The notes under the pieces: model-generated
Told to the model about the DNA's origin: nothing
Databases searched by the model: none
The model's input: only the letters and a program-made list of their open reading frames with translations
Made by a program: the position numbers and the translations under genes
Source: Candidatus Gastranaerophilales bacterium
GTDB taxonomy: Bacteria; Cyanobacteriota; Vampirovibrionia; Gastranaerophilales; Gastranaerophilaceae
Direction: 5' to 3'
Length of the DNA: 64,000 bases
Assembly (NCBI GenBank): GCA_944324865.1
Contig: CALUXW010000001.1
Coordinates: 62,001-126,000 of the forward strand
Shown: one piece after another, positions 1 through 64,000 of the stretch
Layout of the letters: each line of letters starts with the position of its first letter
Numbering within the stretch: the stretch's first letter is position 1

Positions 1-582
1 AGAAATAAAACAAGATTTCTACTTAATATCCTTTTTCGTTCGACAAAATACTATTTAAGGTATTTAAACTTTATCAATAAGCAAACTGATAAAATAGAAG
101 ACGATCTCAGAAGAACAATGAAAAACAAAGCATTATTTCAATTATTTGAAGCGCAAAAATCATTGGTATATTTTACAACTGCACTTAAAGATAATTATAT
201 AGTTTTACAAAAGATAATGCGTCTTACAAAATCAAGCTTTATTACGCCATTAAAATTTAATGAAGATGATATTGATTTGTTGGAAGATGTTATTATTGAA
301 AATAAACAGGCACTTGAAATGGTCGAAATGCACAGGAATATTCTTGAAAATATGATGGATGCATTTGCTTCAATAATTTCAAATAATCTAAATATTGTAA
401 TGAAATTTCTGACTTCAATAACAATAATTCTTGCAATACCTACAATGTTTGCTAGTTTTTGGGGAATGAATGTTAATCTACCTTTTGCAGCGCATCAGTT
501 CGGGTTTATAATTGTTATTCTAATCTCAGCTGTTGCATCTATGCTTGCAGCTGCCCTTTTTGCGAAAAAAGGCATGTTTTAA
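1..582 (+). CDS. corA: CorA-family Mg2+/Co2+ transporter, C-terminal part (5' end outside window)
   Basis: The frame is open from base 1, so the N-terminal cytoplasmic domain lies outside the window; an internal ATG at 118 is not the true start. The visible ~193 codons show the long helical stalk, then two hydrophobic segments: one around 'ILAIPTMFASFWGMNV' and the terminal 'GFIIVILISAVASMLAAALF'. CorA proteins carry a Y-G-M-N motif at the end of the first membrane helix; here it reads W-G-M-N-V. The family forms pentameric inner-membrane channels for divalent cations. The 3' end overlaps the convergent flavoprotein gene by 44 bases. Family assignment is firm; the transported ion is inferred. 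Confidence 0.88.
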   Translation, partial: RNKTRFLLNILFRSTKYYLRYLNFINKQTDKIEDDLRRTMKNKALFQLFEAQKSLVYFTTALKDNYIVLQKIMRLTKSSFITPLKFNEDDIDLLEDVIIENKQALEMVEMHRNILENMMDAFASIISNNLNIVMKFLTSITIILAIPTMFASFWGMNVNLPFAAHQFGFIIVILISAVASMLAAALFAKKGMF

Positions 583-1630
583 TATTTTCTGCAACACAAT
601 AAGCACTGCTCCAACAATTTTGCAAGTTGTAGCCACCGCAAAAACCATCAATATCCATTACTTCGCCACAAAAATATATTTTTGGATTTATTTTGGATTG
701 ACAATGATTGTTTATCTCTCGCAAATCAACCCCTCCACAGGTAACAATTTCACCTTTTGCATCACATCCGACAACTTTAAATGTTATATTTTCGAGTTCT
801 TTTATTTCATTATTTGTAATGTTCGCACATTTTTTATCGTGGTTATTTAAAATTGTTCGGGCAAGCGACTTTGGAATATATTTGCTAACTATGTTTCCAA
901 TAGTTTTTTTTGGATTTTCCCTTACACTTTTTTCAAGCTCTTGTATATCAATTATTGGTATTGTGATTTCGTATGGAAAATTTTTCCGTGCATTTATAGA
1001 TGAAATCTTATAAATCAATGGACCGGAAACACCGTTTTTTGTAAATAAGATATCACCGCAGTTTGTTCTTAAAACAACTCCTTGTGGGTATTTAGGACTA
1101 TCGGCACTTAGTTTTAATCCGCATAGAGCAGCCTTAGGTTCAACAATTTTGTGTCCTGCTTCATTAGCTAAATTATAACCATTCCTTGAACCTGTAGAAA
1201 TGATGATAATTTCATAATTAATTAATTGTTTTAAACTTTTTATTTCTTTTTTTATAATTGCAGGGCCTTTGAGCGCATTAAGCATTTTTATTCTCATATC
1301 TTTTGCACTGTTTGATATTGGAAAATACCTAAGGTCATCCTGCATATATGTTTTTATATCAATACTATTAAAAAAACTAAGTGTATCTGAAACGAAATGT
1401 CTGGAAAAAACCGAATACAAAAACTTTTCACCACGAGGGTAATTAGATGCAAAATCTTTTATATCCTCTGCATAATGTGTTAAATTGCATCTACCACCAC
1501 CTGTAGGAAGTAATGTTTTGAGTGCAATATCTTTTTCATATATGTCTATATTTATATTTGTTAAATTTTGCAGGTGTAATGCACAGTAAATACCCGCGGG
1601 TCCTGCTCCTATTATTGCAATTTTTATCAT
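539..1630 (-). CDS. HI0933/BaiN-type NAD(P)/FAD-dependent oxidoreductase
   Basis: 363 residues, somewhat short for the ~400-residue HI0933-like flavoprotein family. The N-terminus has the Rossmann dinucleotide motif GAGPAG (about residues 8-13), followed by the family signature TGGGRCNLT near residue 43. The C-terminal part has a second FAD-contacting segment, 'CGEVMDIDGFCGGYNLQNCWSSA', as in other members. The physiological substrate is not known for most of the family. Translation is coupled to folK upstream (ATGA overlap at 1627-1630), so the two form a small operon. The 3' end overlaps corA convergently. Confidence 0.87.
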   Translation of the reverse strand: MIKIAIIGAGPAGIYCALHLQNLTNINIDIYEKDIALKTLLPTGGGRCNLTHYAEDIKDFASNYPRGEKFLYSVFSRHFVSDTLSFFNSIDIKTYMQDDLRYFPISNSAKDMRIKMLNALKGPAIIKKEIKSLKQLINYEIIIISTGSRNGYNLANEAGHKIVEPKAALCGLKLSADSPKYPQGVVLRTNCGDILFTKNGVSGPLIYKISSINARKNFPYEITIPIIDIQELEKSVRENPKKTIGNIVSKYIPKSLARTILNNHDKKCANITNNEIKELENITFKVVGCDAKGEIVTCGGVDLREINNHCQSKINPKIYFCGEVMDIDGFCGGYNLQNCWSSAYCVAENIKTCLFSQKGQLQA

Positions 1631-2142
1631 TTATTTTTTTCCGGCAAAACTGTTCCATACAAAAATACATCCTCAGGATTATCAAGTTCTTCGTGCATTT
1701 GTATTATTGTCTTATTTAAAACAGGATGCACATAATTTGCATTTACTTCAATCATTGGCACAAGCGCAAATGCTCTTAGATGGACAAATTTATGTGGGAT
1801 TTCTAAAATCTCATTTTTAAAGATCAGGTTGTCGTAAAATAATATATCGATATCTATTACTCTCTCGCTCCACTTTGGTTTACCTTCTCTTATTCGACCG
1901 AGTTTTGCTTCAATGTCTTGGCAAACCCTTAAGAGTTCAATGGGTGAAAGTTCTGTCTGCACAGCTATTGCGGCATTTATAAACCAATTTTGCGAACTTA
2001 GTCCCCAAGGTTGAGTTTCATAGAAGGAAGATGCTCTAAGTAGTTGTATATTATTATCGCTTGTTAATAATCTAACCGCTTGTTGTATATTTGACAAGCG
2101 ATCCCCCAAATTTGAACCTAGTGACAAATAAGCTTTTGACAT
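1627..2142 (-). CDS. folK: 2-amino-4-hydroxy-6-hydroxymethyldihydropteridine pyrophosphokinase (HPPK)
   Basis: HPPK transfers pyrophosphate from ATP to 6-hydroxymethyl-dihydropterin in folate synthesis. The protein opens with the family signature YLSLGSNLGDR. It contains 'YETQPWG', 'NAAIAVQT' and the signature around 'ERVIDIDILFYDN', which carries the Mg-binding aspartates. A longer frame reaches 2190, but the ATG at 2142 is preferred: it is preceded by CAGGAA at good spacing, and homologs start just before YLSLGSN. About 171 residues, a normal length. It overlaps the flavoprotein gene by four bases and is divergent from ftsH. No other folate gene is in the window, although the folate-linked corrinoid protein genes lie close by. 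Confidence 0.93.
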   Translation of the reverse strand: MSKAYLSLGSNLGDRLSNIQQAVRLLTSDNNIQLLRASSFYETQPWGLSSQNWFINAAIAVQTELSPIELLRVCQDIEAKLGRIREGKPKWSERVIDIDILFYDNLIFKNEILEIPHKFVHLRAFALVPMIEVNANYVHPVLNKTIIQMHEELDNPEDVFLYGTVLPEKNK

Positions 2143-2217
2143 ATATATATTCCTGATTAACATTTTATTATTCTTTTGATATAATGGCAACAGAAATATT
2201 TTATTACAGGGGTAAAA

Positions 2218-4110
2218 ATGAATAAAAATCAGTCTTTAGGAGTATATATTATAGTCGGTATTATTGCCGTATTATTGGCAGTTGTTGCTTTTGCAGGTCC
2301 TACCACTACAAGCGGCGAGTTGTCATACTCGCAATTTTTAGACAAAGTCAAGGCAGGGGCAATCGAAAGTGTAACTATTTCAAAGAATCTTGTTATTGCA
2401 ATTCCTAAAGATGATTCGAAAGATAATAAAGAAGTTTCTAAACCAAAGTCTGATATTGTGGGTTTTTCAAATGTAAATCAACCCCCAACTTTCCAATATA
2501 AAATACAAGTTCCTGAAAATGATCCGAATTTACTTTCTTTGCTTGAAAACAATAATGTTGAAATTAATGTAAAAAAACCGCAAGAAGGGTCTTTGTTGGG
2601 CACTATAGGCTCACTTTTAGTTCCATTATTTTTTATTGGTTTAATTATATTATTATTGCGAGGTATTCAACAAGGTGGCTCTGCTGCAATGAATTTTGGT
2701 AAATCTCGTGCAAAAATGATGCAAGAAAATAAAGTAAAAGTGACATTTAATGATGTTGCAGGCATTGATGAAGAAAAACAAGAACTTGAAGAAATAGTTG
2801 ATTTTCTTAAAAACGGCGATAAATATACAAAATTGGGTGCAAAAATTCCGAAAGGTGTTCTTTTGGTAGGTGTACCTGGTACAGGTAAAACTCTAATGGC
2901 AAAAGCTGTTGCTGGCGAAGCGGGTGTACCTTTCTTTTCAATATCAGGTTCTGATTTTGTAGAAATGTTTGTCGGTGTGGGCGCTTCTCGTGTTAGAGAT
3001 CTTTTTGAACAAGCAAAGAAACATCAGCCGTGCATAATATTTATTGATGAAATTGATGCTGTTGGGCGCCAAAGAGGTGCAGGCATGGGTGGCGGACATG
3101 ATGAACGCGAACAAACATTAAACCAATTATTGGTTGAAATGGACGGTTTTGATGAAAATGTCAACATAATAGTTTTGGCTGCTACAAACAGACCAGATAT
3201 ATTAGACAATGCTTTGTTACGTCCGGGCAGATTTGACAGACAAATAATTATTAATAGGCCAGATATTTTGGGTCGCGAACAAATTCTTGCAGTGCATGCA
3301 AAAAATAAGCCATTAGCATCTGATGTCGATTTAAAAGTTTTGGCTAAACGCACTCCTGGATTTACTGGTGCAGATTTGCAAAATCTTTTAAATGAAGCTG
3401 CTCTTTTGAGCGCAAGATATGACAAAAATGAAATTTCAATGGAACATATTGAAGAAGCAATAGATAAAGTAATGGCAGGGCCTGAAAAGAAATCTAGGAT
3501 TATTTCTGATGAAGAAAAAGAAAATACTGCATATCATGAGGTAGGACATGCTTTACTTGCGAGACTTTTAAAAGATTGTGACCCGTTGCATAAAGTTTCA
3601 ATAATACCTCGTGGTATGGCACTTGGTATTACAACGGTACTGCCTGAAAAAGATCATTTAACGTTGAAGAAATCTCAATTATTAGACAGAATTACAATGA
3701 TTTTAGGTGGTAGAGTGGCTGAAGAACTTATTTACGGTAGTGATTCTATTACTACAGGTGCACAGAATGATTTAGAAAAAGTCTCAGCACTTGCAAGAAA
3801 GATGGTTACAGTTTATGGTATGTCTGAAAAAATGGGAAATTTAGCCTATGGGACAAGCCAAGAACATGTGTTTATGGGTCGTGATTTTGGCCATCAGCGT
3901 GATTTTAGCGAAGAGATTGCTGCAGATATTGATAAAGAAGTTAAAAGAATCATTGATGAACGTTACAATATTGCTAAACAATTGCTAAGCGAAAACGAAG
4001 ACATGTTACGTAAAATTGCAAAAGAATTACTGGAGCGTGAAACTTTAGACGAATCAGAATTCAGCGAAATTATGAATAAAATCATAGAACAGAGAGGGCA
4101 ACAAGCTTAG
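2218..4110 (+). CDS. ftsH: ATP-dependent zinc metalloprotease FtsH
   Basis: 630 residues, typical for FtsH, a membrane-anchored AAA+ protease that removes misassembled membrane proteins and selected regulators. Two transmembrane helices (about 9-27 and 126-147) flank a short periplasmic domain. The AAA module has Walker A GVPGTGKT (about 218), Walker B IIFIDEID (about 273) and the second region of homology ending RPGRFDR. The protease domain has the zinc motif HEVGH (about 440) and the downstream Asp in '[10 protein letters not shown]'. AGGGG precedes the ATG at 2218. The stop overlaps the GTG start of the next gene by one base, so the corrinoid-protein genes downstream are probably cotranscribed. 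Confidence 0.97.
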
Positions 4111-4970
4111 TGATAAATTTTAATATTAACCTCACTAATGTTTCAAAACCTTTTTTTGGGCTTGAATTTCCTATTGAGTTAACCGAAAGTTATTCGCCTG
4201 TTTTAAAAGATTACTGGGCTGATAGAATTTATAGTCCTAAAAAGTGGTTTCTCTCTGTGCAAGATAATGCCCTAAAAAGTGGCGCAGATTTTGTAAGTGT
4301 TTATTTTAACTCCTGCGAACCTGACAATTCTGTAAAGCACAGCATATTAGAAAAGTATAAAAATTTATTCAGCTATGTTTTAGCTGAATCAAAATTACCA
4401 ATAATGCTAAAATTAAGCTCTCATGCGCCTTGGGATTGCGAAATTTTGAAAGCAATAGCACCGATTATCGACAGAGAATTAATAATTGCACCAATTTTAG
4501 CAGCTAACTATAATGAACTTTTAAATACCGTCCTAAAAAATAATTTTAATCATAAATTTGTTTTAAGAACTCCAATTGATATTAACTTAACAAAAGAATT
4601 AAATATATTATCAATTGATTCCGGAATAATTGCACAGCAAATATTAATTGATCCGGATATGGGGTGTATAGGTTATGGAATAGACTACGGGTATAGTATC
4701 ATTGAGCGTATTTGTCTAGCACGCAAAAGTGGAGATAAAATGCTTGATATGCCAATTATAGCTTTCGTTGGTGAAGAAGCTTACAAGGCAAAAGAGTCAA
4801 AAAGTACTGACTTTACGGCATCTTGGGGTGAGCTTAGTAATCGTGCAATAATGTGGGAAATATCGAGTGCCTCTGCATTAATTGCGGCAGGTGCTAATGT
4901 AATTGTTTGCTGGCATCCAATAGCTTTAGAAACCCTAAAAAGACAATTTTGTGAGGTAACATGTCACTAG
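4110..4970 (+). CDS. Corrinoid/iron-sulfur protein small subunit-like (CdhD/AcsD family)
   Basis: 286 residues resembling the delta (small, corrinoid-associated TIM-barrel) subunit of acetyl-CoA decarbonylase/synthase. The family context is clear from the next gene, which has the gamma-subunit Fe-S motif. The barrel core includes 'LPIMLKLSSHAPWDCEIL', 'IAPILAANYNELL' and 'QILIDPDMGCIGYGIDYGYS', the last matching a D-P-x-x-G-x-x-G-Y-G pattern common in CdhD. Start is GTG at 4110, overlapping the ftsH stop; an A/G-rich segment around 4092-4098 can serve as ribosome site. In known systems the two subunits form a heterodimer carrying methyl groups on cobalamin between methyltetrahydrofolate and acetyl-CoA synthase. 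No CODH, ACS or AcsE gene lies in the window, so this role is not assured. Confidence 0.78.
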   Translation: MINFNINLTNVSKPFFGLEFPIELTESYSPVLKDYWADRIYSPKKWFLSVQDNALKSGADFVSVYFNSCEPDNSVKHSILEKYKNLFSYVLAESKLPIMLKLSSHAPWDCEILKAIAPIIDRELIIAPILAANYNELLNTVLKNNFNHKFVLRTPIDINLTKELNILSIDSGIIAQQILIDPDMGCIGYGIDYGYSIIERICLARKSGDKMLDMPIIAFVGEEAYKAKESKSTDFTASWGELSNRAIMWEISSASALIAAGANVIVCWHPIALETLKRQFCEVTCH

Positions 4971-6094
4971 GCGCAATGGATATATTTAAATTTTTACCTG
5001 CAGGAAAACGCGATAAGAATGCTAACTGCAAAAAGTGTGGTTGTCCTACTTGCATGATGTTTGCAATTAAACTTTCAAAAGGGCAAGAAAGTGCTTCAAA
5101 ATGTCCTTTTATCCCGTTTGAACTTGCCAGTAAACTTGAGCATAACAAAAAAATTCAACAAAAAACTCTGGTTTGCGGAAATTTAAAAATTGGTGGTGAG
5201 GTTGTTTTATACAGACATGAAAAAACTTTTGTAAATCCTAGTGCGCTGGTTGTTATGCTTGATTCCAAAGAAAAAAATTATCTTGAAAAATTAAAGCGGG
5301 TTTTAAACTTTGAAATAGACTGTATTGGTAAAAAATATAAAATTGATGCAATTTATTCTAATAATTTGAATCCTGATGATATTTTAAAAATAAAAAGCAA
5401 AGGAATCGAAATTATAGATGATAATTTTTTGACAAATATGTATGAGGTAAAATATACAAATTTGCACGAAACAGTAGCGACTCTGACACAAATTCGTAAA
5501 GAAGCCATAGTAGAAAGGAATGAAAAATACTCAAATCCTACATTTGTAAGGTTACATGGTAATAATTTTTTTGATTTGTGTTCAACAGCATCGGTTTTAA
5601 TTTGCAAGTATTCAAATATGCTAATTTTTGAACATTTTGATGAAGCGTTGTTTTCTTCATTAATTACTTTGAGATTGAATATTTTTACTGATCCGCAAAA
5701 ACCACTGCAAGTTGAGTCAAAGGTATACGAATTTAATAATCCTGATCAAAATGCACTTGTATTCTTAACTACTAATTTTGCACTCAGCTATTTTGCTGTT
5801 GCAAACGAACTTTCATCATTAAAATATGGCTCATATCTTGTTATTACTCCAAGTGAAGGTATGAGTGTATTAACTGCTTGGTCTGCGCAAAAAATTACTG
5901 CAGAAATTGCTGCTCGAGTTGTTTCATCGTCAGATAAACTCAAAAAAGTTAAAAACAAAAGAATTATAATCCCAGGGTTACTTTATGACTTAAAGTCCGA
6001 ACTTGAACAAGCTTTGCCGGAGTGGAAAATTACAATTGGCACAACTGAGGCATATAAAATACCAGAATTTGTAAAAAAACTGCAAAATTGCTAA
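4961..6094 (+). CDS. Corrinoid/iron-sulfur protein large subunit-like (CdhE/AcsC family), short form
   Basis: 377 residues, against roughly 440-460 for typical AcsC/CdhE. The N-terminal Fe-S domain has Cys23-x2-Cys26-x4-Cys31-x16-Cys48, exactly the Cx2Cx4Cx16C pattern of the corrinoid/Fe-S protein; 'LSKGQESASKCPF' matches the family. The C-terminal corrinoid-binding domain is recognisable from 'SLKYGSYLVITPSEGMSVLTAWSA' and from the closing 'IIIPGLLYDLKSELEQALP' block. The reduction in length lies in the central TIM-barrel. It overlaps the small-subunit gene by ten bases and has its own GAGG site, so the two are translated together. The pair could carry methyl groups for methionine synthesis rather than acetyl-CoA synthesis; that is inference. 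Confidence 0.82.
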   Translation: MSLGAMDIFKFLPAGKRDKNANCKKCGCPTCMMFAIKLSKGQESASKCPFIPFELASKLEHNKKIQQKTLVCGNLKIGGEVVLYRHEKTFVNPSALVVMLDSKEKNYLEKLKRVLNFEIDCIGKKYKIDAIYSNNLNPDDILKIKSKGIEIIDDNFLTNMYEVKYTNLHETVATLTQIRKEAIVERNEKYSNPTFVRLHGNNFFDLCSTASVLICKYSNMLIFEHFDEALFSSLITLRLNIFTDPQKPLQVESKVYEFNNPDQNALVFLTTNFALSYFAVANELSSLKYGSYLVITPSEGMSVLTAWSAQKITAEIAARVVSSSDKLKKVKNKRIIIPGLLYDLKSELEQALPEWKITIGTTEAYKIPEFVKKLQNC

Positions 6095-6753
6095 CTTTTG
6101 AGCAGCTTTTTATATTCTTTTTTTAACATCTCATACTGTTTATCTAATATATCCTGTAATTCTTTTCTTTTATTCTCGATTTCGTTATCATCCACATTTG
6201 GTTTTATATATATTGGTTCACCATAGTACGATATCATGTTTTTACAAAACAAAGGAAATCTGAACTCATCCCATGTCTTTAATTTCAAAAATCCTATTGA
6301 AGGCGAGTACCAACTCATAGGAACGATAGGTACTCCTGTCATTTTTGCAATTTCAATAATACCTTTTTTTACAACTCTGTTTGGTCCTCTTGGTCCATCT
6401 ACCGTAATTGCCCCATTGTAACCTTGCTTAATTTTGTCTACGAGTTGTAATGTTGCACTTGCCCCACCTCTTGTAATTGAGCCCCTGACGGTATTTATTC
6501 CCATTGCATTAGCGGCACGTGCAATTATTTCGCCATCTTTTGAACGGCTTATCATAACATATGTCTTTTTTCTTCCTTTTAGTGAATAAAGACCACATTG
6601 ATGAGCATGCCAAAGTGCAAAAATACAAGGCTCGTTTGGATAGTTAATATTTTTACACCAGTATGTCAAACTTTTTAGTCTAAATAGTGCAGATACTAGT
6701 ACAGAAAAAAACTCTATTTGCATTTTTTCACTTTTTTTATATTCAAATTTCAT
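6091..6753 (-). CDS. DUF374 lysophospholipid acyltransferase-like protein
   Basis: 220 residues. The DUF374 pattern is complete: 'IFALWHAHQ' near residue 44, 'VMISRSKDGEIIA', 'VRGSITRGGASA', and 'ITVDGPRGPNRVVKKG' followed by 'ITGVPIVPM'-like text. Proteins of this family are membrane-associated acyltransferases thought to acylate a lipid or lipid A precursor; the exact substrate is unknown. This is the last gene of a five-gene minus-strand run (kinase, pyruvyl transferase, hisA-IE, hisD). It overlaps hisD by 11 bases and the convergent CdhE-like gene by four. The mixture of histidine and envelope genes is probably only transcriptional linkage. Confidence 0.85.
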   Translation of the reverse strand: MKFEYKKSEKMQIEFFSVLVSALFRLKSLTYWCKNINYPNEPCIFALWHAHQCGLYSLKGRKKTYVMISRSKDGEIIARAANAMGINTVRGSITRGGASATLQLVDKIKQGYNGAITVDGPRGPNRVVKKGIIEIAKMTGVPIVPMSWYSPSIGFLKLKTWDEFRFPLFCKNMISYYGEPIYIKPNVDDNEIENKRKELQDILDKQYEMLKKEYKKLLKS

Positions 6754-8014
6754 TTTTACCTCTTAAATCACTTGCAAGTTTATGCGCCATAAGACCTTCC
6801 TGATATGCAATACAAGATGCTGTTTTAGAAAGTTCAACTGCATAATTTTTTGTTAAAGACTGATATGTTTGTATTTTTATAAAATCAAAAACACTTAGGC
6901 CGCCACAATAACGAGATGCCCCATTTGTTGGTAAAACATGGTTTGTTCCAGAGCAGTAATCACCAAAAACTTCAGCACAGTTGCTCCCGATAAAAAGAGA
7001 TCCGTAGTTTTTAAATTTTTCTGAAATTTTTTCGGCATTTTCAAACATCAATTCCAGGTGTTCCGGTGCGCGAATATTTGTTAGCATTACAGCTTCATCC
7101 ATGTCTTTTACAACAACTGCATAAGAATTGTTAAATGATTGCTGTGCAATTTCTTTTGTTTGTAAATTTTCAAGTTGTTTTTTTGCACTTTTTACAACTT
7201 CTTTTGCAAAATTTTCACTAAAGCAAATTAAATACCCTCTCGCATCTTTATCATGTTCGCACTGTGCAAGAATGTCCGCACTAACCAGTTGGGGGTTTTG
7301 ATTATCATCTGCAACTATTAGCACTTCTGAAGGACCTGCAAGAAAATCTATAGCGCATTTGCCATAAACATATTTCTTGGCAAATGTAACAAATTTATTT
7401 CCGGGGCCTACAATTTTATCTATAGGTAAAATAGATTCTGTGCCATAAGCAAATGCGCTGATTGCTTGTACCCCGCCAAGCTTATATATTTTGTCCGCTC
7501 CACTTAGCTTGGCAGCAACGATTGTCTGTGGTTTAATTTTTGGTGAAGTTAATATAATTTCTTTTACACCAGCAACCTTTGCGACTGAGGTTGTCATAAC
7601 GGCAGAAGACAGTAGGGGGTAGTTGCCGCCTGGAACATAACAGAGAACTTTGTTAATTGGTATAATTCTATGTCCAAAGTGTGAGCCTTTGATGTCAAAA
7701 TCTAGTTTTTTTAAGCATTTCAACTGCTTATGCGCAAAGCGTGTTACATTTTTTATACTTATTTTTAAAGCATTTATAGTATCTTTAGGAGTTTTATTAA
7801 ATGCGTCTTCGACTTCATTGTCATTTACAACAAAATCATTTGCATTTAAAAAAATACCATCACCAAATAATTTAGAATACTTAATAATTGCACTGTCACC
7901 GCTATTTTTTACGTCTTCGATAATTTCTACAGCACTTTGTATGTTTTCAATGTCTATAGTCTTGAAAAAATCATGATTCTTATTTTTTAGCTCATTAGAT
8001 TTGATTATTTTCAT
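6743..8014 (-). CDS. hisD: Histidinol dehydrogenase
   Basis: Catalyses the last two NAD-dependent oxidations of histidine synthesis, histidinol to histidine. 423 residues, normal length. Recognised from 'CYVPGGNYPLLSSAVMT', 'IDFLAGPSEVLIVAD', the zinc-ligand region 'ILAQCEHDKDARG', the catalytic Glu-His in 'RAPEHLELM', and 'GTNHVLPT' near the C-terminus. Its ATG overlaps the TAA of the hisA-hisIE fusion (TAATG), indicating coupled translation. Together the two genes supply the HisA, HisI, HisE and HisD steps; hisG, hisB, hisC, hisF and hisH are not in the window. Confidence 0.97.
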   Translation of the reverse strand: MKIIKSNELKNKNHDFFKTIDIENIQSAVEIIEDVKNSGDSAIIKYSKLFGDGIFLNANDFVVNDNEVEDAFNKTPKDTINALKISIKNVTRFAHKQLKCLKKLDFDIKGSHFGHRIIPINKVLCYVPGGNYPLLSSAVMTTSVAKVAGVKEIILTSPKIKPQTIVAAKLSGADKIYKLGGVQAISAFAYGTESILPIDKIVGPGNKFVTFAKKYVYGKCAIDFLAGPSEVLIVADDNQNPQLVSADILAQCEHDKDARGYLICFSENFAKEVVKSAKKQLENLQTKEIAQQSFNNSYAVVVKDMDEAVMLTNIRAPEHLELMFENAEKISEKFKNYGSLFIGSNCAEVFGDYCSGTNHVLPTNGASRYCGGLSVFDFIKIQTYQSLTKNYAVELSKTASCIAYQEGLMAHKLASDLRGKNEI

Positions 8015-9243
8015 TATTTTGTCCTTGAAGACAGATTGTTAATAACATCTTCAAATGTCGTGTTGTGCATAGCCATAAACACAAGCAAATGATAGATTAA
8101 ATCTGCAGATTCCCAACTCAAACCATCACCTTGTTGAAAATTGACACTTTCAAACGCCTCTTCCATTATTTTTCTTTTAAGATAAAATTCATCTTTAAAA
8201 AGTTTTGTTGTATAAGACTTGTCGGGCAATTTTTCTTTCCTGTCTAAAATTAATTTATAAAGTTCGTTAATGCAGAATTCCTTGTCTTCAAAACAGCTAA
8301 ACCTGTTAAGATGACATGCGTTTCCCTTTTGTCTGACTTTAAAAAGTAATGAATCTCTGTCACAGTCAAATCTTGCATTTACAAGTTCTTGGGTATTACC
8401 ACTTGTCAAACCTTTTGTCCATAGCTCACTTCTTGAACGGCTATAATATGTTGCCTTGCCTTCTTTTAGAGATTTTCTCAGTGATTCTTTGTTTGAGTAT
8501 GCAAGCATTAATACCTGTTTTGTTTCAACATCCTGAACAATTGTTGGAACTAAATTGTTGCATTTTTCAAAATTTATTAATTTCTCAAATGCATCCACAA
8601 GATCAATTTTTCCTGTATAAATTGACATGCCAAGTTGTGATGAAATATTCATTTTTTCAAGTTCTAATATTTCATCAATAGTAGATATTCCGCCTGCTGC
8701 AATAATTGGTTTATCTGTAATTTTTCTAATTTGCCTAAATGCATCAAGATTTGTGCCATTCAACATTCCTTCTTTCTCGACAACTGTATACAAAAAACCA
8801 CAGCAATAATTTTCAAAACGATTTACAAATTCTTCTGTTTTTATTTGGGTGTCTTTTTGCCAGCCTTCAAGTGTAATATTTCCATGTTTAGAATCTATTG
8901 CTACCAATACTTTGTCTTTTGGTAAATCTGACAAAAAATCTTCACTTGCTGCTGTAGCAATAATAATTTTTTTTGCACCCAAGGCAAGCATCTTTTTTGC
9001 CTTTTGCTTGTCACGAATACCTCCACCTACTCTACAAGGGGCTATCTTACATATTTTAGCTATTAAGTCTTCGTTATTTTTACCTGTATTTGTAGCTGCA
9101 TCAAGATCTATAACTGCAATCTCACCAAATCTTGCATAATACCTTGCAAGTTCTAAAACATCATCTCTTTCAAGTACTTTTTCCTTGCCTTGTTTAAGTT
9201 GCACTGCTTTTGAATTCATTAAATCAATACTAGGAATTAGCAT
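8014..9243 (-). CDS. Trifunctional HisA-HisI-HisE fusion (ProFAR isomerase / PRA cyclohydrolase / PR-ATP pyrophosphatase)
   Basis: One 409-residue frame contains three histidine enzymes. Residues about 1-225 are the HisA barrel: catalytic Asp7 in 'IPSIDLMNSKAVQL', 'RVGGGIRDK', 'AIDSKHGNITLEGW' and 'IIAAGGIST'. Residues about 226-320 are PRA cyclohydrolase, with 'VLMLAYSNKESL', 'YYSRSRSELWTKG', the metal-binding DCDRD and 'CHLNRFSCF'. Residues about 325-409 are the PR-ATP pyrophosphatase helices, 'KIMEEAFE' and 'ESADLIYHLLVFM'. HisI-HisE fusion is common; attachment of HisA in front is not. No stop or frameshift interrupts the junction. First histidine gene of the run, coupled to hisD. Confidence 0.92.
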   Translation of the reverse strand: MLIPSIDLMNSKAVQLKQGKEKVLERDDVLELARYYARFGEIAVIDLDAATNTGKNNEDLIAKICKIAPCRVGGGIRDKQKAKKMLALGAKKIIIATAASEDFLSDLPKDKVLVAIDSKHGNITLEGWQKDTQIKTEEFVNRFENYCCGFLYTVVEKEGMLNGTNLDAFRQIRKITDKPIIAAGGISTIDEILELEKMNISSQLGMSIYTGKIDLVDAFEKLINFEKCNNLVPTIVQDVETKQVLMLAYSNKESLRKSLKEGKATYYSRSRSELWTKGLTSGNTQELVNARFDCDRDSLLFKVRQKGNACHLNRFSCFEDKEFCINELYKLILDRKEKLPDKSYTTKLFKDEFYLKRKIMEEAFESVNFQQGDGLSWESADLIYHLLVFMAMHNTTFEDVINNLSSRTK

Positions 9244-9285
9244 TAGTTTTCCTCTCTTTTTGCAAATTATATAACAAAAAGACTT

Positions 9286-10296
9286 TTATTGCATAAATTT
9301 ATCTACAATACTCCAGTCAAACTTTATATCTATTTTTTCACTGCTTTGCGTGTTTTGCATAAATTCAGTGAAATTTGTGTTAAGATTCTCGCAATTATTA
9401 GAAACATCAATATTTTGGAGATTAAATTCACTGCATAAATAATTCACCTTAATATCGTAGGGTAAAGCAAATACCTTTAAGCCGTATTTCAATCCTAAAA
9501 GACAAGCATGGAAGCGCATTGCAAATAAATAATCTAAATGCGAAAAAGCTGTAACTATAGATTTAATTGAGTTATCAGTGCAAATTTCATATTTAATATG
9601 TGGCCATTGCAATTTTAATTCTTTTTCAAATTGATAACATATTTTTAAATCTTGCGGATTTTGAAAAGAGAAAACGATTATTTTTCTATCCGAGAAATAT
9701 AAACCAATATATTTTACTAGCATTTTTACAAAGTTTGGATGCATTTTGGGACAATTTCGCAGCTGTACACCGACATACCCCCGGCTTTCACGTGGAAGAA
9801 TCGGTATATCCCAAGCAGGATCCTGAACATATCTGGATTTAATTTTCCATTTTCCGAGCAATTTATAACTCTGAGAATCCCTAACGGTTACAAGATTACA
9901 TAACGAAAGAGTCATCCTTGTAAGCATTGTCCAAAACGTGCCATTTATTGGGCCTATACCTTGTGCAAATATTATTATTTTCTTAAACATGAGTTTTGCG
10001 CATAAAATTATTAAAATATAATAGATAAGACTTAAATTACTGGTAGCATTTTGTAATAGACTGCCACCACCGCTGATAAGATAATCGCATTTTGCAATTT
10101 CTCTTAATATTTCAATTGGATTTTTATAGTTTGCGCTGTTAACTTTAAATTGTTTTTTTGTTCTTATTGGTTTTGATGATAATGCGCATACCTCAAATCC
10201 TTTCGCCTTTAAATGTCTTGTCAACATTGCAAAGATGACATCATCACCAAAATTTGAAAAACCAATATATCCTGATATAAGTACTTTTTTAGCCAT
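9286..10296 (-). CDS. Polysaccharide pyruvyl transferase (CsaB-like)
   Basis: 336 residues. The N-terminal 'LISGYIGFSNFGDDVIFAML' and 'YLISGGGSLLQNATSNLSLIYYI' are the hallmarks of the CsaB subfamily, which transfers pyruvate from PEP to cell-wall polysaccharide. The second half has 'VGVQLRNCP' and the 'FAMRFHACLLGLKYG' segment with the conserved Arg-x-His. In other bacteria, including cyanobacteria, CsaB pyruvylation creates a surface anchor for SLH-domain proteins. It overlaps the upstream kinase-like gene by eight bases and lies 42 bases before hisA-IE, in the same direction. Family firm, sugar acceptor unknown. Confidence 0.88.
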   Translation of the reverse strand: MAKKVLISGYIGFSNFGDDVIFAMLTRHLKAKGFEVCALSSKPIRTKKQFKVNSANYKNPIEILREIAKCDYLISGGGSLLQNATSNLSLIYYILIILCAKLMFKKIIIFAQGIGPINGTFWTMLTRMTLSLCNLVTVRDSQSYKLLGKWKIKSRYVQDPAWDIPILPRESRGYVGVQLRNCPKMHPNFVKMLVKYIGLYFSDRKIIVFSFQNPQDLKICYQFEKELKLQWPHIKYEICTDNSIKSIVTAFSHLDYLFAMRFHACLLGLKYGLKVFALPYDIKVNYLCSEFNLQNIDVSNNCENLNTNFTEFMQNTQSSEKIDIKFDWSIVDKFMQ

Positions 10297-11227
10297 AAAT
10301 CTCGTTATATAATTTTTCCGTTTCTATTCTGTATGGTATTGATTTTATTGCTCCAACATTGCGAATTTGCAATATTGAGAGCGAATTAGCATATTTTGCA
10401 CATTTTATTGTATCATAGCCCTTTAAAAAATAGTTTAAAAATCCACCGTTGAAAGCTGCTTCCCAACCTGTGGGGTCTACAATAGGTATTTGTTTATACT
10501 CTATAAATTCATAATTTGCAGTATTTGAAACATGTATACCTTTTTTGTGCTCTCTGATTATATTAACATTAATTGCATTGTCTGCGAGAATTTTTCTTAC
10601 TTTATCAATACTAACCGTATCAAACAGTGCTTGTGTATCTGTTTTTGTATTTAAGAATATTATGTCTATATATTTGCTTACCTCGTCAAAATATTCTTTT
10701 GCCTCTTCTTGTGTACTTACTTTTGGAGAAAAATTAGGATCATACGCAACGGGTATGTCATTTTCACTTGCAAATTTAAAAATTTCTCTAACTACTTCCC
10801 TAACGCTTAAAGAGAGTGATTGTACAAAACCTGTCGCATACACGCATTTAGCATTTCTGATATAGTCAAAATTAATATCTTCTATTGATAAATTTTTTGC
10901 GGCAGTCTTTTTTCTGTAGAATACAAATTCACTTTTATTTTCTTTTTTGCCGACAAAATATAATCCGTTTTGACCTTGTGAAAGCTTAATCTGAGAAACA
11001 TCAAGCCCTTCTGAATCCCATGCATCCAGCAAATACTCATAAAAGTTATCATTTCCAAGTTTTGTAATGTATCCGGCACTTGAACCACATCTTAGTGCAG
11101 CGATTGCAGTACATAGTGAATCACCTCCATAATATTTGTCAAAAATCTGAGCAAATTTCAAGGAAGTGTTGCTAGATAGTTCAACTAACCCCTCGCCAAT
11201 TGTAATAATGTCTAAATTTTCAATCAT
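10289..11227 (-). CDS. PfkB-family sugar kinase-like protein lacking the catalytic aspartate
   Basis: 312 residues with a ribokinase/2-dehydro-3-deoxygluconokinase-type fold: 'ITIGEGLVEL' at the start, 'YYGGDSLCTAIAALRCGS' (substrate-binding region), 'VAYDPNFSPK' and 'FLNTKTD'. The second PfkB signature should read D-T-x-G-A-G-D-A-F. Here the frame reads D-P-T-G-W-E-A-A-F-N-G-G (DNA around 10442-10480), so both the anion-hole glycine and the catalytic aspartate are replaced while the rest is intact. The Asn that normally follows GGDSL is Cys. This argues for a non-catalytic or altered role. First gene of the minus-strand run, overlapping the pyruvyl transferase gene. Confidence 0.8.
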   Translation of the reverse strand: MIENLDIITIGEGLVELSSNTSLKFAQIFDKYYGGDSLCTAIAALRCGSSAGYITKLGNDNFYEYLLDAWDSEGLDVSQIKLSQGQNGLYFVGKKENKSEFVFYRKKTAAKNLSIEDINFDYIRNAKCVYATGFVQSLSLSVREVVREIFKFASENDIPVAYDPNFSPKVSTQEEAKEYFDEVSKYIDIIFLNTKTDTQALFDTVSIDKVRKILADNAINVNIIREHKKGIHVSNTANYEFIEYKQIPIVDPTGWEAAFNGGFLNYFLKGYDTIKCAKYANSLSILQIRNVGAIKSIPYRIETEKLYNEIYG

Positions 11228-11309
11228 ATATGTTATTTATCATATAATAATCTTTTGGTCAAAATGTTAAGCAATAGCATTTGACAATGATTTGTGATAT
11301 ATAAATTTT

Positions 11310-12110
11310 ATGAGCAAAAATGTGTTAGTAATTGCAGGGAACTCGCAAATTGCGACAGAAGCAATAAAGTTGTTGCTAAATAATGACTTTAGGATTTATG
11401 CTACATCACGAAAAGAGTTTAATCTTGAGCATAATAATCTTCATAAATATAATCTGGATATTACCTTGGAAAGCTCTTTTAAAGAATTGTCGGATAAATT
11501 AAAAAATATGGAGTTTTGCGCTATCGTAAATAACGCAGGATGTGCAGTGGCTTCTCCCGTTGAGTTTTTAGATGAGGATGAGCTGCAAAGACAATTAGAT
11601 GTAAACTTATTTGGACTTTTACGTGTAATAAAATACTTTAGTTCAAATTTGGAAAAAGATGGAAAAATGATAAACGTAAGTTCTATGGCTTCTTATGGTG
11701 TTTATCCTTTTTTGTCGCCTTATTGCCTCTCAAAAGCTGCGGCTGATATACTTTTAAGAGCTTATTCTAATGAATCGGGTTTTAAATATGTATCTATTCG
11801 CCCCGGTGCCATAAGAACTAAATTCTGGACAGACAGTATTGAACAAAATCAAGATAATTTTAAAAATTTTATGGGCAAATATGAAAGAATTGGCCACTAC
11901 ATGCTTGATAATGCAAAAAAAAATTCAAAAGATGCATTGGAACCTATTTTTGTCGGTCGTGCCATATACAAGGCAATAGTGTGTAAAAACCCTCCTTCTG
12001 TTATAAACGTGGGGTTTGATGCGCTTTTATGTGCATTTGCTTCAAAATTTTTAAGTGAGTCACTGGTAAATAAGGTAGTAAGAAAAGCACTGAAGTTAAA
12101 ATCAAAATGA
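11310..12110 (+). CDS. Short-chain dehydrogenase/reductase (SDR)
   Basis: 266 residues of classical SDR type. The N-terminal glycine-rich NAD(P) motif is a variant (VIAGNSQIA). 'IVNNAGCA' at about residue 75 is the NNAG motif. The catalytic Ser lies in 'INVSSMASYG' and the Tyr-x3-Lys in 'YCLSKAA'; 'IRPGAIRT' completes the cofactor region. Substrate cannot be told from sequence. Its last four bases overlap the ATG of the radical SAM gene (ATGA), so the two are translated together and may act on the same lipid or secondary product. Confidence 0.88.
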   Translation: MSKNVLVIAGNSQIATEAIKLLLNNDFRIYATSRKEFNLEHNNLHKYNLDITLESSFKELSDKLKNMEFCAIVNNAGCAVASPVEFLDEDELQRQLDVNLFGLLRVIKYFSSNLEKDGKMINVSSMASYGVYPFLSPYCLSKAAADILLRAYSNESGFKYVSIRPGAIRTKFWTDSIEQNQDNFKNFMGKYERIGHYMLDNAKKNSKDALEPIFVGRAIYKAIVCKNPPSVINVGFDALLCAFASKFLSESLVNKVVRKALKLKSK

Positions 12111-13513
12111 AAAAGAAAAAGATTTATTTAATATATCCGCCTTCTCCTGTTATGAACAGGGAAGATCGTTGTCAACAGCCAACAAATGATTTAATTGTTA
12201 TTCCGCCGTTACCTCCAACAGATTTGCTTTACCTTGCTGCAATTGCACGACAAGAAGGCTATGAACCCATTGTCAGGGATTACTCTTTTTTTGGTGAAAC
12301 ATTTGAAAAATTTGAGCAAGATTTATTGCTTATGCAGCCTGATTATTTGGTTGTAAATATTGCGACACCAACTCTTGAAAATGATTTACATGCACTTAAA
12401 ATAGCAAAAGATTTGTTTGGGGATAATATAATAACTATCTCAAAAGGCGCTCATTTTGCCTTTTTGGCTAAGCAAACAATGCTTGCACATGATTTTATTG
12501 ACATTGCTATGTGTCTTGAGTGTGAACTTACTTTTGCTGAATTATTAAAAGGCATTAATTTAGAAAAAATAAAAGGGATTTGTTATCGAAATGATGTCGA
12601 GGTTATCGAAAATCCGCGCAGACCTTTTAATGATAATTTAGATGATTTACCTTATCCTGCAAGAGATTTAATTGACAATAAACTATATGTCAGACCTGAT
12701 AATGGGAAAATGCAAGCAGTTATAAAAGTTTCAAGAGGTTGTCCTTATCATTGTTTCTTTTGTTTAGCAACACCGCTAAATGGCCGAATAGTTAGGAAAA
12801 GAAGTCCTGAAAACATTATTGGTGAGATTAAAGAGTGTGTAGAAAAATATAATATTAAAAATTTTATATTCTGGTCTGATATATTTAATTTGGATAAAGA
12901 ATGGACAAGGGAACTGTGTCAAAAAATTATTGATTCAAAATTAAAAATAACATTTTCAACAAATACACGTGCCGATAGTGCAGATATTAAAACTGTTAAA
13001 CTTATGAAAAAAGCAGGATGTTCTCTTGTTTCAATCGGTATTGAAAGTGGTTCACAAGAGATGTTGGATAAAATGGGTAAAAAAACAAATCTTGTTCAAA
13101 TTAAAAATACAATAAATGTATTCAAAAAAAATGGAATACAAATTTATGCATATTATATTATTGGTCTTCCTTGGGAAACGAGAGATACAGTGTTTAAAAC
13201 TCTTGAGTTTGCTAAGTCACTAAACACTGAGTATGCAAGTTTTTACACGGCTGCAGCTCTTGTGGGAACAAGATTTTATGATTATGTTGAAAATAATTCG
13301 TTGGGTGAATTAAATTATGATTGCGCATATTACTATCCCAGTGTAAGAACCCATAGTTTGAGTGAAAGAGAGGTATTCAACCTGCATAAAAATCTTGTCA
13401 GAAGTTATTATTTACGTCCAAATTATGTATTAAAAATGTTACTTTCAATAAGATCTTTTACCCAGCTTAAAAATTATTTTAAAGCTGGTTTAAGAATAAT
13501 AACCAGAAACTGA
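12107..13513 (+). CDS. B12-binding-domain radical SAM protein
   Basis: 468 residues. The N-terminal ~150 residues form a cobalamin-binding-like Rossmann domain ('IYLIYPPSP', 'PPTDLLYLAAIARQEGYE', 'DYLVVNIATPTLENDL'), although no clear D-x-H-x2-G B12 motif is visible. The radical SAM core has the Cx3Cx2C cluster motif in 'SRGCPYHCFFC' (about residue 210) and 'IGIESGSQEMLDKMGK'. The architecture matches BchE/HpnJ-type enzymes, which perform methylations or oxidative rearrangements. Cotranslated with the SDR gene. Substrate unknown; a role in lipid or hopanoid-like modification would be a guess. Confidence 0.87.
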   Translation: MKKKKIYLIYPPSPVMNREDRCQQPTNDLIVIPPLPPTDLLYLAAIARQEGYEPIVRDYSFFGETFEKFEQDLLLMQPDYLVVNIATPTLENDLHALKIAKDLFGDNIITISKGAHFAFLAKQTMLAHDFIDIAMCLECELTFAELLKGINLEKIKGICYRNDVEVIENPRRPFNDNLDDLPYPARDLIDNKLYVRPDNGKMQAVIKVSRGCPYHCFFCLATPLNGRIVRKRSPENIIGEIKECVEKYNIKNFIFWSDIFNLDKEWTRELCQKIIDSKLKITFSTNTRADSADIKTVKLMKKAGCSLVSIGIESGSQEMLDKMGKKTNLVQIKNTINVFKKNGIQIYAYYIIGLPWETRDTVFKTLEFAKSLNTEYASFYTAAALVGTRFYDYVENNSLGELNYDCAYYYPSVRTHSLSEREVFNLHKNLVRSYYLRPNYVLKMLLSIRSFTQLKNYFKAGLRIITRN

Positions 13514-13516
13514 AAC

Positions 13517-13559
13517 AAACTCTCTTTTTTGTAGTCTAGTATATAAAAAGGAGAGTTTT
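13517..13559 (+). promoter_or_regulatory. Long hairpin containing the DUF2023 ribosome binding site
   Basis: An A-A-A-C-T-C-T-C followed by a T-run (13517-13530) is complementary to an A-run followed by G-G-A-G-A-G-T-T-T (13545-13558). Together they make a stem of about 14 pairs with one G-U pair. The GGAG that serves the ATG at 13560 lies in the 3' arm. It could act as a terminator for the upstream radical SAM gene or as a translation switch for DUF2023. Pairing is read directly; function is inferred. Confidence 0.5.
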
Positions 13560-13889
13560 ATGGATAATGTATTAAATACATATATATATGAAATTAAAAA
13601 AGGTACAAAGCCACTTGCTTTAGTAACTGTTTTATCAGATAAAACAGAAGGTTGCATTGAAAAAATCAGAAAATCACAACTTAGCTACTGTGTTCAAAAA
13701 AATGGGAATAAATCAAATATTTTCTTTGGAAATATTCACTGTGTTGAAATTATACAAGGTTTTCTTCATAAAGATTTGTCAAAATTAAATCCTGCAGAAG
13801 ATTTTATATTGGGAATATTACTAGGATATAGTCGGATCGAACAATGCAAAAGATATTTAAATAAGCTAAATTTACACCCAATCGGGTAG
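13560..13889 (+). CDS. DUF2023 family protein
   Basis: 109 residues matching DUF2023 along its length: an 'IYEIKKGTKPLALVT' opening (family: I-Y-E-L-K-K-G-x-R-x-L-x-L-x-T), 'NIFFG', 'CVEII', and the highly conserved end 'LNPAEDFILGILLGYSRIEQCKRYL'. The biochemical function of the family is not known. GGAG lies eight bases before the ATG, inside a stable hairpin. The next gene, 61 bases downstream, is a small ferredoxin, which suggests a redox association, and the two probably share the terminator at 14138. Confidence 0.85.
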   Translation: MDNVLNTYIYEIKKGTKPLALVTVLSDKTEGCIEKIRKSQLSYCVQKNGNKSNIFFGNIHCVEIIQGFLHKDLSKLNPAEDFILGILLGYSRIEQCKRYLNKLNLHPIG

Positions 13890-13950
13890 TACAAGAGTTA
13901 TAAATTATATTTTAATATAGCTTGTGACATTGAGTGACAAGGAGATAAAA

Positions 13951-14133
13951 ATGATAGTTTCAATAATGGATGGTTGTACTGCTTGTGGCGCATGTGAAGC
14001 AATTAACCCTGAGGTTTTTCATGTAGATTCAACAGCACATGTAAATGAGTCAAAAATTAAAGGTAATGAGCAAGACTGTATTGATGCAGCACTTATTTGC
14101 CCAGTAAATGCAATATGGGTAGAAGATATTTAA
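13951..14133 (+). CDS. Small [4Fe-4S] ferredoxin
   Basis: 60 residues. The cluster ligands are in 'CTACGACEAINPEVF' (Cx2Cx2C) plus the distal 'CPVNAI' cysteine, the layout of a single-cluster ferredoxin of Desulfovibrio/Thermotoga type. An upstream in-frame start at 13924 exists, but the ATG at 13951 is preferred: AAGGAG (13939-13944) sits six bases in front of it and homologs begin just before the first Cys. It would act as a cytosolic one-electron carrier, for example for radical SAM or other Fe-S enzymes. A strong intrinsic terminator follows immediately. Confidence 0.9.
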   Translation: MIVSIMDGCTACGACEAINPEVFHVDSTAHVNESKIKGNEQDCIDAALICPVNAIWVEDI

Positions 14134-14137
14134 AACA

Positions 14138-14164
14138 AAAAAGGGTGCAATTTGCACCCTTTTA
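14138..14164 (+). terminator. Intrinsic terminator after ferredoxin gene
   Basis: Stem A-A-A-G-G-G-T-G-C-A / T-G-C-A-C-C-C-T-T-T with a short A/T loop, followed by T-rich sequence. It ends the DUF2023-ferredoxin unit before the next promoter. Confidence 0.88.
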
Positions 14165-14249
14165 ATATATTTGATTGATTTTTCCTGTAATATACTTGCG
14201 ATCGACAGATTACAAGGTTAAAATAAAAAAATAAGGAGAAAGGTGGAAT

Positions 14250-14663
14250 ATGAAGAAAATAGTATTGGCATTATCGGCTGTTTTAGCGTTTTCTTGTACT
14301 TGTTATGCTCAAGATGCAGTTTTTCAGTCTATGGATAGTGTAGATGAAGTACAAAAAATCAGTTTGGAACCTGTAGGAGATATTGCTCCTGCTGCAAAAA
14401 CAGCCACAGTAACAGGTAGCAGTATTCAAGAAGAAAGTTTTAAAAAAGCTATAACTAATTTAGACGATGCATCTGCTGAAATTAGAGAACAATTAATAAA
14501 CTATAACTCTTTACTTTCAGCTGCAGAGGCTAAAGAAGATGAACTTAGTGCTGAAATTAAAGGTTTGAAAAAAAATGTAAGTCAAACAAAGAAAAAACTA
14601 AAAAATATTGAAAAGTCAAAAAAATACATAAATTCTAATTTTGAAGACCAAAGTAATAAATAG
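14250..14663 (+). CDS. Small exported coiled-coil protein
   Basis: 137 residues, not recognised as a named family. Residues 1-20 form a signal peptide ('KIVLALSAVLAFSCTCYAQ'); cleavage after A-Q/A is plausible, and a lipobox is not clear. A linker follows, then a helical region (about 65-130) rich in Glu, Lys and Leu ('AEAKEDELSAEIKGLKK', 'TKKKLKNIEKSKKYI') that should form a coiled coil. Strong AAGGAG upstream. It stands alone after the ferredoxin terminator and converges on recJ with no gap. Probably a periplasmic or surface structural protein. Confidence 0.75.
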   Translation: MKKIVLALSAVLAFSCTCYAQDAVFQSMDSVDEVQKISLEPVGDIAPAAKTATVTGSSIQEESFKKAITNLDDASAEIREQLINYNSLLSAAEAKEDELSAEIKGLKKNVSQTKKKLKNIEKSKKYINSNFEDQSNK

Positions 14664-17009
14664 TCATTCTAAACAATTTTGTACAAATCCATACATCTTG
14701 TCGAGTTCACTCTCGGCAAGATGTTTTTTAAATTCGATAATTTTAAAAAATTCATTCTGTAGTAATTCATACAATGTTTGAGTTTTTATCTTATTTAAAT
14801 TAACAGGTTTAATATATTTAATTTTATCTACGTCAAGAATTTCAATTGCATCTAATTGCTCAAAAATCTCGAGAGCAAGCTGAATAAAGGTTTCGCTTAC
14901 TCCGCAAGCATTTGCTAAACGTAAAATTTCTATTTGTCCGTTTAGATGATTATGGGAGTATTTAAGCATACCCGAGAGCATTTTTAAACATTGATCGATA
15001 TCTTCATTATATTTATCTTTCATTAAATGTATTTTTTTAGGTTGCACACTTTTTAAAACATCTTTAAATTCATCAATATTTGACGGATAGTCAAAAAACA
15101 TTATGGTATTATGTTTTCTATTTTGATTACATAATTTGTTATTTATTTCAGGGTATTTTTTTAATTTTTCAAGTGTGGTGATATTTTTTGCCCATATTGT
15201 AATATCTAAATTTTTGTTTTTGAGATATTCGCAAATTTGATCAAGAATTCCATCTTTTTTCCTATGGTCATATATTTTAATTTCATCATTAGAGCATAAT
15301 TTAGCAAGATTCTCACTGTATGCGCTAAAAACTTCCAGTTGAATATTTTCTTCATTGTTAAAAAAATTAATTTTTGGTGAAAAAGCTATGTCTAGAGTTG
15401 AGTTTAGAGGAATTTCAAAAGAACTCTCGTTCCATTTTACACACTCAAAAGTTAACCCGTCTTTTTGGCAGTAAAATTTTAGGTGGTTAGAATTTTTACC
15501 AATTATTTTAAAATCCTTCAAAAGAGCATTTTTTAACCCAAAAAGAGGTGTTGGGTTATCTTGTCCGAATGGTTCCAATAAATTAATTTTACTGATTAAA
15601 CCTTTGTTAATGTCTTTTGTATCTAGTATTTTGTCAACTTCAACATAATCTTGCACTACTTCAGCAGGTGTAATTTCTTCAATTGTGTTTAAGATTGCCT
15701 GCTTTATTTTTTCAAAAGAATGCAAATTGATATCAAATGAAAAGCCACCGGCAAGTGCATGCCCACCATATCCTAAAAACAAATCCGAGTTATTTTTTAA
15801 AATATCATATACGTTAAAACCCTTTGTTGAACGTATTGAACATCTTCCTATATTGTCATCATCGGAAGTTATCATAAAAACGGGTTTTGAATAATCTTCA
15901 ACAATTTTAGAAGCGACTATGCCAATTATCCCCAAGTGCCAGTCCTTGTTGTACAAAATGATTGCATCTTTACTTTGTTCTTCTTTTAGTTGTTGTGTTG
16001 CTTCAAGATATATATTTTCGCATAAGCTTTGTCGAATTTTATTGAAATTGTCCAGTTTGTCAATTATAAAATTTAAGGTAGATTCATTTTCACTTGTTAA
16101 GAACTCAAAAGCTAAGTCAGGTGAGCTTAGTCTACCGACAGCATTAATCCTGGGAGTTAAAACAAAAGCAATATCATTGCTCGTTATATTTTCTCTGCCA
16201 CATCTTTCAAATAACATTGAAATGCCTTTGTGAACTTTTTTATTAATAAGCTTTAGCCCTTTTGTAACAATTGTCCTATTTTCTCCAAGCAATGGCACAA
16301 CATCAGATATGGTACCAACGCAAGCTAATACTAAAAGATTTTCATCAAATTCCAGATTTAACAACTTTAAAGCTAACTTGTATGCAACACCAACACCTGC
16401 AAGTCTGCATAAATTTTCTATTTGCCTGATATCCAAATCTTCTCTTAAGGATGATGGTGCTTGAGGGTTTAATATTGCAAAAGCATCAGGTGTTTGACCT
16501 TCGAGTTTGTGATGATCCGTAACTATTACATCTACGCCGAGAGATTTTATCAGTTTAATTTCTGCAGCATTAGATATGCCACAATCAACCGTAATTATAA
16601 GTTTGATTTTATGTTTTGAAATAAGTTCAAGTGCTTTTTTTGTATTAATACCATGGCCATGTTTTTCTCTGTCGGGTATAAATACTTCAAAGTTAGCTTC
16701 CAGCGTTTTCATTGTTTTATACAAAAGTGCACTGGAAGTTACGCCATCTGCATCAAAATCACCCCATATAAGGATTTTTTCATTTAATGTAATTGCTTTT
16801 TTAATTCTGTTTATAACTTTTTCACAGTCACAAAAGACATCAAGAGTAGCAAGTTTTGTATTTTCGCTATCCAAGAATTCATTTGCATCATCTTTTGACT
16901 TAATTCCTCTTAGTGATAATAATTCACAAAGCAGAGAATCGTTGGTAAATTCAAACAATTCCCTGCTAATTTGTGGTATTTCTTTTTGTACTATTTTTTT
17001 ATAGTTCAT
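14664..17009 (-). CDS. recJ: Single-stranded-DNA-specific exonuclease RecJ
   Basis: 781 residues, a long-form RecJ. The DHH phosphoesterase motifs are all present: 'IWGDFDADGVTSSALL' (about residue 80), 'LIITVDCGISN', 'VIVTDHHKLEG', and the DHHA1 motif 'GYGGHALAGGFSF' (about 410). An OB-like region and a ~200-residue C-terminal extension follow, as in cyanobacterial and Firmicute RecJ. The enzyme degrades ssDNA 5' to 3' in recombination and mismatch repair. It starts one base after the stop of the BI-1 family gene, so the two are cotranscribed. Confidence 0.95.
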   Translation of the reverse strand: MNYKKIVQKEIPQISRELFEFTNDSLLCELLSLRGIKSKDDANEFLDSENTKLATLDVFCDCEKVINRIKKAITLNEKILIWGDFDADGVTSSALLYKTMKTLEANFEVFIPDREKHGHGINTKKALELISKHKIKLIITVDCGISNAAEIKLIKSLGVDVIVTDHHKLEGQTPDAFAILNPQAPSSLREDLDIRQIENLCRLAGVGVAYKLALKLLNLEFDENLLVLACVGTISDVVPLLGENRTIVTKGLKLINKKVHKGISMLFERCGRENITSNDIAFVLTPRINAVGRLSSPDLAFEFLTSENESTLNFIIDKLDNFNKIRQSLCENIYLEATQQLKEEQSKDAIILYNKDWHLGIIGIVASKIVEDYSKPVFMITSDDDNIGRCSIRSTKGFNVYDILKNNSDLFLGYGGHALAGGFSFDINLHSFEKIKQAILNTIEEITPAEVVQDYVEVDKILDTKDINKGLISKINLLEPFGQDNPTPLFGLKNALLKDFKIIGKNSNHLKFYCQKDGLTFECVKWNESSFEIPLNSTLDIAFSPKINFFNNEENIQLEVFSAYSENLAKLCSNDEIKIYDHRKKDGILDQICEYLKNKNLDITIWAKNITTLEKLKKYPEINNKLCNQNRKHNTIMFFDYPSNIDEFKDVLKSVQPKKIHLMKDKYNEDIDQCLKMLSGMLKYSHNHLNGQIEILRLANACGVSETFIQLALEIFEQLDAIEILDVDKIKYIKPVNLNKIKTQTLYELLQNEFFKIIEFKKHLAESELDKMYGFVQNCLE

Positions 17010-17010
17010 T

Positions 17011-17742
17011 TTAGCGGTTTCTGCTTAACTGTGCAAGCAATCTTAATAGCTCTAAGTATAGCCAAACAATTGTTACCAATAAAGAAAATGCGCCAAACCA
17101 TTCAAAATATTTGGGAGCCAATTGTTGTGCACCCTGTTCTATAAAACTGAAATCAAGAATAAAATTAAGAGCTGCAACCGCACAGAATACAAGACTTAGG
17201 ATAATTCCAAGCAATCCGGTATTCCAAATTGAAATAAAATTAGCATTAAATATGCTTATTACAATGCTTATTAAATAAAAAACCATAATGGATGCAGTTG
17301 CCGTAAAAACTACTTTTTTAAATGTGTCTGTAGCCTTAATTAACCCTGTTTTATAAAGAAAAAGCATGACAAATAAAGTCAAAAACGTAATTAATGCAGC
17401 ATTTGCAACAATCCCTTTGAGTTGCATTTCGTACATAGCCGAAATACCACCTATTGCAAGGCCTTCGCAAACCGCATAACCTATTGATAAAATTTTTGCA
17501 TTTTGAGGTTTAAAACGCATTATAATTGCAAGAATTAAACCTGCTATTATCCCCCCCCACATCAGCATAACCACTTTATCCATGTAGCCGTTAAATGCCT
17601 GTACCCAGCTGAATGCTGCAACAGCAAAAGTAACAATAAGAAGCAGTATTGTTTTGTTTACTGCACCCGAAATAGTCATGGGTTCACCGTCCAAAACAAC
17701 TCCGTCATAGATCTTACTTTGAGTCATAGGATTTGATGTCAT
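17011..17742 (-). CDS. Bax inhibitor-1 / YccA-like membrane protein
   Basis: 243 residues with seven hydrophobic segments and the pattern of the bacterial BI-1-like (PF12811-type) group. The N-terminal tail ends 'MTISGAVNKTILLLIVTFAV'. 'CEGLAIGGISAMYE' follows the third helix, and 'NFILDFSFIEQGAQQLAPKYFEWFGAFSLLVT' near the C-terminus carries the conserved acidic residues. Bacterial members are thought to be pH-sensitive Ca2+ leak channels or modulators of membrane proteases. It is the first gene of a two-gene operon with recJ, divergent from coaE. Confidence 0.88.
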   Translation of the reverse strand: MTSNPMTQSKIYDGVVLDGEPMTISGAVNKTILLLIVTFAVAAFSWVQAFNGYMDKVVMLMWGGIIAGLILAIIMRFKPQNAKILSIGYAVCEGLAIGGISAMYEMQLKGIVANAALITFLTLFVMLFLYKTGLIKATDTFKKVVFTATASIMVFYLISIVISIFNANFISIWNTGLLGIILSLVFCAVAALNFILDFSFIEQGAQQLAPKYFEWFGAFSLLVTIVWLYLELLRLLAQLSRNR

Positions 17743-17802
17743 TTTTACTCCTCCATATTAATCATTATGGATTATACTACGATTTTGAAGTAAAATAAAG
17801 TC

Positions 17803-18351
17803 ATGATTAAGGTTGCTTTGACGGGTAATATTGCATGTGGCAAGTCAGAAGTCCAAAAAATTTTATTAGATTTGGGCTATAAAGTTTTTGACACAGATGT
17901 ATGTGCACATAGCATTTTGGAAAATAATATATCTGTAATAAAAGAATTTGGTACAAATAGTAGAAATGAACTTTCAAAAATTGTTTTTTACGATAAGAAA
18001 AAACTGAACAAACTAGAAGAAATATTGCATCCACTTATTAAGGAAGAAATTTTCATTTTTTTTCAAACTAATCAATCATCGAATTTGGCATTTGTTGCAG
18101 TGCCACAGCTTTTTGAAGCAGGTTTTGATATATATTTTGACAAAATTATATTTATAAGCTCAAATTACAATTTAAGACTTGAACGATTAATGAAAAGAAA
18201 TTCTTATAGCCGTGAATATGCAATTTTAAGACTTAATTCTCAAGCGAATGAAAAAGAAAAAATTGAAAAGAGCGATTTTGTAATTGAAAACAACTCAAGT
18301 CTTGAAGATTTAAAAATAAAAGTTATAGAATGTTTAAAACTTCTCTTATAA
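17803..18351 (+). CDS. coaE: Dephospho-CoA kinase
   Basis: Final step of coenzyme A synthesis: phosphorylation of the 3'-hydroxyl of dephospho-CoA. 182 residues, slightly shorter than the usual ~200. The P-loop is 'GNIACGKSEV' (residues 8-17). 'VFDTDVCAH' has the conserved Asp, 'HPLIKEEI' the substrate-binding His-Pro, and 'VAVPQLFEAGFD' is the V-P-L-L-F-E block (here P-Q-L-F-E). The lid arginines are in 'RLERLMKRN'. The 3' end overlaps the convergent agmatinase gene by 29 bases. Confidence 0.93.
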   Translation: MIKVALTGNIACGKSEVQKILLDLGYKVFDTDVCAHSILENNISVIKEFGTNSRNELSKIVFYDKKKLNKLEEILHPLIKEEIFIFFQTNQSSNLAFVAVPQLFEAGFDIYFDKIIFISSNYNLRLERLMKRNSYSREYAILRLNSQANEKEKIEKSDFVIENNSSLEDLKIKVIECLKLLL

Positions 18352-19159
18352 GCTTGCAAGCTGTAGCAGTTGAAGCTTTTGTTACATCAAAATCAGGTGC
18401 CAGTTCTACTATATCTGCACCAATAATATTATATTTTTTTAATTCAACAATCCAACGCATAAGTTCTTTGTAAGTCATACCTCCTGCCTCAGGAGTACCT
18501 GTAGCACTCATGATTGATGGATCCAAAACATCTAAGTCTATTGTGAGGAAAATTTTCTTGTCTTTGAATTTAGTAAGTTCGTTAATGTCGTTAATCAGAG
18601 TTGAGTGCTTATACATCAATTCAAATTCTTCTTTTTCGCCTGAGCGAATACCTATTTGTACTATATTTTCAAATCCTATTAATTTTGCAATTTGCATAAT
18701 TACACCTGAGTGAGTCAACTCTACACCAAGATATTGTTCTCTTAAATCGGTATGTGCATCAAAATGCACTAGAGCAATATCTTTATGATGTTTTAGAATA
18801 CCCCTGATAGTACCGAGGGTAACCAAGTGCTCTCCGCCTATACCCAATATTTTTTTGCCACTTGCATATATTTCATCGGTATTTTTTTCAATTGTATTAA
18901 GTGCTTTTTCTGTAGCACCAAAAGGTAATTCAAGTTCACCGGCATCATAAAACATTAAATCTGAAAGATTGGTATTAAAATATGGAGAATACTCCTCGAT
19001 TCCAATGCTTTCAATTCTTATCTGCTGAGGTGCAAAGCGAGCACCGGGACGATTTGTACAAGTTCCATCAAAAGGCATACCAAGCATAATAATTTTTGAC
19101 TCATTAAAATTATTGCAAGAACCTATAAAATTTCTTTCTAAAAATGGACCCGTTAACAT
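18323..19159 (-). CDS. speB: Agmatinase / ureohydrolase (SpeB-like)
   Basis: 278 residues of the arginase/agmatinase family. The manganese ligands are visible in 'GIGGEHLVTLG', 'HFDAHTDLREQYLG' (D-x-H-x-D) and 'LTIDLDVLDPSIMSATGTPE'. The opening 'MLGMPFDGTCTNRPGARFAPQQIR' matches agmatinase-type members better than arginases, which supports conversion of agmatine to putrescine and urea. Arginine decarboxylase and spermidine synthase are not in the window, so the polyamine role rests on family membership. Single gene, convergent with coaE. Confidence 0.9.
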   Translation of the reverse strand: MLTGPFLERNFIGSCNNFNESKIIMLGMPFDGTCTNRPGARFAPQQIRIESIGIEEYSPYFNTNLSDLMFYDAGELELPFGATEKALNTIEKNTDEIYASGKKILGIGGEHLVTLGTIRGILKHHKDIALVHFDAHTDLREQYLGVELTHSGVIMQIAKLIGFENIVQIGIRSGEKEEFELMYKHSTLINDINELTKFKDKKIFLTIDLDVLDPSIMSATGTPEAGGMTYKELMRWIVELKKYNIIGADIVELAPDFDVTKASTATACKLIREVLNIL

Positions 19160-19225
19160 AATTCATATATTATCATAAAAATTTTACAATTTTGCTCTTA
19201 AAAAAAATAATGCTATATTTTTAAT

Positions 19226-19828
19226 ATGAAAGCTATTTTATCTGTATTATTTTTATTATTTTTTTCTGTTTCAGCTTTTGCTTATGAAAACAATGATGTC
19301 TGGGCACCTTATCTTCAAAAAATTGAAAAAAAATTAAAGACATCTTGGTATGAAAAATCCGGTCTTAACAGACATGATAAAGAGTGTAAAATTAACTTAT
19401 ATTTTAATATAAAAAACTCGGGTGAAATCTCTGGAGAAAAAATTCTTTTTTCAAGCTGTAATGATAATATGAATGTGCTTGCACTGCAAGTTTTAAAAAA
19501 CAATGCTCCTTTTGAACCTTTTCCAAAAAAGGTTTCAAATATTGAGGAAATTAGTATAGATTTTATTTTCGATTACAATTTATTACCTGAAAATAAAGTA
19601 AATTCAACTAATATTAATTCTTTGTCAAATATTGTGAATAAAGAAACAAGTGTTAAAGAAAATTCAGTTGTGAATGCTGACAAAAGTTTGAATATTGATA
19701 ACGATGTGCAATATAACTTGAATAATTCAAAAAAAGATTTTTATTTCAAAATATTTATTACTTTACTAATTCTAATAATTCTCACTGCATATTTTATATT
19801 TTTATCAGTAAAACGCAAAAATAACTAG
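19226..19828 (+). CDS. Exported TonB-C-like domain protein with C-terminal membrane anchor
   Basis: 200 residues. Signal peptide at residues 1-19 ('ILSVLFLLFFSVSAFAY'). A TonB C-terminal-type domain follows (about 25-115): 'WAPYLQKIEKKLKTSWYE', 'INLYFNIKNSGEISGEKI', 'ALQVLKNNAPFEPFPKKV', which follows the TonB_C pattern of a W, a V-x-F-x-I strand with a G, then P-F-x-P-P. A low-complexity Asn/Ser linker leads to a single membrane helix near the C-terminus (about 175-195). The topology is reversed compared with real TonB, which has an N-terminal anchor. Energy transduction is therefore unlikely; an envelope structural role is possible. Overlaps the convergent MATE gene by four bases. Confidence 0.68.
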   Translation: MKAILSVLFLLFFSVSAFAYENNDVWAPYLQKIEKKLKTSWYEKSGLNRHDKECKINLYFNIKNSGEISGEKILFSSCNDNMNVLALQVLKNNAPFEPFPKKVSNIEEISIDFIFDYNLLPENKVNSTNINSLSNIVNKETSVKENSVVNADKSLNIDNDVQYNLNNSKKDFYFKIFITLLILIILTAYFIFLSVKRKNN

Positions 19829-21204
19829 TTGTCCTTGTCTGTATAAGATTGTTCTTTGATTTTAAGCATAATTGGTTTAATGCTTTTAAAATAACCGAAA
19901 GAAAGTATAAGACAAGCACTTACCCAAGCAATAGGACCGGAGTAAAACATGCCAATATAACCATATTTTATTGCTAAATAAACAGCGGCAAAACCGCGCA
20001 TTAAAAGTTCGGCTACGCTTGCCATTAGCGGAAAGATTACCTCGCCCATACCTTGTAGCGAATTTCTGTAAATAAATATTTGTGATAAAAATATATAAAA
20101 AAATGTACTTATTAACAAATATTGATGAGCAATTTCAATAATTTCGCCTGTTGCACTACCTATAAACTCTCTAATAATATCTGCACCCCAAATACGCATA
20201 ATAGCAGCCATTAAAATACTTAGAACTATACTCAGTATTGAAGTTCGAATAACACCCGTACGTATTCTTCTGAATTTTTTTGCACCAAAATTTTGTGCAA
20301 CAAAAGAAGCGAGAGCAACACCAAATGAAACCATCGGCAGAGTTGCAATTTGCTCAATACGCAGTGCAGCAGTGACTGCAGCAATAACATTTGAACCAAA
20401 ACTGTTGCATACACTTTGTATAACAATTATTCCAAGACCAATTATTGAAAATTGAACAGACATTGGAATCCCGACTCTTAGGTGTTCTTTGGCGGAATTA
20501 TAGAAATCGTTATCTATCTTTATCATCCAGTCTTGTTTTTTTAAATGTAAAATTGGAAATTTTTTCTTTACATAATGTAAGCAAAGCAAAACGGAAATTC
20601 CTTGTGATAAAATAACTGCTATTGCTGAACCCTTTACACCTAAATTAAATACTTTTATAAAATAAAGTGCCAAAAAAATATTTATAATTGATGCCATTAT
20701 TAAAAAATATAAAGGAGTTTTACTGTCTCCGAGTGCTCTTATTATACTTGCGAGTAAATTGTAAAATGTAGTTGCAATTAGTCCGATTACAACAATTTCT
20801 ATATACCAAAATGCATCATTATATATGTTTTGAGGTACGTTTAAAATTCTCAATACCGGGTGCATTAAAACAGAAGAAAAAAAAGTAAAAAATAGAGTTG
20901 CCAATGTGCTTAAAATTGTTGATATAACAACTGAATTTTTAACACCAATAGTATCTTTGGCACCAAACCTTTGACCCGTAATTACCGCAAAACCGCTTGT
21001 TAAACCAACTATTATAAATGTTATAAGAAAAAATAGGGGGGCAACTGCCCCTACAGCTGCAAAAGCTTCAACCCCAAGGAGTCTTCCTACTATTACTAAA
21101 TCCGCTATATTGTACAATTGTTGAAAAACATTCCCTATTAGCAAAGGAATAGAGAATATTAGTATTAATTTTAAGGGTTCGCCTTTTGTTAAGTCTTTAA
21201 TCAT
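19825..21204 (-). CDS. MATE family efflux transporter
   Basis: 459 residues with about twelve membrane helices in two repeated halves, standard for MATE antiporters that export organic cations using Na+ or H+. Recognised by 'PLLIGNVFQQLYNIADLVIVGRLLG' near the N-terminus and 'VGIPMSVQFSIIGLG' at the start of the second half. Closest in pattern to the DinF/NorM-like bacterial branch. Monocistronic, with no neighbouring regulator. Substrate cannot be predicted. Confidence 0.94.
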   Translation of the reverse strand: MIKDLTKGEPLKLILIFSIPLLIGNVFQQLYNIADLVIVGRLLGVEAFAAVGAVAPLFFLITFIIVGLTSGFAVITGQRFGAKDTIGVKNSVVISTILSTLATLFFTFFSSVLMHPVLRILNVPQNIYNDAFWYIEIVVIGLIATTFYNLLASIIRALGDSKTPLYFLIMASIINIFLALYFIKVFNLGVKGSAIAVILSQGISVLLCLHYVKKKFPILHLKKQDWMIKIDNDFYNSAKEHLRVGIPMSVQFSIIGLGIIVIQSVCNSFGSNVIAAVTAALRIEQIATLPMVSFGVALASFVAQNFGAKKFRRIRTGVIRTSILSIVLSILMAAIMRIWGADIIREFIGSATGEIIEIAHQYLLISTFFYIFLSQIFIYRNSLQGMGEVIFPLMASVAELLMRGFAAVYLAIKYGYIGMFYSGPIAWVSACLILSFGYFKSIKPIMLKIKEQSYTDKDN

Positions 21205-21239
21205 TAGCTAAGTCTCGGCTTGGTATTATTGGAAAATAT

Positions 21240-21512
21240 TTATTTGCACCACCAAAAATACCTACAATGGATTTGTTCTTTTTTTGGAGGTTCATGTTTT
21301 GGTTTTGGTTTGTGTTTAGGCTTGTGCTTGGGTTTTTTTGGATGTGGTTTATGCGCAGGTGGATGTATTTTATCATCTGTTCCGGTATTTATAAAAATCT
21401 CGGTATTATCTTTTCTAAGTCCAAACCAAGTAAATGTACCATGTGCTTCGGCACATGAAAACACTGCTGTTATAGCCATAAATAGAGTAATTCCAAATAT
21501 TTTTTTTAACAT
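21240..21512 (-). CDS. Small exported Lys/Pro/His-rich protein
   Basis: 90 residues. GGAGG sits five bases before the ATG. The signal peptide ends 'FSCAEAHG' (about residue 23). The mature part has a short domain ('TFTWFGLRKDNTEIFINTG'), then about 30 residues built from repeats of K-P-K-H and P-K-H ('KPHPKKPKHKPKHKPKPKHE'), and ends 'IHCRYFWWCK'. The basic polyproline-like tract may bind metal or an anionic surface polymer. The opposite strand is also open here, as expected for a repeat-rich tract, but has no ribosome site. Not a recognised family. Confidence 0.68.
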   Translation of the reverse strand: MLKKIFGITLFMAITAVFSCAEAHGTFTWFGLRKDNTEIFINTGTDDKIHPPAHKPHPKKPKHKPKHKPKPKHEPPKKEQIHCRYFWWCK

Positions 21513-21556
21513 TCAATCCTCCGCAATATATTTATAAGACTATTGTAAGATTTCTT

Positions 21557-22126
21557 TTATTCAAAATCCGGGAAATTAAAATATATAACTTCATTTATTT
21601 TAATATCTATATCTTCTCCATATCCCCATGGTGTATTTCTGTTTTTATAATCCTCCCAAACTTCTTTCCCTTCACCGTTTATAATTTTTTTTGTATTTGA
21701 AATATAAGATGGTGAAAATATAAATGCTGAATTTAATGGATCTTTGCCATCTGTACTCATTCCAAAACTAATTTCTGAATGTTTAAAATCGGGTTTTAAT
21801 TTTTGTCTGTATGTTGATTTTATTTCATTTATAATAACATGTTTTATGCCTTCAGAATCGGTATATTCGGTTGGTATGAAGGTAAAACTGGCGTTTTTAT
21901 GAAACTTTTCAGGAGAAACCACTTCTGTCATTTTGCCTGTTATTATAGAATCTTTCTCGATAATTAGTCCATTGCCTAAATTTAAATCTTTCAATGCTTT
22001 TACATTAATGAGTTCTTTTGGATTTTTTGTTGATATTTCATCCAATGCTTTACCTTTAAAAACTTGCGCATTTACAGAATTAATGCATAATAGCGACAAT
22101 GCAATAATTAAACAAATCTTTTTCAT
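21557..22126 (-). CDS. Exported protein of unknown function
   Basis: 189 residues with signal peptide 'KICLIIALSLLCINSVNAQV' and a beta-rich mature domain ('GLIIEKDSIITGKMTEVVSP', 'ASFTFIPTEYTD', 'VIYFNFPDFE'). AAGGAG precedes the ATG at nine bases. No family recognised. The pattern of a permeable-barrier-type statement 'NGLIIEKDSIITG' is similar in style to the exported protein at 35089 ('[15 protein letters not shown]'), so both could belong to a loose group of envelope beta-sandwich proteins. Lies 44 bases upstream of the Lys/Pro-rich small gene on the same strand. Confidence 0.72.
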   Translation of the reverse strand: MKKICLIIALSLLCINSVNAQVFKGKALDEISTKNPKELINVKALKDLNLGNGLIIEKDSIITGKMTEVVSPEKFHKNASFTFIPTEYTDSEGIKHVIINEIKSTYRQKLKPDFKHSEISFGMSTDGKDPLNSAFIFSPSYISNTKKIINGEGKEVWEDYKNRNTPWGYGEDIDIKINEVIYFNFPDFE

Positions 22127-22410
22127 TTGGTTAAACTCCTTTTATAAAGTGTTATAATACAATGTTTGCCTATCTTATGCAAGTTAGTCAAAGTTGTTTC
22201 GTTTTATTAAAGATAGTTTGTATTTAAATGAATGTTTTTATAATTAAAAGCAAATTAGAACAAAAAACAAGCTAAATATAAAAACAGAAATTTTGACAGA
22301 AGATATTTAGATAAAAGATATATTAAAATAATAATGTTAATTTTTATTAAAATTGCATTGTATAATTATCAAAAAATTTTTTTTACACATATCTTATAGG
22401 TAATAAAACA
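22127..22410. other. A/T-rich spacer without a gene
   Basis: Extremely A/T-rich sequence between the exported-protein gene (leaving to the left) and the RNA-like leader (to the right). It should hold two divergent promoters. No open frame with a ribosome site and no repeat was seen. Confidence 0.5.
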
Positions 22411-22540
22411 CTTGAGGCTATATTAAACATAAAATAAACTATTGTTTTATACATACAACACAAGGAGTTGACAACTCCGATTGTATTTCAGCCTCTAAAA
22501 TAAGTACCAAAAGTTGACATTAAATTGTCGACTTTTTAAT
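22411..22540 (+). ncRNA. Candidate structured leader or small RNA upstream of the AAA+ locus
   Basis: Nested complementary segments: outer stem G-A-G-G-C-T (22414-22419) with A-G-C-C-T-C (22490-22495); middle stem A-T-A-C-A-A (22453-22458) with T-T-G-T-A-T (22481-22486); inner stem G-G-A-G-T-T-G (22464-22470) with C-A-A-C-T-C-C (22472-22478). A separate hairpin then pairs A-A-A-A-G-T-T-G-A-C (22509-22518) with G-T-C-G-A-C-T-T-T-T (22526-22535) and runs into T residues, as an intrinsic terminator does. The ATG of the AAA+ frame follows at 22558. Pairings are read from sequence; whether this is a regulatory leader or an independent RNA is not known. Confidence 0.45.
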
Positions 22541-22557
22541 AAAGAGAAAGGAAAAAT

Positions 22558-23633
22558 ATGAAAATTAATCAAATAGCTTACATGCCAGTCAGACTTTATT
22601 CAAGCAACAAAAACACAACAACAAAGGCAATTAAAACTACACTTACGATAAAAGTATCTTTTAAAGGTAAAAAGCCACTTGAGCTCCCAACTACCCCACA
22701 AACTACAATTGATTGGGCGCTGAATTGGGATAAGGACACAAGAAAGAGGAAAAAGCGGCTAGATTGGCCGAAGCTTTTAAAATTCCTGATGGTGGCAGTA
22801 TTGATGGACTAATTGCAGGCTATGTTGCTGAAAAGCAAGTTATAAGAAATATTTTTACTGAACAAATTGCTATGGAAAAAGCTGGCATGGAAGCAGATAT
22901 GCCAAATAGTATACTTTTCTATGGCCCTATTGGAACAGGCAAGACAACTTTTGTTCGCGCCATTGCAAATGAAACAAATTGCGAACTTATTGAAATGAAT
23001 CCTGACCCTGAAAATTTTTCTCAAGAAGTATATAAAAAATTAAAAGAAGCAAGGGAAGGGTATTTAAATGAAGGAAGAAGAACCATAATTGTACTTAATG
23101 AAATTGAAAATCATCTTGAAGATACAAGAGTGAACCGTGAAAATATAGTAAAAATGAAATCTTGGCTTGATAATTGCGCTAAACTTCCAAGCGATAGTCT
23201 TCAAAATGCTTATGCAACAACTTTTTTCTTCACAACTAACCATCCTCTTGAAATATCAGATGAGATACTACCAAGAGAGGAAAAAATTAAAAAACTAATT
23301 TCTCTTGAACCAGCGTCAGATGGTAATATAGAAGCAATAATAAGATTTTATATTCAAAAATTTGATAAAAATGGAGATATGATTAATCCTGATAGCATTG
23401 ATTATGATGCAATAATTGAAAAAATGAGCCCAGATGATGAAAAAGGGGCATTTGGCAACGACAAGATTAAAAAAATTGTTCAGCTAGCTTGTCAAGATTT
23501 CGATAAAGATATCGATAATAATAGGACTTTTGAAGAATATTTAAACGATAGAATAGATAAAGCAAAAAGAAATATCAAGCCCGAACGCTTACAAGAATTC
23601 AAAGAACAACTAGAAGAACTATATGAGGATTAA
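22558..23633 (+). pseudogene. AAA+ ATPase, one frameshift (restorable by one A)
   Basis: Reading starts at ATG 22558 with AGAAAGGA upstream: 'MKINQIAYMPV...' with the 'VSFKG' motif at residues 33-37. It goes out of frame near the A5 run at 22750-22754; from there the correct product continues in the -1 frame ('AARLAEAFKIPDGG...') to 23633. Adding one A gives a continuous 358-residue protein. The ATPase has Walker A 'FYGPIGTGKTTFVRAI', while Walker B reads 'TIIVLNEIEN', with Asn where Asp is expected. A separate start at TTG 22764 could give the 289-residue ATPase alone. Possibly a pseudogene, possibly rescued by slippage. First of three linked damaged genes. Confidence 0.72.
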
Positions 23634-23636
23634 AAA

Positions 23637-24382
23637 ATGAATATTAAAAAATAAACAATTTCAACGATATAGCTTTCCAAAAAAAAGACAGAAATAATAA
23701 ACTAAATAAAAAAGATGTAATAATACCATGTAAAATATCTGAACAAGAAGAACAAGGTAGAAAACAAATTACAATAACTTTTGATAAAAAGCAGCTTATG
23801 AATCTTATTAATTCATTTTTATCAAAAAAAATTAAAGGTAAAAATAATATGCCTAAAACAAATCATCAAGACATTCAAGCACCACAAAAAGAAGTCAGTC
23901 CCATAATTCAAGAACCAATATTTCCAACTCCAAAATTCACTTCAAAACCAAGTGTTGCTCAAAGAGATGAATATGTTAATGAACTTTTAAAATATATGAA
24001 TTCAACTCCGGATGCTAAATTGCATTTAAGAGCTCTAGGTGAAATTAAAAAATATGGGATAAGTGATGTTGATGATATTTCAACAATGATATTAAGTGAT
24101 AATGAAAGTGTTATTAGAGAAACTCTAAAAATATATCAAAAATATGGTACAAACGAGGTTGTTTTTGATGCAATTGGCCCAATTAGAAGAGATGCAATAG
24201 AAATAAAAGAAGATGAAACTTTTATTGAAGTATTAAAAACAATACAAAAACTCGCTCATCTTGAAAATGATGATCCAAAAGATAGAGAAATTATTTTAAA
24301 ACCGGTAAGAAGATTATTAAATCATAAAAGTGAAAGTGTAAGAAAATTAGCACAAGAGACACTTGATAAGTTAAAAAACTAA
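23637..24382 (+). pseudogene. HEAT-like repeat protein, one frameshift (restorable by one A)
   Basis: ATG 23637 with GAGG upstream begins 'MNIKK' and hits a stop straight after an A6 run (23646-23651). With one more A the frame continues 'INNFNDIAFQKKDRNNK...' through the open frame to 24382, giving 248 residues. The C-terminal half (about 115-248) is alpha-helical HEAT/Armadillo-like: 'AKLHLRALGEIKKYG', 'NEVVFDAIGPIRRDA', 'LLNHKSESVRKLAQETLDKL'. The 'DAIGPIRR' turn resembles 'DAFGPLNR' in the gene at 41725. An internal ATG at 23798 could initiate the C-terminal part (194 residues). Probably part of one operon with the genes on both sides. Confidence 0.68.
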
Positions 24383-24402
24383 TAACGATACAAGGAGAGA
24401 AA

Positions 24403-25908
24403 ATGAAAGTAAATTTAAATATTAACAATCATTTTTATAAAAAAATAAAATATAAAAATAATTAGCAAGCAAATGCTCAAACACCAATACAAAACAATAA
24501 ATTGAATAATGGAATAAATCCGCTAAACTTTTATTCAAACAATCTAATTACTTTTAAAGGAAATGAAATTCAACTCAGAAATTTTAGAAAAAGCGCAATA
24601 AAACCTCAAGAAGATAGATTAACAGAAATGTTAACTTCGCAAGAGAATAAAGATATTCCATCTTTAATATTATTATATAGTGAAGATGATAAAAAAGCGC
24701 TGAACTATTAAATAGAATAAGCACAAGAACAAATTTAAGAATTGTAGAATTAGAAACCGATAGTGATAATTATACATCAGATACATATAAACTATTAAAA
24801 ATTCCAGAGAAAATTATCTAAATAATGGCAAAAGAATACTTATAGTAGTAAAGAATTCAGATTTTCTTCTTTCAGATTTAAAAATCAATTCCAAGAATGT
24901 TTCAATGATGAAATCCTGGCTCGATAATTGCGCTAAAGAACCTGCTGATAATATGCAAAATGCGTATGGAGCAACTTTTATAATTCAAACAGATAATCCA
25001 AAAGCAATAAGCCCAAAATTACTGCAAAAAGAAGGTTTTGTCGGAATTATTGATGTTGAATTGAGTTCGATGGAAGATATTAAGAATTTAATAAATATAT
25101 CAATCCAAAAATATTAAATGATATTCAAAAAAATTGTAACGAACCGGCATTTAATCAAGAATCAAAAAACGAATTAACACAAATAATCTCATCAAACAAT
25201 GATTTTATTCAAAACGCCGATAACTATGATGTTGATGAATTAAGAAAAATGACAATTAAAGGCAAGAGCCTTGTCGATTTTTGGCTTGAAATTTCACAAG
25301 ATGAGATTGTAAATCAAGGAAACGAAAGACTAAAAGCAATTTGGTTTGAAGAAGTTTTGCAGGATAGAACAAAAACCGCAAAACTAATTTCAAAGAGTTT
25401 AGATATTTTGCAAGAAGAAAACAGAATATTGGAATTAGCAAGAAAGGCGTATAAAGATATCATCGAAAATGATGAAACAATATCAACTGAACAAAAAGCA
25501 ATTTTAATTCAACAACAAGATAGTAAGCTATTTTTTGATGTCATATCACATAAAATAAGCTCAAACAGCCTTGCACAAATTGAAAATAGGATATTGTCAA
25601 CAATAGAGTTACTTGCAAAAGAAAAAGAAAAAGCATCATTAAACGCAAAAGAAAATATTTTCGAACCTGCCAAAGATATAATGATGTTATCAAGCAAAAA
25701 TTCTGATGATATTGCAATTGTTGATTATATTTTCCAATTACTCTCAAAAGCTTCACTTAATGAGGATGAAAACGGCAAAAACAATATAAAATCAACCTTG
25801 CAAAATTTAGTGCAAGCAAATGAAAAGGCAAATGTTTTGGGTTCTATAAGGATTTATTTGGAGGGACAATATCTAAAATCACTAAAAAAGACTAAAAATC
25901 CTTTTTAA
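24403..25908 (+). pseudogene. Degenerate AAA+ paralog: one nonsense codon and three frameshifts
   Basis: AAGGAG precedes ATG 24403. The frame meets TAG at 24463, continues in frame with 'NLITFKGNE', then shifts -1 at three A-runs: 24691-24696 (A6), 24797-24801 (A5) and 25107-25111 (A5). One extra A at each gives a 502-codon frame. The reconstructed middle aligns with the ATPase at 22558: 'RENYLNNGKRILIVV' matches 'REGYLNEGRRTIIVL', and 'MKSWLDNCAKEPADNMQNAYGATF' matches 'MKSWLDNCAKLPSDSLQNAYATTF'. The Walker A position reads 'LYSEDDKKSAE', so even the repaired protein would not bind ATP normally. The last ~220 residues (25249-25908) are an intact helical frame. Best called a decaying paralog. 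Confidence 0.78.
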
Positions 25909-25930
25909 TTAAAATCTTTCCAATAAAAAA

Positions 25931-26002
25931 CTCCTCAGGTTGGACTCGAACCAACAGCCTACCGGTTAACAGCCGGTTGCTCCGCCATTGAGCTACTGAG
26001 GA
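25931..26002 (-). tRNA. tRNA-Asn (anticodon GTT)
   Basis: 72 nt cloverleaf on the minus strand. Acceptor T-C-C-T-C-A-G pairs with C-T-G-A-G-G-A, discriminator G. The anticodon loop C-T-G-T-T-A-A sits on stem C-C-G-G/C-C-G-G, and the T-loop is T-T-C-G-A-G-T. CCA is not encoded. Confidence 0.96.
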
Positions 26003-26250
26003 TTACCGCTTGTCAATCACTATAAACCTACTCTGAGTATGTTTAAATGGATTTCATCTTTGACATTTTTTATTATAGCAATAAATTTTATTTTGGCAAG
26101 TTGATTTTTATATCATATTTTAATTACAGATTTTGCGTTTTGTTATTACGGTTAAAATTTATATATTTTTTTTAATTAATCTTTTAAAGGGGTTTTATAG
26201 TTTATTAAAAAATGTTATAATTTAGCTATTCTTAGTTAAGGAGTTATAAA
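26003..26250. other. A/T-rich spacer with YtxH-operon promoter region
   Basis: Noncoding, A/T-rich. It holds the upstream region of the tRNA (minus strand) and a good -10 hexamer, TATAAT, at 26216-26221 about 30 bases before the YtxH start at 26251. No convincing -35 and no other signal seen. Confidence 0.5.
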
Positions 26251-26559
26251 ATGTGTAAAAAGGACAGTTCTATAGGCTTTGCAATTGGTATTTTAGCAGG
26301 CGTTGTAGGTGGCATTGTTGCAGGAGTTTTGTTTGCACCAAAGCCCGGTGAGGAATCAAGACGCGAACTAAAAGAAACTTGTGAAGATTTAATGCAAAAA
26401 TATTCTCCAGAGATTAAAAATGCTAAAAAGCAAGCAATGGATATGATAAAGTCTTCAAAAATTAAGATTGAGGATACATATAAAAAATTTAATGATAATA
26501 TAAAGGCACAAAAATTAGCGCATGCTAAGAATTGTGAAATAGATGTTTATGAAATTTAA
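26251..26559 (+). CDS. YtxH-domain envelope protein
   Basis: 102 residues. The N-terminal membrane helix 'IGFAIGILAGVVGGIVAGVLFAPKPGEESR' is the YtxH signature: glycine-rich helix, then L-F-A-P-x-x-G-E-x-x-R. The rest is a basic amphipathic helix. AAGGAG lies before the ATG. First of three small envelope genes with the same theme (YtxH, DUF948-like, YtxH), spaced 15-16 bases apart. YtxH proteins are general stress-associated in Firmicutes; the molecular role is unknown. Confidence 0.85.
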   Translation: MCKKDSSIGFAIGILAGVVGGIVAGVLFAPKPGEESRRELKETCEDLMQKYSPEIKNAKKQAMDMIKSSKIKIEDTYKKFNDNIKAQKLAHAKNCEIDVYEI

Positions 26560-26574
26560 GAAAGGTTTTGCCAC

Positions 26575-26931
26575 ATGAATCCCGTAAATACTTCTCTTGT
26601 AGTTCTTTTAATTGTAACAACCATTGTTGTATTGGCTTTGGGGATACTATTGGCAAAATTAATCATTAATTTAACTTTGCTGTCAAAAAATGTCGATTCT
26701 ATTGCACAAAGTGTTCAGAGCGAAGTTCAACCGACTTTAAAAGAATTAAGAGAGGCTGCACAGTCTATTAATTCAATCGCTAACAATGCTGATACGCAAT
26801 TTAGCGGTCTGCAAAATACTCTTAAAAGTGTAGTTGGCGCATCAAGCTTGGTGGGGTGCAAGATGAAAGGTCTTTTTGACGGTTTGTTAAAAGGTATTAA
26901 TTTTGGTTTAAATTTGTTTAACAAAAAGTAA
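26575..26931 (+). CDS. DUF948-like membrane protein
   Basis: 118 residues. One N-terminal transmembrane helix ('LVVLLIVTTIVVLALGILLAKLI') is followed by a methyl-accepting-like helical segment ('QSVQSEVQPTLKELREAAQSINSI') and a Gly/Leu-rich tail. This layout matches DUF948 proteins, often next to YtxH genes. It lies between two YtxH genes in one operon, which supports joint function at the inner membrane. Confidence 0.75.
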   Translation: MNPVNTSLVVLLIVTTIVVLALGILLAKLIINLTLLSKNVDSIAQSVQSEVQPTLKELREAAQSINSIANNADTQFSGLQNTLKSVVGASSLVGCKMKGLFDGLLKGINFGLNLFNKK

Positions 26932-26947
26932 AGAAAGGAATATTACT

Positions 26948-27211
26948 ATGTCAACAGGTAAATTCGTAGCAGGTTTTATAGTAGGTGGAGTTGTAGGCGC
27001 TGTAATAGGTGTTTTATTGGCACCTCAGTCAGGTGAACAAACACGTGAAATGATTAGTGCAAGTACAAAAGAGGCTTATGGCAAGGTATCTGATGCTGCA
27101 AAAGAAATACAACAGAAAGCAGAGTCAGTTGTTGATGAAGTTCAAAAAAAAGGTGAAGAAATCATAGACAAAATACAAGATATGATTAATAAGCAAAAAA
27201 AAGATGCTTAA
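26948..27211 (+). CDS. YtxH-domain envelope protein (second copy)
   Basis: 87 residues. 'GFIVGGVVGAVIGVLLAPQSGEQTREMI' is a canonical YtxH membrane helix and turn, followed by a long amphipathic helix ('AKEIQQKAESVVDEVQKKGEEIIDKIQ') predicted to form a coiled coil. AAAGGA precedes the ATG. A paralog of the gene at 26251, with a better-preserved family signature. The lipoamide dehydrogenase gene starts 31 bases downstream and may be cotranscribed. Confidence 0.88.
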   Translation: MSTGKFVAGFIVGGVVGAVIGVLLAPQSGEQTREMISASTKEAYGKVSDAAKEIQQKAESVVDEVQKKGEEIIDKIQDMINKQKKDA

Positions 27212-27242
27212 GTTTTTTGCTCTTTTGTGATAATATCCTGTT

Positions 27243-28547
27243 ATGAAATATGATGTTGCTATTATTGGGCTTGGTCCTGCAGGTATTGAATTTGCAAAAG
27301 AGTCTATTAAAAAGGGTTTAAAAGTTATAGCATTTGAAAAATCTTCCGTTGGTGGCACTTGTTTGAATTTAGGTTGTATACCCACAAAAACAATGTTAAG
27401 CTGTTCGGAAGTTTTTTCTAAATTTAAAAATCACAGTAAATATGGTATTTCACCTTTTGAAGATTCTGTTAAATTCAGTTATTCTGAAATGTGTAGCATC
27501 AGGAAGAAAATAGTTGATAAGCTTTCTTCTTCACTCAAAAAAGATTTAATTAACAAAGGTTTAACAATTGTTTCATCAAATGTATCAATCAAGGTAAAAA
27601 ATAATTTCGCCACTTTAATTTCTGATTGTGATGAATATAGTGCTGACTATGTTGTAGTTGCAAGTGGTTCAGTTCCCTGTTCACTAAAGATTGATTGCAA
27701 TGAAAATATGGTTATTGATTCAAATGAATTATTAAATATAAATAGTTTGCCAAAAAGTATTCTAATTGTCGGCTCTGGTGCTATAGGTATCGAGTGGGCT
27801 AGGATTTTAAATTCCCTTGGTACAGACGTCACTATTGTTGAAATAGCTCCAACATTGCTTCCACAGTTTGATATTGATGTAAGTAACAGAATTGAGCGCA
27901 TATTAAAATATAATAAAATAAAGTTTTACAAATCTGCAAGTATTTTGCATTGCAATGGTAATGTTGCTACTTTAAGTAACGGTTTTGAAGTACAATGCGA
28001 TAAAATATTATTGGCAACTGGAAGAAGTCCTTGTTTGCCTAATTTTACAGATAATTTTAAAATCGATATTAATTCAAATTGTACTACAAATGTTAGTAAT
28101 TTATATGTTTGTGGAGATGCTACTGGTGGTAAAATGCTTGCACATTTTGCATCGTTTCAGGCAAAAGCTTTGTTTGCTTTCTTATTTGACGGGAAGCAAA
28201 TTAGCATTCCAGCTATTCCTTCTGTTATTTACGGAAGTCCCGAGATAGCCTCTATTGGTGTTAATGAGCAGGATATTAAAAACATTGATGATTATAAGAT
28301 TTATAAAATGCCTGTTTCTTTTCTTCCAAAATCTTGGTGTGATGGCGAAATTGAAGGTTTTATAAAGTTAATTGTGAAAAATAATTTAATTGTTGGTGCG
28401 CATATTGTTTCTAAAGAAGCATCTGCTCTCATTTCGCAAATCGCAATTATCATGAAAGCAAGGCTGCAAATAGATCAAATTAATGAAATTATTTTTCCTC
28501 ATCCAACATTTTCCGAGGGAATTGTCGAGGCACTAAACTATGGATAG
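27243..28547 (+). CDS. lpdA: Dihydrolipoamide dehydrogenase
   Basis: 434 residues, a little short for the ~460-residue family. FAD motif 'AIIGLGPAGIEFA', redox-active disulfide 'GGTCLNLGCIPTK' (Cys42/Cys47 region), NAD motif 'ILIVGSGAIGIEWARIL', second FAD motif 'LYVCGDATGG', and the catalytic His-Glu pair in 'PHPTFSEGIVEAL'. It reoxidises lipoyl groups of 2-oxoacid dehydrogenase or glycine cleavage complexes. It overlaps lipA by eight bases, consistent with a lipoate-dependent function; no E1 or E2 gene is in the window. Confidence 0.93.
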   Translation: MKYDVAIIGLGPAGIEFAKESIKKGLKVIAFEKSSVGGTCLNLGCIPTKTMLSCSEVFSKFKNHSKYGISPFEDSVKFSYSEMCSIRKKIVDKLSSSLKKDLINKGLTIVSSNVSIKVKNNFATLISDCDEYSADYVVVASGSVPCSLKIDCNENMVIDSNELLNINSLPKSILIVGSGAIGIEWARILNSLGTDVTIVEIAPTLLPQFDIDVSNRIERILKYNKIKFYKSASILHCNGNVATLSNGFEVQCDKILLATGRSPCLPNFTDNFKIDINSNCTTNVSNLYVCGDATGGKMLAHFASFQAKALFAFLFDGKQISIPAIPSVIYGSPEIASIGVNEQDIKNIDDYKIYKMPVSFLPKSWCDGEIEGFIKLIVKNNLIVGAHIVSKEASALISQIAIIMKARLQIDQINEIIFPHPTFSEGIVEALNYG

Positions 28548-29415
28548 AATGAGATTGCCTGATTATTTAAAACGTCCTATTGCATCACTGGATAACTCGG
28601 AAAATAAAAAAGTGCGAGAGATTTTACGAGAATTTAATCTTAATACGGTTTGCGATGGTGCAAGATGTCCTAATAAATGTGAATGTTATTCAAAATTAAC
28701 TGCTACTTTTTTGATTATGGGTAAGACATGTACAAGGAATTGCGCTTTTTGTAATATTGAACAGTGTGCTCCTGACAAGCTTGATGAAAATGAACCTAAA
28801 AATGTTGCATTGGCAATTAAAAAGCTTGGGTTAAAGTATGCTGTGATTACTTCTGTTACAAGAGATGATATAGATGACTATGGTGCAAATCATTTTTGTA
28901 AGACTATTTTTCAAATACGAAAACATACTCCCGATGTTAAAATAGAAATTTTAACTCCTGATTTTTGTGGTTCGTATGAATCTCTTTTAAATATAATTAA
29001 ATATAAACCCGATGTATTTAATCATAACATTGAAACAGTTCCCAGAATTTATCCAAAAGCCCGTCAAATGGCTGATTATGACACTTCATTGTCTGTTTTA
29101 AAATTTATTAAAGAAAATTCAAATGATGTAGTAACAAAAACAGGCTTAATGGTTGGACTTGGTGAAAACGAGGAAGAACTTTATAGTACTTTTTGTGATA
29201 TAAAAAATGCAAAAGTTGATATAGTAACTTTGGGGCAATATATAGCACCGTCAAAAAAACATTTGCCGGTTGAAAAATTTTATTCTTTAGATGAGTTTGA
29301 TAGGCTCGAAAAGTTGGCAAGAAAAGCTGGTATTAAATATGCCGTTTTTGCTCCGCTTGCCAGAAGTTCTTACAAGGCTGCTCAAACATTTTATCAAGTT
29401 GTTGCTTGCAATTAA
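28540..29415 (+). CDS. lipA: Lipoyl synthase
   Basis: 291 residues. The auxiliary cluster is held by C-D-G-A-R-C-P-N-K-C-E-C (Cx4Cx5C). The radical SAM cluster is in 'CTRNCAFC' (Cx3Cx2C), and the conserved end 'RSSYKA' contributes the serine ligand. LipA inserts two sulfurs into octanoyl groups on E2 or GcvH proteins. It overlaps lpdA by eight bases, so lipoate attachment and its oxidoreductase are made together. Convergent with the MerR gene, overlapping by four bases. Confidence 0.96.
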   Translation: MDRMRLPDYLKRPIASLDNSENKKVREILREFNLNTVCDGARCPNKCECYSKLTATFLIMGKTCTRNCAFCNIEQCAPDKLDENEPKNVALAIKKLGLKYAVITSVTRDDIDDYGANHFCKTIFQIRKHTPDVKIEILTPDFCGSYESLLNIIKYKPDVFNHNIETVPRIYPKARQMADYDTSLSVLKFIKENSNDVVTKTGLMVGLGENEEELYSTFCDIKNAKVDIVTLGQYIAPSKKHLPVEKFYSLDEFDRLEKLARKAGIKYAVFAPLARSSYKAAQTFYQVVACN

Positions 29416-29810
29416 ACTTTAGTAGTTTTACCGGTTTTCTTGCCTCTTTTTGAAAGTCTTTCGATGTTGTATTGTTGTGTTTTGCTATCTATTTTTGCAG
29501 ACTTTGCAACATCTTTAATGTAGTTTATATATAAGTCGGGCTTCACCTTTCCTATTTCCAACAATTTTAAAATAATTCTCACGCCTGCAAGGTTTATTGC
29601 AAGATTTCTTGTTAAGAACTGAATAAGTCGCCCTTTTTCTATATCATTTAATGAATAGAGGCGTCTGTTCTGTTTTGAACGTTTTGCTACGAGTAAATTT
29701 TGCTCGTCGTATATTCTTAGTGTTCTTTGGTGCACATTTAAGGTTGTTGCTACCTTGCCGATTGATAATACCGGTTCATCGGCATTTGTTTTGGTTTTTT
29801 GGCTACTCAT
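29412..29810 (-). CDS. MerR-family transcriptional regulator (HspR-like)
   Basis: 132 residues. Winged-helix MerR DNA-binding domain at about 15-85: 'LSIGKVATTLNVHQRTLRIYDEQNLLV' with 'NRRLYSLNDIEKGRLIQFL', followed by a short helical tail rich in Lys. The lack of the usual Cys metal-binding loop and the 'TLRIYDE' helix fit HspR-type repressors better than metal sensors. It overlaps the rimO stop by eight bases, with GGAG in the overlap, so it is cotranscribed with rimO. Targets unknown. Confidence 0.83.
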   Translation of the reverse strand: MSSQKTKTNADEPVLSIGKVATTLNVHQRTLRIYDEQNLLVAKRSKQNRRLYSLNDIEKGRLIQFLTRNLAINLAGVRIILKLLEIGKVKPDLYINYIKDVAKSAKIDSKTQQYNIERLSKRGKKTGKTTKV

Positions 29811-31131
29811 TTTTTACTCCAGACATCTCATAGCTCGCAACTAAATCATAGCTATCCGCATCGGTAATTTCTACCTCTATTATTTGTCCGGGGGACAGAT
29901 ACTCTTTAGTTTTGATGTAAACCAGTCCGTCGACTTCAGGGGCATCTGCGTAACTTCTTGCTATTACCACACCATTGTCGTGAACTTCTTCAATTATACA
30001 TTGAATTCTCTTAGAAATAAAGTTTAAATTAATTTTCTTTGAAATTTCTTTTTGCAATTTAAGAATTTTATTCTTCCTGGAATGCTTAACTCTTGCAGGT
30101 ATTTGTGGTTTTAGTGAATATGAATAAGTGTTTTTTTCCCTGGAATATTCAAAGACTCCAAGTTTTTCGAATTTCATTTTTTTAACAAAATTATATAAGT
30201 GATTAAATTCTTGCTCAGTTTCTCCCGGGTATCCTACAATAATTGTAGTTCTAATTGTGATGTTTGGTATTTCTTTTCTTAGTTTTTTTATTAACTTTTC
30301 ATGATTTATTATAGGTCTTTTCATCCTTTTAAGAACATTCTTGTGAGAGTGCTGTAGTGGAATGTCTATATATTTTACAACCTTATCTAGTTTTTTAATT
30401 GTTTGAATTAAATTTTCTGTTAAGTTTGTTGGATATGCATATAGTATTCTTATCCAGTTTAAGTTTTCTATTTTATTTAACTCAATAAGAAGTTTGTCTA
30501 AGGAAGGCTTTTTGTATATATCAACCCCATAGCTTGTTGTATCTTGCGCTATAAGAACAATCTCGGACACTCCTTTATTGGCAAGCATTTTTGCTTCTTT
30601 TACAATATCTTCAATTTTTCTTGATTTGTATTTGCCTCTTAATGCTGGAATCACACAGTAACCACATGAATAGTTACACCCCTCTGCAATTTTAATATAA
30701 GATGAACTGCCGACGGTGATTTGACCCCTTTGTACGTTTTCCGGATAAATATACTCGGGATTTTCACTTACTCTATAGAAATTGTCAGCACTTATTGCCT
30801 TTAGTATATCTTTAAAATCGCATGTGCCAATAAACCCAGAAACTTCACCTAGCAATTTTTTAAGTTGCATTTTGTATTTTTGAGGCAAACATCCGGCAAC
30901 AATAATTTTTTTACCGGCATTTATCATTTTAAAAATACTTTCAATGCTTTCTTTCTCTGCATCACAAATAAAAGAACATGTGTTTATAATAACTGTTTTA
31001 ACCTCCGGGTTATCGACATCAAGAGTGGTTTTGTAGCCCGCTTCTTCAAGCATGCCAATCATTAGCTCTGTATCCACAAGGTTTTTTGCACAACCATGTT
31101 GTATTATTCCGATTGATTTATTTTTCTTCAT
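29803..31131 (-). CDS. rimO: Ribosomal protein uS12 methylthiotransferase RimO
   Basis: 442 residues from the preferred ATG at 31131; the frame is open to 31203 but that stretch overlaps the upstream gene and is not conserved-looking. The N-terminal MTTase domain opens 'IGIIQHGCAKNLVDTE'. The radical SAM cluster motif is 'EGCNYSCGYCVIP' (Cx3Cx2C), followed by 'RGKYKSR' and 'DIPLQHSHKNVLKRMKR'. The C-terminal ~60 residues form a TRAM domain. The enzyme methylthiolates Asp of ribosomal protein S12. The 'APEVDGLVYI' C-terminus is typical of RimO rather than MiaB. It overlaps the membrane glycosyltransferase gene by 14 bases. Confidence 0.93.
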   Translation of the reverse strand: MKKNKSIGIIQHGCAKNLVDTELMIGMLEEAGYKTTLDVDNPEVKTVIINTCSFICDAEKESIESIFKMINAGKKIIVAGCLPQKYKMQLKKLLGEVSGFIGTCDFKDILKAISADNFYRVSENPEYIYPENVQRGQITVGSSSYIKIAEGCNYSCGYCVIPALRGKYKSRKIEDIVKEAKMLANKGVSEIVLIAQDTTSYGVDIYKKPSLDKLLIELNKIENLNWIRILYAYPTNLTENLIQTIKKLDKVVKYIDIPLQHSHKNVLKRMKRPIINHEKLIKKLRKEIPNITIRTTIIVGYPGETEQEFNHLYNFVKKMKFEKLGVFEYSREKNTYSYSLKPQIPARVKHSRKNKILKLQKEISKKINLNFISKRIQCIIEEVHDNGVVIARSYADAPEVDGLVYIKTKEYLSPGQIIEVEITDADSYDLVASYEMSGVKNE

Positions 31132-32866
31132 TTTCTGCATCTTTGTTTTTGTATTTAAATATATATATCCTGAATTTATCACCAAATGCTGCTTCTGGTG
31201 CATAGTTGTCTATAATATATTTACATGTTTTTATTCCATAGTCCCTACATATATAATTTTTGCCGTATTCATCAGTTTTTCTGTTTGTTAAGATGATTAA
31301 TTCAGGATTTTTTGCTTTTATTTCTTTAATTATATTATTTTCGCCAAATGTTTCAAAGTCTAAGGGTATGAAACTTGTTTGATAAAAGTTGTTTACACTA
31401 CCAAGTAAAAAGTTTATCATTATACCTTCAGGCATTGCCACTATTTCATCTTTAGGATTTGCATGAGTTTTTATGTAATTAAGTGTTTCTTGAAAAGGTT
31501 GCCCTATTTCATTGTTTACTTTTATCTTCCCATAATTTGTATTGATAGTCGTCTTATTATTTAGTCTAAATGCGAACATTTGAATTGCAAATAAAAAACT
31601 AAATATTAAAATATATATGCATAAAATTGCTTCATATTGCTTTTTTGTGTTGTATAAAGCGTTATTTTTTAGTAATTCTTTTATGAAATAAATTATGCAT
31701 ATTAATATTGGTGCAAAAGAGTATGCTCCATAAAAACTCAGTAGTAATGAATGTATGCTTTTTAACGAACATATTATTGCAAAGGCAAACATTATTAATA
31801 GTTTTAAGGCTTCTGTGTTTCTACATTCTTTTATTTTTACATATTTTAATAATAAATATATAAAAATAATTGTACATATGTATGGTAATAGCGAAAAATG
31901 CATTTGTAGCATGACTTGTTGCAGTGCTAATATGCTGCAACAAAATATGGTAATTAATATTGTTAGCCCGTATTTTATAAATTTATTTCTTCTACGGATT
32001 GCAAACAGTGAAACACTGAAATAAATTAGTGAAATAACTCCTGTAAAGATTAAGTTTTTAATATTTGTTAAAAAATTATTTGTATTAAAGAACATTACAG
32101 AGAGTTTTTTATAAAAATAATATAGTGTATCTGTATTTATCATATGATTTACATAACTTGAATTTTTTGAGATATCTGCAATGTTGATTCCTTGTGTGAA
32201 CAATATTAAATACGTTATTGACGGGATTATTAGTGCAATTAAGAGACATTTTTTAAATTCTTGTTTTTTGTTTTTTTCAAAAAGAATATAAACTGGAATC
32301 AGTAATAAAATCAAGGGAATAAAATCTACTTTGCATACGCATATTGCTCCCCACAAAAAAGCGCAAGCTCTCATATACATTGGTTTTTTTGTTAGTAAAT
32401 ATTTAATTAAAAAATATAAAATCCATATTGAAAATGTAGAAGCAAAAACTGCTGCATATGAATATGGAAATATAAAATTAAATATTGATGGATCGTAAAT
32501 TACACTAAAAATTACCAATATGCAAATACAAGTGCTTACAGATTTTGTTAAAAATTCTCTTGCACAAAAATATGTACCAATAATGTATGCTAGCCCAAAT
32601 GTTGCGCCTATGATATATAATACATTTAGATTTATCGCAAAAATTTTATAAAAAAATGCTATAAAAAGATACGGAAATGGTCCATATATGCAAAAAATAT
32701 CTTTATATAAATATTTACCCTGCGAAATTGCATATGGAATATATGCCTCTCTGCCACAATCTACAAATAAATCTCCATAACTACCGTAAGTAGAAAACAA
32801 CAATAGTAAATACAATGAAAGGATTATTGTAAGTGGTAATTTTTCTTTAATAAAAGCTTCCCTCAT
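31118..32866 (-). CDS. Multi-pass membrane glycosyltransferase (GT39/ArnT-like)
   Basis: 582 residues with about eleven hydrophobic helices. The first extracytoplasmic loop has 'GDLFVDCGREAYIPYAISQGKYLYKDIF', the acidic-Gly-Arg-Glu catalytic-type loop of GT-C enzymes that use lipid-linked sugars. The C-terminal ~130 residues are soluble ('FQETLNYIKTHANPKDEIVAMPEG'). The donor is probably polyprenyl-phosphate sugar, the acceptor a surface glycan or protein. First gene of the rimO-MerR run. Exact subfamily uncertain. Confidence 0.78.
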   Translation of the reverse strand: MREAFIKEKLPLTIILSLYLLLLFSTYGSYGDLFVDCGREAYIPYAISQGKYLYKDIFCIYGPFPYLFIAFFYKIFAINLNVLYIIGATFGLAYIIGTYFCAREFLTKSVSTCICILVIFSVIYDPSIFNFIFPYSYAAVFASTFSIWILYFLIKYLLTKKPMYMRACAFLWGAICVCKVDFIPLILLLIPVYILFEKNKKQEFKKCLLIALIIPSITYLILFTQGINIADISKNSSYVNHMINTDTLYYFYKKLSVMFFNTNNFLTNIKNLIFTGVISLIYFSVSLFAIRRRNKFIKYGLTILITIFCCSILALQQVMLQMHFSLLPYICTIIFIYLLLKYVKIKECRNTEALKLLIMFAFAIICSLKSIHSLLLSFYGAYSFAPILICIIYFIKELLKNNALYNTKKQYEAILCIYILIFSFLFAIQMFAFRLNNKTTINTNYGKIKVNNEIGQPFQETLNYIKTHANPKDEIVAMPEGIMINFLLGSVNNFYQTSFIPLDFETFGENNIIKEIKAKNPELIILTNRKTDEYGKNYICRDYGIKTCKYIIDNYAPEAAFGDKFRIYIFKYKNKDAENEEK

Positions 32867-32951
32867 ATGTAATTTATATCAAAAAAAATGTTAAATTGGC
32901 AATTTTTTAACAAAAAAATTTTTATTATAAATATATAGTCGGAGTTAATCT

Positions 32952-33353
32952 ATGGGGATTATTTTACCATCAAGTTTAGATAATACTTCTGCACAGGTTT
33001 TAGGATTTGATGCAGATGCATATATTAATGATAAGCCTTCAACTTTGTATCAAAGATTAAATATTCCACAAAGTTTCTGTACAGGCGATTATTTTACCAG
33101 TGACAGGGCGACAAAAAGTAACGTTAAAAAGGGAAATTTTTGGTCTTTTGCAGCTTCAATTTTGACTTTGGCAGGTGTGTCATCATTGATATGTATGGGT
33201 TTAAAAGGAAAAATAAAAATTCCTGACAAAATTGCTAAACCTGTTTTAAATGCAGCATCAAATGTTACTAATTTTGCTAAAAATACAACATCAAAAATCA
33301 AAGAGAAGTTTTTAAGTTGTTTTGGTAATATTGTAGATAAATTTAAAAAATAA
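32952..33353 (+). CDS. Small membrane-anchored protein of unknown function
   Basis: 133 residues. GGAG before the ATG. A polar N-terminal third ('SSLDNTSAQVLGFDADAYI'), a single hydrophobic helix at about 60-80 ('SFAASILTLAGVSSLICMGL') and a basic, helical C-terminus ('NFAKNTTSKIKEKFLSCFG'). No signal peptide and no family recognised. It sits between two minus-strand genes and ends three bases from the TPR gene's stop. The style (helix in the middle, Lys-rich tail) resembles other lineage-specific proteins in this window. Confidence 0.65.
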   Translation: MGIILPSSLDNTSAQVLGFDADAYINDKPSTLYQRLNIPQSFCTGDYFTSDRATKSNVKKGNFWSFAASILTLAGVSSLICMGLKGKIKIPDKIAKPVLNAASNVTNFAKNTTSKIKEKFLSCFGNIVDKFKK

Positions 33354-33356
33354 AAT

Positions 33357-35003
33357 TTAAAATTGTTGTGCAAGCTCGTTTGTTAAGAGTTCAAGATTGT
33401 ATTTTGCTTCTTCATGCTCAGGTTGCGATGCAAGTGCTTTTTTATAATATTGAATTGCTAAATCTTTTTCTCCAATCAGTTCATATGCAAGTGCAAGGTT
33501 ATACATTGTGTCAGCATCATCAGGAGTTGATTTAAGTATTTCAAGAAATTGTTCAACAGCATTTGCATATTCCAGTTCTTTAGTGAGTGCAATTGCATAT
33601 GCCTTCCTTGATTTTATATCTAGGGGATTTATACTGATAGCATCAAAAAAAGCTGTTTTAGAATTTTTAATATCTCCTATTTCGTCATAAGCATATCCAA
33701 GGCCGAAATAGTATTTAGATTCTTGTGGCGAGATTGAGATTGCCCTTTTAAAATGACCTATTGCATCTTGATAGCTTTTTATTTCACAATTGCATCTTCC
33801 AAGCTTATAATAAATTTCCGCATTGTCTTCGTTGTATTTTAAACCTTCCATAAACTTGTCAAAAGCTTTGTTATATTCACCTTGATTAAATAAATCCATC
33901 GCCCAAGTAGATATAATTCGTGAAATGTAGTTTCTTAATATTTCTGTTTGTTCGGGTGGCAAGTTATTGATTAGGTTTTCATACATGTCTACAGCCTTTT
34001 CGTATTCGCCCAAACTAACATAAGCTTGTGCTAATGTATAGGCCAGTGAGTCTTCATTTGGAAAATCTGATATTAAATTTGTCAAAATTTCAATTGCTTC
34101 TTGAGTCTGTCCTTTGTGTATTAGTATTTCACAATACCTGTTTTGATAATGTAAATAATTTGTGCTTTGAGAACCTTCCAAGTCAATAAGCTTTCTGTAT
34201 GAAATTAATGCTTCATCCCATTGCTTAATGTTAAAATGCATAAGCGCAATTTTTTCTAAAAGCTCTATATTTTCACCTTTAACTTTTCCAAGTTTCTCAT
34301 AGCATTCAAGGCATTTTACCCAATCATTTTTTTTGTAAGCAAGTTCTGCGATAATATTTATTACATCCGTGTCATCAGGTGTTATTTGAGCTATTTCTTC
34401 ATAAGTTTTTAATGCATCGTCTATAAAACCATCCAACAGGTATAGTTGAGCAATTGTGTGCTTCAGTTTTGCTATTTCATTATTGTCGTCCTCTGCTTCT
34501 AGCAATAATTTATACATTTTAATTGCCTTTTCAGGGTTAGATATATCCCTGTATAATTGTGCAAGATTTTTTATTGCAACAATGTCTGTCGGGTTATTTT
34601 TATAGATATCCTCATATACATTTAATGCTTTTCTTTTGTTGCCGTCTTCGAGATATATTTTTCCTAACTCTTCTTTAGCATCCATATCCGTAGGATCAAT
34701 TTTTAAAACTGCCTCAAGGTGCATTGCAGCAAATTTAGTATTGCCTGTGTCAATGTACGAGCGTATTAGTAATTTTCTTAATTCTAATGAATTGAATTTT
34801 TTAGTAAGTTCATTTTTTAAAAATCTTTGTAATTCTAAGTGGAGACCGTTATTATACAGTTGTTGCGCACGTTCAAGAACGTCATCTACCGTAAGTTCAA
34901 CAGGTTCTTTTTCTTCGGTATTAAGAAGGAATAAAAAATAAATTCTAAGTATTATAAATGCAAAAATTATTAGTGCACATATTAAAAGCAGATTAACGTT
35001 CAT
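33357..35003 (-). CDS. Membrane-anchored TPR-repeat protein
   Basis: 548 residues. One N-terminal transmembrane helix ('LLLICALIIFAFIILRIYFLFLL') is followed by a long array of tetratricopeptide repeats covering nearly the whole rest: 'AIALTKELEYANAVEQFLEIL', 'YNLALAYELIGEKDLAIQYYKKAL' and similar blocks with the usual W-L-G-Y-A-F-A-P spacing. At least ten repeats. TPR scaffolds assemble protein complexes; here facing the cytoplasm or periplasm, not determinable from sequence. Monocistronic. Confidence 0.88.
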   Translation of the reverse strand: MNVNLLLICALIIFAFIILRIYFLFLLNTEEKEPVELTVDDVLERAQQLYNNGLHLELQRFLKNELTKKFNSLELRKLLIRSYIDTGNTKFAAMHLEAVLKIDPTDMDAKEELGKIYLEDGNKRKALNVYEDIYKNNPTDIVAIKNLAQLYRDISNPEKAIKMYKLLLEAEDDNNEIAKLKHTIAQLYLLDGFIDDALKTYEEIAQITPDDTDVINIIAELAYKKNDWVKCLECYEKLGKVKGENIELLEKIALMHFNIKQWDEALISYRKLIDLEGSQSTNYLHYQNRYCEILIHKGQTQEAIEILTNLISDFPNEDSLAYTLAQAYVSLGEYEKAVDMYENLINNLPPEQTEILRNYISRIISTWAMDLFNQGEYNKAFDKFMEGLKYNEDNAEIYYKLGRCNCEIKSYQDAIGHFKRAISISPQESKYYFGLGYAYDEIGDIKNSKTAFFDAISINPLDIKSRKAYAIALTKELEYANAVEQFLEILKSTPDDADTMYNLALAYELIGEKDLAIQYYKKALASQPEHEEAKYNLELLTNELAQQF

Positions 35004-35088
35004 AATACATGATTATACAATTTTTAATTTAAATTCAAATTTTTGTAAATTTCCTTTACATATTATAAATATTTATTATGATATTAAT

Positions 35089-35685
35089 ATGAAGAAGTTA
35101 TTGACAACAGTATTTTTTATTATTTTTCTTTGTTCGCCAGCTTTTGCCGAGGATGAGATTATTGACATGGATATGGATTTAATTGATTCACCTTCATTTT
35201 CAGGAAGAAAGGCAGTGACACAAGAGCAATTTAATAACGCTATCGAACAAAAGAAAAAACAAAGTAGAGGGTTGGTTCAAAAATTCAGAGATTTTTTGAA
35301 TAGAAATAAACCAGAGAATGATTCTGCATTGAAAAATTTTAAATATGATGGTGTTGGCGAGATGGGAACAACTGCAAAAGCTCTAAGTAACGCAAAACCA
35401 AATGTTGTCCTTTCAAGTGATATTATTGATTCTTATGGAAAGGTTATTCCAAAAGGACATTATCAAGTTTCATTTAATGAGTCCGACGATTCAAAAACAA
35501 TAAGTTTTGTTCAGGGCTCAAATGTATATGGTGTTGTCAAAGCTATCGATACAAAAGACAATTGGAATGAAAATTCAATAATATATGCACGTATATTATA
35601 CCCTTCTCCAAGCGTTGCGAAAATTATTTTTTCAAATCTTGATGTTTGTGTAGAAGGGTTTGCTAGAATTGTAGAACCTATTTAA
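35089..35685 (+). CDS. Exported protein of unknown function
   Basis: 198 residues with signal peptide '[20 protein letters not shown]', an acidic patch '[14 protein letters not shown]', a basic linker and a C-terminal beta-rich domain ('[24 protein letters not shown]', '[19 protein letters not shown]'). The phrase 'D..G..IPKGHY' is like entry strands of envelope beta-sandwich proteins; no named family recognised. Convergent with pyrG, overlapping by eight bases. Confidence 0.72.
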
Positions 35686-37282
35686 TATTCTTTACAGCTG
35701 TTTTAATAAGGCCCAAAAATAGTGGGTGAGCATGTTCGGGTCTGGATTTAAATTCCGGGTGAAATTGACAGGCTACAAACCAGTCGTTTTTAGGGTATTC
35801 AACCATTTCGCATAATAAGCCGTCAGGAGACTTTCCACTTATCATCAGTCCTGCATCCTCTATTATTTTTTTATAGTCATTATTGAACTCATATCTGTGT
35901 CTGTGGCGTTCCGATATTACTTTTTTCCCGTAGGCCTTATATGCCTTTGTACCTTCTTTTAAATAGCAGTCGTATGCACCTAGCCTCATTGTTGCTCCAT
36001 AGCCGCCAATATTTTTTTGTTCTGCCATCAAGTCGATAACAGGATATTGTGTTTTTTCATCAAATTCTGTAGAATTTGCATCTTTTAAGCCCGCAACATT
36101 TCTTGCATATTCAATAACTGCGCATTGCATACCAAGGCATAAGCCTAAAAATGGTAAGTTATTTTCACGTGCATGCCTTATTACATTTAATTTACCTTCA
36201 ATTCCTCTTATGCCAAATCCTCCCGGAACAACCAATGCATCAACATTTTTAAGTAATTCTTTAGCCTTATCATAGTTGGTGCACTCTTCGGATGCAAGCC
36301 ATTTAATTTTTACTTTTGTATCATATGCGCAGCCGGCATGTTTTAGCGATTCTACAACAGAAATGTATGCATCATTTAGCTCTGTATATTTGCCTGCAAG
36401 CGCAACTGTGATTTCTTTTTTTGGATGTTTTATTTTATTAACAAGTTCTTTCCAGTTGTTTAAGTTTGGAATTTTATCTCTGCTGTTTAATAGTTTCAAT
36501 ACGCTTTGTGCAAAATTTTGCTTTTCAAGTGCTAATGGTACCTCATATATTGTATCCATATCTATACATTCGATGACACACTCTTTTGATACGGAGCAAA
36601 ACAGGGCTATTTTGTCCTTTTCTGATTGTGATACCGGAACTTGTGTTCTTAATACAAGTATTTCTGGTTGTATGCCTAAACTTCTTAAAGTATTTACACT
36701 GTGTTGAGAAGGTTTTGTCTTTAGCTCACCGGATGTTGGTAAATATGGTAAAAGAGTTACATGAATTGAAATTGAATTTTGTATTCCAACCTCTGAGCGG
36801 AATTGTCTTATTGCTTCAATAAAAGGTAAACCTTCAATGTCGCCAATTGTTCCACCTATTTCAGCTATTAAGAAATCCGGGCTAAATTGTTTTGCAACTT
36901 TTTGAATTCTTGATTTTATTTCGTTTGTAATATGGGGAATTGTTTGCACTGTAGCTCCAAGGTAGTCTCCTTGACGCTCCTTGTTGATAACTGTTTGATA
37001 TACACTCCCCGAAGTAACATTATTGTACTTACCCAGCGATGTATTTGTAAATCTTTCATAATGCCCCAAGTCTAAATCTGTTTCTGCACCATCATCGGTA
37101 ACAAAAACTTCACCGTGTTGAAAAGGGCTCATTGTGCCTGGGTCAACATTGATATATGGATCAAATTTTTGGATTGTTACGCTATATCCTCTTGCTCTTA
37201 AGAGATTACCTAAAGAGGCGGCTACTATGCCCTTGCCTAAAGAGCTCACTACACCGCCTGTTATAAAAATATACTTTGTCAT
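35678..37282 (-). CDS. pyrG: CTP synthase
   Basis: Makes CTP from UTP using glutamine. 534 residues, normal. Synthetase domain begins '[23 protein letters not shown]' and contains '[22 protein letters not shown]'. The class I glutaminase domain has the catalytic Cys in '[18 protein letters not shown]' and His/Glu in '[13 protein letters not shown]'. It is followed, 18 bases upstream on the same strand, by gatC. Confidence 0.98.
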
Positions 37283-37300
37283 TGTTTTACCCCGAAAAGT

Positions 37301-37582
37301 CTAGTTAATTTTTGGAACTTTGAAAAAGTCGGATTCTGTATCAGGTGCATTTGCCATAAGTTCTTCACGTGTACTTTCATATTTAACTATGTCTTCTCTC
37401 ATTACATTGTAAAATTCTATTGCATGATTCATTGGCTCAACACCTGTTGTATCTATTTCATTCATTTGCTCAACATATTTTAATATATCGCCCAATTGTT
37501 TAGAAAATTTAATTTTTTCAGATTCACTTAATTCCAATCTTGCAAGTTTTGCTACGTGTTCTACATCTTTAATTTCTATCAT
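37301..37582 (-). CDS. gatC: Asp/Glu-tRNA(Asn/Gln) amidotransferase subunit C
   Basis: 93 residues, the small stabilising subunit of the GatCAB complex that amidates misacylated tRNAs. Family pattern: 'DVEHVAKLARLELSESE', 'LGDILKYVEQMNEIDTTGVEPM' and 'REDIV'. First gene of the gatC-pyrG pair. GatB is encoded separately at 45856; gatA is not in the window, so the subunits are dispersed. Confidence 0.93.
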   Translation of the reverse strand: MIEIKDVEHVAKLARLELSESEKIKFSKQLGDILKYVEQMNEIDTTGVEPMNHAIEFYNVMREDIVKYESTREELMANAPDTESDFFKVPKIN

Positions 37583-37676
37583 ATTTATAATCCTTTACTT
37601 TTGTTAATTTACCAAAAAAACGTAAATAATGCAAAGTATCTTGCAAATAAGGGAATAATTGTAATATAATTTAAAA

Positions 37677-38330
37677 ATGGGTAAGAAATACAACATTCTT
37701 ATAGTAGAAGACCATGCGTTGACACGATTTGCACTTAAAACTTCATTAAGGGATGCTGAATTTACGGATAATATATATGAGGCATCTTGTGCACAAGAAG
37801 CATATGAACAGTTAGCACTTTTTGATATACAACTTGTAATTATGGATTTAGGTTTGCCAGGAGTTAATGGTGTAAAAGCGACCCAGGAAATTAAAAAAAT
37901 GTATAAGTCTATAAAGGTTGTAGTACTTACTTCGCACAATGAAGAAGATGAAGTGGTAAAGTGTTTAGAAGCAGGCATTAGCGCTTATTGCTCAAAAGAT
38001 ATTAAACCCGACAAGTTAATTGATCTCCTTAAAGATATCTTAAACGGGAACTTGTGGTTTGACTCTACTGTCTCACAATATGTGTTAAATACAAAGCGCA
38101 TTCCTTCTGAAGAAAGAGTAAAATCAAATGATGAATATAACTTGACAATCAAAGAAAAAAAAGTACTATCGTTACTTGCTGACGGCAATTCAAATCAGCA
38201 AATAGCAAAAAAACTTAATATTTCTGTTAATACTGCAAAAGTTCATGTGTGCAATATATTACAAAAACTTTCGGTTGACGACAGAACACAGGCTGCTATA
38301 AAAGCTATAAAAGAAAATATTTTAAGTTAA
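37677..38330 (+). CDS. NarL/LuxR-type response regulator
   Basis: 217 residues. Receiver domain 1-125 with acidic pocket Glu11/Asp12, phospho-acceptor Asp57 ('QLVIMDLGLPG'), Thr in 'VVLTSHNE' and Lys in 'AYCSKDIKP'. The C-terminal LuxR helix-turn-helix (about 152-215) has 'LTIKEKKVLSLLADGNSNQQIAKKLNISVNTAKVHV'. All phosphorylation residues are intact. It stands 26 bases before a second response regulator; no kinase is adjacent, though one lies at 52486. Confidence 0.93.
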   Translation: MGKKYNILIVEDHALTRFALKTSLRDAEFTDNIYEASCAQEAYEQLALFDIQLVIMDLGLPGVNGVKATQEIKKMYKSIKVVVLTSHNEEDEVVKCLEAGISAYCSKDIKPDKLIDLLKDILNGNLWFDSTVSQYVLNTKRIPSEERVKSNDEYNLTIKEKKVLSLLADGNSNQQIAKKLNISVNTAKVHVCNILQKLSVDDRTQAAIKAIKENILS

Positions 38331-38355
38331 TTATTTAATAAGGATAGAATTAGTT

Positions 38356-38985
38356 ATGGCTACATTGGGTAAAATTTTAATCATTGATGATAATCCTAAA
38401 TTACTTGAGGATGCTCTTCCTATGTATGGCTATGATGTGGAAGTTGCAACTGATGGTCTTATGGGTCTTAAGCTTTTAAATGATGAAAATTCTGCATTTG
38501 ATCTTGTTATTCTTGACGTGGTAATGCCAAATCTTGATGGTTGGGAGACCTTAAAAACAATTCGTGAAAATGATAAAACAAAACACGTTCCAATAATCAT
38601 GCTAACTGCGGTTAATGAAGATAACAAGCAAATTTCAGGTTTAAAATTTGGTGCAGATGACTACATTACAAAACCATTCATATTACCAAATTTATTGGCA
38701 AGAATTGAGGCGCTTTTGAGAAGATCAAAATGGTCTCATCAAAAAAGACATGCAAGTGCATTGCCTTTTGTGACTTCGGAGCCAATTTCTCCTCTTACAC
38801 TTAGAGAAAAAGAAATACTTACTCTTGTCGCAAAAGGTGCAAGCAATGCTGACATTGCAGATAAATTATTTGTGCGAGAGGTCACGGTTAAAACTCATCT
38901 TAATAGTATATATAAAAAATTAAACGTTGATAACCGTGTCCAAGCTGTTTTGTTAGCAATACAAACTCAAATTATAGATAGTTAA
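38356..38985 (+). CDS. Response regulator with LuxR-type output (Ycf29-like)
   Basis: 209 residues. Receiver with Asp11/Asp12, phospho-acceptor Asp54 ('DLVILDVVMPNLDGWETL'), Thr in 'IIMLTAVNE' and Lys in 'GADDYITKPF'. The LuxR helix-turn-helix is 'LTLREKEILTLVAKGASNADIADKLFVREVTVKTHLNSIYKKL'. The receiver belongs to the OmpR/RpaB-like branch joined to a LuxR output, as in the Ycf29 proteins of cyanobacteria and plastids. AAGGA precedes the start. Pairs with the regulator just upstream. Confidence 0.9.
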   Translation: MATLGKILIIDDNPKLLEDALPMYGYDVEVATDGLMGLKLLNDENSAFDLVILDVVMPNLDGWETLKTIRENDKTKHVPIIMLTAVNEDNKQISGLKFGADDYITKPFILPNLLARIEALLRRSKWSHQKRHASALPFVTSEPISPLTLREKEILTLVAKGASNADIADKLFVREVTVKTHLNSIYKKLNVDNRVQAVLLAIQTQIIDS

Positions 38986-39053
38986 ATTTTCTTTACTTGA
39001 CTATTTATTAATATGTCGGAAAATAATAACACGGGAGATAAAGGATTATTTGT

Positions 39054-39584
39054 ATGAAATCAAAAGATGAAATTATAAGTTTAATCTTGAATAACAAAGA
39101 CGAATTTGAAGACTTTAAAGCTAAAAACCCTGAGTTAGATTTAAGTGAATGTGATTTTAGTGCTAGCGAAATTTGTGATATTAATTTTTCCAATATTGAT
39201 TTTTCGGGTGCATCTTTTTGCGAATGTTCATTGACAAATGTTTCTTTCAACGACTGTGATTTAACCGGCGCAAATTTTTCAAGAGCGTCTATTACAGAGT
39301 GTGACTTGTCTGAATCTGTTTTAAACGGTACTGATTTTAGCTATTCGAGTGTTAAATATTGTAATTTTACAGATGCTGACATGGCGGGCTGTGTTTTGAA
39401 TGAAGCTGATTTATCTGATAGTGATTTCAGTAGTAGTCAGAATATGAGTGCTTGCAGGTTTGATGAGGGTACTATTTGGCCTGATTCTGAAAATTTGCCT
39501 GAAGATTTCGATTCTACATACAATTATGATCTTTCTTCATTAAAGGATGATGAGGATTCTCAACCTACAGATTTTGGGTATTAA
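39054..39584 (+). CDS. Pentapeptide-repeat protein
   Basis: 176 residues. After an ~35-residue helical lead, about nineteen consecutive A(D/N)LXX-type five-residue repeats follow ('CDLTGANFSRAS', 'DFSYSSVKYCNFTDADMAG', 'ADLSDSDFSSS'), which fold as a right-handed quadrilateral beta-helix. A Cys recurs in the first position of several repeats. The C-terminal 35 residues are acidic and unstructured. AAGGA upstream. Such proteins are common in cyanobacteria; the function is unknown. It lies between the response regulators and the exported paralog pair. Confidence 0.86.
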   Translation: MKSKDEIISLILNNKDEFEDFKAKNPELDLSECDFSASEICDINFSNIDFSGASFCECSLTNVSFNDCDLTGANFSRASITECDLSESVLNGTDFSYSSVKYCNFTDADMAGCVLNEADLSDSDFSSSQNMSACRFDEGTIWPDSENLPEDFDSTYNYDLSSLKDDEDSQPTDFGY

Positions 39585-39609
39585 TTAAAAATCATGTTAT
39601 AAAGTTATT

Positions 39610-40488
39610 ATGTTTAAAAAATTTATTTCATGCTTGATTATTTTTAATTCATTTGTACCATATGTCTTTGCTGCGCAAGATATTAAGTTGGAAAATGCTG
39701 TTGAGCATAAAATCAATTACGACGAACAAGTTCATACCCTAAAAGGCTCTTTATTTGTTAATGATACTGAACAAGCACAAATTATAGTAAACAAGCAGCA
39801 ACAAAGCGATGTAGAAGATTTAGAAAATCTTTGGAATGCTACTGTAGACTCAAATCCGCTTATAAAGTTTTGCTTAAAAAAGCTTGCTATTCCTGAAGAG
39901 CAAAGGCGTGTTCACTCATCTTTAATGGCTAAAAGCGTAAGTGCATTGTTAAGTGGTGCTGCCATGTTGCCATCTTTTATGGGAATGCATTATTCGATAC
40001 AATCTGCATCATTTGCTGCTGCAAGACTAGCAAATAATTGGATTAACAGAGATAATTATAAAAAATTGCAAGATGTGCCACTTACTGATACTGAAGCAAT
40101 AGAACTTGCTGCACTTATTGAAGACTTACAGGATGAAATTGTAATTACTTATTATAATTATAAAGGTGCATTGATGAGACTAAAGGATTGTCGTGCTCAG
40201 CTCTTGCTATATAATAAAAATTATAATGAGGCGCTTAAGAATAATGATTCTCTTGAAATTTCTGTTGCTGCTGCCCAATGGGAAGAACAATTGGTTGAAG
40301 AATATAAAATCAAACAAGATGTTAAAAAATATCACTTAATGCTAGAAAGGCTTGCAGGAAAGGAAACTACTGAAAATCTTAATGTTGCTCAATATAATTT
40401 AAAAACTCAAAATGTTGATTTAAATGATATTAATTTTAAAAAGCGCGAAATTCATGCTAATGTTGAGGCTTTTAATGCAAAAAATTAA
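39610..40488 (+). CDS. Exported helical protein, first of a paralogous pair
   Basis: 292 residues. Signal peptide ('FISCLIIFNSFVPYVFAAQ'). The body has 'VEDLENLWNATVDSNPLIKFCLKKLAIPEE', a Gly/Ala membrane-like helix ('SVSALLSGAAMLPSFMGMH'), and long coiled helices ('EAIELAALIEDLQDEIVITYYNYKGALMRLKD', 'AAQWEEQLVEEYKIK'). The C-terminal helices are TolC-like in rhythm ('LMLERLAGKET'), but no OEP domain is certain. The next gene repeats the same order of motifs. Overlaps it by 14 bases. Confidence 0.72.
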   Translation: MFKKFISCLIIFNSFVPYVFAAQDIKLENAVEHKINYDEQVHTLKGSLFVNDTEQAQIIVNKQQQSDVEDLENLWNATVDSNPLIKFCLKKLAIPEEQRRVHSSLMAKSVSALLSGAAMLPSFMGMHYSIQSASFAAARLANNWINRDNYKKLQDVPLTDTEAIELAALIEDLQDEIVITYYNYKGALMRLKDCRAQLLLYNKNYNEALKNNDSLEISVAAAQWEEQLVEEYKIKQDVKKYHLMLERLAGKETTENLNVAQYNLKTQNVDLNDINFKKREIHANVEAFNAKN

Positions 40489-41347
40489 ATTTAAAATTTT
40501 AATATTTTTAGTTTGTTTTAGTGTTTGCCTAAAGAGTTACTCGCTTACTTTAGAGTCTTTAAATTATCCTATGCCACCTGCTAATAGAGTTGGCGTAGGA
40601 CAAACTCCGGAATCACCTTTTAGTGAAGTCAAAACAGTTAATGAAGGCAAAACAGTTGTATCAAAAACAGGAATTAAAGAGGCTGCTTATGACTCTTCGT
40701 ATGCCGATTTGAGTCTAAAACGTCTTGCGGATGATGTTTCTTATGATTTAAACATTGAATCTGCAGATTTGCTTGCTGATTTACAGCTACTATGGGCTGC
40801 TGCTGCTCAAAGAAGTGAAACTATAAAATATACTATATATAAACTTTCTAATCCTGATGAAAATAAACCAAGTGAAAATATTTTAAAAAAAATAATCAAG
40901 CCTATAGCAAGCTTTTCAACTATTGCCGGTACTGCTCTTAGTTCAAATCCATTTATGGCATCAGGTGCGTTAATTGGTGGTGGACTTTTGGGTGCGCTTA
41001 CTCGTGATGATAAAGAGCTAAACTATAGATTTACCAAGGTTAATGATGCTGATATGGTATTGCTTGTTAGAAAAATTGATGATTTGCAAAAAAAATTATT
41101 AAATTTGTATGTTGACTACATAACAAAAAAAGAAATCATGGCAATGACACTTGATAATCTTGAAAAGCGTCGTGAAATATATGATAAGTCTCAAAACGCT
41201 CCTAGAGAAGAATTGATAATAGCTGATGTTTATTATCGTAATGCTCAAAATGCAGCAAAAAAAGCTGAATCAGAATTTTGGGCATCAAGAATGATACTTG
41301 AAAATCTTGTTGGTACTGAAGTTTTGGCACAAATAGAAAACAAGTAA
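40475..41347 (+). CDS. Exported helical protein, second of the paralogous pair
   Basis: 290 residues from ATG 40475, chosen because GAGG precedes it and the signal peptide 'KFKILIFLVCFSVCLKSYS' begins there; the frame is open from 40424. Same layout as the neighbour: 'LLADLQLLWAAAAQRSETIKYTIYKLSNPDE', a small-residue helix ('IAGTALSSNPFMASGALIGGGLLG') and coiled C-terminal helices ending 'ASRMILENLVGTEVLAQIE'. The two are about as long and share 'D L...LW.A.........K...KL..P.E'. Probably partners in an envelope complex. Confidence 0.74.
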   Translation: MQKIKFKILIFLVCFSVCLKSYSLTLESLNYPMPPANRVGVGQTPESPFSEVKTVNEGKTVVSKTGIKEAAYDSSYADLSLKRLADDVSYDLNIESADLLADLQLLWAAAAQRSETIKYTIYKLSNPDENKPSENILKKIIKPIASFSTIAGTALSSNPFMASGALIGGGLLGALTRDDKELNYRFTKVNDADMVLLVRKIDDLQKKLLNLYVDYITKKEIMAMTLDNLEKRREIYDKSQNAPREELIIADVYYRNAQNAAKKAESEFWASRMILENLVGTEVLAQIENK

Positions 41348-41348
41348 T

Positions 41349-41696
41349 TTATTTTTTTGTTTTTATAATCCACTTTAAATTTGTATTAATTCCGGCAAAA
41401 ACACTATTAAGATCAGGTAGATATTCATATTGAGAAATATTTTCTTTTAGTTCTTTAAAATCATCCCCGTTTATATTTTGACCACTGCACTCTTGCCAGC
41501 CTTGGGGAATTTGTTCTCCATACCAAAGAATTATTGCACCTACAGGCAAGCCGTTGTTTTGATTTACAATTATTTCTTGAGGTGGTTGTTTTGACTTTTT
41601 TGTCATAACCGGTGCCATAACAACCATTGCTATTGAAATCAAAAGAACAGTTATAAGCATTTCTGCAAGCGTAAATGCTCTAATTTTTTTATCCAT
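41349..41696 (-). CDS. Prepilin-like protein fused to a phage-tail-collar-like segment
   Basis: 115 residues. Type III prepilin signal 'IRAFTLAEMLITVLLISIAMVVM' (residues 5-27): the mature N-terminus would be Phe8 with Glu at mature position 5, although the residue before the cleavage point is Ala, not Gly. After a charged linker the sequence 'LPVGAIILWYGEQIPQGWQECSGQ' (about 50-73) matches the phage tail collar motif (G-x-I-x-x-F/W ... P-x-G-W-x-x-C-x-G). Last gene of the minus-strand set that begins at the riboswitch. Acceptance by prepilin peptidase is inference. Confidence 0.76.
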   Translation of the reverse strand: MDKKIRAFTLAEMLITVLLISIAMVVMAPVMTKKSKQPPQEIIVNQNNGLPVGAIILWYGEQIPQGWQECSGQNINGDDFKELKENISQYEYLPDLNSVFAGINTNLKWIIKTKK

Positions 41697-41724
41697 AGTT
41701 TATATTTTACAATATTAATTAATT

Positions 41725-42213
41725 TTATTTCAAGCTATTTTTATATCCATTTTTTGCAGAGTAATTTCTTATGTATTCAAGTAATGCACCGCCTATTTCC
41801 TCTGTTGGGTCAAAATATAGGCTATTTGGGTTTATAATTTGCTTTATTAGCATCCTGTTTAGTGGGCCAAAGGCATCTGGTACAAGTGTTTTTCTGTATA
41901 TTCCTGACAACATAACCTGTATATCAGGTGAATCCGAATTATTAAATCTGCTCAAAGTCGGGTACATCTTATCAATTCCCTTAACTCCAATATCGAGCAT
42001 TCTGTTTAAAATATATAGGCCATCAAGAATGCTTCTTGTGTCAGATGTTGTTTTTAGTATATTTTCAATATATGGTAATGCTGTCTCCCTTTCTTGAAGT
42101 ATTTTATCTGTTTTTTCTTTGTCAAAGCAGCAATAATTTTTTGTTGAGTTAGCGCTTTTTACGTTTTTTCCGAGGTGTTGTATGCCAAATGCAACAATAG
42201 GATTAATTTGCAT
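41725..42213 (-). CDS. HEAT-like repeat protein
   Basis: 162 residues, no signal peptide. AAAGGA precedes the ATG. The opening 'MQINPIVAFGIQ' is reminiscent of the 'MKIN..' N-termini of the genes at 22558 and 24403. The body is helical ('ALPYIENILKTTSDTRSILDGLYILNRML', 'SDSPDIQVMLSGIYRKTLVPDAFGPLNRM') like Armadillo/HEAT units, and the 'DAFGPLNR' turn matches 'DAIGPIRR' in the broken gene at 23637. Lies 10 bases from the membrane protein gene upstream, so it belongs to the riboswitch-led operon. Confidence 0.7.
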   Translation of the reverse strand: MQINPIVAFGIQHLGKNVKSANSTKNYCCFDKEKTDKILQERETALPYIENILKTTSDTRSILDGLYILNRMLDIGVKGIDKMYPTLSRFNNSDSPDIQVMLSGIYRKTLVPDAFGPLNRMLIKQIINPNSLYFDPTEEIGGALLEYIRNYSAKNGYKNSLK

Positions 42214-42223
42214 GATATCCTTT

Positions 42224-43750
42224 CTATGAATATATAAATGGAGGTCCGTTCTTTATTTCAAGTAATATATTATCAGCCATTATTTTAAGTTCTTCGGGTG
42301 GTTTGCCTTCTTTTTTCTTGCGTTTAAATTCTTCCATTAGTGGCTCGATAGCGCTTTGTTTTTTAGCCTTAAAGTTGTTTATTTCAACTTCTACAAGTTT
42401 TTTTTGCAGCTCTAGTTCCGTGTTTGCATTTTCCTTTATCACGGCAGCATCTTTCATTGCCTCTGATGCCTGCTGTACAATGAAACTGGTAGAACTTATT
42501 AATGCCATTGCAAAAAATAAGTCCTTTAAATATGGGTTATCCAGGTGTATAAGCCAGTTATATAAGTGACCTCTTGTTTCATTTAGATAGCAGTAAAAGA
42601 AGGATTTTCCGCTTTCGGTACTCATGCCTGTCGGTGCATTGCCCCAAATATTTTCAACATTGTCGGATACTTTTTTTATTATTTGCTTTACGCTTTCATT
42701 ATCAAATCCTGCATTTATTGCATACTCCTCGGCCTTTTTAGAACTTGCACCCATTTTAATTAATGTGTCTACAAGTAGTGATTCGTCTTTTGTTTTATTT
42801 TTTACTATTTTATCTAGAATTGCTTGTTTGCCATCCATAAAACTTTTAACATATTTTTCTTGTAATTTAGCACCTGCTCTAATATTTTTGAGAGTAATCA
42901 GTCCTAAAATCATTCCTGCGCCTAGCAGAGCACCAGATACAATTACAAATGGATTCATTAAATCTTTTATGGAAAACTTTTTTTCATCATTAGTTTTTTT
43001 ATTACCCTTGAAATTAAAATGCTTAAAATATATATCCTGTGCAGAACCGTTATCATTACTTTGTTCCAGCGCGCTTTTAAAGTAGTTTCCGCTTTGTGCA
43101 AGAATATTACGTTGTATGGCAAGTTTTCCTGAAAATGCACGTGCTTCAACTTCAATCAAGTTTTCCTGGAGTTCTTTTTGTACTTGTGCGTCTTGCTTTT
43201 TAACCCATATCTCTTTAATACCTTCTATGAATTTTTTAGCTGTGAGTGTTAGTGCACTAAAGGCAAAAACTGCAATTGCAGCCAGTATATTCTGTCTATT
43301 TGGGTCGCGTAAAGCCATGTATGTAGCAAATCCTGTTTCCTCGACAATATTTAAGTTCATACCCATTGCAGGTAATTGTTTTACTGTCGGTACATTAAGA
43401 TTTTTAATTGCAGATTTTTTAAATAACAGGCTAAGCAATGCACTTGATGCAAAAATTCCTGCAGTGCTTATAATAAGTGGTAATAGTGCTTTTTTAGTGT
43501 TGTATACGTCGCTTTTTAAATCTTTGTCAATGAATTTGTCTATATTTATATCTTCGTTATCTGATATAACAAGTGCATTATATGTGTCATCAAGATTTGT
43601 TTCGTTTCGATTATCACTATCTTTTATAAAATTATTAACAACCACTCCTTCTAGAGTTGCATTTTTTTGTTTTAGTTGTCTGTTTGTTAGGTATCTGCTA
43701 CTAATATGATTATAGGTTGTTGGTGTTTTGTTTATTTTCAGCTCTGGCAA
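42224..43750 (-). CDS. Multi-pass membrane protein of unknown function
   Basis: 508 residues from a TTG start at 43750, preceded by GGAAG; there is no in-frame ATG until residue ~130, and the TTG is inside the end of the previous gene (41-base overlap). Hydrophobic helices at about 88-110 ('LLPLIISTAGIFASSALLSLLF'), 150-170 ('ILAAIAVFAFSALTLTA'), 270-295 ('FVIVSGALLGAGMILGLITL') and 420-440 ('FFAMALISSTSFIV'), separated by long charged coiled regions. One loop has an 'FNFKG' motif. No transporter signature. Second gene of the riboswitch-led operon. Confidence 0.74.
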   Translation of the reverse strand: MPELKINKTPTTYNHISSRYLTNRQLKQKNATLEGVVVNNFIKDSDNRNETNLDDTYNALVISDNEDINIDKFIDKDLKSDVYNTKKALLPLIISTAGIFASSALLSLLFKKSAIKNLNVPTVKQLPAMGMNLNIVEETGFATYMALRDPNRQNILAAIAVFAFSALTLTAKKFIEGIKEIWVKKQDAQVQKELQENLIEVEARAFSGKLAIQRNILAQSGNYFKSALEQSNDNGSAQDIYFKHFNFKGNKKTNDEKKFSIKDLMNPFVIVSGALLGAGMILGLITLKNIRAGAKLQEKYVKSFMDGKQAILDKIVKNKTKDESLLVDTLIKMGASSKKAEEYAINAGFDNESVKQIIKKVSDNVENIWGNAPTGMSTESGKSFFYCYLNETRGHLYNWLIHLDNPYLKDLFFAMALISSTSFIVQQASEAMKDAAVIKENANTELELQKKLVEVEINNFKAKKQSAIEPLMEEFKRKKKEGKPPEELKIMADNILLEIKNGPPFIYS

Positions 43751-44450
43751 TTTCTTCTTCCTTGTCTTTTAGGGTAATTAGTTTCCTTAGTGTTTCTTTT
43801 AATTTTTCTATTTCAAATTGTTTAAATACTCTGAGTTCATCTTTATCTTTTTCATCTTCATATTCATCATCTAAACCAAAAAGTGCTAGAAGTTTTCTTG
43901 TGTGTTTTTTTAATGATTTTATTGATTCAGATATTTTCTTTTCTACAAAGTTTTGCATTTCCCCTATTAATGCTGCAACTTTGTCAGCAACATTAATAAT
44001 CATTGTTTTTATATTTTCTGCTACAAATGGCAAATTACGCATAATTTGTGGAAAATTTTTAATGATATTAAGCATCGGTTTTAAAATATTATTTGATATT
44101 GTTCCAAAAACTTTTGCTAATGGTTTTGGTAAAGTGTTTTGAATTTTATCAAGAATGCTGCTGACAGTATTTGTAAGGTGAACAAGTTGTTTTTGTATTT
44201 TTTCAGCAAGTTGTGCATTTTTTAGCATTGCCTCTTGCATTAACTGTTCCCTTGCTTCGGAACGTTGCATTTGTTTCCATTGGGCATAACACTCTTGATA
44301 AGTCATTTCGCCAGGTCGTCTGGGCTCGTCTGTTCTTTTAGATGTGCTACCACCTCCCATACCATTGCATATTGGGCAAGCACCAAGGGGTAATCCATGT
44401 GGGCAGGTGTTTGCATTGTTATTATTCACCTGTGACATATAGCCTGTCAT
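43710..44450 (-). CDS. Cys/His-knuckle, helical protein under cobalamin riboswitch control
   Basis: 246 residues. The N-terminus 'NTCPHGLPLGACPICNGMGGG' places Cys16, His18, Cys25 and Cys28 in a compact possible zinc site. The rest is helical and partly amphipathic: 'ILDKIQNTLPKPLAKVFG', 'NILKPMLNIIKNFPQIMRNLPFV', 'VADKVAALIGEMQNFVEKKISESI', with an acidic stretch 'DDEYEDEKDKDE'. AAGGAA five bases before the ATG is part of the riboswitch P13 stem, so translation should fall when cobalamin binds. No family recognised; not a known B12 transport or synthesis protein. Confidence 0.76.
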   Translation of the reverse strand: MTGYMSQVNNNNANTCPHGLPLGACPICNGMGGGSTSKRTDEPRRPGEMTYQECYAQWKQMQRSEAREQLMQEAMLKNAQLAEKIQKQLVHLTNTVSSILDKIQNTLPKPLAKVFGTISNNILKPMLNIIKNFPQIMRNLPFVAENIKTMIINVADKVAALIGEMQNFVEKKISESIKSLKKHTRKLLALFGLDDEYEDEKDKDELRVFKQFEIEKLKETLRKLITLKDKEEEIARAENKQNTNNL

Positions 44451-44455
44451 AAAAA

Positions 44456-44590
44456 TTCCTTGTGCTATTCAACCGCAGCGCAAGGAACTCATTACCCATA
44501 TCGGTACACGCAATGATGGGAATTATAAGTTTTCCGACTTTACGGCTGCGGTCCAGTTAAGGATTTTCACCTTATTTCCTTTTTGTAAAG
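44456..44590 (-). promoter_or_regulatory. Cobalamin riboswitch with SD-sequestering P13
   Basis: Minus strand. The conserved core reads G-G-A-A-A-T-A-A-G-G-T-G-A-A-A-A-T-C-C, then C-T-G-G-A-C-C-G-C-A-G-C-C-G-T-A-A (plus-strand about 44537-44580). The loop C-C-G-C-A-G-C (plus 44545-44551) is perfectly complementary to G-C-T-G-C-G-G (plus 44473-44479), the classic L5-L13 kissing pair. P13 itself pairs T-T-C-C-T-T-G (plus 44481-44487) with C-A-A-G-G-A-A (plus 44456-44462), the latter being the Shine-Dalgarno of the gene starting at 44450. This is a translational OFF-type platform as in btuB leaders. Confidence 0.92.
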
Positions 44591-44645
44591 CTATATTATC
44601 ATCAACGAAATATAAATGCAAACTTATTTATGTTATTATTTTTTC

Positions 44646-45437
44646 ATGCGAACAGTTGTGGTAATACCTGTATATAAAAATAATCCAAATGATAATGAAT
44701 TAAATTCTTTAACCCAATGCGCAAAGATTCTGCAAAAACATGATATTTGTCTTGTTTGTCCAATTTCGCTCGATGTGTCTATATATAAGAAAATATTTTC
44801 TAACTGTAATTTTTTTGTTACCACATTTAATGATTTTTGGTTTAAATCTGTTGAAAATTATTCACATTTGCTCTTACGTCGGGATTTTTACGAAAGTTTT
44901 AAAAATTATGATTTTATGTTAATATACCAGACTGATGCATGGGTGTTTAAAGATGACTTGTTGTTTTGGTGTTCTCTGAATTATTCATATATTGGTGCTC
45001 CTTGGTTTAATGGGCAGAAGATGTTGAATTATGCAGGTAACGGTGGTTTTTCATTAAGGAAGGTTTCTGATATGCTTAGGCTTTTAAGTCATGATAAGAA
45101 TATAAAGCTATCTTTCAATGATTTTTCACAAATTCACTATAAATATAAAAAACCTCATCTTGTTGTAATATTATTTTTAAAATTTATATTACATTTTTTT
45201 GATAATAAGCCTTTTTTCAGAACCGTTCCCTTAAATGAAGATGTTGCTATTGTTAAATTTTCATCAAAATTTGATGCTGAATTCAGAGTTGCCCCTCCAG
45301 ATATTTGTAAAAAATTTTCTTATGAAGTAAATCCTGAAATTTTGTATAAAATTAATGGTGGTTTATTGCCTTTTGGCTGTCATGCATATTTAAAATATAA
45401 TCCTGAATTTTGGAAAAGTTTTATCGAAATAGTTTGA
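44646..45437 (+). CDS. DUF5672 family (glycosyltransferase-like) protein
   Basis: 263 residues from ATG 44646 ('MRTVVVIPVYK'); the frame extends ten codons upstream. It carries the DUF5672 core 'YDFMLIYQTDAWVFKDDLLFWC' (D-x-D-like donor site) and 'YSYIGAPWFNGQ...GNGGFSLRKVSDMLRLL'. The family is GT-A-like and often found with surface polysaccharide genes; acceptor unknown. No ribosome site is obvious. Single gene, divergent from the riboswitch operon. Confidence 0.85.
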   Translation: MRTVVVIPVYKNNPNDNELNSLTQCAKILQKHDICLVCPISLDVSIYKKIFSNCNFFVTTFNDFWFKSVENYSHLLLRRDFYESFKNYDFMLIYQTDAWVFKDDLLFWCSLNYSYIGAPWFNGQKMLNYAGNGGFSLRKVSDMLRLLSHDKNIKLSFNDFSQIHYKYKKPHLVVILFLKFILHFFDNKPFFRTVPLNEDVAIVKFSSKFDAEFRVAPPDICKKFSYEVNPEILYKINGGLLPFGCHAYLKYNPEFWKSFIEIV

Positions 45438-45453
45438 TAATAAAAATTTAGCC

Positions 45454-45714
45454 GTGGGTTAAATTTTGTTATCTGCCGGTGGTCGGAGTCGACTGAGCGA
45501 CCGTGAGGTTGCGACTTCGCCAGATACGTGGGGTCGGTTCGGCTCTACTAAAAAACCCACATTTGTGGGTTAAATTTTGTTATCTGCCGGTGGCCGGAGT
45601 CGACTGAGCGACCGTGAGGTTGCGACTTCGCCAGATACGTGGGGTCGGTTCGGCTCTACTAAAAAACCCACATTTGTGGGTTAAATTTTGTTATCTGCCG
45701 GTGGCCGGAGTCGA
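45454..45714. repeat. 111-bp tandem repeats carrying the 3' end of tRNA-Leu
   Basis: Two full units (45454-45564 and 45565-45675) and a third partial unit (45676-45714) that runs into the real tRNA-Leu gene. Units 1 and 2 differ at one position (GGTCGG versus GGCCGG). Each unit contains the terminal 19 bases of the tRNA-Leu gene, then sequence not in the tRNA, a further shared A-C-G-T-G-G-G-G-T, and the hairpin A-A-C-C-C-A-C / G-T-G-G-G-T-T that ends tRNA-Leu transcription. So the units look like tandem duplications of the tRNA tail plus terminator with foreign or diverged sequence in between. Confidence 0.88.
45659..45684 (-). terminator. Intrinsic terminator of tRNA-Leu
   Basis: Stem A-A-C-C-C-A-C (45665-45671) with G-T-G-G-G-T-T (45676-45682); on the minus strand it is followed by a run of T residues. 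The same hairpin recurs once 111 bp upstream (45554-45571). Confidence 0.8.
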
Positions 45715-45781
45715 ACCGGCACGTGGGGTGAACCACACCAGATTTTGAGTCTGGCACGTCTACCAATTTCATCACACCGGC
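45696..45781 (-). tRNA. tRNA-Leu (anticodon CAA)
   Basis: 86 nt, long variable arm. Acceptor G-C-C-G-G-T-G with C-A-C-C-G-G-C and discriminator A. The anticodon arm is C-C-A-G-A-C-T-C-A-A-A-A-T-C-T-G-G with anticodon CAA, and the T-arm has G-T-T-C-G-A-C-T. CCA not encoded. Confidence 0.95.
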
Positions 45782-45855
45782 AGGTAAACAATGTATTATT
45801 AAATTATCAATTTGCCTAAATGTTGACTTCTCTATTAAATAATAACAAAAAAATA

Positions 45856-47307
45856 TTATTTTTCCAGTTCTTTTTTTAGAATTTCATTTAGCATTTGAGG
45901 GTTAGCTCGACCTTTTGTTTCTTTCATAATTTGTCCTACAAAGAAACCAAAAAGCTTGTCTCGACCGTTTTTGTATGCTGCAACTTGCTCGGGATTTGCT
46001 TCAACCACTTTTTTAGCAAGTTCTTCAAGCTTGTTTGCATCAGAAAGTACGCTTAGTCCTTTTTTCTCAACTAGCTGCTGTGCATCTTCTCCTGATTTTA
46101 ATATTTCAACTACAAGTTGCTTCGCTATATTATTTGAAATTGTACCTTTTTCTAGCATTAAAAGAAGTCTTACAAAGTTTTCAGTACTAAGTTTTGTTTC
46201 ATCAATTGAGATTTTTTCTTCTTTAAGATAAGCAGCAATTTCGCCCATAAGAAAGTTTGATGCTGTTTTAGCGTTTGCGCCTAGCTCAAGTACTTTATCA
46301 TAAAACAGGGCAATATCCATTTGATTAACTATCACATTTGCATCATACTCACTCAAGCCAAGTTCAACATATCTGTTGACTTTTTGCAGTGGTAACTCAG
46401 GCATTGAATTTCTTATTTCGTTAATCCATTCTCTGCTTATTTCAAGAGGCATAAGGTCAGGTTCTGGAAAATAACGATAGTCATGTGCATCTTCTTTGCC
46501 ACGCATTGAAGATGTAGTGCCAGTGTTGTCATCCCAAAGCCTTGTTTCTTGTATTACTTCTCCACCTTCTTCGACAATTTCAACCTGTCTTTCAAACTCA
46601 TATTCAATTGCTCTTTGTAAGGCTTTAAAACTGTTCACATTTTTAATTTCAGCCCTGGTGCCAAATTCTTTTTGTCCGCGTGGACGTATTGATATATTAG
46701 CATCTGCACGCATTGAGCCTTCTTCTAAATTACCGTCACAGACACCAATATATCTTAATATATTTCTTAATTGTTCAACATATTCCCTTGCTTCTTCAGA
46801 AGAGCGCATATCCGGCTCCGAAACTATTTCAAGAAGTGGCGTACCTGCACGGTTTAAATCTACCAGTGAATATGAAGAACCATATAAACCAGCAGCGCCT
46901 GCATGCACAAGTTTGCCCGCATCTTCTTCTAAATGTGCACGAGTGATTCCTATTTTTTTATTTGAAATTTGCACCCAGCCACCAAGGCAAATTGGCTCGT
47001 CAAATTGTGATATTTGGTACCCTTTTGGCAAATCGGGGTAGAAATATTGTTTTCTGTCAAATTTACATCTTTTAGGAATTTCCGAATTAAGTGCCAGACC
47101 GGTTAATATACCCATTCTAACAGCCTCTTTATTTAAGACAGGTAATACACCTGGCATTCCGAGTGTGATTGGCGAAGTTTGTGTATTTGGTTCTTTTCCA
47201 AATTCCGCACCATCGGGGGCAAATATTTTAGTTTTAGTTTTGAGTTGAGCGTGTACTTCAAGACCAATTACCATTTCATATTTATTTTTCATATCTTCAA
47301 GTGACAT
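45856..47307 (-). CDS. gatB: Asp/Glu-tRNA(Asn/Gln) amidotransferase subunit B
   Basis: 483 residues from ATG 47307, preceded by AAGGAG; an upstream frame extension to 47349 has no ribosome site. Family hallmarks: 'YEMVIGLEVHAQLKTKTKIF', 'KRCKFDRKQYFYPDLPKGYQISQFDEPI', 'ITRAHLEEDAGKLVHAG', 'SLVDLNRAGTPLLEIVSEPD', 'GSMRADANISIRPRG' and the C-terminal helical tail domain ('FFVGQIMKETKGRANPQMLNEILKK'). Works with GatA and GatC to form Gln-tRNA and Asn-tRNA. Confidence 0.97.
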   Translation of the reverse strand: MSLEDMKNKYEMVIGLEVHAQLKTKTKIFAPDGAEFGKEPNTQTSPITLGMPGVLPVLNKEAVRMGILTGLALNSEIPKRCKFDRKQYFYPDLPKGYQISQFDEPICLGGWVQISNKKIGITRAHLEEDAGKLVHAGAAGLYGSSYSLVDLNRAGTPLLEIVSEPDMRSSEEAREYVEQLRNILRYIGVCDGNLEEGSMRADANISIRPRGQKEFGTRAEIKNVNSFKALQRAIEYEFERQVEIVEEGGEVIQETRLWDDNTGTTSSMRGKEDAHDYRYFPEPDLMPLEISREWINEIRNSMPELPLQKVNRYVELGLSEYDANVIVNQMDIALFYDKVLELGANAKTASNFLMGEIAAYLKEEKISIDETKLSTENFVRLLLMLEKGTISNNIAKQLVVEILKSGEDAQQLVEKKGLSVLSDANKLEELAKKVVEANPEQVAAYKNGRDKLFGFFVGQIMKETKGRANPQMLNEILKKELEK

Positions 47308-47450
47308 GTTTTCTCCTTGCTTCAAGCTATTATAACAAATATACCACAAAAAAATTTATAAAAAAGTTAATAATTCTTAATATTATCTTATTTTTTGGCA
47401 CATATTTTGACTTGTTTGAGTTTATTTATATATGGAAGTGGAGTACAAAT

Positions 47451-48221
47451 ATGAGTTATCCTTTATATAATCAACAGCAATATATGCCTCAGGCTGTTCC
47501 TACTGCATCTTGTGGTGCTGTATCTATTAATATAATGAATCCTACTACAGGTATGACAAATCCCATGGGCCCGTCGTATCAAAACGCTTTATATCAGTAT
47601 CCTGTTGCTAATTATTATGGTAATCAGCCTATGCAAATGCCATATCCTGCTAACTATAACAATAATATTAATACTAATACTAGTAGTCCTCTAAATAGTG
47701 TTGCTAAGGATAACAATAATCCTGTTCCGCCTGCACCAACAGTTGAAAGTTCAAAAACTGCCAATGAAAACAAGACTGACAAGGAAGATGAAACAAAAGA
47801 AAAAATTCCATTAACGGATGATTATATTAAAACATTAGAAAATTATTTAAATTCTCAAGATTCTAAAGTAAGATTAATGGGTGCAAAAGACGTATTAGAA
47901 AGATTTAAAGAGGATTCTAGCAGAAAAAATGATGCTGCACTTACTGCATTGTTGAATAAAATTTTACAAGATCCTAATTCTGCTGTCAGATTCCTGGGTT
48001 TAACTACTCTTGATGCAGGTTATGCTCTTGGTAATGAACAAACAATTGAATTACTAAAAGCAATTCAATCTGATGGTCAAAAAGAATATGGTGAAGATTC
48101 ACTTCTTGCTTCTCAAATTTTGTTAAGACTAAGTGCAGGTGAAAAAGTTAAATTTACGCCCGAGAACACCGATAAAAAACAAGATACAAATGAAGTGAAT
48201 AGTGAGGAGGCTAAACAATGA
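47451..48221 (+). CDS. Pro/Gln-rich HEAT-repeat protein
   Basis: 256 residues from ATG 47451 (GGAG upstream; the frame is open from 47301 but that part overlaps the gatB promoter). N-terminus rich in Tyr, Gln, Pro, Asn: 'YNQQQYMPQAVP' then 'CGAVSINIMNPTT'. A Pro/Thr/Lys linker leads to HEAT repeats at about 120-230 ('TLENYLNSQDSKVRLMGAKDVLERF', 'DPNSAVRFLGLTTLDAGYALG', 'LASQILLRLSAGEKV'). No signal peptide. Four-base overlap with the next gene. The same N-terminal plan occurs in the gene at 48778. Confidence 0.78.
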   Translation: MSYPLYNQQQYMPQAVPTASCGAVSINIMNPTTGMTNPMGPSYQNALYQYPVANYYGNQPMQMPYPANYNNNINTNTSSPLNSVAKDNNNPVPPAPTVESSKTANENKTDKEDETKEKIPLTDDYIKTLENYLNSQDSKVRLMGAKDVLERFKEDSSRKNDAALTALLNKILQDPNSAVRFLGLTTLDAGYALGNEQTIELLKAIQSDGQKEYGEDSLLASQILLRLSAGEKVKFTPENTDKKQDTNEVNSEEAKQ

Positions 48222-48664
48222 ATCTTTTAAACATTGCTTCTAAGAGTGCTGCTTTACTTGCTGCTTCTACTTCTTTGTATGATGCACACAAATTAGGAGT
48301 AAGAGAAGCAAATATAAAGCGTGAAAGTAATTATGCTGACGACTTCATTGCACAAAACATAGGGGCATCAAAGTTAAATTACCCAAGTGAAAAGCACAAT
48401 GTTATGAAACAATGGATTATGGATTTTCAGTATCCTTTGCAATTATCAGAAGTATGGAATACCGTTTCAGGCTATGTAACTGGTGCACTTAAGGGTGTAT
48501 TATTAAATGCAGGAACACTGGCATTTTCCGCTCTTGCGTTTTTTGCAAAAAAAGATGGGTGGAAAAAGGCAGGTGTTGCTGGTTTAGGCCTGTCGGTCGC
48601 ATGGGATTTCCTAACAAATAGTACAAATTTATTTGAAAAAACAGACTATTTGAGAAAAAAGTAA
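48218..48664 (+). CDS. Small membrane-associated protein of unknown function
   Basis: 148 residues. ATGA overlap with the HEAT gene. The N-terminus 'LLNIASKSAALLAASTSLYDAHKLGVREANI' is alpha-helical without a signal peptide. The C-terminal half has a hydrophobic stretch, 'LKGVLLNAGTLAFSALAFFAKKDGWKKAGVAGLGLSVAWDFL', that can form two membrane helices. No family recognised. Coupled to the HEAT protein, so likely a membrane partner. Confidence 0.7.
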   Translation: MNLLNIASKSAALLAASTSLYDAHKLGVREANIKRESNYADDFIAQNIGASKLNYPSEKHNVMKQWIMDFQYPLQLSEVWNTVSGYVTGALKGVLLNAGTLAFSALAFFAKKDGWKKAGVAGLGLSVAWDFLTNSTNLFEKTDYLRKK

Positions 48665-48777
48665 ATGCCTGTGTAAATTTACAAAACTTTATATTTTTGT
48701 AAAATGTAGCAATATTTTTTTATCACAAGATTTATAACAACTGTTAAAATGAATTTTATTTTAAAAGGAGAATATAC

Positions 48778-49905
48778 ATGATACAACCGCAGTATTTTCA
48801 ACAGCAATATCCGCAAGCACCTTCTGCAGTTAGCATTAATATTTATGAACCAAAGAGTTATGGCTCTGCACCTGCGCAGCAAGCCCCATATGCATACTCA
48901 AATCAATTATATGGCATGCCTCAATCATCTGCATGGTCGCAACAACCTTTAAATTATGCGCAATCCCCTTATCAACAATATGCTATTCCGCAAATAATGC
49001 CTCAAGCAGCTATTGGACAGCCTGTTGAAACCAGCCCGGTTGTAAATCAACAATTTGATATGGCTCAACCTGTAGCACCGCAGCCAATGCCTCAAACTGC
49101 TATTGATGCCCAACAAAATCCGCCCGTTGCAGATTCTGCTCAACAAAGTGAAATGCCCGAAGTTGAACAAGGTCAAGAGACTCCAAAAGTTAATGCAGAT
49201 GCACTTTTAGCTGATTTAAAAAGCCCCGACTATAATGTGCAAAATGAGGCCATAACTTCTATTGCAAACTTTAGTCAATCAACACCGGACATTGCTTTAC
49301 AAGTAGTTACCGATCCTATTAAGCAAGCCCTGGTTGACATTATCAAAACAGATACATCTGCCTTACCTGATTTAACAGATGAACAAAAGGCAATTTCGGT
49401 TAAAAAGGAAAAAGGTGAGGAAATTACACCTGAAGAACAAGCAACTCTCGATAAGTCTTCGCCAAGGATAATGGCTGATAAAAACAGAGTATTTGCATTA
49501 TTTACTTTGGCAATGATTCAAAAATTATCCAGAGATAATGAAGCACAATATGCTCAATTCCAATCTGAGCAAGGTAAACAAGCACCATCACAACTTGCCC
49601 TAAAGGATTTAATGGGATATAACGAAATAGTAAACACAATTCAAAATGATAATAATGGCCAGTTACGTGCAGCGGCTATTCAAGCACTTCAATATATAGC
49701 TAAACCTGAAGAAAAGGCTGAAGTTGAACAAATATTACAACCTGCACTAAATGATAGCGATGAATCAGTAAAACAAGTTGCACAAGATGCGCTTTCTAAA
49801 CTGGGCCAAGCACCACAGGAAGGTGAAACAACTCAAGAACAGGAAGTTGCAACAAATAACGAAACACAAAAAGAACAAAATCAGGAAGAGGTAAATAAAG
49901 CATAG
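48778..49905 (+). CDS. Pro/Gln-rich HEAT-repeat protein (paralog)
   Basis: 375 residues with AAGGAG before the ATG. N-terminal ~130 residues are Gln/Pro/Ala-rich ('YFQQQYPQAPSAVSINIYEPKSY', then repeated P-Q-x motifs). It shares 'QQQY-PQA...AVSINI..P' with the gene at 47451. The C-terminal half has HEAT repeats ('LADLKSPDYNVQNEAITSIANFSQ', 'DNNGQLRAAAIQALQYIAKPEEKAEVEQIL', 'LNDSDESVKQVAQDALSKL'), ending in an acidic Gln/Glu tail. Ends in a strong terminator at 49951. Soluble; function unknown. Confidence 0.8.
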   Translation: MIQPQYFQQQYPQAPSAVSINIYEPKSYGSAPAQQAPYAYSNQLYGMPQSSAWSQQPLNYAQSPYQQYAIPQIMPQAAIGQPVETSPVVNQQFDMAQPVAPQPMPQTAIDAQQNPPVADSAQQSEMPEVEQGQETPKVNADALLADLKSPDYNVQNEAITSIANFSQSTPDIALQVVTDPIKQALVDIIKTDTSALPDLTDEQKAISVKKEKGEEITPEEQATLDKSSPRIMADKNRVFALFTLAMIQKLSRDNEAQYAQFQSEQGKQAPSQLALKDLMGYNEIVNTIQNDNNGQLRAAAIQALQYIAKPEEKAEVEQILQPALNDSDESVKQVAQDALSKLGQAPQEGETTQEQEVATNNETQKEQNQEEVNKA

Positions 49906-49950
49906 TTTAATTTTTAAATAAGCACAAAATGCATTTAAACTATTGCAAAT

Positions 49951-49988
49951 AAAAATCCGCATTTGATAATTATAAGTGCGGATTTTTA
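49951..49988 (+). terminator. Intrinsic terminator after the HEAT-repeat gene
   Basis: Stem A-A-A-T-C-C-G-C-A / T-G-C-G-G-A-T-T-T with an A/T loop, followed by T residues. Confidence 0.85.
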
Positions 49989-50023
49989 TTAATATATATT
50001 AATTTTTTGAAAAATTTTATTAA

Positions 50024-50359
50024 ATGTTATTTAATAAAATTATGAGTAAAATTAGAAAGTTCGCTTCAAAGAATAATATAAAAAAAATTGCACAGTTGAA
50101 GTCTTATCTTGGCTTTGAATATATAAAACTTAAAAAAGATGTAAATGGACTTGAATTTAACATTGAGCATTTGCTTGAATATGCAAATGAAAATAGATAC
50201 AACATTTCAGTGGCAAGAAAAGTAGATAATGCCACATTTGTTTATAATTATTTCGTTGAGGGCTCAAAGCTTAATTTATTCTTTGATGCATTTTTTAATG
50301 GTAAAATTGAAGGCGAGATTATAGATATAGATAAACTAAAACCGGAAAATCTTGCATGA
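50024..50359 (+). CDS. Small protein upstream of TIGR03960-type radical SAM gene
   Basis: 111 residues from ATG 50024, or 105 from ATG 50042; neither has a good ribosome site. Compact alpha/beta protein ('KKIAQLKSYLGFEYIKLKK', 'EFNIEHLLEYANENRYNISVARKVDNATFVYNYFVE'). Not recognised. Its end overlaps the start of the radical SAM gene by four bases, so it is translated with it and is probably functionally linked. Confidence 0.72.
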   Translation: MLFNKIMSKIRKFASKNNIKKIAQLKSYLGFEYIKLKKDVNGLEFNIEHLLEYANENRYNISVARKVDNATFVYNYFVEGSKLNLFFDAFFNGKIEGEIIDIDKLKPENLA

Positions 50360-52140
50360 GTGATTTTTTAGATGAATTTGCTTTAATTTTGGCTTCTTGC
50401 GAAAAACCTTCACGCTATATTGGAGATGAATTTTTAAGTGCAAATAAAGACTTTAATTCAGCACAAGTGCGGGTTTGTTTTGTTTTTCCGGATAAGTATG
50501 AAATAGGTATTAGTAATTTTGGACACAAAATTTTATATCATATTGTTAATTCCAGTGATTATTATATGGCAGATCGTGCTTATGCCCCGGATAAAGATTT
50601 TCTCAGGCTTTTAAGTAAAAATGGAAAATTGTTATATGCTCTTGAGTCAAAAAAACCTCTAAACTTGTTTGATTTTTTAGGTTTTGCGCTTCAGTATGAA
50701 ATGTCATATACCACTATTTTGAAGTTGCTTGATTCTTCAAATATTCCTTTATTTACCTCTCAAAGGACAAATGCACACCCTATTGTATTTGCAGGTGGTC
50801 CTTGCGCATACAATCCGGCACCTTTGTCTGACTTTATTGATTTATTTTTAATTGGTGATGGCGAAGAAGTTCTCATTGAAGTTCTTGATAAATATAAAAT
50901 TATTAAAAATCAAAGCAGAGATAAAATTTTAAATGAGCTTTCTTTGATTGAAGGTGTTTATTGTCCTAAATTCCAAAAAAAAACTACAAAAAGAATTTTT
51001 ATACCAACAAAAGAGTCTCATCCTGTTTCTTCACCAATTTCACATTTTGTTAGCGTTCATGATAGGGCAACTGTGGAGATTAGACGCGGTTGTGGTAGAT
51101 TATGTCGCTTTTGCCAAAGTGCACATACAAATTTGCCAGTGAGAGAAAGGAAAATGAATGATATTATCTCGCTTGCATGTGATTATGTCAGAAATACAGG
51201 ATATGATGAGTATTCTCTTCTTTCTTTGTCATCAAATGACCATACAAATATTGAAGAAATTATTCAAAAATTAAATATTCACTTTGCAAATAGTGGCATT
51301 AATGTTTCACTACCCAGTCAGAGGGCAGATAGGTTTTCTTTAAAATTGGCTAAATTAATGCAACATGAAAAGAAAACCACTGTTACTATTGCTCCCGAAG
51401 CAGGTAGTCAACGTATGCGTGATGTTATAAACAAAAATTTAACTCAGGAACAAATTTTAAATGCAGTTTTATCTTGTGTACAGAGTGGTTGGGACAAAAT
51501 TAAGTTATATTTTATAATTGGTTTACCTTTTGAAGATGATTCCGATGTTGTAGCTATAGCAGATTTAATTAAAACTATTAATCAGAATTGTAAATCTCGA
51601 GGGCTAAAAATCCCTTTAATCACATGCTCAATCTCCGTTTTTGTTCCTAAGCCACATACGCCTTTTTGTTGGCATGGACAAAATAAAATAAGTCAAATAG
51701 AGCATAAAAAACAGCTTCTTTTATCAAAAAAATCTGAAATTAAAAATGCTAAGTTAAACTTTCATTCACCAAAGGTTTCACAGTTGGAAGCATACTTTAC
51801 ACGTGCTGGTGAGGAAGCAGGCAGACTGATATATGAATTGTATAAAAATAACTCTTATCTTGACTCGTGGGAAGAAAATATTGACTTTGAGCTATATTAT
51901 AAAACAGCGCGCAGTATTGGAATTGATATTGAGAAGGAAGCTTGCAAAAATCTTAATCCTGATGATTATACGCCATGGGAGATTATTGATACCGGTGTTA
52001 ACAAAACATGGCTGATAAATGAATATAATAAAGCAAAGCTTGCACAAAGCACTATCCCTTGTGAAGTTAAGTGTTCAAATTGCGGTGTTTGTTTTAATTT
52101 AAAAACTGCAAAAGTTTATGATAATAAAGTTAATTCGTGA
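50356..52140 (+). CDS. TIGR03960-type B12-binding radical SAM protein
   Basis: 594 residues. N-terminal region matches the family: 'PSRYIGDEFLSANKDF', 'VRVCFVFPDKYEIGISNFGHKILYHIVN', 'RAYAPDKDF', 'IVFAGGPCAYNPAPLSDFIDLFLIGDGEEV' (B12-domain style). Radical SAM cluster in 'IRRGCGRLCRFCQS' (Cx3Cx2C), followed by 'ERKMNDIISLACDYV'. C-terminal Cys motif 'CEVKCSNCGVCFN'. Members are found next to DUF2344 proteins in many genomes; none is adjacent here. Proposed tRNA or cofactor modification is not established. Confidence 0.88.
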   Translation: MSDFLDEFALILASCEKPSRYIGDEFLSANKDFNSAQVRVCFVFPDKYEIGISNFGHKILYHIVNSSDYYMADRAYAPDKDFLRLLSKNGKLLYALESKKPLNLFDFLGFALQYEMSYTTILKLLDSSNIPLFTSQRTNAHPIVFAGGPCAYNPAPLSDFIDLFLIGDGEEVLIEVLDKYKIIKNQSRDKILNELSLIEGVYCPKFQKKTTKRIFIPTKESHPVSSPISHFVSVHDRATVEIRRGCGRLCRFCQSAHTNLPVRERKMNDIISLACDYVRNTGYDEYSLLSLSSNDHTNIEEIIQKLNIHFANSGINVSLPSQRADRFSLKLAKLMQHEKKTTVTIAPEAGSQRMRDVINKNLTQEQILNAVLSCVQSGWDKIKLYFIIGLPFEDDSDVVAIADLIKTINQNCKSRGLKIPLITCSISVFVPKPHTPFCWHGQNKISQIEHKKQLLLSKKSEIKNAKLNFHSPKVSQLEAYFTRAGEEAGRLIYELYKNNSYLDSWEENIDFELYYKTARSIGIDIEKEACKNLNPDDYTPWEIIDTGVNKTWLINEYNKAKLAQSTIPCEVKCSNCGVCFNLKTAKVYDNKVNS

Positions 52141-52489
52141 GTTTTTCCACTATTGATAAAAAATTCATTATATCAATTGGTTTTGTAATATAGTTGTTGC
52201 AACCCAATGCTTTTGCAGTTTGTTTGTCTTTGTCCATTGCAAAGGCAGATACAATTAAAGTATTTGGGCAATCTATGTTTTCATCTTTAATTTTTTTAAG
52301 AAGTGAAAAACCGTCAAGTATTGGCAATTGAATGTCTAGTATTAATAAATCAAATGACTCTTTTTTAAGAATATTATATGCCTCAAGACCATCAAATGCT
52401 TTTGTTACATTGTAATTTTTAGCCTCTAGGATGTCCGCAAATAATTTCATGTTTGTTTCATTATCTTCTACAATTAAAACGTTTTTCAT
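52130..52489 (-). CDS. Stand-alone response regulator receiver (DivK-like)
   Basis: 119 residues. Complete receiver: Glu8/Asp9 pocket, phospho-acceptor Asp52 ('LLILDIQLPILDGF'), Ser/Thr and Lys in 'YITKPIDIM'. No output domain, so it passes phosphate or binds partners in the manner of DivK. Coupled to the sensor kinase gene by a four-base overlap. Convergent overlap of 11 bases with the radical SAM gene. Confidence 0.92.
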   Translation of the reverse strand: MKNVLIVEDNETNMKLFADILEAKNYNVTKAFDGLEAYNILKKESFDLLILDIQLPILDGFSLLKKIKDENIDCPNTLIVSAFAMDKDKQTAKALGCNNYITKPIDIMNFLSIVEKLTN

Positions 52490-53697
52490 ATAAGTGCACC
52501 TTTTAGCTGTATTTTAAATTTTGTACCTTTATTTGGTGCGCTCTCTAAAGTAATTTTACCCTTATGGAGTTTTACCAATTCCTTTGTTATTGTAAGCCCC
52601 AGCCCGGTTGAGCTCTGTCCTTTGGTATAGATATTATTAATGTGAACAAATTTGGTAAAAATTTTATTGTGATATTTTTTGTCAATGCCTATGCCATTAT
52701 CTTGTACTTCTAAGATAAAATCATTTCCACTTGTCGAAGTTTTAATGGTTACCTTGCCGTTCTCCTGTGTAAATTTAATTGCATTGCTTAAAAGATTGTA
52801 TAGGATTTGCTGCAGTTTTTGATAATCTGCAAAAATATTTTTTTCACAGTTATTAATAAAATTTACACTAATTTTTTTCTGTTCAAATAATGGAGTTAAT
52901 ATATTAATGATTTCTTGAATAACATTTTTGGCAGAAAGTTCACATGGAGAGAATTTCATAGCTTTTGATTCGATTTTAGATAAATCTAAAATTTCGTTAA
53001 TCATGCCCAAGAGATGCAAACTTGATATTTGAATATCTTTTATATATTCTTCTTGTTTTTTGTTTAATTCACCAAAAATTTTACATCCGAGCGCTTGTGA
53101 AAAACCAATGATTGCATTCAATGGTGTTCTAAGTTCATGTGATATATTGGCAAGAAATGCATTTTTTGTTTTATCTAATTCAAGTAATTTTTTATGTTGT
53201 TTTTCTATGATTTCGTATGCGTTGTTTTTTTCTATTATACTGTCTTGCATTGCTTTTAATTGCATTTTAAAGACATTGTTGAGCTCTGAATCTTTAATCA
53301 AATATGAAATTACACTCGAAATTGCCTCTATTATGATTGTCATTTCTTCATTAAATTTTTCTTTATTTGCTATAATAAATATTCCAAATAAAGATTCTCT
53401 TATGTGTAATTTTGAGTATATTATATTTTTTTCACCTTTTATTATTCCTGTATTGCTTTTATTTTCCGCAATTAATTTTAAAAAATTATTGTCAATAACA
53501 ACACTAATATTGTTGTTATTAAGTACTTCTTTTTGTTCAAGATTGCCTGAGTTAATAAAATAAATACCTAAAAAGTCCACATTAATAACAGTATTAATTT
53601 CGTGAAGTAAATTTTTATAAAAATTACTTTTTATAATATCACCACTGTTTACAAGTGAGCTAATTAGGCTAAAAGTATCTATAATATTTTTGTCCAT
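52486..53697 (-). CDS. GAF-type sensor histidine kinase (PleC-like)
   Basis: 403 residues. N-terminal ~140 residues form a GAF-like sensory domain without membrane helices, so it is cytosolic. The phospho-acceptor is His187 in 'FLANISHELRTPLNAIIGFSQ'. The HATPase domain has N box 'NLLSNAIKFT', G1 'VQDNGIGI' and G2 'SSTGLGLTI'. It very probably phosphorylates the DivK-like receiver encoded four bases downstream. The signal is unknown; a GAF domain would bind a small molecule or nucleotide. Confidence 0.93.
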   Translation of the reverse strand: MDKNIIDTFSLISSLVNSGDIIKSNFYKNLLHEINTVINVDFLGIYFINSGNLEQKEVLNNNNISVVIDNNFLKLIAENKSNTGIIKGEKNIIYSKLHIRESLFGIFIIANKEKFNEEMTIIIEAISSVISYLIKDSELNNVFKMQLKAMQDSIIEKNNAYEIIEKQHKKLLELDKTKNAFLANISHELRTPLNAIIGFSQALGCKIFGELNKKQEEYIKDIQISSLHLLGMINEILDLSKIESKAMKFSPCELSAKNVIQEIINILTPLFEQKKISVNFINNCEKNIFADYQKLQQILYNLLSNAIKFTQENGKVTIKTSTSGNDFILEVQDNGIGIDKKYHNKIFTKFVHINNIYTKGQSSTGLGLTITKELVKLHKGKITLESAPNKGTKFKIQLKGALI

Positions 53698-53743
53698 TGC
53701 TTGATTATATGACTATTTTTAAAATCAGGCAAATTTTTTACAT

Positions 53744-54250
53744 TTATTGAATGTTTAATTTGTAACCGCCTTTTGTTGCATTTTGTAGTATATCTTCATT
53801 AATCTTAGTTCTTAAATTTTTAATATACTTATATACATAGTCAGTTGGCAATTCTAATACACTTGCTAAGTCTTTTGCATATACGATTTTATTTTTATTT
53901 TTAATAAAGTGTTCCAAAACTGTTTGTTCTCTTTGTGTTAAAGTTTTTTTAAATGTAATATTTACTGAAGTATTTAAATTATCTTTCTTTTGATCATTTT
54001 TAACTTCATTTTTTTGCATTTGCATAGATTTTTTAGCAAGTTTTAATATCTGTTCTTTTGGTTTTTCATTTTTAATTTCAGATACAGCTGCTGAAAATTT
54101 TTCATTTTTAAGTACAATATCAACTATGTCTCTTGTTTGTTTTTCTTCTTTTAACGTTTTACCCAAGCGCCTTGCATATTCTTCTAAAGTAATTTTTTCC
54201 AGAGAGCTTCTCCATTGTTTAATTTCTTCTTTGCTTAAGTATTCACTCAT
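53744..54250 (-). CDS. Winged-helix DNA-binding protein (OmpR/PhoB-type C-terminal domain)
   Basis: 168 residues. No receiver domain. The C-terminal ~70 residues form a trans_reg_C winged helix: 'LTQREQTVLEHFIKNKNKIVYAKDLASVLEL', then recognition helix 'TDYVYKYIKNLRTKIN' and wing 'NATKGGYKLNI'. The N-terminal half is a charged helix with 'RRLGKTLKEE'. 46 bases upstream of the kinase on the same strand, and it may be part of the same regulatory group. Family of domain is clear, targets are not. Confidence 0.82.
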   Translation of the reverse strand: MSEYLSKEEIKQWRSSLEKITLEEYARRLGKTLKEEKQTRDIVDIVLKNEKFSAAVSEIKNEKPKEQILKLAKKSMQMQKNEVKNDQKKDNLNTSVNITFKKTLTQREQTVLEHFIKNKNKIVYAKDLASVLELPTDYVYKYIKNLRTKINEDILQNATKGGYKLNIQ

Positions 54251-54385
54251 TTAAACTGTTCCTCTTATATGTGAAGTGTTTTCCGTTACTTTCCTTTATA
54301 ACACATAATGTATTAAAAAATCAGCAAATATTTCATAAAGTAAATTTTTTTTTAAATACTTAAAATTTGTCAAAAAAAGGTTGAC

Positions 54386-54422
54386 AATAAAAAATGAGCC
54401 TTGCTATATGCAAGACTCATTA
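54386..54422 (-). terminator. Intrinsic terminator of aldolase gene
   Basis: Minus strand stem A-A-T-G-A-G-T-C-T-T-G-C / G-C-A-A-G-G-C-T-C-A-T-T with a T-A-rich loop, then a T-run. It also separates fba from the winged-helix gene. Confidence 0.85.
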
Positions 54423-54440
54423 AATAAAGTAATATAAAAA

Positions 54441-55400
54441 TTAGTCATCGGCGTGACCAGCTGTGCCTAAGACATCTTTCATTTTGTGCATAACCATTTC
54501 TTTTACTGCTGTTCTTCCAGGTCCCATGTATTCCCTTGGATCAAATTTTTCGGGATGCTCTACGAAGAATTCGCGGATTGTTGATGTCATTGCAAGTCTT
54601 AAATCTGTATCGATGTTAATTTTTGCAACACCATGTTTAGAAGCGTAGTTAAGCATATCTTCGGGTACTCCTTGAGCATCAGGAAGTTTGCCACCAAATT
54701 TATTGCATTTATCAACAAATGCTTTTGGCACTGATGATGATCCATGGAGTACAAGCGGGTAATCAAAGCCTACAATTTCATTTACTGCTTTTTTAATTTC
54801 GGCAAGTCTTTCAAAGTCGAGTTTTGCCTCACCTTTAAACTTGTAAGCACCATGTGATGTACCTATAGCTACAGCTAAAGAGTCGCAACCTGTTTCTTTT
54901 ACAAATCTCGCTGCTTCAGAAGGATCAGTATAAGTCGAATCTTTTGCATGTACTTTTACATCATCTTCAACGCCTGCTAATTTACCCAATTCAGCCTCGA
55001 CTGATACTCCTCTTGCATGAGCATAATCAACAACTTGTTTTGTAAGTGCTATATTTTCTTCAAGTGGGAATCTTGATCCGTCAATCATTACTGATGAAAA
55101 ACCGCCATCTATGCAAGCTTTGCATATATCAAAATCTGCACCATGGTCTAAGTGAAGTGCAATAGGTACTGTAGTGGTTGCCAATGCAGCTTCAACTAAT
55201 TTAATCAAGTATGTTTGGTTAGCATATTTTCTTGCACCAGCTGATACTTGTAATATAATTGGCGAACGCGTTTCTTCTGCAGCCTCGGCTATACCTTGCA
55301 AGATTTCCATGTTGTTGACATTGTAAGCACCAATTGCATACTTTCCGGCAAGTGCTTTTTTAAACATTTCGCCTGTTCCGACAAGTTTTCTTTCTGTCAT
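54441..55400 (-). CDS. fba: Class II fructose-1,6-bisphosphate aldolase
   Basis: 319 residues. Zinc-dependent aldolase: 'YAIGAYNVNNMEILQGIAEAAEE', zinc ligands in 'ALHLDHGADFDICKACIDGGFSSVMIDGS' and 'VSVEAELGKLAGVEDD', 'GTSHGAYKF', 'LVLHGSSSVP' and 'HGVAKINIDTDLRLA'. Central to glycolysis and gluconeogenesis, fits the fermentative profile. Monocistronic with its own terminator. Upstream a palindrome (55422-55431) could be an operator. Confidence 0.96.
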   Translation of the reverse strand: MTERKLVGTGEMFKKALAGKYAIGAYNVNNMEILQGIAEAAEETRSPIILQVSAGARKYANQTYLIKLVEAALATTTVPIALHLDHGADFDICKACIDGGFSSVMIDGSRFPLEENIALTKQVVDYAHARGVSVEAELGKLAGVEDDVKVHAKDSTYTDPSEAARFVKETGCDSLAVAIGTSHGAYKFKGEAKLDFERLAEIKKAVNEIVGFDYPLVLHGSSSVPKAFVDKCNKFGGKLPDAQGVPEDMLNYASKHGVAKINIDTDLRLAMTSTIREFFVEHPEKFDPREYMGPGRTAVKEMVMHKMKDVLGTAGHADD

Positions 55401-55421
55401 AAAATTTTCCTCATTATTTTA

Positions 55422-55431
55422 CCGTATACGG
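55422..55431. promoter_or_regulatory. Palindrome upstream of fba
   Basis: C-C-G-T-A-T-A-C-G-G is a perfect 10-bp palindrome 22 bases before the fba ATG, in an otherwise A/T-only spacer. It looks like an operator half-pair or a restriction-like site. No regulator assigned. Confidence 0.35.
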
Positions 55432-55479
55432 CATATATATTATAACAAAATTGAATTTTATACAAGCTGATATTTTGTA

Positions 55480-55508
55480 TTTACACGCTGCTAAAAAAAC
55501 TGTATAAT
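55480..55508 (+). promoter_or_regulatory. Promoter upstream of rpiB
   Basis: -35 TTTACA (55480-55485) and -10 TATAAT (55503-55508) with a 17-base spacer; the ATG of rpiB is at 55540. A second TATAAT at 55521-55526 has no good -35. Confidence 0.6.
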
Positions 55509-55539
55509 TTTAAAATATAGTATAATGGGAGTGTAATAA

Positions 55540-55974
55540 ATGGAAAATTTAAAAATTGCAATCGGATGTGATCATGGCGGTTTTCATTTAAAAGAAAAGA
55601 TACTTGAATATTTAAGTGTTCATAATATTGAATATAAAGATTTTGGTATATATACATTAGAGCAGAGTGATTATCCTATTGTTGCAAAGGAAGTTGCTAC
55701 AGAAGTTGCTGCAGGAAATTTTGATAGAGGAATTTTGGTATGTGGTACAGGAATAGGCATGTCAGTTACAGCTAACAAGACAAAAGGAATCCGTGCCGTA
55801 TGTTTGGAAAATACATACTCTGCACGTGTTTCACGAGCTCATAATAATGCTAACATACTTTGCTTAGGTGAACGAGTTATTGGGCAAAATTTAGCTTTAG
55901 ACATTGTTGATGTTTGGTTAAAAACAGGCTTTGAAGGCGGCAGACATAAACGCAGGATTGATATGATTGAATAG
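55540..55974 (+). CDS. rpiB: Ribose 5-phosphate isomerase B
   Basis: 144 residues, full length. RpiB/LacA pattern: '[20 protein letters not shown]', active-site Cys/Thr in '[24 protein letters not shown]', '[14 protein letters not shown]' and the closing '[14 protein letters not shown]'. Interconverts ribulose and ribose 5-phosphate. A promoter and GGAG lie just upstream. It is followed by clpC with an 80-base gap. Confidence 0.96.
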
Positions 55975-56054
55975 TAAAATTTCAATTGAATATTAATTTT
56001 TTTGTTGTAATATATGACAATAGAATTAGTTATTACATTAGGAAGTTTGTAACA

Positions 56055-58502
56055 ATGTTTGAAAGATTTACCGAAAAAGCTATACGAGTAATAATGCTTG
56101 CACAGGAAGAGGCAAGAAGATTAGGTCATAATTTTGTAGGTACGGAACAGGTTTTACTTGGTTTAATTGGTGAAGGCACAGGAATTGCGGCCAAGACATT
56201 AAAATCTATGGGGGTTACCATAAAAGATGCACGTGCGCAAGTAGAAAAGATTATTGGTCGAGGTAGCGGTTTTGTTGCGGTAGAAATTCCATTTACGCCT
56301 CGTGCAAAAAAGGTATTGGAACTTTCTTGGGATGAAGCAAGACAGTTGGGTCACAACTATATTGGAACAGAACATTTGCTTTTGGGTCTTATAAGAGAAG
56401 GTGAAGGTGTAGCAGCAAAAGTATTGGAAAATCTTGGAGTTGATTTAAATAAATGTAGAAGCAATGTTATTAAACTTCTTGGTGAAACAAAAACTTCATC
56501 ATCTGGTGCTCAAACTGCTACACCAGGTGCATCTCAAAGTAAAGTGAAAACTCCAAGTTTAGATGAGTTTGGTACTGATTTGACACTTGCTGCACAAGAA
56601 CAAAGGCTTGACCCTGTTGTTGGCAGAGAAAAAGAAATCGAGCGTGTTATTCAAATTCTTGCCAGACGAACTAAGAATAATCCTATACTTATAGGTGAAC
56701 CTGGTGTTGGTAAAACTGCCATTGCGCAAGGTTTGGCTCAAAAAATTGTTGATTGCGAAGTCCCGGACATTCTTGAAAATAAAAAAATTATCCAATTAGA
56801 TATGGGACTACTTGTTGCAGGGACAAAGTATCGTGGTGAGTTTGAAGAGCGACTTAAAAAGATTATGGATGAGATTCGTCAGGCAGGAAATATTATATTG
56901 GTCATAGACGAAATGCATACTTTAATTGGTGCTGGTGCCGCAGAGGGTGCAATTGATGCTGCTAATATCCTTAAACCCGCACTTTCTCGTGGCGAAATAC
57001 AAGTAATTGGTGCTACTACTCTTGATGAGTATAGAAAGCATATTGAAAAAGATTCTGCACTAGAAAGAAGATTTCAATCTGTGATTGTAGAGCAACCTTC
57101 TATTGAAGAAACAATAGAAATCATTAGAGGTTTAAAACCAAAATACGAAGAGCATCATAAGCTAATTATATCTGATGAGGCTATTGTTGCGGCAACTGAA
57201 CTTTCAAGCAAATTCATTACTGAAAGGTTTTTGCCTGATAAAGCCATTGATATCATTGACGAGGCTAGTTCTAAAGTTCGTTTAAATGTTTCTGCACTAC
57301 CTCCTGAAGGCCGTGAGCTTGAAAAGCAACTTAAGGCAATTATTAAAGAAAAAGAAGATGCTATAAGGAATCAAGAATTTGAAAAAGCATCTGATTTGCG
57401 TGATGATGAGGCAAATCTTAAAGATAAAATTCGCGAAATACAAGACAAATGGCGAAATGAACAAGACGAAAATAAACCTACTGTTGGTGTAGAAGAGGTT
57501 GCACAAGTAATTTCAACTATTACAGGCATTCCTGTTACAAAAATAACTGAAGGTGAATCACAAAGATTACTAAAGCTGGAAGAAACTTTGCATGCGCGCG
57601 TTATTGGTCAAAACGAAGCTGTTGTTTCTATTGCCAAAGCCATTCGTCGTGCTCGTGTTGGTCTTAAGAGTCCAAATAGACCAATTGGAAGTTTTATATT
57701 TTCAGGTCCAACAGGCGTCGGAAAAACTGAACTTGCAAAGGCACTTGCAGAGGCTGTATTTGGTTCTGAAGATAATATGATTAGAATTGATATGTCTGAG
57801 TTTATGGAAAAACATACTACAGCCAAACTTATAGGTTCTCCTCCTGGCTATGTTGGTTATGATGATGGCGGACATATGACGGAACTTGTAAGAAAGAAGC
57901 CTTACTCAGTAATACTTTTTGATGAAATCGAAAAGGCGCATCCAGATGTATTTAATATAATGTTGCAAATTTTAGATGATGGTAGACTGACTGATTCTAA
58001 GGGCAGACATGTAAGTTTTAAAAATACTATTATCATTATGACATCCAATGTTGGTGCTCATATGATTCAAAATACTTCTAAACTTGGCTTTTCTGTTTCA
58101 AATGATGAAAAGAAAGATAAATACGAAAAACTTAAAGAAACTGTTATGGATGAACTGAAAAAAGCCTTTAGACCGGAATTCCTCAATAGAATTGATGATA
58201 TTATTGTATTTGCTCATCTTAATAAAGAAGAAATAAGACAAATTGTTGATTTGATGTTAAATGATTTATTTAAACGTTTGGGTGAGCGTGAATTGACTAT
58301 TGAAGTTACTGATGCTGCAAAAGATTATCTGGCAAAAGAAGGGTACTCGGAAACTTATGGTGCAAGACCTTTGCGTAGAGTTATTCAGAAAAAAGTAGAG
58401 GATGTACTTGCAGAAGAAATTTTGACGGGTAATTATAAACCAAATGACAAACTTGTTATGGATATGAAGGATGAACAAATTGTTATAGAAAAAAGAGATT
58501 AG
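56055..58502 (+). CDS. clpC: ATP-dependent Clp protease ATP-binding subunit ClpC
   Basis: 815 residues from ATG 56055 (AGGAAG upstream; the open frame begins at 55986). Two N-terminal Clp repeats ('[33 protein letters not shown]', repeated as '[33 protein letters not shown]'). First AAA+ domain with Walker A '[14 protein letters not shown]' and Walker B '[14 protein letters not shown]'. A UVR-type coiled segment ('[23 protein letters not shown]'), as in ClpC/MecB. Second AAA+ with '[15 protein letters not shown]' and '[15 protein letters not shown]'. Arg finger region '[10 protein letters not shown]'. Unfolds substrates for ClpP; typical of cyanobacterial and Firmicute cells. Confidence 0.97.
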
Positions 58503-58532
58503 CATTTGTAATAATTTACAGTTTATTTTATA

Positions 58533-58566
58533 AAATACCCTTTGCTTAAAGTTTGGGGTATTTTTT
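58533..58566 (+). terminator. Intrinsic terminator after clpC
   Basis: A-A-T-A-C-C-C pairs with G-G-G-T-A-T-T around a T/A loop, followed by T6. Confidence 0.85.
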
Positions 58567-58643
58567 AAATACTATTTATAATTTGGCAAAAAAAATTATT
58601 CATATGATTTATCTAAGTAAGTGTGTTTAATAGAAAGATTTAA

Positions 58644-59354
58644 ATGTATTGCCCTGCATCCTTACAAGAATCACCTGATTTCAGGAAGTTAAGTGCTGTT
58701 TATATTGTCGAGAATGACATTATTTCTAGAACAAAATTAAGAGACAAAATTAATTCTATAAAGAAATTTTGTATTGTCGGAGAATCCTTGTATAAAGATA
58801 ATTATTTAAATAATCTCTATGAGTGTTCACCTAATGTTGTTATTTTTTCTTCCTTTTTAGGATTAAAAGAGCAATATGAAGAGATTAAAGTTCTTCATAA
58901 GCAAATGCCATTAGTAAAAAAATTAGTACTTTCTGCTAATGTTGATGAAGAAGAATTTTGTGCAACAATAATTTCGGGTGCAAAAGGCTATTGTTCGCTT
59001 GAGTGCGATATTAATGAATTAATGACTGCAATTGATTTTGTGTCAAAGGGTAATGCATATTTCGATAATTCCATGAGTAATTTCATACACAGATTAATTT
59101 CACATATGAATCAAATGCATCAATTACCTATTGATAAGCCTATAGAAGAGCAAATAAACTTAACAGAAAGAGAACTTGAAGTAATATCTCTTGCCGCTCA
59201 GTGCGATGATTATGAAGATATTGGTCGTACTCTATGTATTTCTCGTCATACAGTTAAAATGCATCTTACAAGTATATATAAAAAACTCGGAGTAAAAAAT
59301 AAGTTGCAAGCAATATTAAAATTGCAAAACAAAATTTATGAATTTAAATTTTAA
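58644..59354 (+). CDS. LuxR-type regulator with degenerate (pseudo-)receiver
   Basis: 236 residues. Receiver-like domain about 15-135: the 'VYIVENDII' strand keeps an acidic pair, but the expected phospho-acceptor aspartate is Ser69 in 'NVVIFSSFLG', and the conserved lysine in 'S-K' is replaced by Leu ('YCSLEC'). LuxR helix-turn-helix is intact: 'LTERELEVISLAAQCDDYEDIGRTLCISRHTVKMHLTSIYKKL'. So it binds DNA but should not be switched by phosphorylation. Compare the two complete regulators at 37677 and 38356. No good ribosome site. Monocistronic. Confidence 0.86.
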   Translation: MYCPASLQESPDFRKLSAVYIVENDIISRTKLRDKINSIKKFCIVGESLYKDNYLNNLYECSPNVVIFSSFLGLKEQYEEIKVLHKQMPLVKKLVLSANVDEEEFCATIISGAKGYCSLECDINELMTAIDFVSKGNAYFDNSMSNFIHRLISHMNQMHQLPIDKPIEEQINLTERELEVISLAAQCDDYEDIGRTLCISRHTVKMHLTSIYKKLGVKNKLQAILKLQNKIYEFKF

Positions 59355-59405
59355 TTTAATATTTACTTTTTTAATTACTTTAGTTAAGATAATTAAGTTA
59401 CATAC

Positions 59406-59492
59406 GGAGAGGTGTCCGAGTGGTTTAAGGTGCAAACCTGGAACGTTTGTGTGGGGGCAACTCTACCGGGGGTTCGAATCCCCCCCTCTCCG
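59406..59492 (+). tRNA. tRNA-Ser (anticodon GGA)
   Basis: 87 nt, long variable arm. Acceptor G-G-A-G-A-G-G with C-C-T-C-T-C-C, discriminator G. Anticodon loop C-T-G-G-A-A-C gives GGA. T-loop G-T-T-C-G-A-A-T. CCA not encoded. Confidence 0.96.
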
Positions 59493-59566
59493 GATTATAA
59501 AATAACACTATAGTGCAATGTTTTATTCTCTTTTGTCGACTAGCATGTAAATAAAGGAGATTTTTT

Positions 59567-59872
59567 ATGTATTATAATGTTTTAAAAATCAGTGATGTTG
59601 TTAAACTTGGTGATGACAAATTTAAAAAAGTTGTCCTTCTTGAAAATAATAATTGTAGTTTGAGTATAATTGGACTAAAAAAAGATGAAATTATTGATAC
59701 ACACACATCGCTTAGTAATGCTGCAGTGGTGGTTTTGGACGGAGAAATAGAATTACACTTTGATGCAGAGAAATTTCTACTTGATGAGGGTGATGTCTTA
59801 ATGTTCAAAAAAGATGATCAACATAAAGTTTTTGCCATAAAGGATTCAAAGTTTTTAATAATAAAAATTTAA
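59567..59872 (+). CDS. Cupin-domain protein
   Basis: 101 residues, single cupin barrel: 'KKDEIIDTHTSLSNAAVVVLDGEIELHFD' carries the first motif, with His but fewer metal ligands than usual, and 'LLDEGDVLMFKKDDQHKVFAIKDSKFLIIKI' the second. AAGGAG precedes the ATG. Small one-domain cupins of this type bind metal and a small ligand; substrate unknown. Ends one base from the convergent pflA gene. Confidence 0.85.
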   Translation: MYYNVLKISDVVKLGDDKFKKVVLLENNNCSLSIIGLKKDEIIDTHTSLSNAAVVVLDGEIELHFDAEKFLLDEGDVLMFKKDDQHKVFAIKDSKFLIIKI

Positions 59873-59873
59873 G

Positions 59874-60611
59874 TTATATAATATCATATCCGTTTTTTAT
59901 AAACTTATTTTTAATATATTGTACAAGTTCTTTTTCAGGTTCATCAACATTTAGTTGATAAGTTAATCCGAGCTTTTGCCATTTTTCAATTCCCATTTTA
60001 TGATATGGTAAGAGCTCTACTTTTTCTATTATTTTTCTATATTTGTCTAAATATTCAATAAGTTTATCAATATATAAATCACTTGTTGTATAGTTTGGTA
60101 TAAGTACTTGCCGGATGCGGGTTTTTTTATTATTTAAATGCAGAAAATCCAAGAATTTTAAGACTTTTATGTTATCTTTGCCGGTAAGTTTTAAGTGTGT
60201 GTCTTGATCCAGATGTTTGATATCAAGCATTATAAGATCACTAAGGCTAATTATATCTTTAATTTTGTCATTTAATTCAATATATCCACATGTATCAAGA
60301 CAAGTATGAACGTTTATGTTTTTTAATTTTTTAAATAAGTTAAGTGTAAAGTTTTCCTGCAAAAGTGGTTCGCCCCCCGAAAGTGTTACACCGCCACCTG
60401 TAAAGTTAAAAAAATTTTTGTATCTTAATATATCATTATAGACAGCATCTACTGTTTTAGCACCTAGTGAATTTTTAAACCAAGTATCCGGATTATGGCA
60501 GTAGATACACCTGAAAGGGCACATTTGCATAAAAATAACATATCTTACACCTGGGCCATCAAGTGTACCGCCGGTTAGAATTGAGTGTATATAGCCAATG
60601 TTATCTGTCAT
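59874..60611 (-). CDS. pflA: Pyruvate formate-lyase activating enzyme
   Basis: 245 residues. Radical SAM Cx3Cx2C in 'MCPFRCIYCHNPDTW', glycine-rich SAM motif 'TGGGVTLSGGEPLLQ', 'DTCGYIELND' and 'IRQVLIPNYTT'. It generates the glycyl radical on PflB. 64 bases downstream of pflB with a hairpin between, so it is expressed at a lower level or separately. Convergent with the cupin gene. Confidence 0.95.
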   Translation of the reverse strand: MTDNIGYIHSILTGGTLDGPGVRYVIFMQMCPFRCIYCHNPDTWFKNSLGAKTVDAVYNDILRYKNFFNFTGGGVTLSGGEPLLQENFTLNLFKKLKNINVHTCLDTCGYIELNDKIKDIISLSDLIMLDIKHLDQDTHLKLTGKDNIKVLKFLDFLHLNNKKTRIRQVLIPNYTTSDLYIDKLIEYLDKYRKIIEKVELLPYHKMGIEKWQKLGLTYQLNVDEPEKELVQYIKNKFIKNGYDII

Positions 60612-60628
60612 AGTAATATTTTAGTATA

Positions 60629-60661
60629 ATTCGACGCAAGACATTAAATCATGCGCCGAAT
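60629..60661 (-). promoter_or_regulatory. Hairpin between pflB and pflA
   Basis: Ten-base stem A-T-T-C-G-A-C-G-C-A (60629-60638) with T-G-C-G-C-C-G-A-A-T (60652-60661), one mismatch. It lies between the two genes and could trim the pflB message or attenuate pflA. On the minus strand the following bases are not a clean T-run, so full termination is doubtful. Confidence 0.45.
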
Positions 60662-60675
60662 TTTTAATATAATTT

Positions 60676-62928
60676 CTAAAAATGGTTGTGGAATGTTCGC
60701 GAAATAACATCTTCTTGTTGTGCCCTTGTTAACTTTATAAAGTTGACTGCGTATCCTGAAACCCTGATAGTTAACTGAGGGTAATTTTCAGGATGATTCA
60801 TTGCATCAATGAGTGTTTCTCTGTCTAGAACATTAACATTAATATGTTGTCCCATATTAGACATGTAACCATCCAACATACCTTTTAAATTGTTGATTTT
60901 CTCATCTTCAGATTTTCCAAGTGAATTAGGAATAATAGAGAATGTATTTGAAATGCCATCTTTTGCATATTTGAATGGTAATTTTGCAACTGAACATAGT
61001 GAAGCCAGTGCTCCGCATTCATCTCTGCCATGTAAAGGATTAGCACCAGGAGCAAATGGGACATTTGCTTTTCTGCCATCAGGTGTATTGCCTGTCTTTT
61101 TACCATATACGACATTTGAAGTTATTGTAAGTATTGATTGAGTTGGAATTGCATTTCTATATGTAGGTAATTTTTCAATTTTACTCATGAATTTTTCAAC
61201 AAGTTTTGTTGCAATCTCGTCAACTCTATCGTCATTATTGCCAAATTTAGGAAAATCGCCTTCAATCTCAAAATCTATTGCTATTCCCTGTTCATTCCTT
61301 ATAGGCTTAACTTTTGCATATTTAATTGCACTGAGTGAATCAACAGTTACGGAAAAACCTGCAATGCCACAACCCAGTTTTCTAACTACATTTTGATCCA
61401 TAAGTGCCAATTGTGCCTTTTCATAGTAGTATTTATCATGCATAAAATGTATTATGTTGAGTGCATTAACATAAGTAGAAGCAAGCCAATCCATCATAGT
61501 ATCAAATTTTTCTATAACTTCATTATAATCTAAATACTCAGACTTTATTGGTTCAAAACCATTTGCTACTTGAATGAAAGATTTTTCATCAATACCACCA
61601 TTAATAGCGTACAAAAGTGCTTTTGCAAGATTGGCACGTGCGCCAAAAAATTGCATTTCTTTGCCAATAATCATTGGAGAAACACAGCAAGCAATTCCAT
61701 AATCATCACCAAAGATTGGTCGCATTAAATCATCATTTTCATATTGAATTGATGATGTATTTATTGAAAGCTTTGAACAGAATTTTTTGAAATTGTCAGG
61801 TAAATTTACTGACCATAATACTGTCATGTTTGGTTCAGGTGCGGGACCGAGATTTGTAAGTGTGTGTAGCATACGATAGCTGTTTTTTGTTACAAGCGTT
61901 CTACCATCATCACCCATACCGCCAATTGACTCAGTTACCCATACCGGGTCCCCGCTAAATAGCTCATTGTATTCAGGAGTTCTCAAGAAACGTACAATTC
62001 TTAGTTTTATGATAAAATCATCCATAATTTCTTGAGCTTGTCGCTCTGTTAGTGTGCCGTTTTTTATATCTCTTTCACTGTATATATCAAGAAATGTTGA
62101 AACTCTACCAAGTGACATTGCAGCGCCATTTTGGTCTTTAATTGCCGCTAAATATCCAAAATATGTCCACTGTACAGCCTGATGGAAGTTTTTTGCAGGT
62201 TGTGATATATCATATCCATAACTTTGCGCCATTGTTTTAATTGCTTCAAGGGCAATAATTTGTTCTGAAATTTCTTCTCTTTCACGTATAATTTCAGATG
62301 TCATATTTAATCTGTCAGAGGAAGCTTTTTCGGCTTGTTTTTCATCAATTAATCGGTCTATACCGTATAATGCAACACGCCTATAGTCACCAATTATTCT
62401 ACCCCTTCCGTATGCATCTGGCAGTCCTGTAATTATCCCGCTTTTTCTGCAAGCACGAATTTCCGGAGTATATGCCTGAAATACACCCTCGTTGTGCGTT
62501 TTTCTGTATTTAGTGAATATTTCTTTTACTTTTTCATCCTCTTTTAATCCGTATGCTTTGCAAGAAGCTTCAACCATTCTGTGTCCACCCCAAGGCATTA
62601 TTGCCCTTTTAAGTGGTGCATCAGTTTGGACTCCGACGATAAGTTCATTCTCTTTATCAATATAGCCCGGATTATACGCATCAATTTCGGATGGAGTAGA
62701 AACATCAGCATCAAGTAAGCCATTGTTTTCATGTTCTTTTTTCATTAATTCTTTTACTTTTGACCATATATTAAGGGTCCTTTCCGTTGGTTCCGATAAA
62801 AAGCTTTCATTACCAAGGTATGGTGTATAATTGCATTGTATAAAATCAACCACGTCAATATTTTCAGTCCATATACCTTTATTAAAACCTTGCCAACAAG
62901 GCATAGTTTTATCAAGAGTGCATTCCAT
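60676..62928 (-). CDS. pflB: Pyruvate formate-lyase (formate C-acetyltransferase)
   Basis: 750 residues, full length. Catalyses pyruvate + CoA to acetyl-CoA + formate by a glycyl radical. Active-site Cys-Cys in '[11 protein letters not shown]' and the radical glycine in '[10 protein letters not shown]' near the C-terminus; '[11 protein letters not shown]'-type substrate arginine block reads '[18 protein letters not shown]'-like text around residue 172. Key enzyme of anaerobic mixed-acid fermentation. A promoter is visible upstream, and pflA follows. Confidence 0.97.
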
Positions 62929-62981
62929 TATTTTCTCCTTTTTAATAAGTTATGTGTCGTTAATATGTTTGCTTTCGGCAA

Positions 62982-63010
62982 CAAATATAAAATTTCGGTG
63001 AAGCTGTCAA
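62982..63010 (-). promoter_or_regulatory. Putative pflB promoter
   Basis: Minus strand: -35 TTGACA (63005-63010), 17-base spacer, -10-like TATTTG (62982-62987), about 55 bases before the pflB ATG. A weak -10 makes this moderate. Confidence 0.45.
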
Positions 63011-63162
63011 TAAAAATTTTATTTAACTTTTTCATGATTGTCAAATTATTAACAAATGCATTATGTTAATTTTTGTTAATTTCGTTTTATCTAATTCTTA
63101 CTTTATTTAACCGATATTTAAAAATAATACTTCACACATGATCTATATTGGTATTATTATAA

Positions 63163-63271
63163 AAATGTATCTTAAGGAAAGCAAGGGTGCAAGTCCCTCA
63201 CTGGTCCGCAGCCGTTACAGTCGGAATGCTTATTATACATTTGTATTACGAGACTAATAGGAGTTTTTCTC
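63163..63271 (+). promoter_or_regulatory. Cobalamin riboswitch upstream of ribonucleotide reductase
   Basis: Core G-G-A-A-A-G-C-A-A-G-G-G-T-G-C-A-A-G-T-C-C-C, then C-A-C-T-G-G-T-C-C-G-C-A-G-C-C-G (63176-63215). P1 pairs A-A-A-T-G-T-A-T (63163-63170) with A-T-A-C-A-T-T-T (63235-63242). A hairpin, T-A-T-T-A / T-A-A-T-A with loop C-G-A-G-A-C, immediately precedes G-G-A-G (63260-63263). No G-C-T-G-C-G-G partner for the core loop is seen, so this expression platform differs from the one at 44456. Confidence 0.88.
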
Positions 63272-64000
63272 ATGCAGAATGCATTTAACAGTGACGATAA
63301 GGTCGTTAAATTTAAACCACTTGTTTTTGGTGAAGCTGTCAATGTTGTCAAGGAAGCAAATAAGGATTTCAGACAACAGTTTGTTAATGATGTTGATTGT
63401 AATTTAAGTTCTATTTGTATTGTCAAAAAAGATGGTACCAAGGAAAGATACAATGTAGATAAAGTTGTAAATGCCGTAAAGAAATCTGCATCAAGAATGC
63501 TTATAGAATTTAATAATAATGATATTGCTAAAATATGCAATTACGTGAATAAGAATGTATTGCTTCTTAATAAGTGCGAAGTTGATATTTTGGATATACA
63601 TAATATAGTTGAAAGTGCGCTTGAAGACATAAATCCAAAAGTAGCCCAAAGTTATAGAAACTACAGAAATTATAAGACTGACTTTGTGAAAATGTTGGAC
63701 AAGGTATTTCAAGAAAGTCAAAAAATTATGTATATAGGTGATAAAGAGAATTCCAATGCTGATTCTGCACTTGTGTCGACTAAACGTTCATTAATTTTTA
63801 ATCAACTAAATAAAGAACTTTATAAAAAGTTTTTCCTCACAGTCGATGATCTACAAGCAGTTCGTGATGGTTATATTTATATTCATGATATGCCTGCACG
63901 CAGAGATACGATGAATTGTTGCCTTTTTGATGTTGCAAATGTTTTAAAAGATGGTTTTGAAATGGGAAATTTATGGTATAACGAACCAAAAACACTTGAT
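63272..64000 (+). CDS. Ribonucleoside-triphosphate reductase, N-terminal part (3' end outside window)
   Basis: 243 codons, open to the window end. AGGAG lies nine bases before the ATG. An ATP-cone (about residues 48-140: 'ICIVKKDGTKERYNVDKVVNAVKKS') is the allosteric nucleotide-binding domain. The reductase barrel begins 'DGYIYIHDMPARRDTMNCCLFDVANVLKDGFEMGNLWYNEPKTLD', which carries an active-site Cys pair as in class II/III enzymes. B12-riboswitch control suggests an enzyme whose expression is adjusted to cobalamin: either a cobalamin-dependent class II enzyme or its B12-independent backup. The N-terminal part cannot decide between class II and III. Confidence 0.83.
   Translation, partial: MQNAFNSDDKVVKFKPLVFGEAVNVVKEANKDFRQQFVNDVDCNLSSICIVKKDGTKERYNVDKVVNAVKKSASRMLIEFNNNDIAKICNYVNKNVLLLNKCEVDILDIHNIVESALEDINPKVAQSYRNYRNYKTDFVKMLDKVFQESQKIMYIGDKENSNADSALVSTKRSLIFNQLNKELYKKFFLTVDDLQAVRDGYIYIHDMPARRDTMNCCLFDVANVLKDGFEMGNLWYNEPKTLD

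Follow-up and report, generated by a model that had tools for sequence, protein, structure and literature searches.

What does a cobalamin riboswitch control when nothing in the genes behind it is recognisably concerned with vitamin B12? The question arises from a locus of a Candidatus Gastranaerophilales bacterium, within a stretch of 64,000 nucleotides (hereafter the window, G000:C1:62001-126000) that belongs to a draft genome of 1.79 Mb, G000. The original prediction placed a cobalamin aptamer core on the minus strand ahead of an operon of four unfamiliar genes, and proposed a new acquisition or surface system. The features of the locus are listed below; the gene coordinates, the 41-base overlap of genes 1 and 2 and the gaps of 10 and 28 bases farther downstream are as that prediction gave them.

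44519..44591, minus strand: cobalamin riboswitch aptamer, AdoCbl-II class (Rfam match at 44523-44588)
about 44494..44520, minus strand: peripheral stem between the aptamer core and P13
44456..44487, minus strand: P13 hairpin, containing L13, with the Shine-Dalgarno AAGGA in its 3' arm
43710..44450, minus strand: gene 1, 246 aa, an N-terminal CPHGLPxGACPIC motif and then long helices
42224..43750, minus strand: gene 2, 508 aa membrane protein with a C-terminal tail that is conserved in the alignment
41725..42213, minus strand: gene 3, 162 aa, conserved in its C-terminal half (YRKTLVPDAFGPL...DPTEEIGGA)
41349..41696, minus strand: gene 4, a prepilin with a phage tail collar domain, in the same direction as the unit

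The leader matches the Rfam covariance model RF01689 (AdoCbl-II) with 38.1 bits and E=1.8e-5, above the threshold of 36.5, so that both the proposed aptamer core and the expectation of a significant covariance-model match hold; RF00174, the model that had been suggested for the search, stays under its threshold (27.7 against 31.5 bits) and is not the right class. A model trained on nrdD leaders (R1) scores the window's aptamer DNA (in L010) at 54.1 bits, E=9.5e-14. Judged by its covariance-model score, which lies over the Rfam threshold, the element is a cobalamin riboswitch of the AdoCbl-II class. The arms of P13 are TTCCTTG (44487-44481) and CAAGGAA (44462-44456), and the Shine-Dalgarno of the gene starting at 44450 lies within the 3' arm, just as predicted. 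L5 (ACCGCAG, 44552-44546) is complementary to L13 (CTGCGGT, 44478-44472) over the seven bases reported, but three of these overlap the 3' strand of P5, which reduces the kissing pair proper from seven base pairs to 4-5. In 15 leaders of the genus, 94% of cells pair under the proposed structure, compared with 29-50% when the partners are slid by 1-3 columns. All seven pairs of the peripheral stem carry changes on both sides in these leaders; P13 and the kissing pair are paired in 95% and 97% of cells, yet are mostly invariant, and P4-P6 are uninformative on pairing because they do not vary at all. Across the order, the stem covering the Shine-Dalgarno is stronger than the average of the shuffles in 59 of the 70 leaders, which are related sequences and not independent observations.

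The proteins behind this leader are as unfamiliar as first described, in that none matches a characterised system, and genes 1-3 have no credible relatives, in Pfam, NCBIfam or the PDB. Gene 1 is indeed a Cys/His helical protein: C16, P17, H18, G19, C25, P26, C28 and C54 are invariant among 34 relatives. Its Pfam match to Baculo_PEP_C (23 of 34 members) was taken as an effect of composition, this being one among many long-helix families. Gene 2 has about four transmembrane helices by hydropathy, in agreement with the four-helix membrane protein originally seen, and an internal duplication whose halves align at E=5e-9 (hhalign); a 340-aa membrane protein at L008:8086-9108 has no detectable relationship to it. 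We abandon the description of gene 3 as HEAT-like, since the HEAT profile was unmatched in 22 members, and no other Pfam match was found. For gene 4, the reading as a prepilin fused to a tail-collar segment is borne out by PF07963 (24.1 bits, over its 21.2 cut-off), the N-terminal methylation motif of type IV prepilins, and by PF07484 (tail collar; 28.6 bits, over cut-off). Genes 1-3 show nothing recognisable as a transporter fold, ATPase, outer-membrane component or signal peptide, and by hydropathy genes 1 and 3 also lack a membrane helix. PDB profile searches of the unit's proteins returned only helical-bundle and designed-protein matches, none of them credible. AlphaFold2 modelling of genes 1 and 2 from ten same-genus sequences gave a mean pLDDT of 52, and a Foldseek search of the PDB with the model of gene 2 returned nothing at E<=0.001; models of this quality bear on the folds in neither direction. 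Our literature search found no description of the three families and no work that combined Gastranaerophil- with riboswitch. The riboswitch belongs to a kind already known; the three protein families behind it are unannotated.

The association of leader and genes extends far beyond the window. RF01689 matches occur in 135 of the 146 genomes of the window's family, and gene 2 is present in 123 of them. With a covariance model built from 28 nrdD leaders only, to avoid circularity, and searched on 93 loci, we found 76 genomes from five families to have the aptamer ahead of gene 1. A script check placed 75 of them on the same strand, with the Cys motif of gene 1 lying 99-286 nt farther on; in the remaining case (L189), RF00174 matches some 170 nt ahead of gene 1. 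Because about 21 loci entered this set through the riboswitch itself, the fair counts come from loci fetched by protein: the aptamer stands at 28 of the 30 retrieved with gene 2 as sole query and at all nine from families f3, f5, f6 and f7, which were retrieved with gene 1. In f3 the aptamer fits RF00174 instead, reaching its threshold in L189-L191. An apparent absence of the riboswitch in L184 and L185 proved to be an artefact of the Rfam threshold, the nrdD-trained model matching both at E<1e-13. Relatives with the genes and no leader come down to one genome with the unit (G142), together with G109, which has gene 2 without gene 1. In genus g27, riboswitch, gene 2 and full NrdJ are all missing from five of five genomes. 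The comparison indicates that the leader is conserved with the unit and is no local accident.

The same comparison redraws the limits of the operon. At most loci gene 3 comes next after gene 2, and genes 1, 2 and 3 make up the conserved unit, with gene 4 probably outside it: among the loci read, g37 and the window's genus are the only places where the prepilin comes after the unit, and we rejected gene 4 as a member because it is lineage-specific. Of the four-gene operon first proposed, then, three genes stand as a unit. In family f3 and in one genome of f6, gene 3 is lacking and only genes 1 and 2 are present; g26 and g31 have the order riboswitch, gene 1, gene 3, second gene 3, with gene 2 missing and NrdJ kept. 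Because genes 2 and 3 are each missing in some lineages, gene 1 is the constant partner of the riboswitch. A mobile-element origin was also rejected, gene 2 having no plasmid matches and gene 1 no phage matches.

The window also holds a second riboswitch of this kind, which the original prediction had overlooked, ahead of a characterised gene:

63157..63238, plus strand: second cobalamin riboswitch, the nrdD leader (RF01689 35.2 bits, E=1.4e-4, just under 36.5)
63272..64000, running past the end of the window, plus strand: nrdD, anaerobic ribonucleotide reductase (TIGR02487 552.7 bits, over cut-off)

This riboswitch lies upstream of nrdD, the class III, B12-independent reductase, and of a likely activase gene, and cobalamin riboswitches recur in the leaders of about 30 other nrdD genes of the family. 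The window's genome also encodes NrdJ, the class II, AdoCbl-dependent reductase (C20:5058-7247; PRK08665 993 bits, over cut-off); by the classical logic, NrdJ would be used and NrdD shut off when B12 is present. In G119 the leaders of the unit and of nrdD lie back to back on opposite strands, and at many loci unit and nrdD are far apart, each with a riboswitch of its own.

CobS acts at a late step of the known complete cobalamin pathways. In single-family searches of draft genomes, on which all these absences rest, neither CobS nor EcfT/CbiQ (PF02361; ECF-type import, CbrT) was found in the window's genome or in 23 relatives of its family. As CobS is unmatched in all 24 genomes and acts late, these species are probably unable to make cobalamin. 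For BtuBFCD-type import, the TonB plug (PF07715) and FecCD (PF01032) are both unmatched in the window's genome; among the 24 family genomes FecCD occurs in one (G066) and the plug in two (G066 and G004). A published account of Melainabacteria genomes (PMC3787301) credits them with making B2, B3, B7 and B9, and those of gut types with B5 as well, and does not mention B12.

Gene 1 tends to accompany the enzyme that needs the cofactor. Among 50 family genomes, about half of them picked for missing gene 2 or riboswitch, 26 have both gene 1 and full NrdJ, 14 have neither and 10 have one alone (Fisher p=7e-5, in counts that ignore phylogeny). NrdJ occurs without gene 1 in five genomes, four of which are at most 89% complete. 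Counting against the explanation that we favour are the genomes that keep the unit without NrdJ (G003, G123 and G142) and one that has NrdJ without the unit (G080, 99% complete). Among NrdJ-bearing genomes sampled across the order, CobS or BtuBC is present in four of five without the unit, compared with three of 29 with it (p=0.003, again with phylogeny left uncorrected), or four of 29 if the lone receptor of G004 is counted.

The same switch is also found on genes that look like known importers. Genes of the btuB-btuC(-btuD) type lie behind a cobalamin riboswitch in g19, G038, G066, G160, G161, G163 and G165; NCBIfam matches of receptor and permease (G054, G038, G066) include TonB-B12 and BtuC, all below cut-offs. 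All four g19 genomes read have a TonB receptor behind the riboswitch, with BtuC- and BtuD-like genes next where the contig extends (L130-L133); gene 1, gene 2 and NrdJ were not found in this genus. The unit and BtuBC occur together in four species (G038, G066, G160 and G165), an observation that weighs against the explanation proposed below.

We propose, with a probability of roughly 0.5, that genes 1-3 form a B12-repressed unit for cobamide acquisition in the broad sense, be it uptake across the envelope, the capture of the imported cofactor and its handling for NrdJ, or the two together. Bound cobamide would let the L5-L13 kissing pair stabilise P13 and hide the Shine-Dalgarno, an effect that, like the ligand, we infer from the architecture seen in the leader; when cobamide is scarce, P13 would open and genes 1-3 would be translated. 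Gene 2 would sit in the inner membrane, as its hydropathy suggests, with genes 1 and 3 as soluble partners, and the Cys/His motif of gene 1 may bind a metal or the cobalt of the corrin. The conservation of the leader with the unit, the co-occurrence of gene 1 with NrdJ and the rarity of CobS or BtuBC in the sampled genomes that have both NrdJ and the unit speak for this reading. It gains further support because the hosts are probable auxotrophs, the importer families tested are absent, and the riboswitch controls btuBCD-like genes where the unit is missing. The new acquisition system of the original prediction is strengthened by these last three points, while transport itself stays conjectural. 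We hold only tentatively the narrower claim that the unit is a riboswitch-repressed importer of B12 or cobamide, occurring in most sampled Gastranaerophilales families and made up of three protein families for which no kinship to BtuBFCD or ECF transporters was detected. The loss of gene 2 from g26 and g31, and the want of a recognisable transporter fold, ATPase, outer-membrane component or signal peptide, count against the broader proposal.

The loss of gene 2, together with the coexistence with BtuBC in four species, makes intracellular handling the strongest rival, albeit one that we consider unlikely. The unit would then store or traffic cobamide, support adenosylation or load NrdJ, and another, unrecognised system would import it; the persistence of riboswitch, gene 1 and gene 3 beside NrdJ where gene 2 is gone would fit such a role, as would the fact that adenosylation genes are sometimes co-regulated with import, as in btuFCDR of B. 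subtilis (PMC9600662). This rival overlaps with the acquisition reading, which partly covers handling, and departs from it in excluding import. It leaves import unexplained, however, in genomes with no CobS, FecCD, Plug or CbiQ match, and the wide presence of a membrane protein, gene 2, across the family also speaks against it. That the unit answers B12 shortage without acting on cobamide at all, for instance as a B12-independent substitute or by supporting the anaerobic NrdD route, seems to us distinctly improbable: the other common riboswitch target of the family is indeed a B12-independent isozyme, nrdD, and the two leaders adjoin in G119, but none of the three proteins has an enzyme-like domain, and many loci keep unit and nrdD far apart under separate riboswitches.

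We give still less credence to the idea that the unit is a structure of the envelope or surface whose expression follows B12 for ecological reasons and which does not itself handle the vitamin. In its favour, gene 2 is a membrane protein, a prepilin lies beside the unit in the genus of the window, and adhesin-like genes of Cutibacterium acnes are reported to be under cobalamin riboswitches (PMC9600381); the prepilin, however, is not conserved with the unit, the unit co-occurs with NrdJ, and by hydropathy genes 1 and 3 have neither signal peptide nor membrane helix. The surface system that had been guessed at leaned on the prepilin. Least probable by far, in our estimate, is that the element fails to work as a cobalamin riboswitch or responds to some other ligand, since its position and pairing are conserved in five families and the same aptamer stands on nrdD and btuB-like genes, even though its Rfam score in the window is just above the threshold and its assignment comes from sequence.

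Genes 1-3 are therefore good candidates for an unrecognised route of B12 acquisition or handling, and three unannotated genes could explain how common gut bacteria obtain a needed cofactor that they seemingly cannot make. If import is their role, B12 uptake would gain another route, and competition for cobamides within the gut a new factor; a role in handling only would still make them unannotated families tied to B12.

Among known systems, the btuB-btuC-btuD(-btuF) operons share the riboswitch class and the expected off-logic with the unit, and occur in the same order and family (L130-L133, L143, L145), including g19, from which the unit is absent. The unit differs from them in having no TonB receptor, ABC permease, ATPase or binding protein, and some species have both. 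BtuM of Thiobacillus denitrificans, a predicted B12 transporter in which a Cys ligates cobalt (Rempel 2018, as cited in PMC8123684), is likewise a membrane protein that belongs to neither the BtuFCD nor the ECF-CbrT family; we set it beside the unit by description only, the likeness of its Cys to the invariant Cys of gene 1 being an analogy, and BtuM is one protein whereas the unit has three genes. Riboswitch-controlled nrdD offers the same aptamer class and the same expected off-logic in the same genome, but nrdD is a characterised B12-independent isozyme and the unit matches no characterised function. Compared with AdoCbl-II riboswitches (RF01689, clan CL00101) themselves, the leader has the same aptamer core, the same L5-L13 kissing pair and the same hairpin over the Shine-Dalgarno, and its aptamer shows no differences: what is unusual is only the set of genes under its control.

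Cobalamin riboswitches stand in several further settings, among them a back-to-back pair (locus L217, G119:C6:91500-95522) in which one riboswitch serves the unit and the other nrdD-nrdG. At L147 (G012:C7:7656, + strand), the reading frame downstream of the riboswitch is short and unrecognised, and neither the unit, nrdD nor btuB comes after it. Gene content of the unit also varies, as a second gene 3 lies in tandem at the expected place of gene 2 in genera g26 and g31 (loci L135, L136, L139, L140 and L141).

Within the window, the divergent neighbour of the riboswitch encodes a DUF5672 protein (44616-45437, + strand; match of 157 bits). Farther along the same strand (47301-49905), a 148-aa unknown protein is encoded between two proteins matching HEAT repeats, one of them over the cut-off; as far as we can see, this group is unconnected with the riboswitch. 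A DtxR-like regulator gene adjoins that of a 335-340-aa membrane protein at L008:7639-9108 and L219:2818-4331 (both - strand), the pair lying close to nrdD in the window's own genome and immediately upstream of the unit in genome G134. We considered this membrane protein as a relative of gene 2 and rejected it, finding no detectable relationship.

At L149 (G032:C1:219802, + strand), a 467-aa protein encoded immediately 3' of a cobalamin riboswitch resembles radical SAM enzymes of the B12-binding type. The sole B12-binding-domain match in the window's own genome (G000) is a radical SAM protein (window 12107-13513, + strand), whose top NCBIfam matches, both sub-threshold, are HpnJ and BchE.
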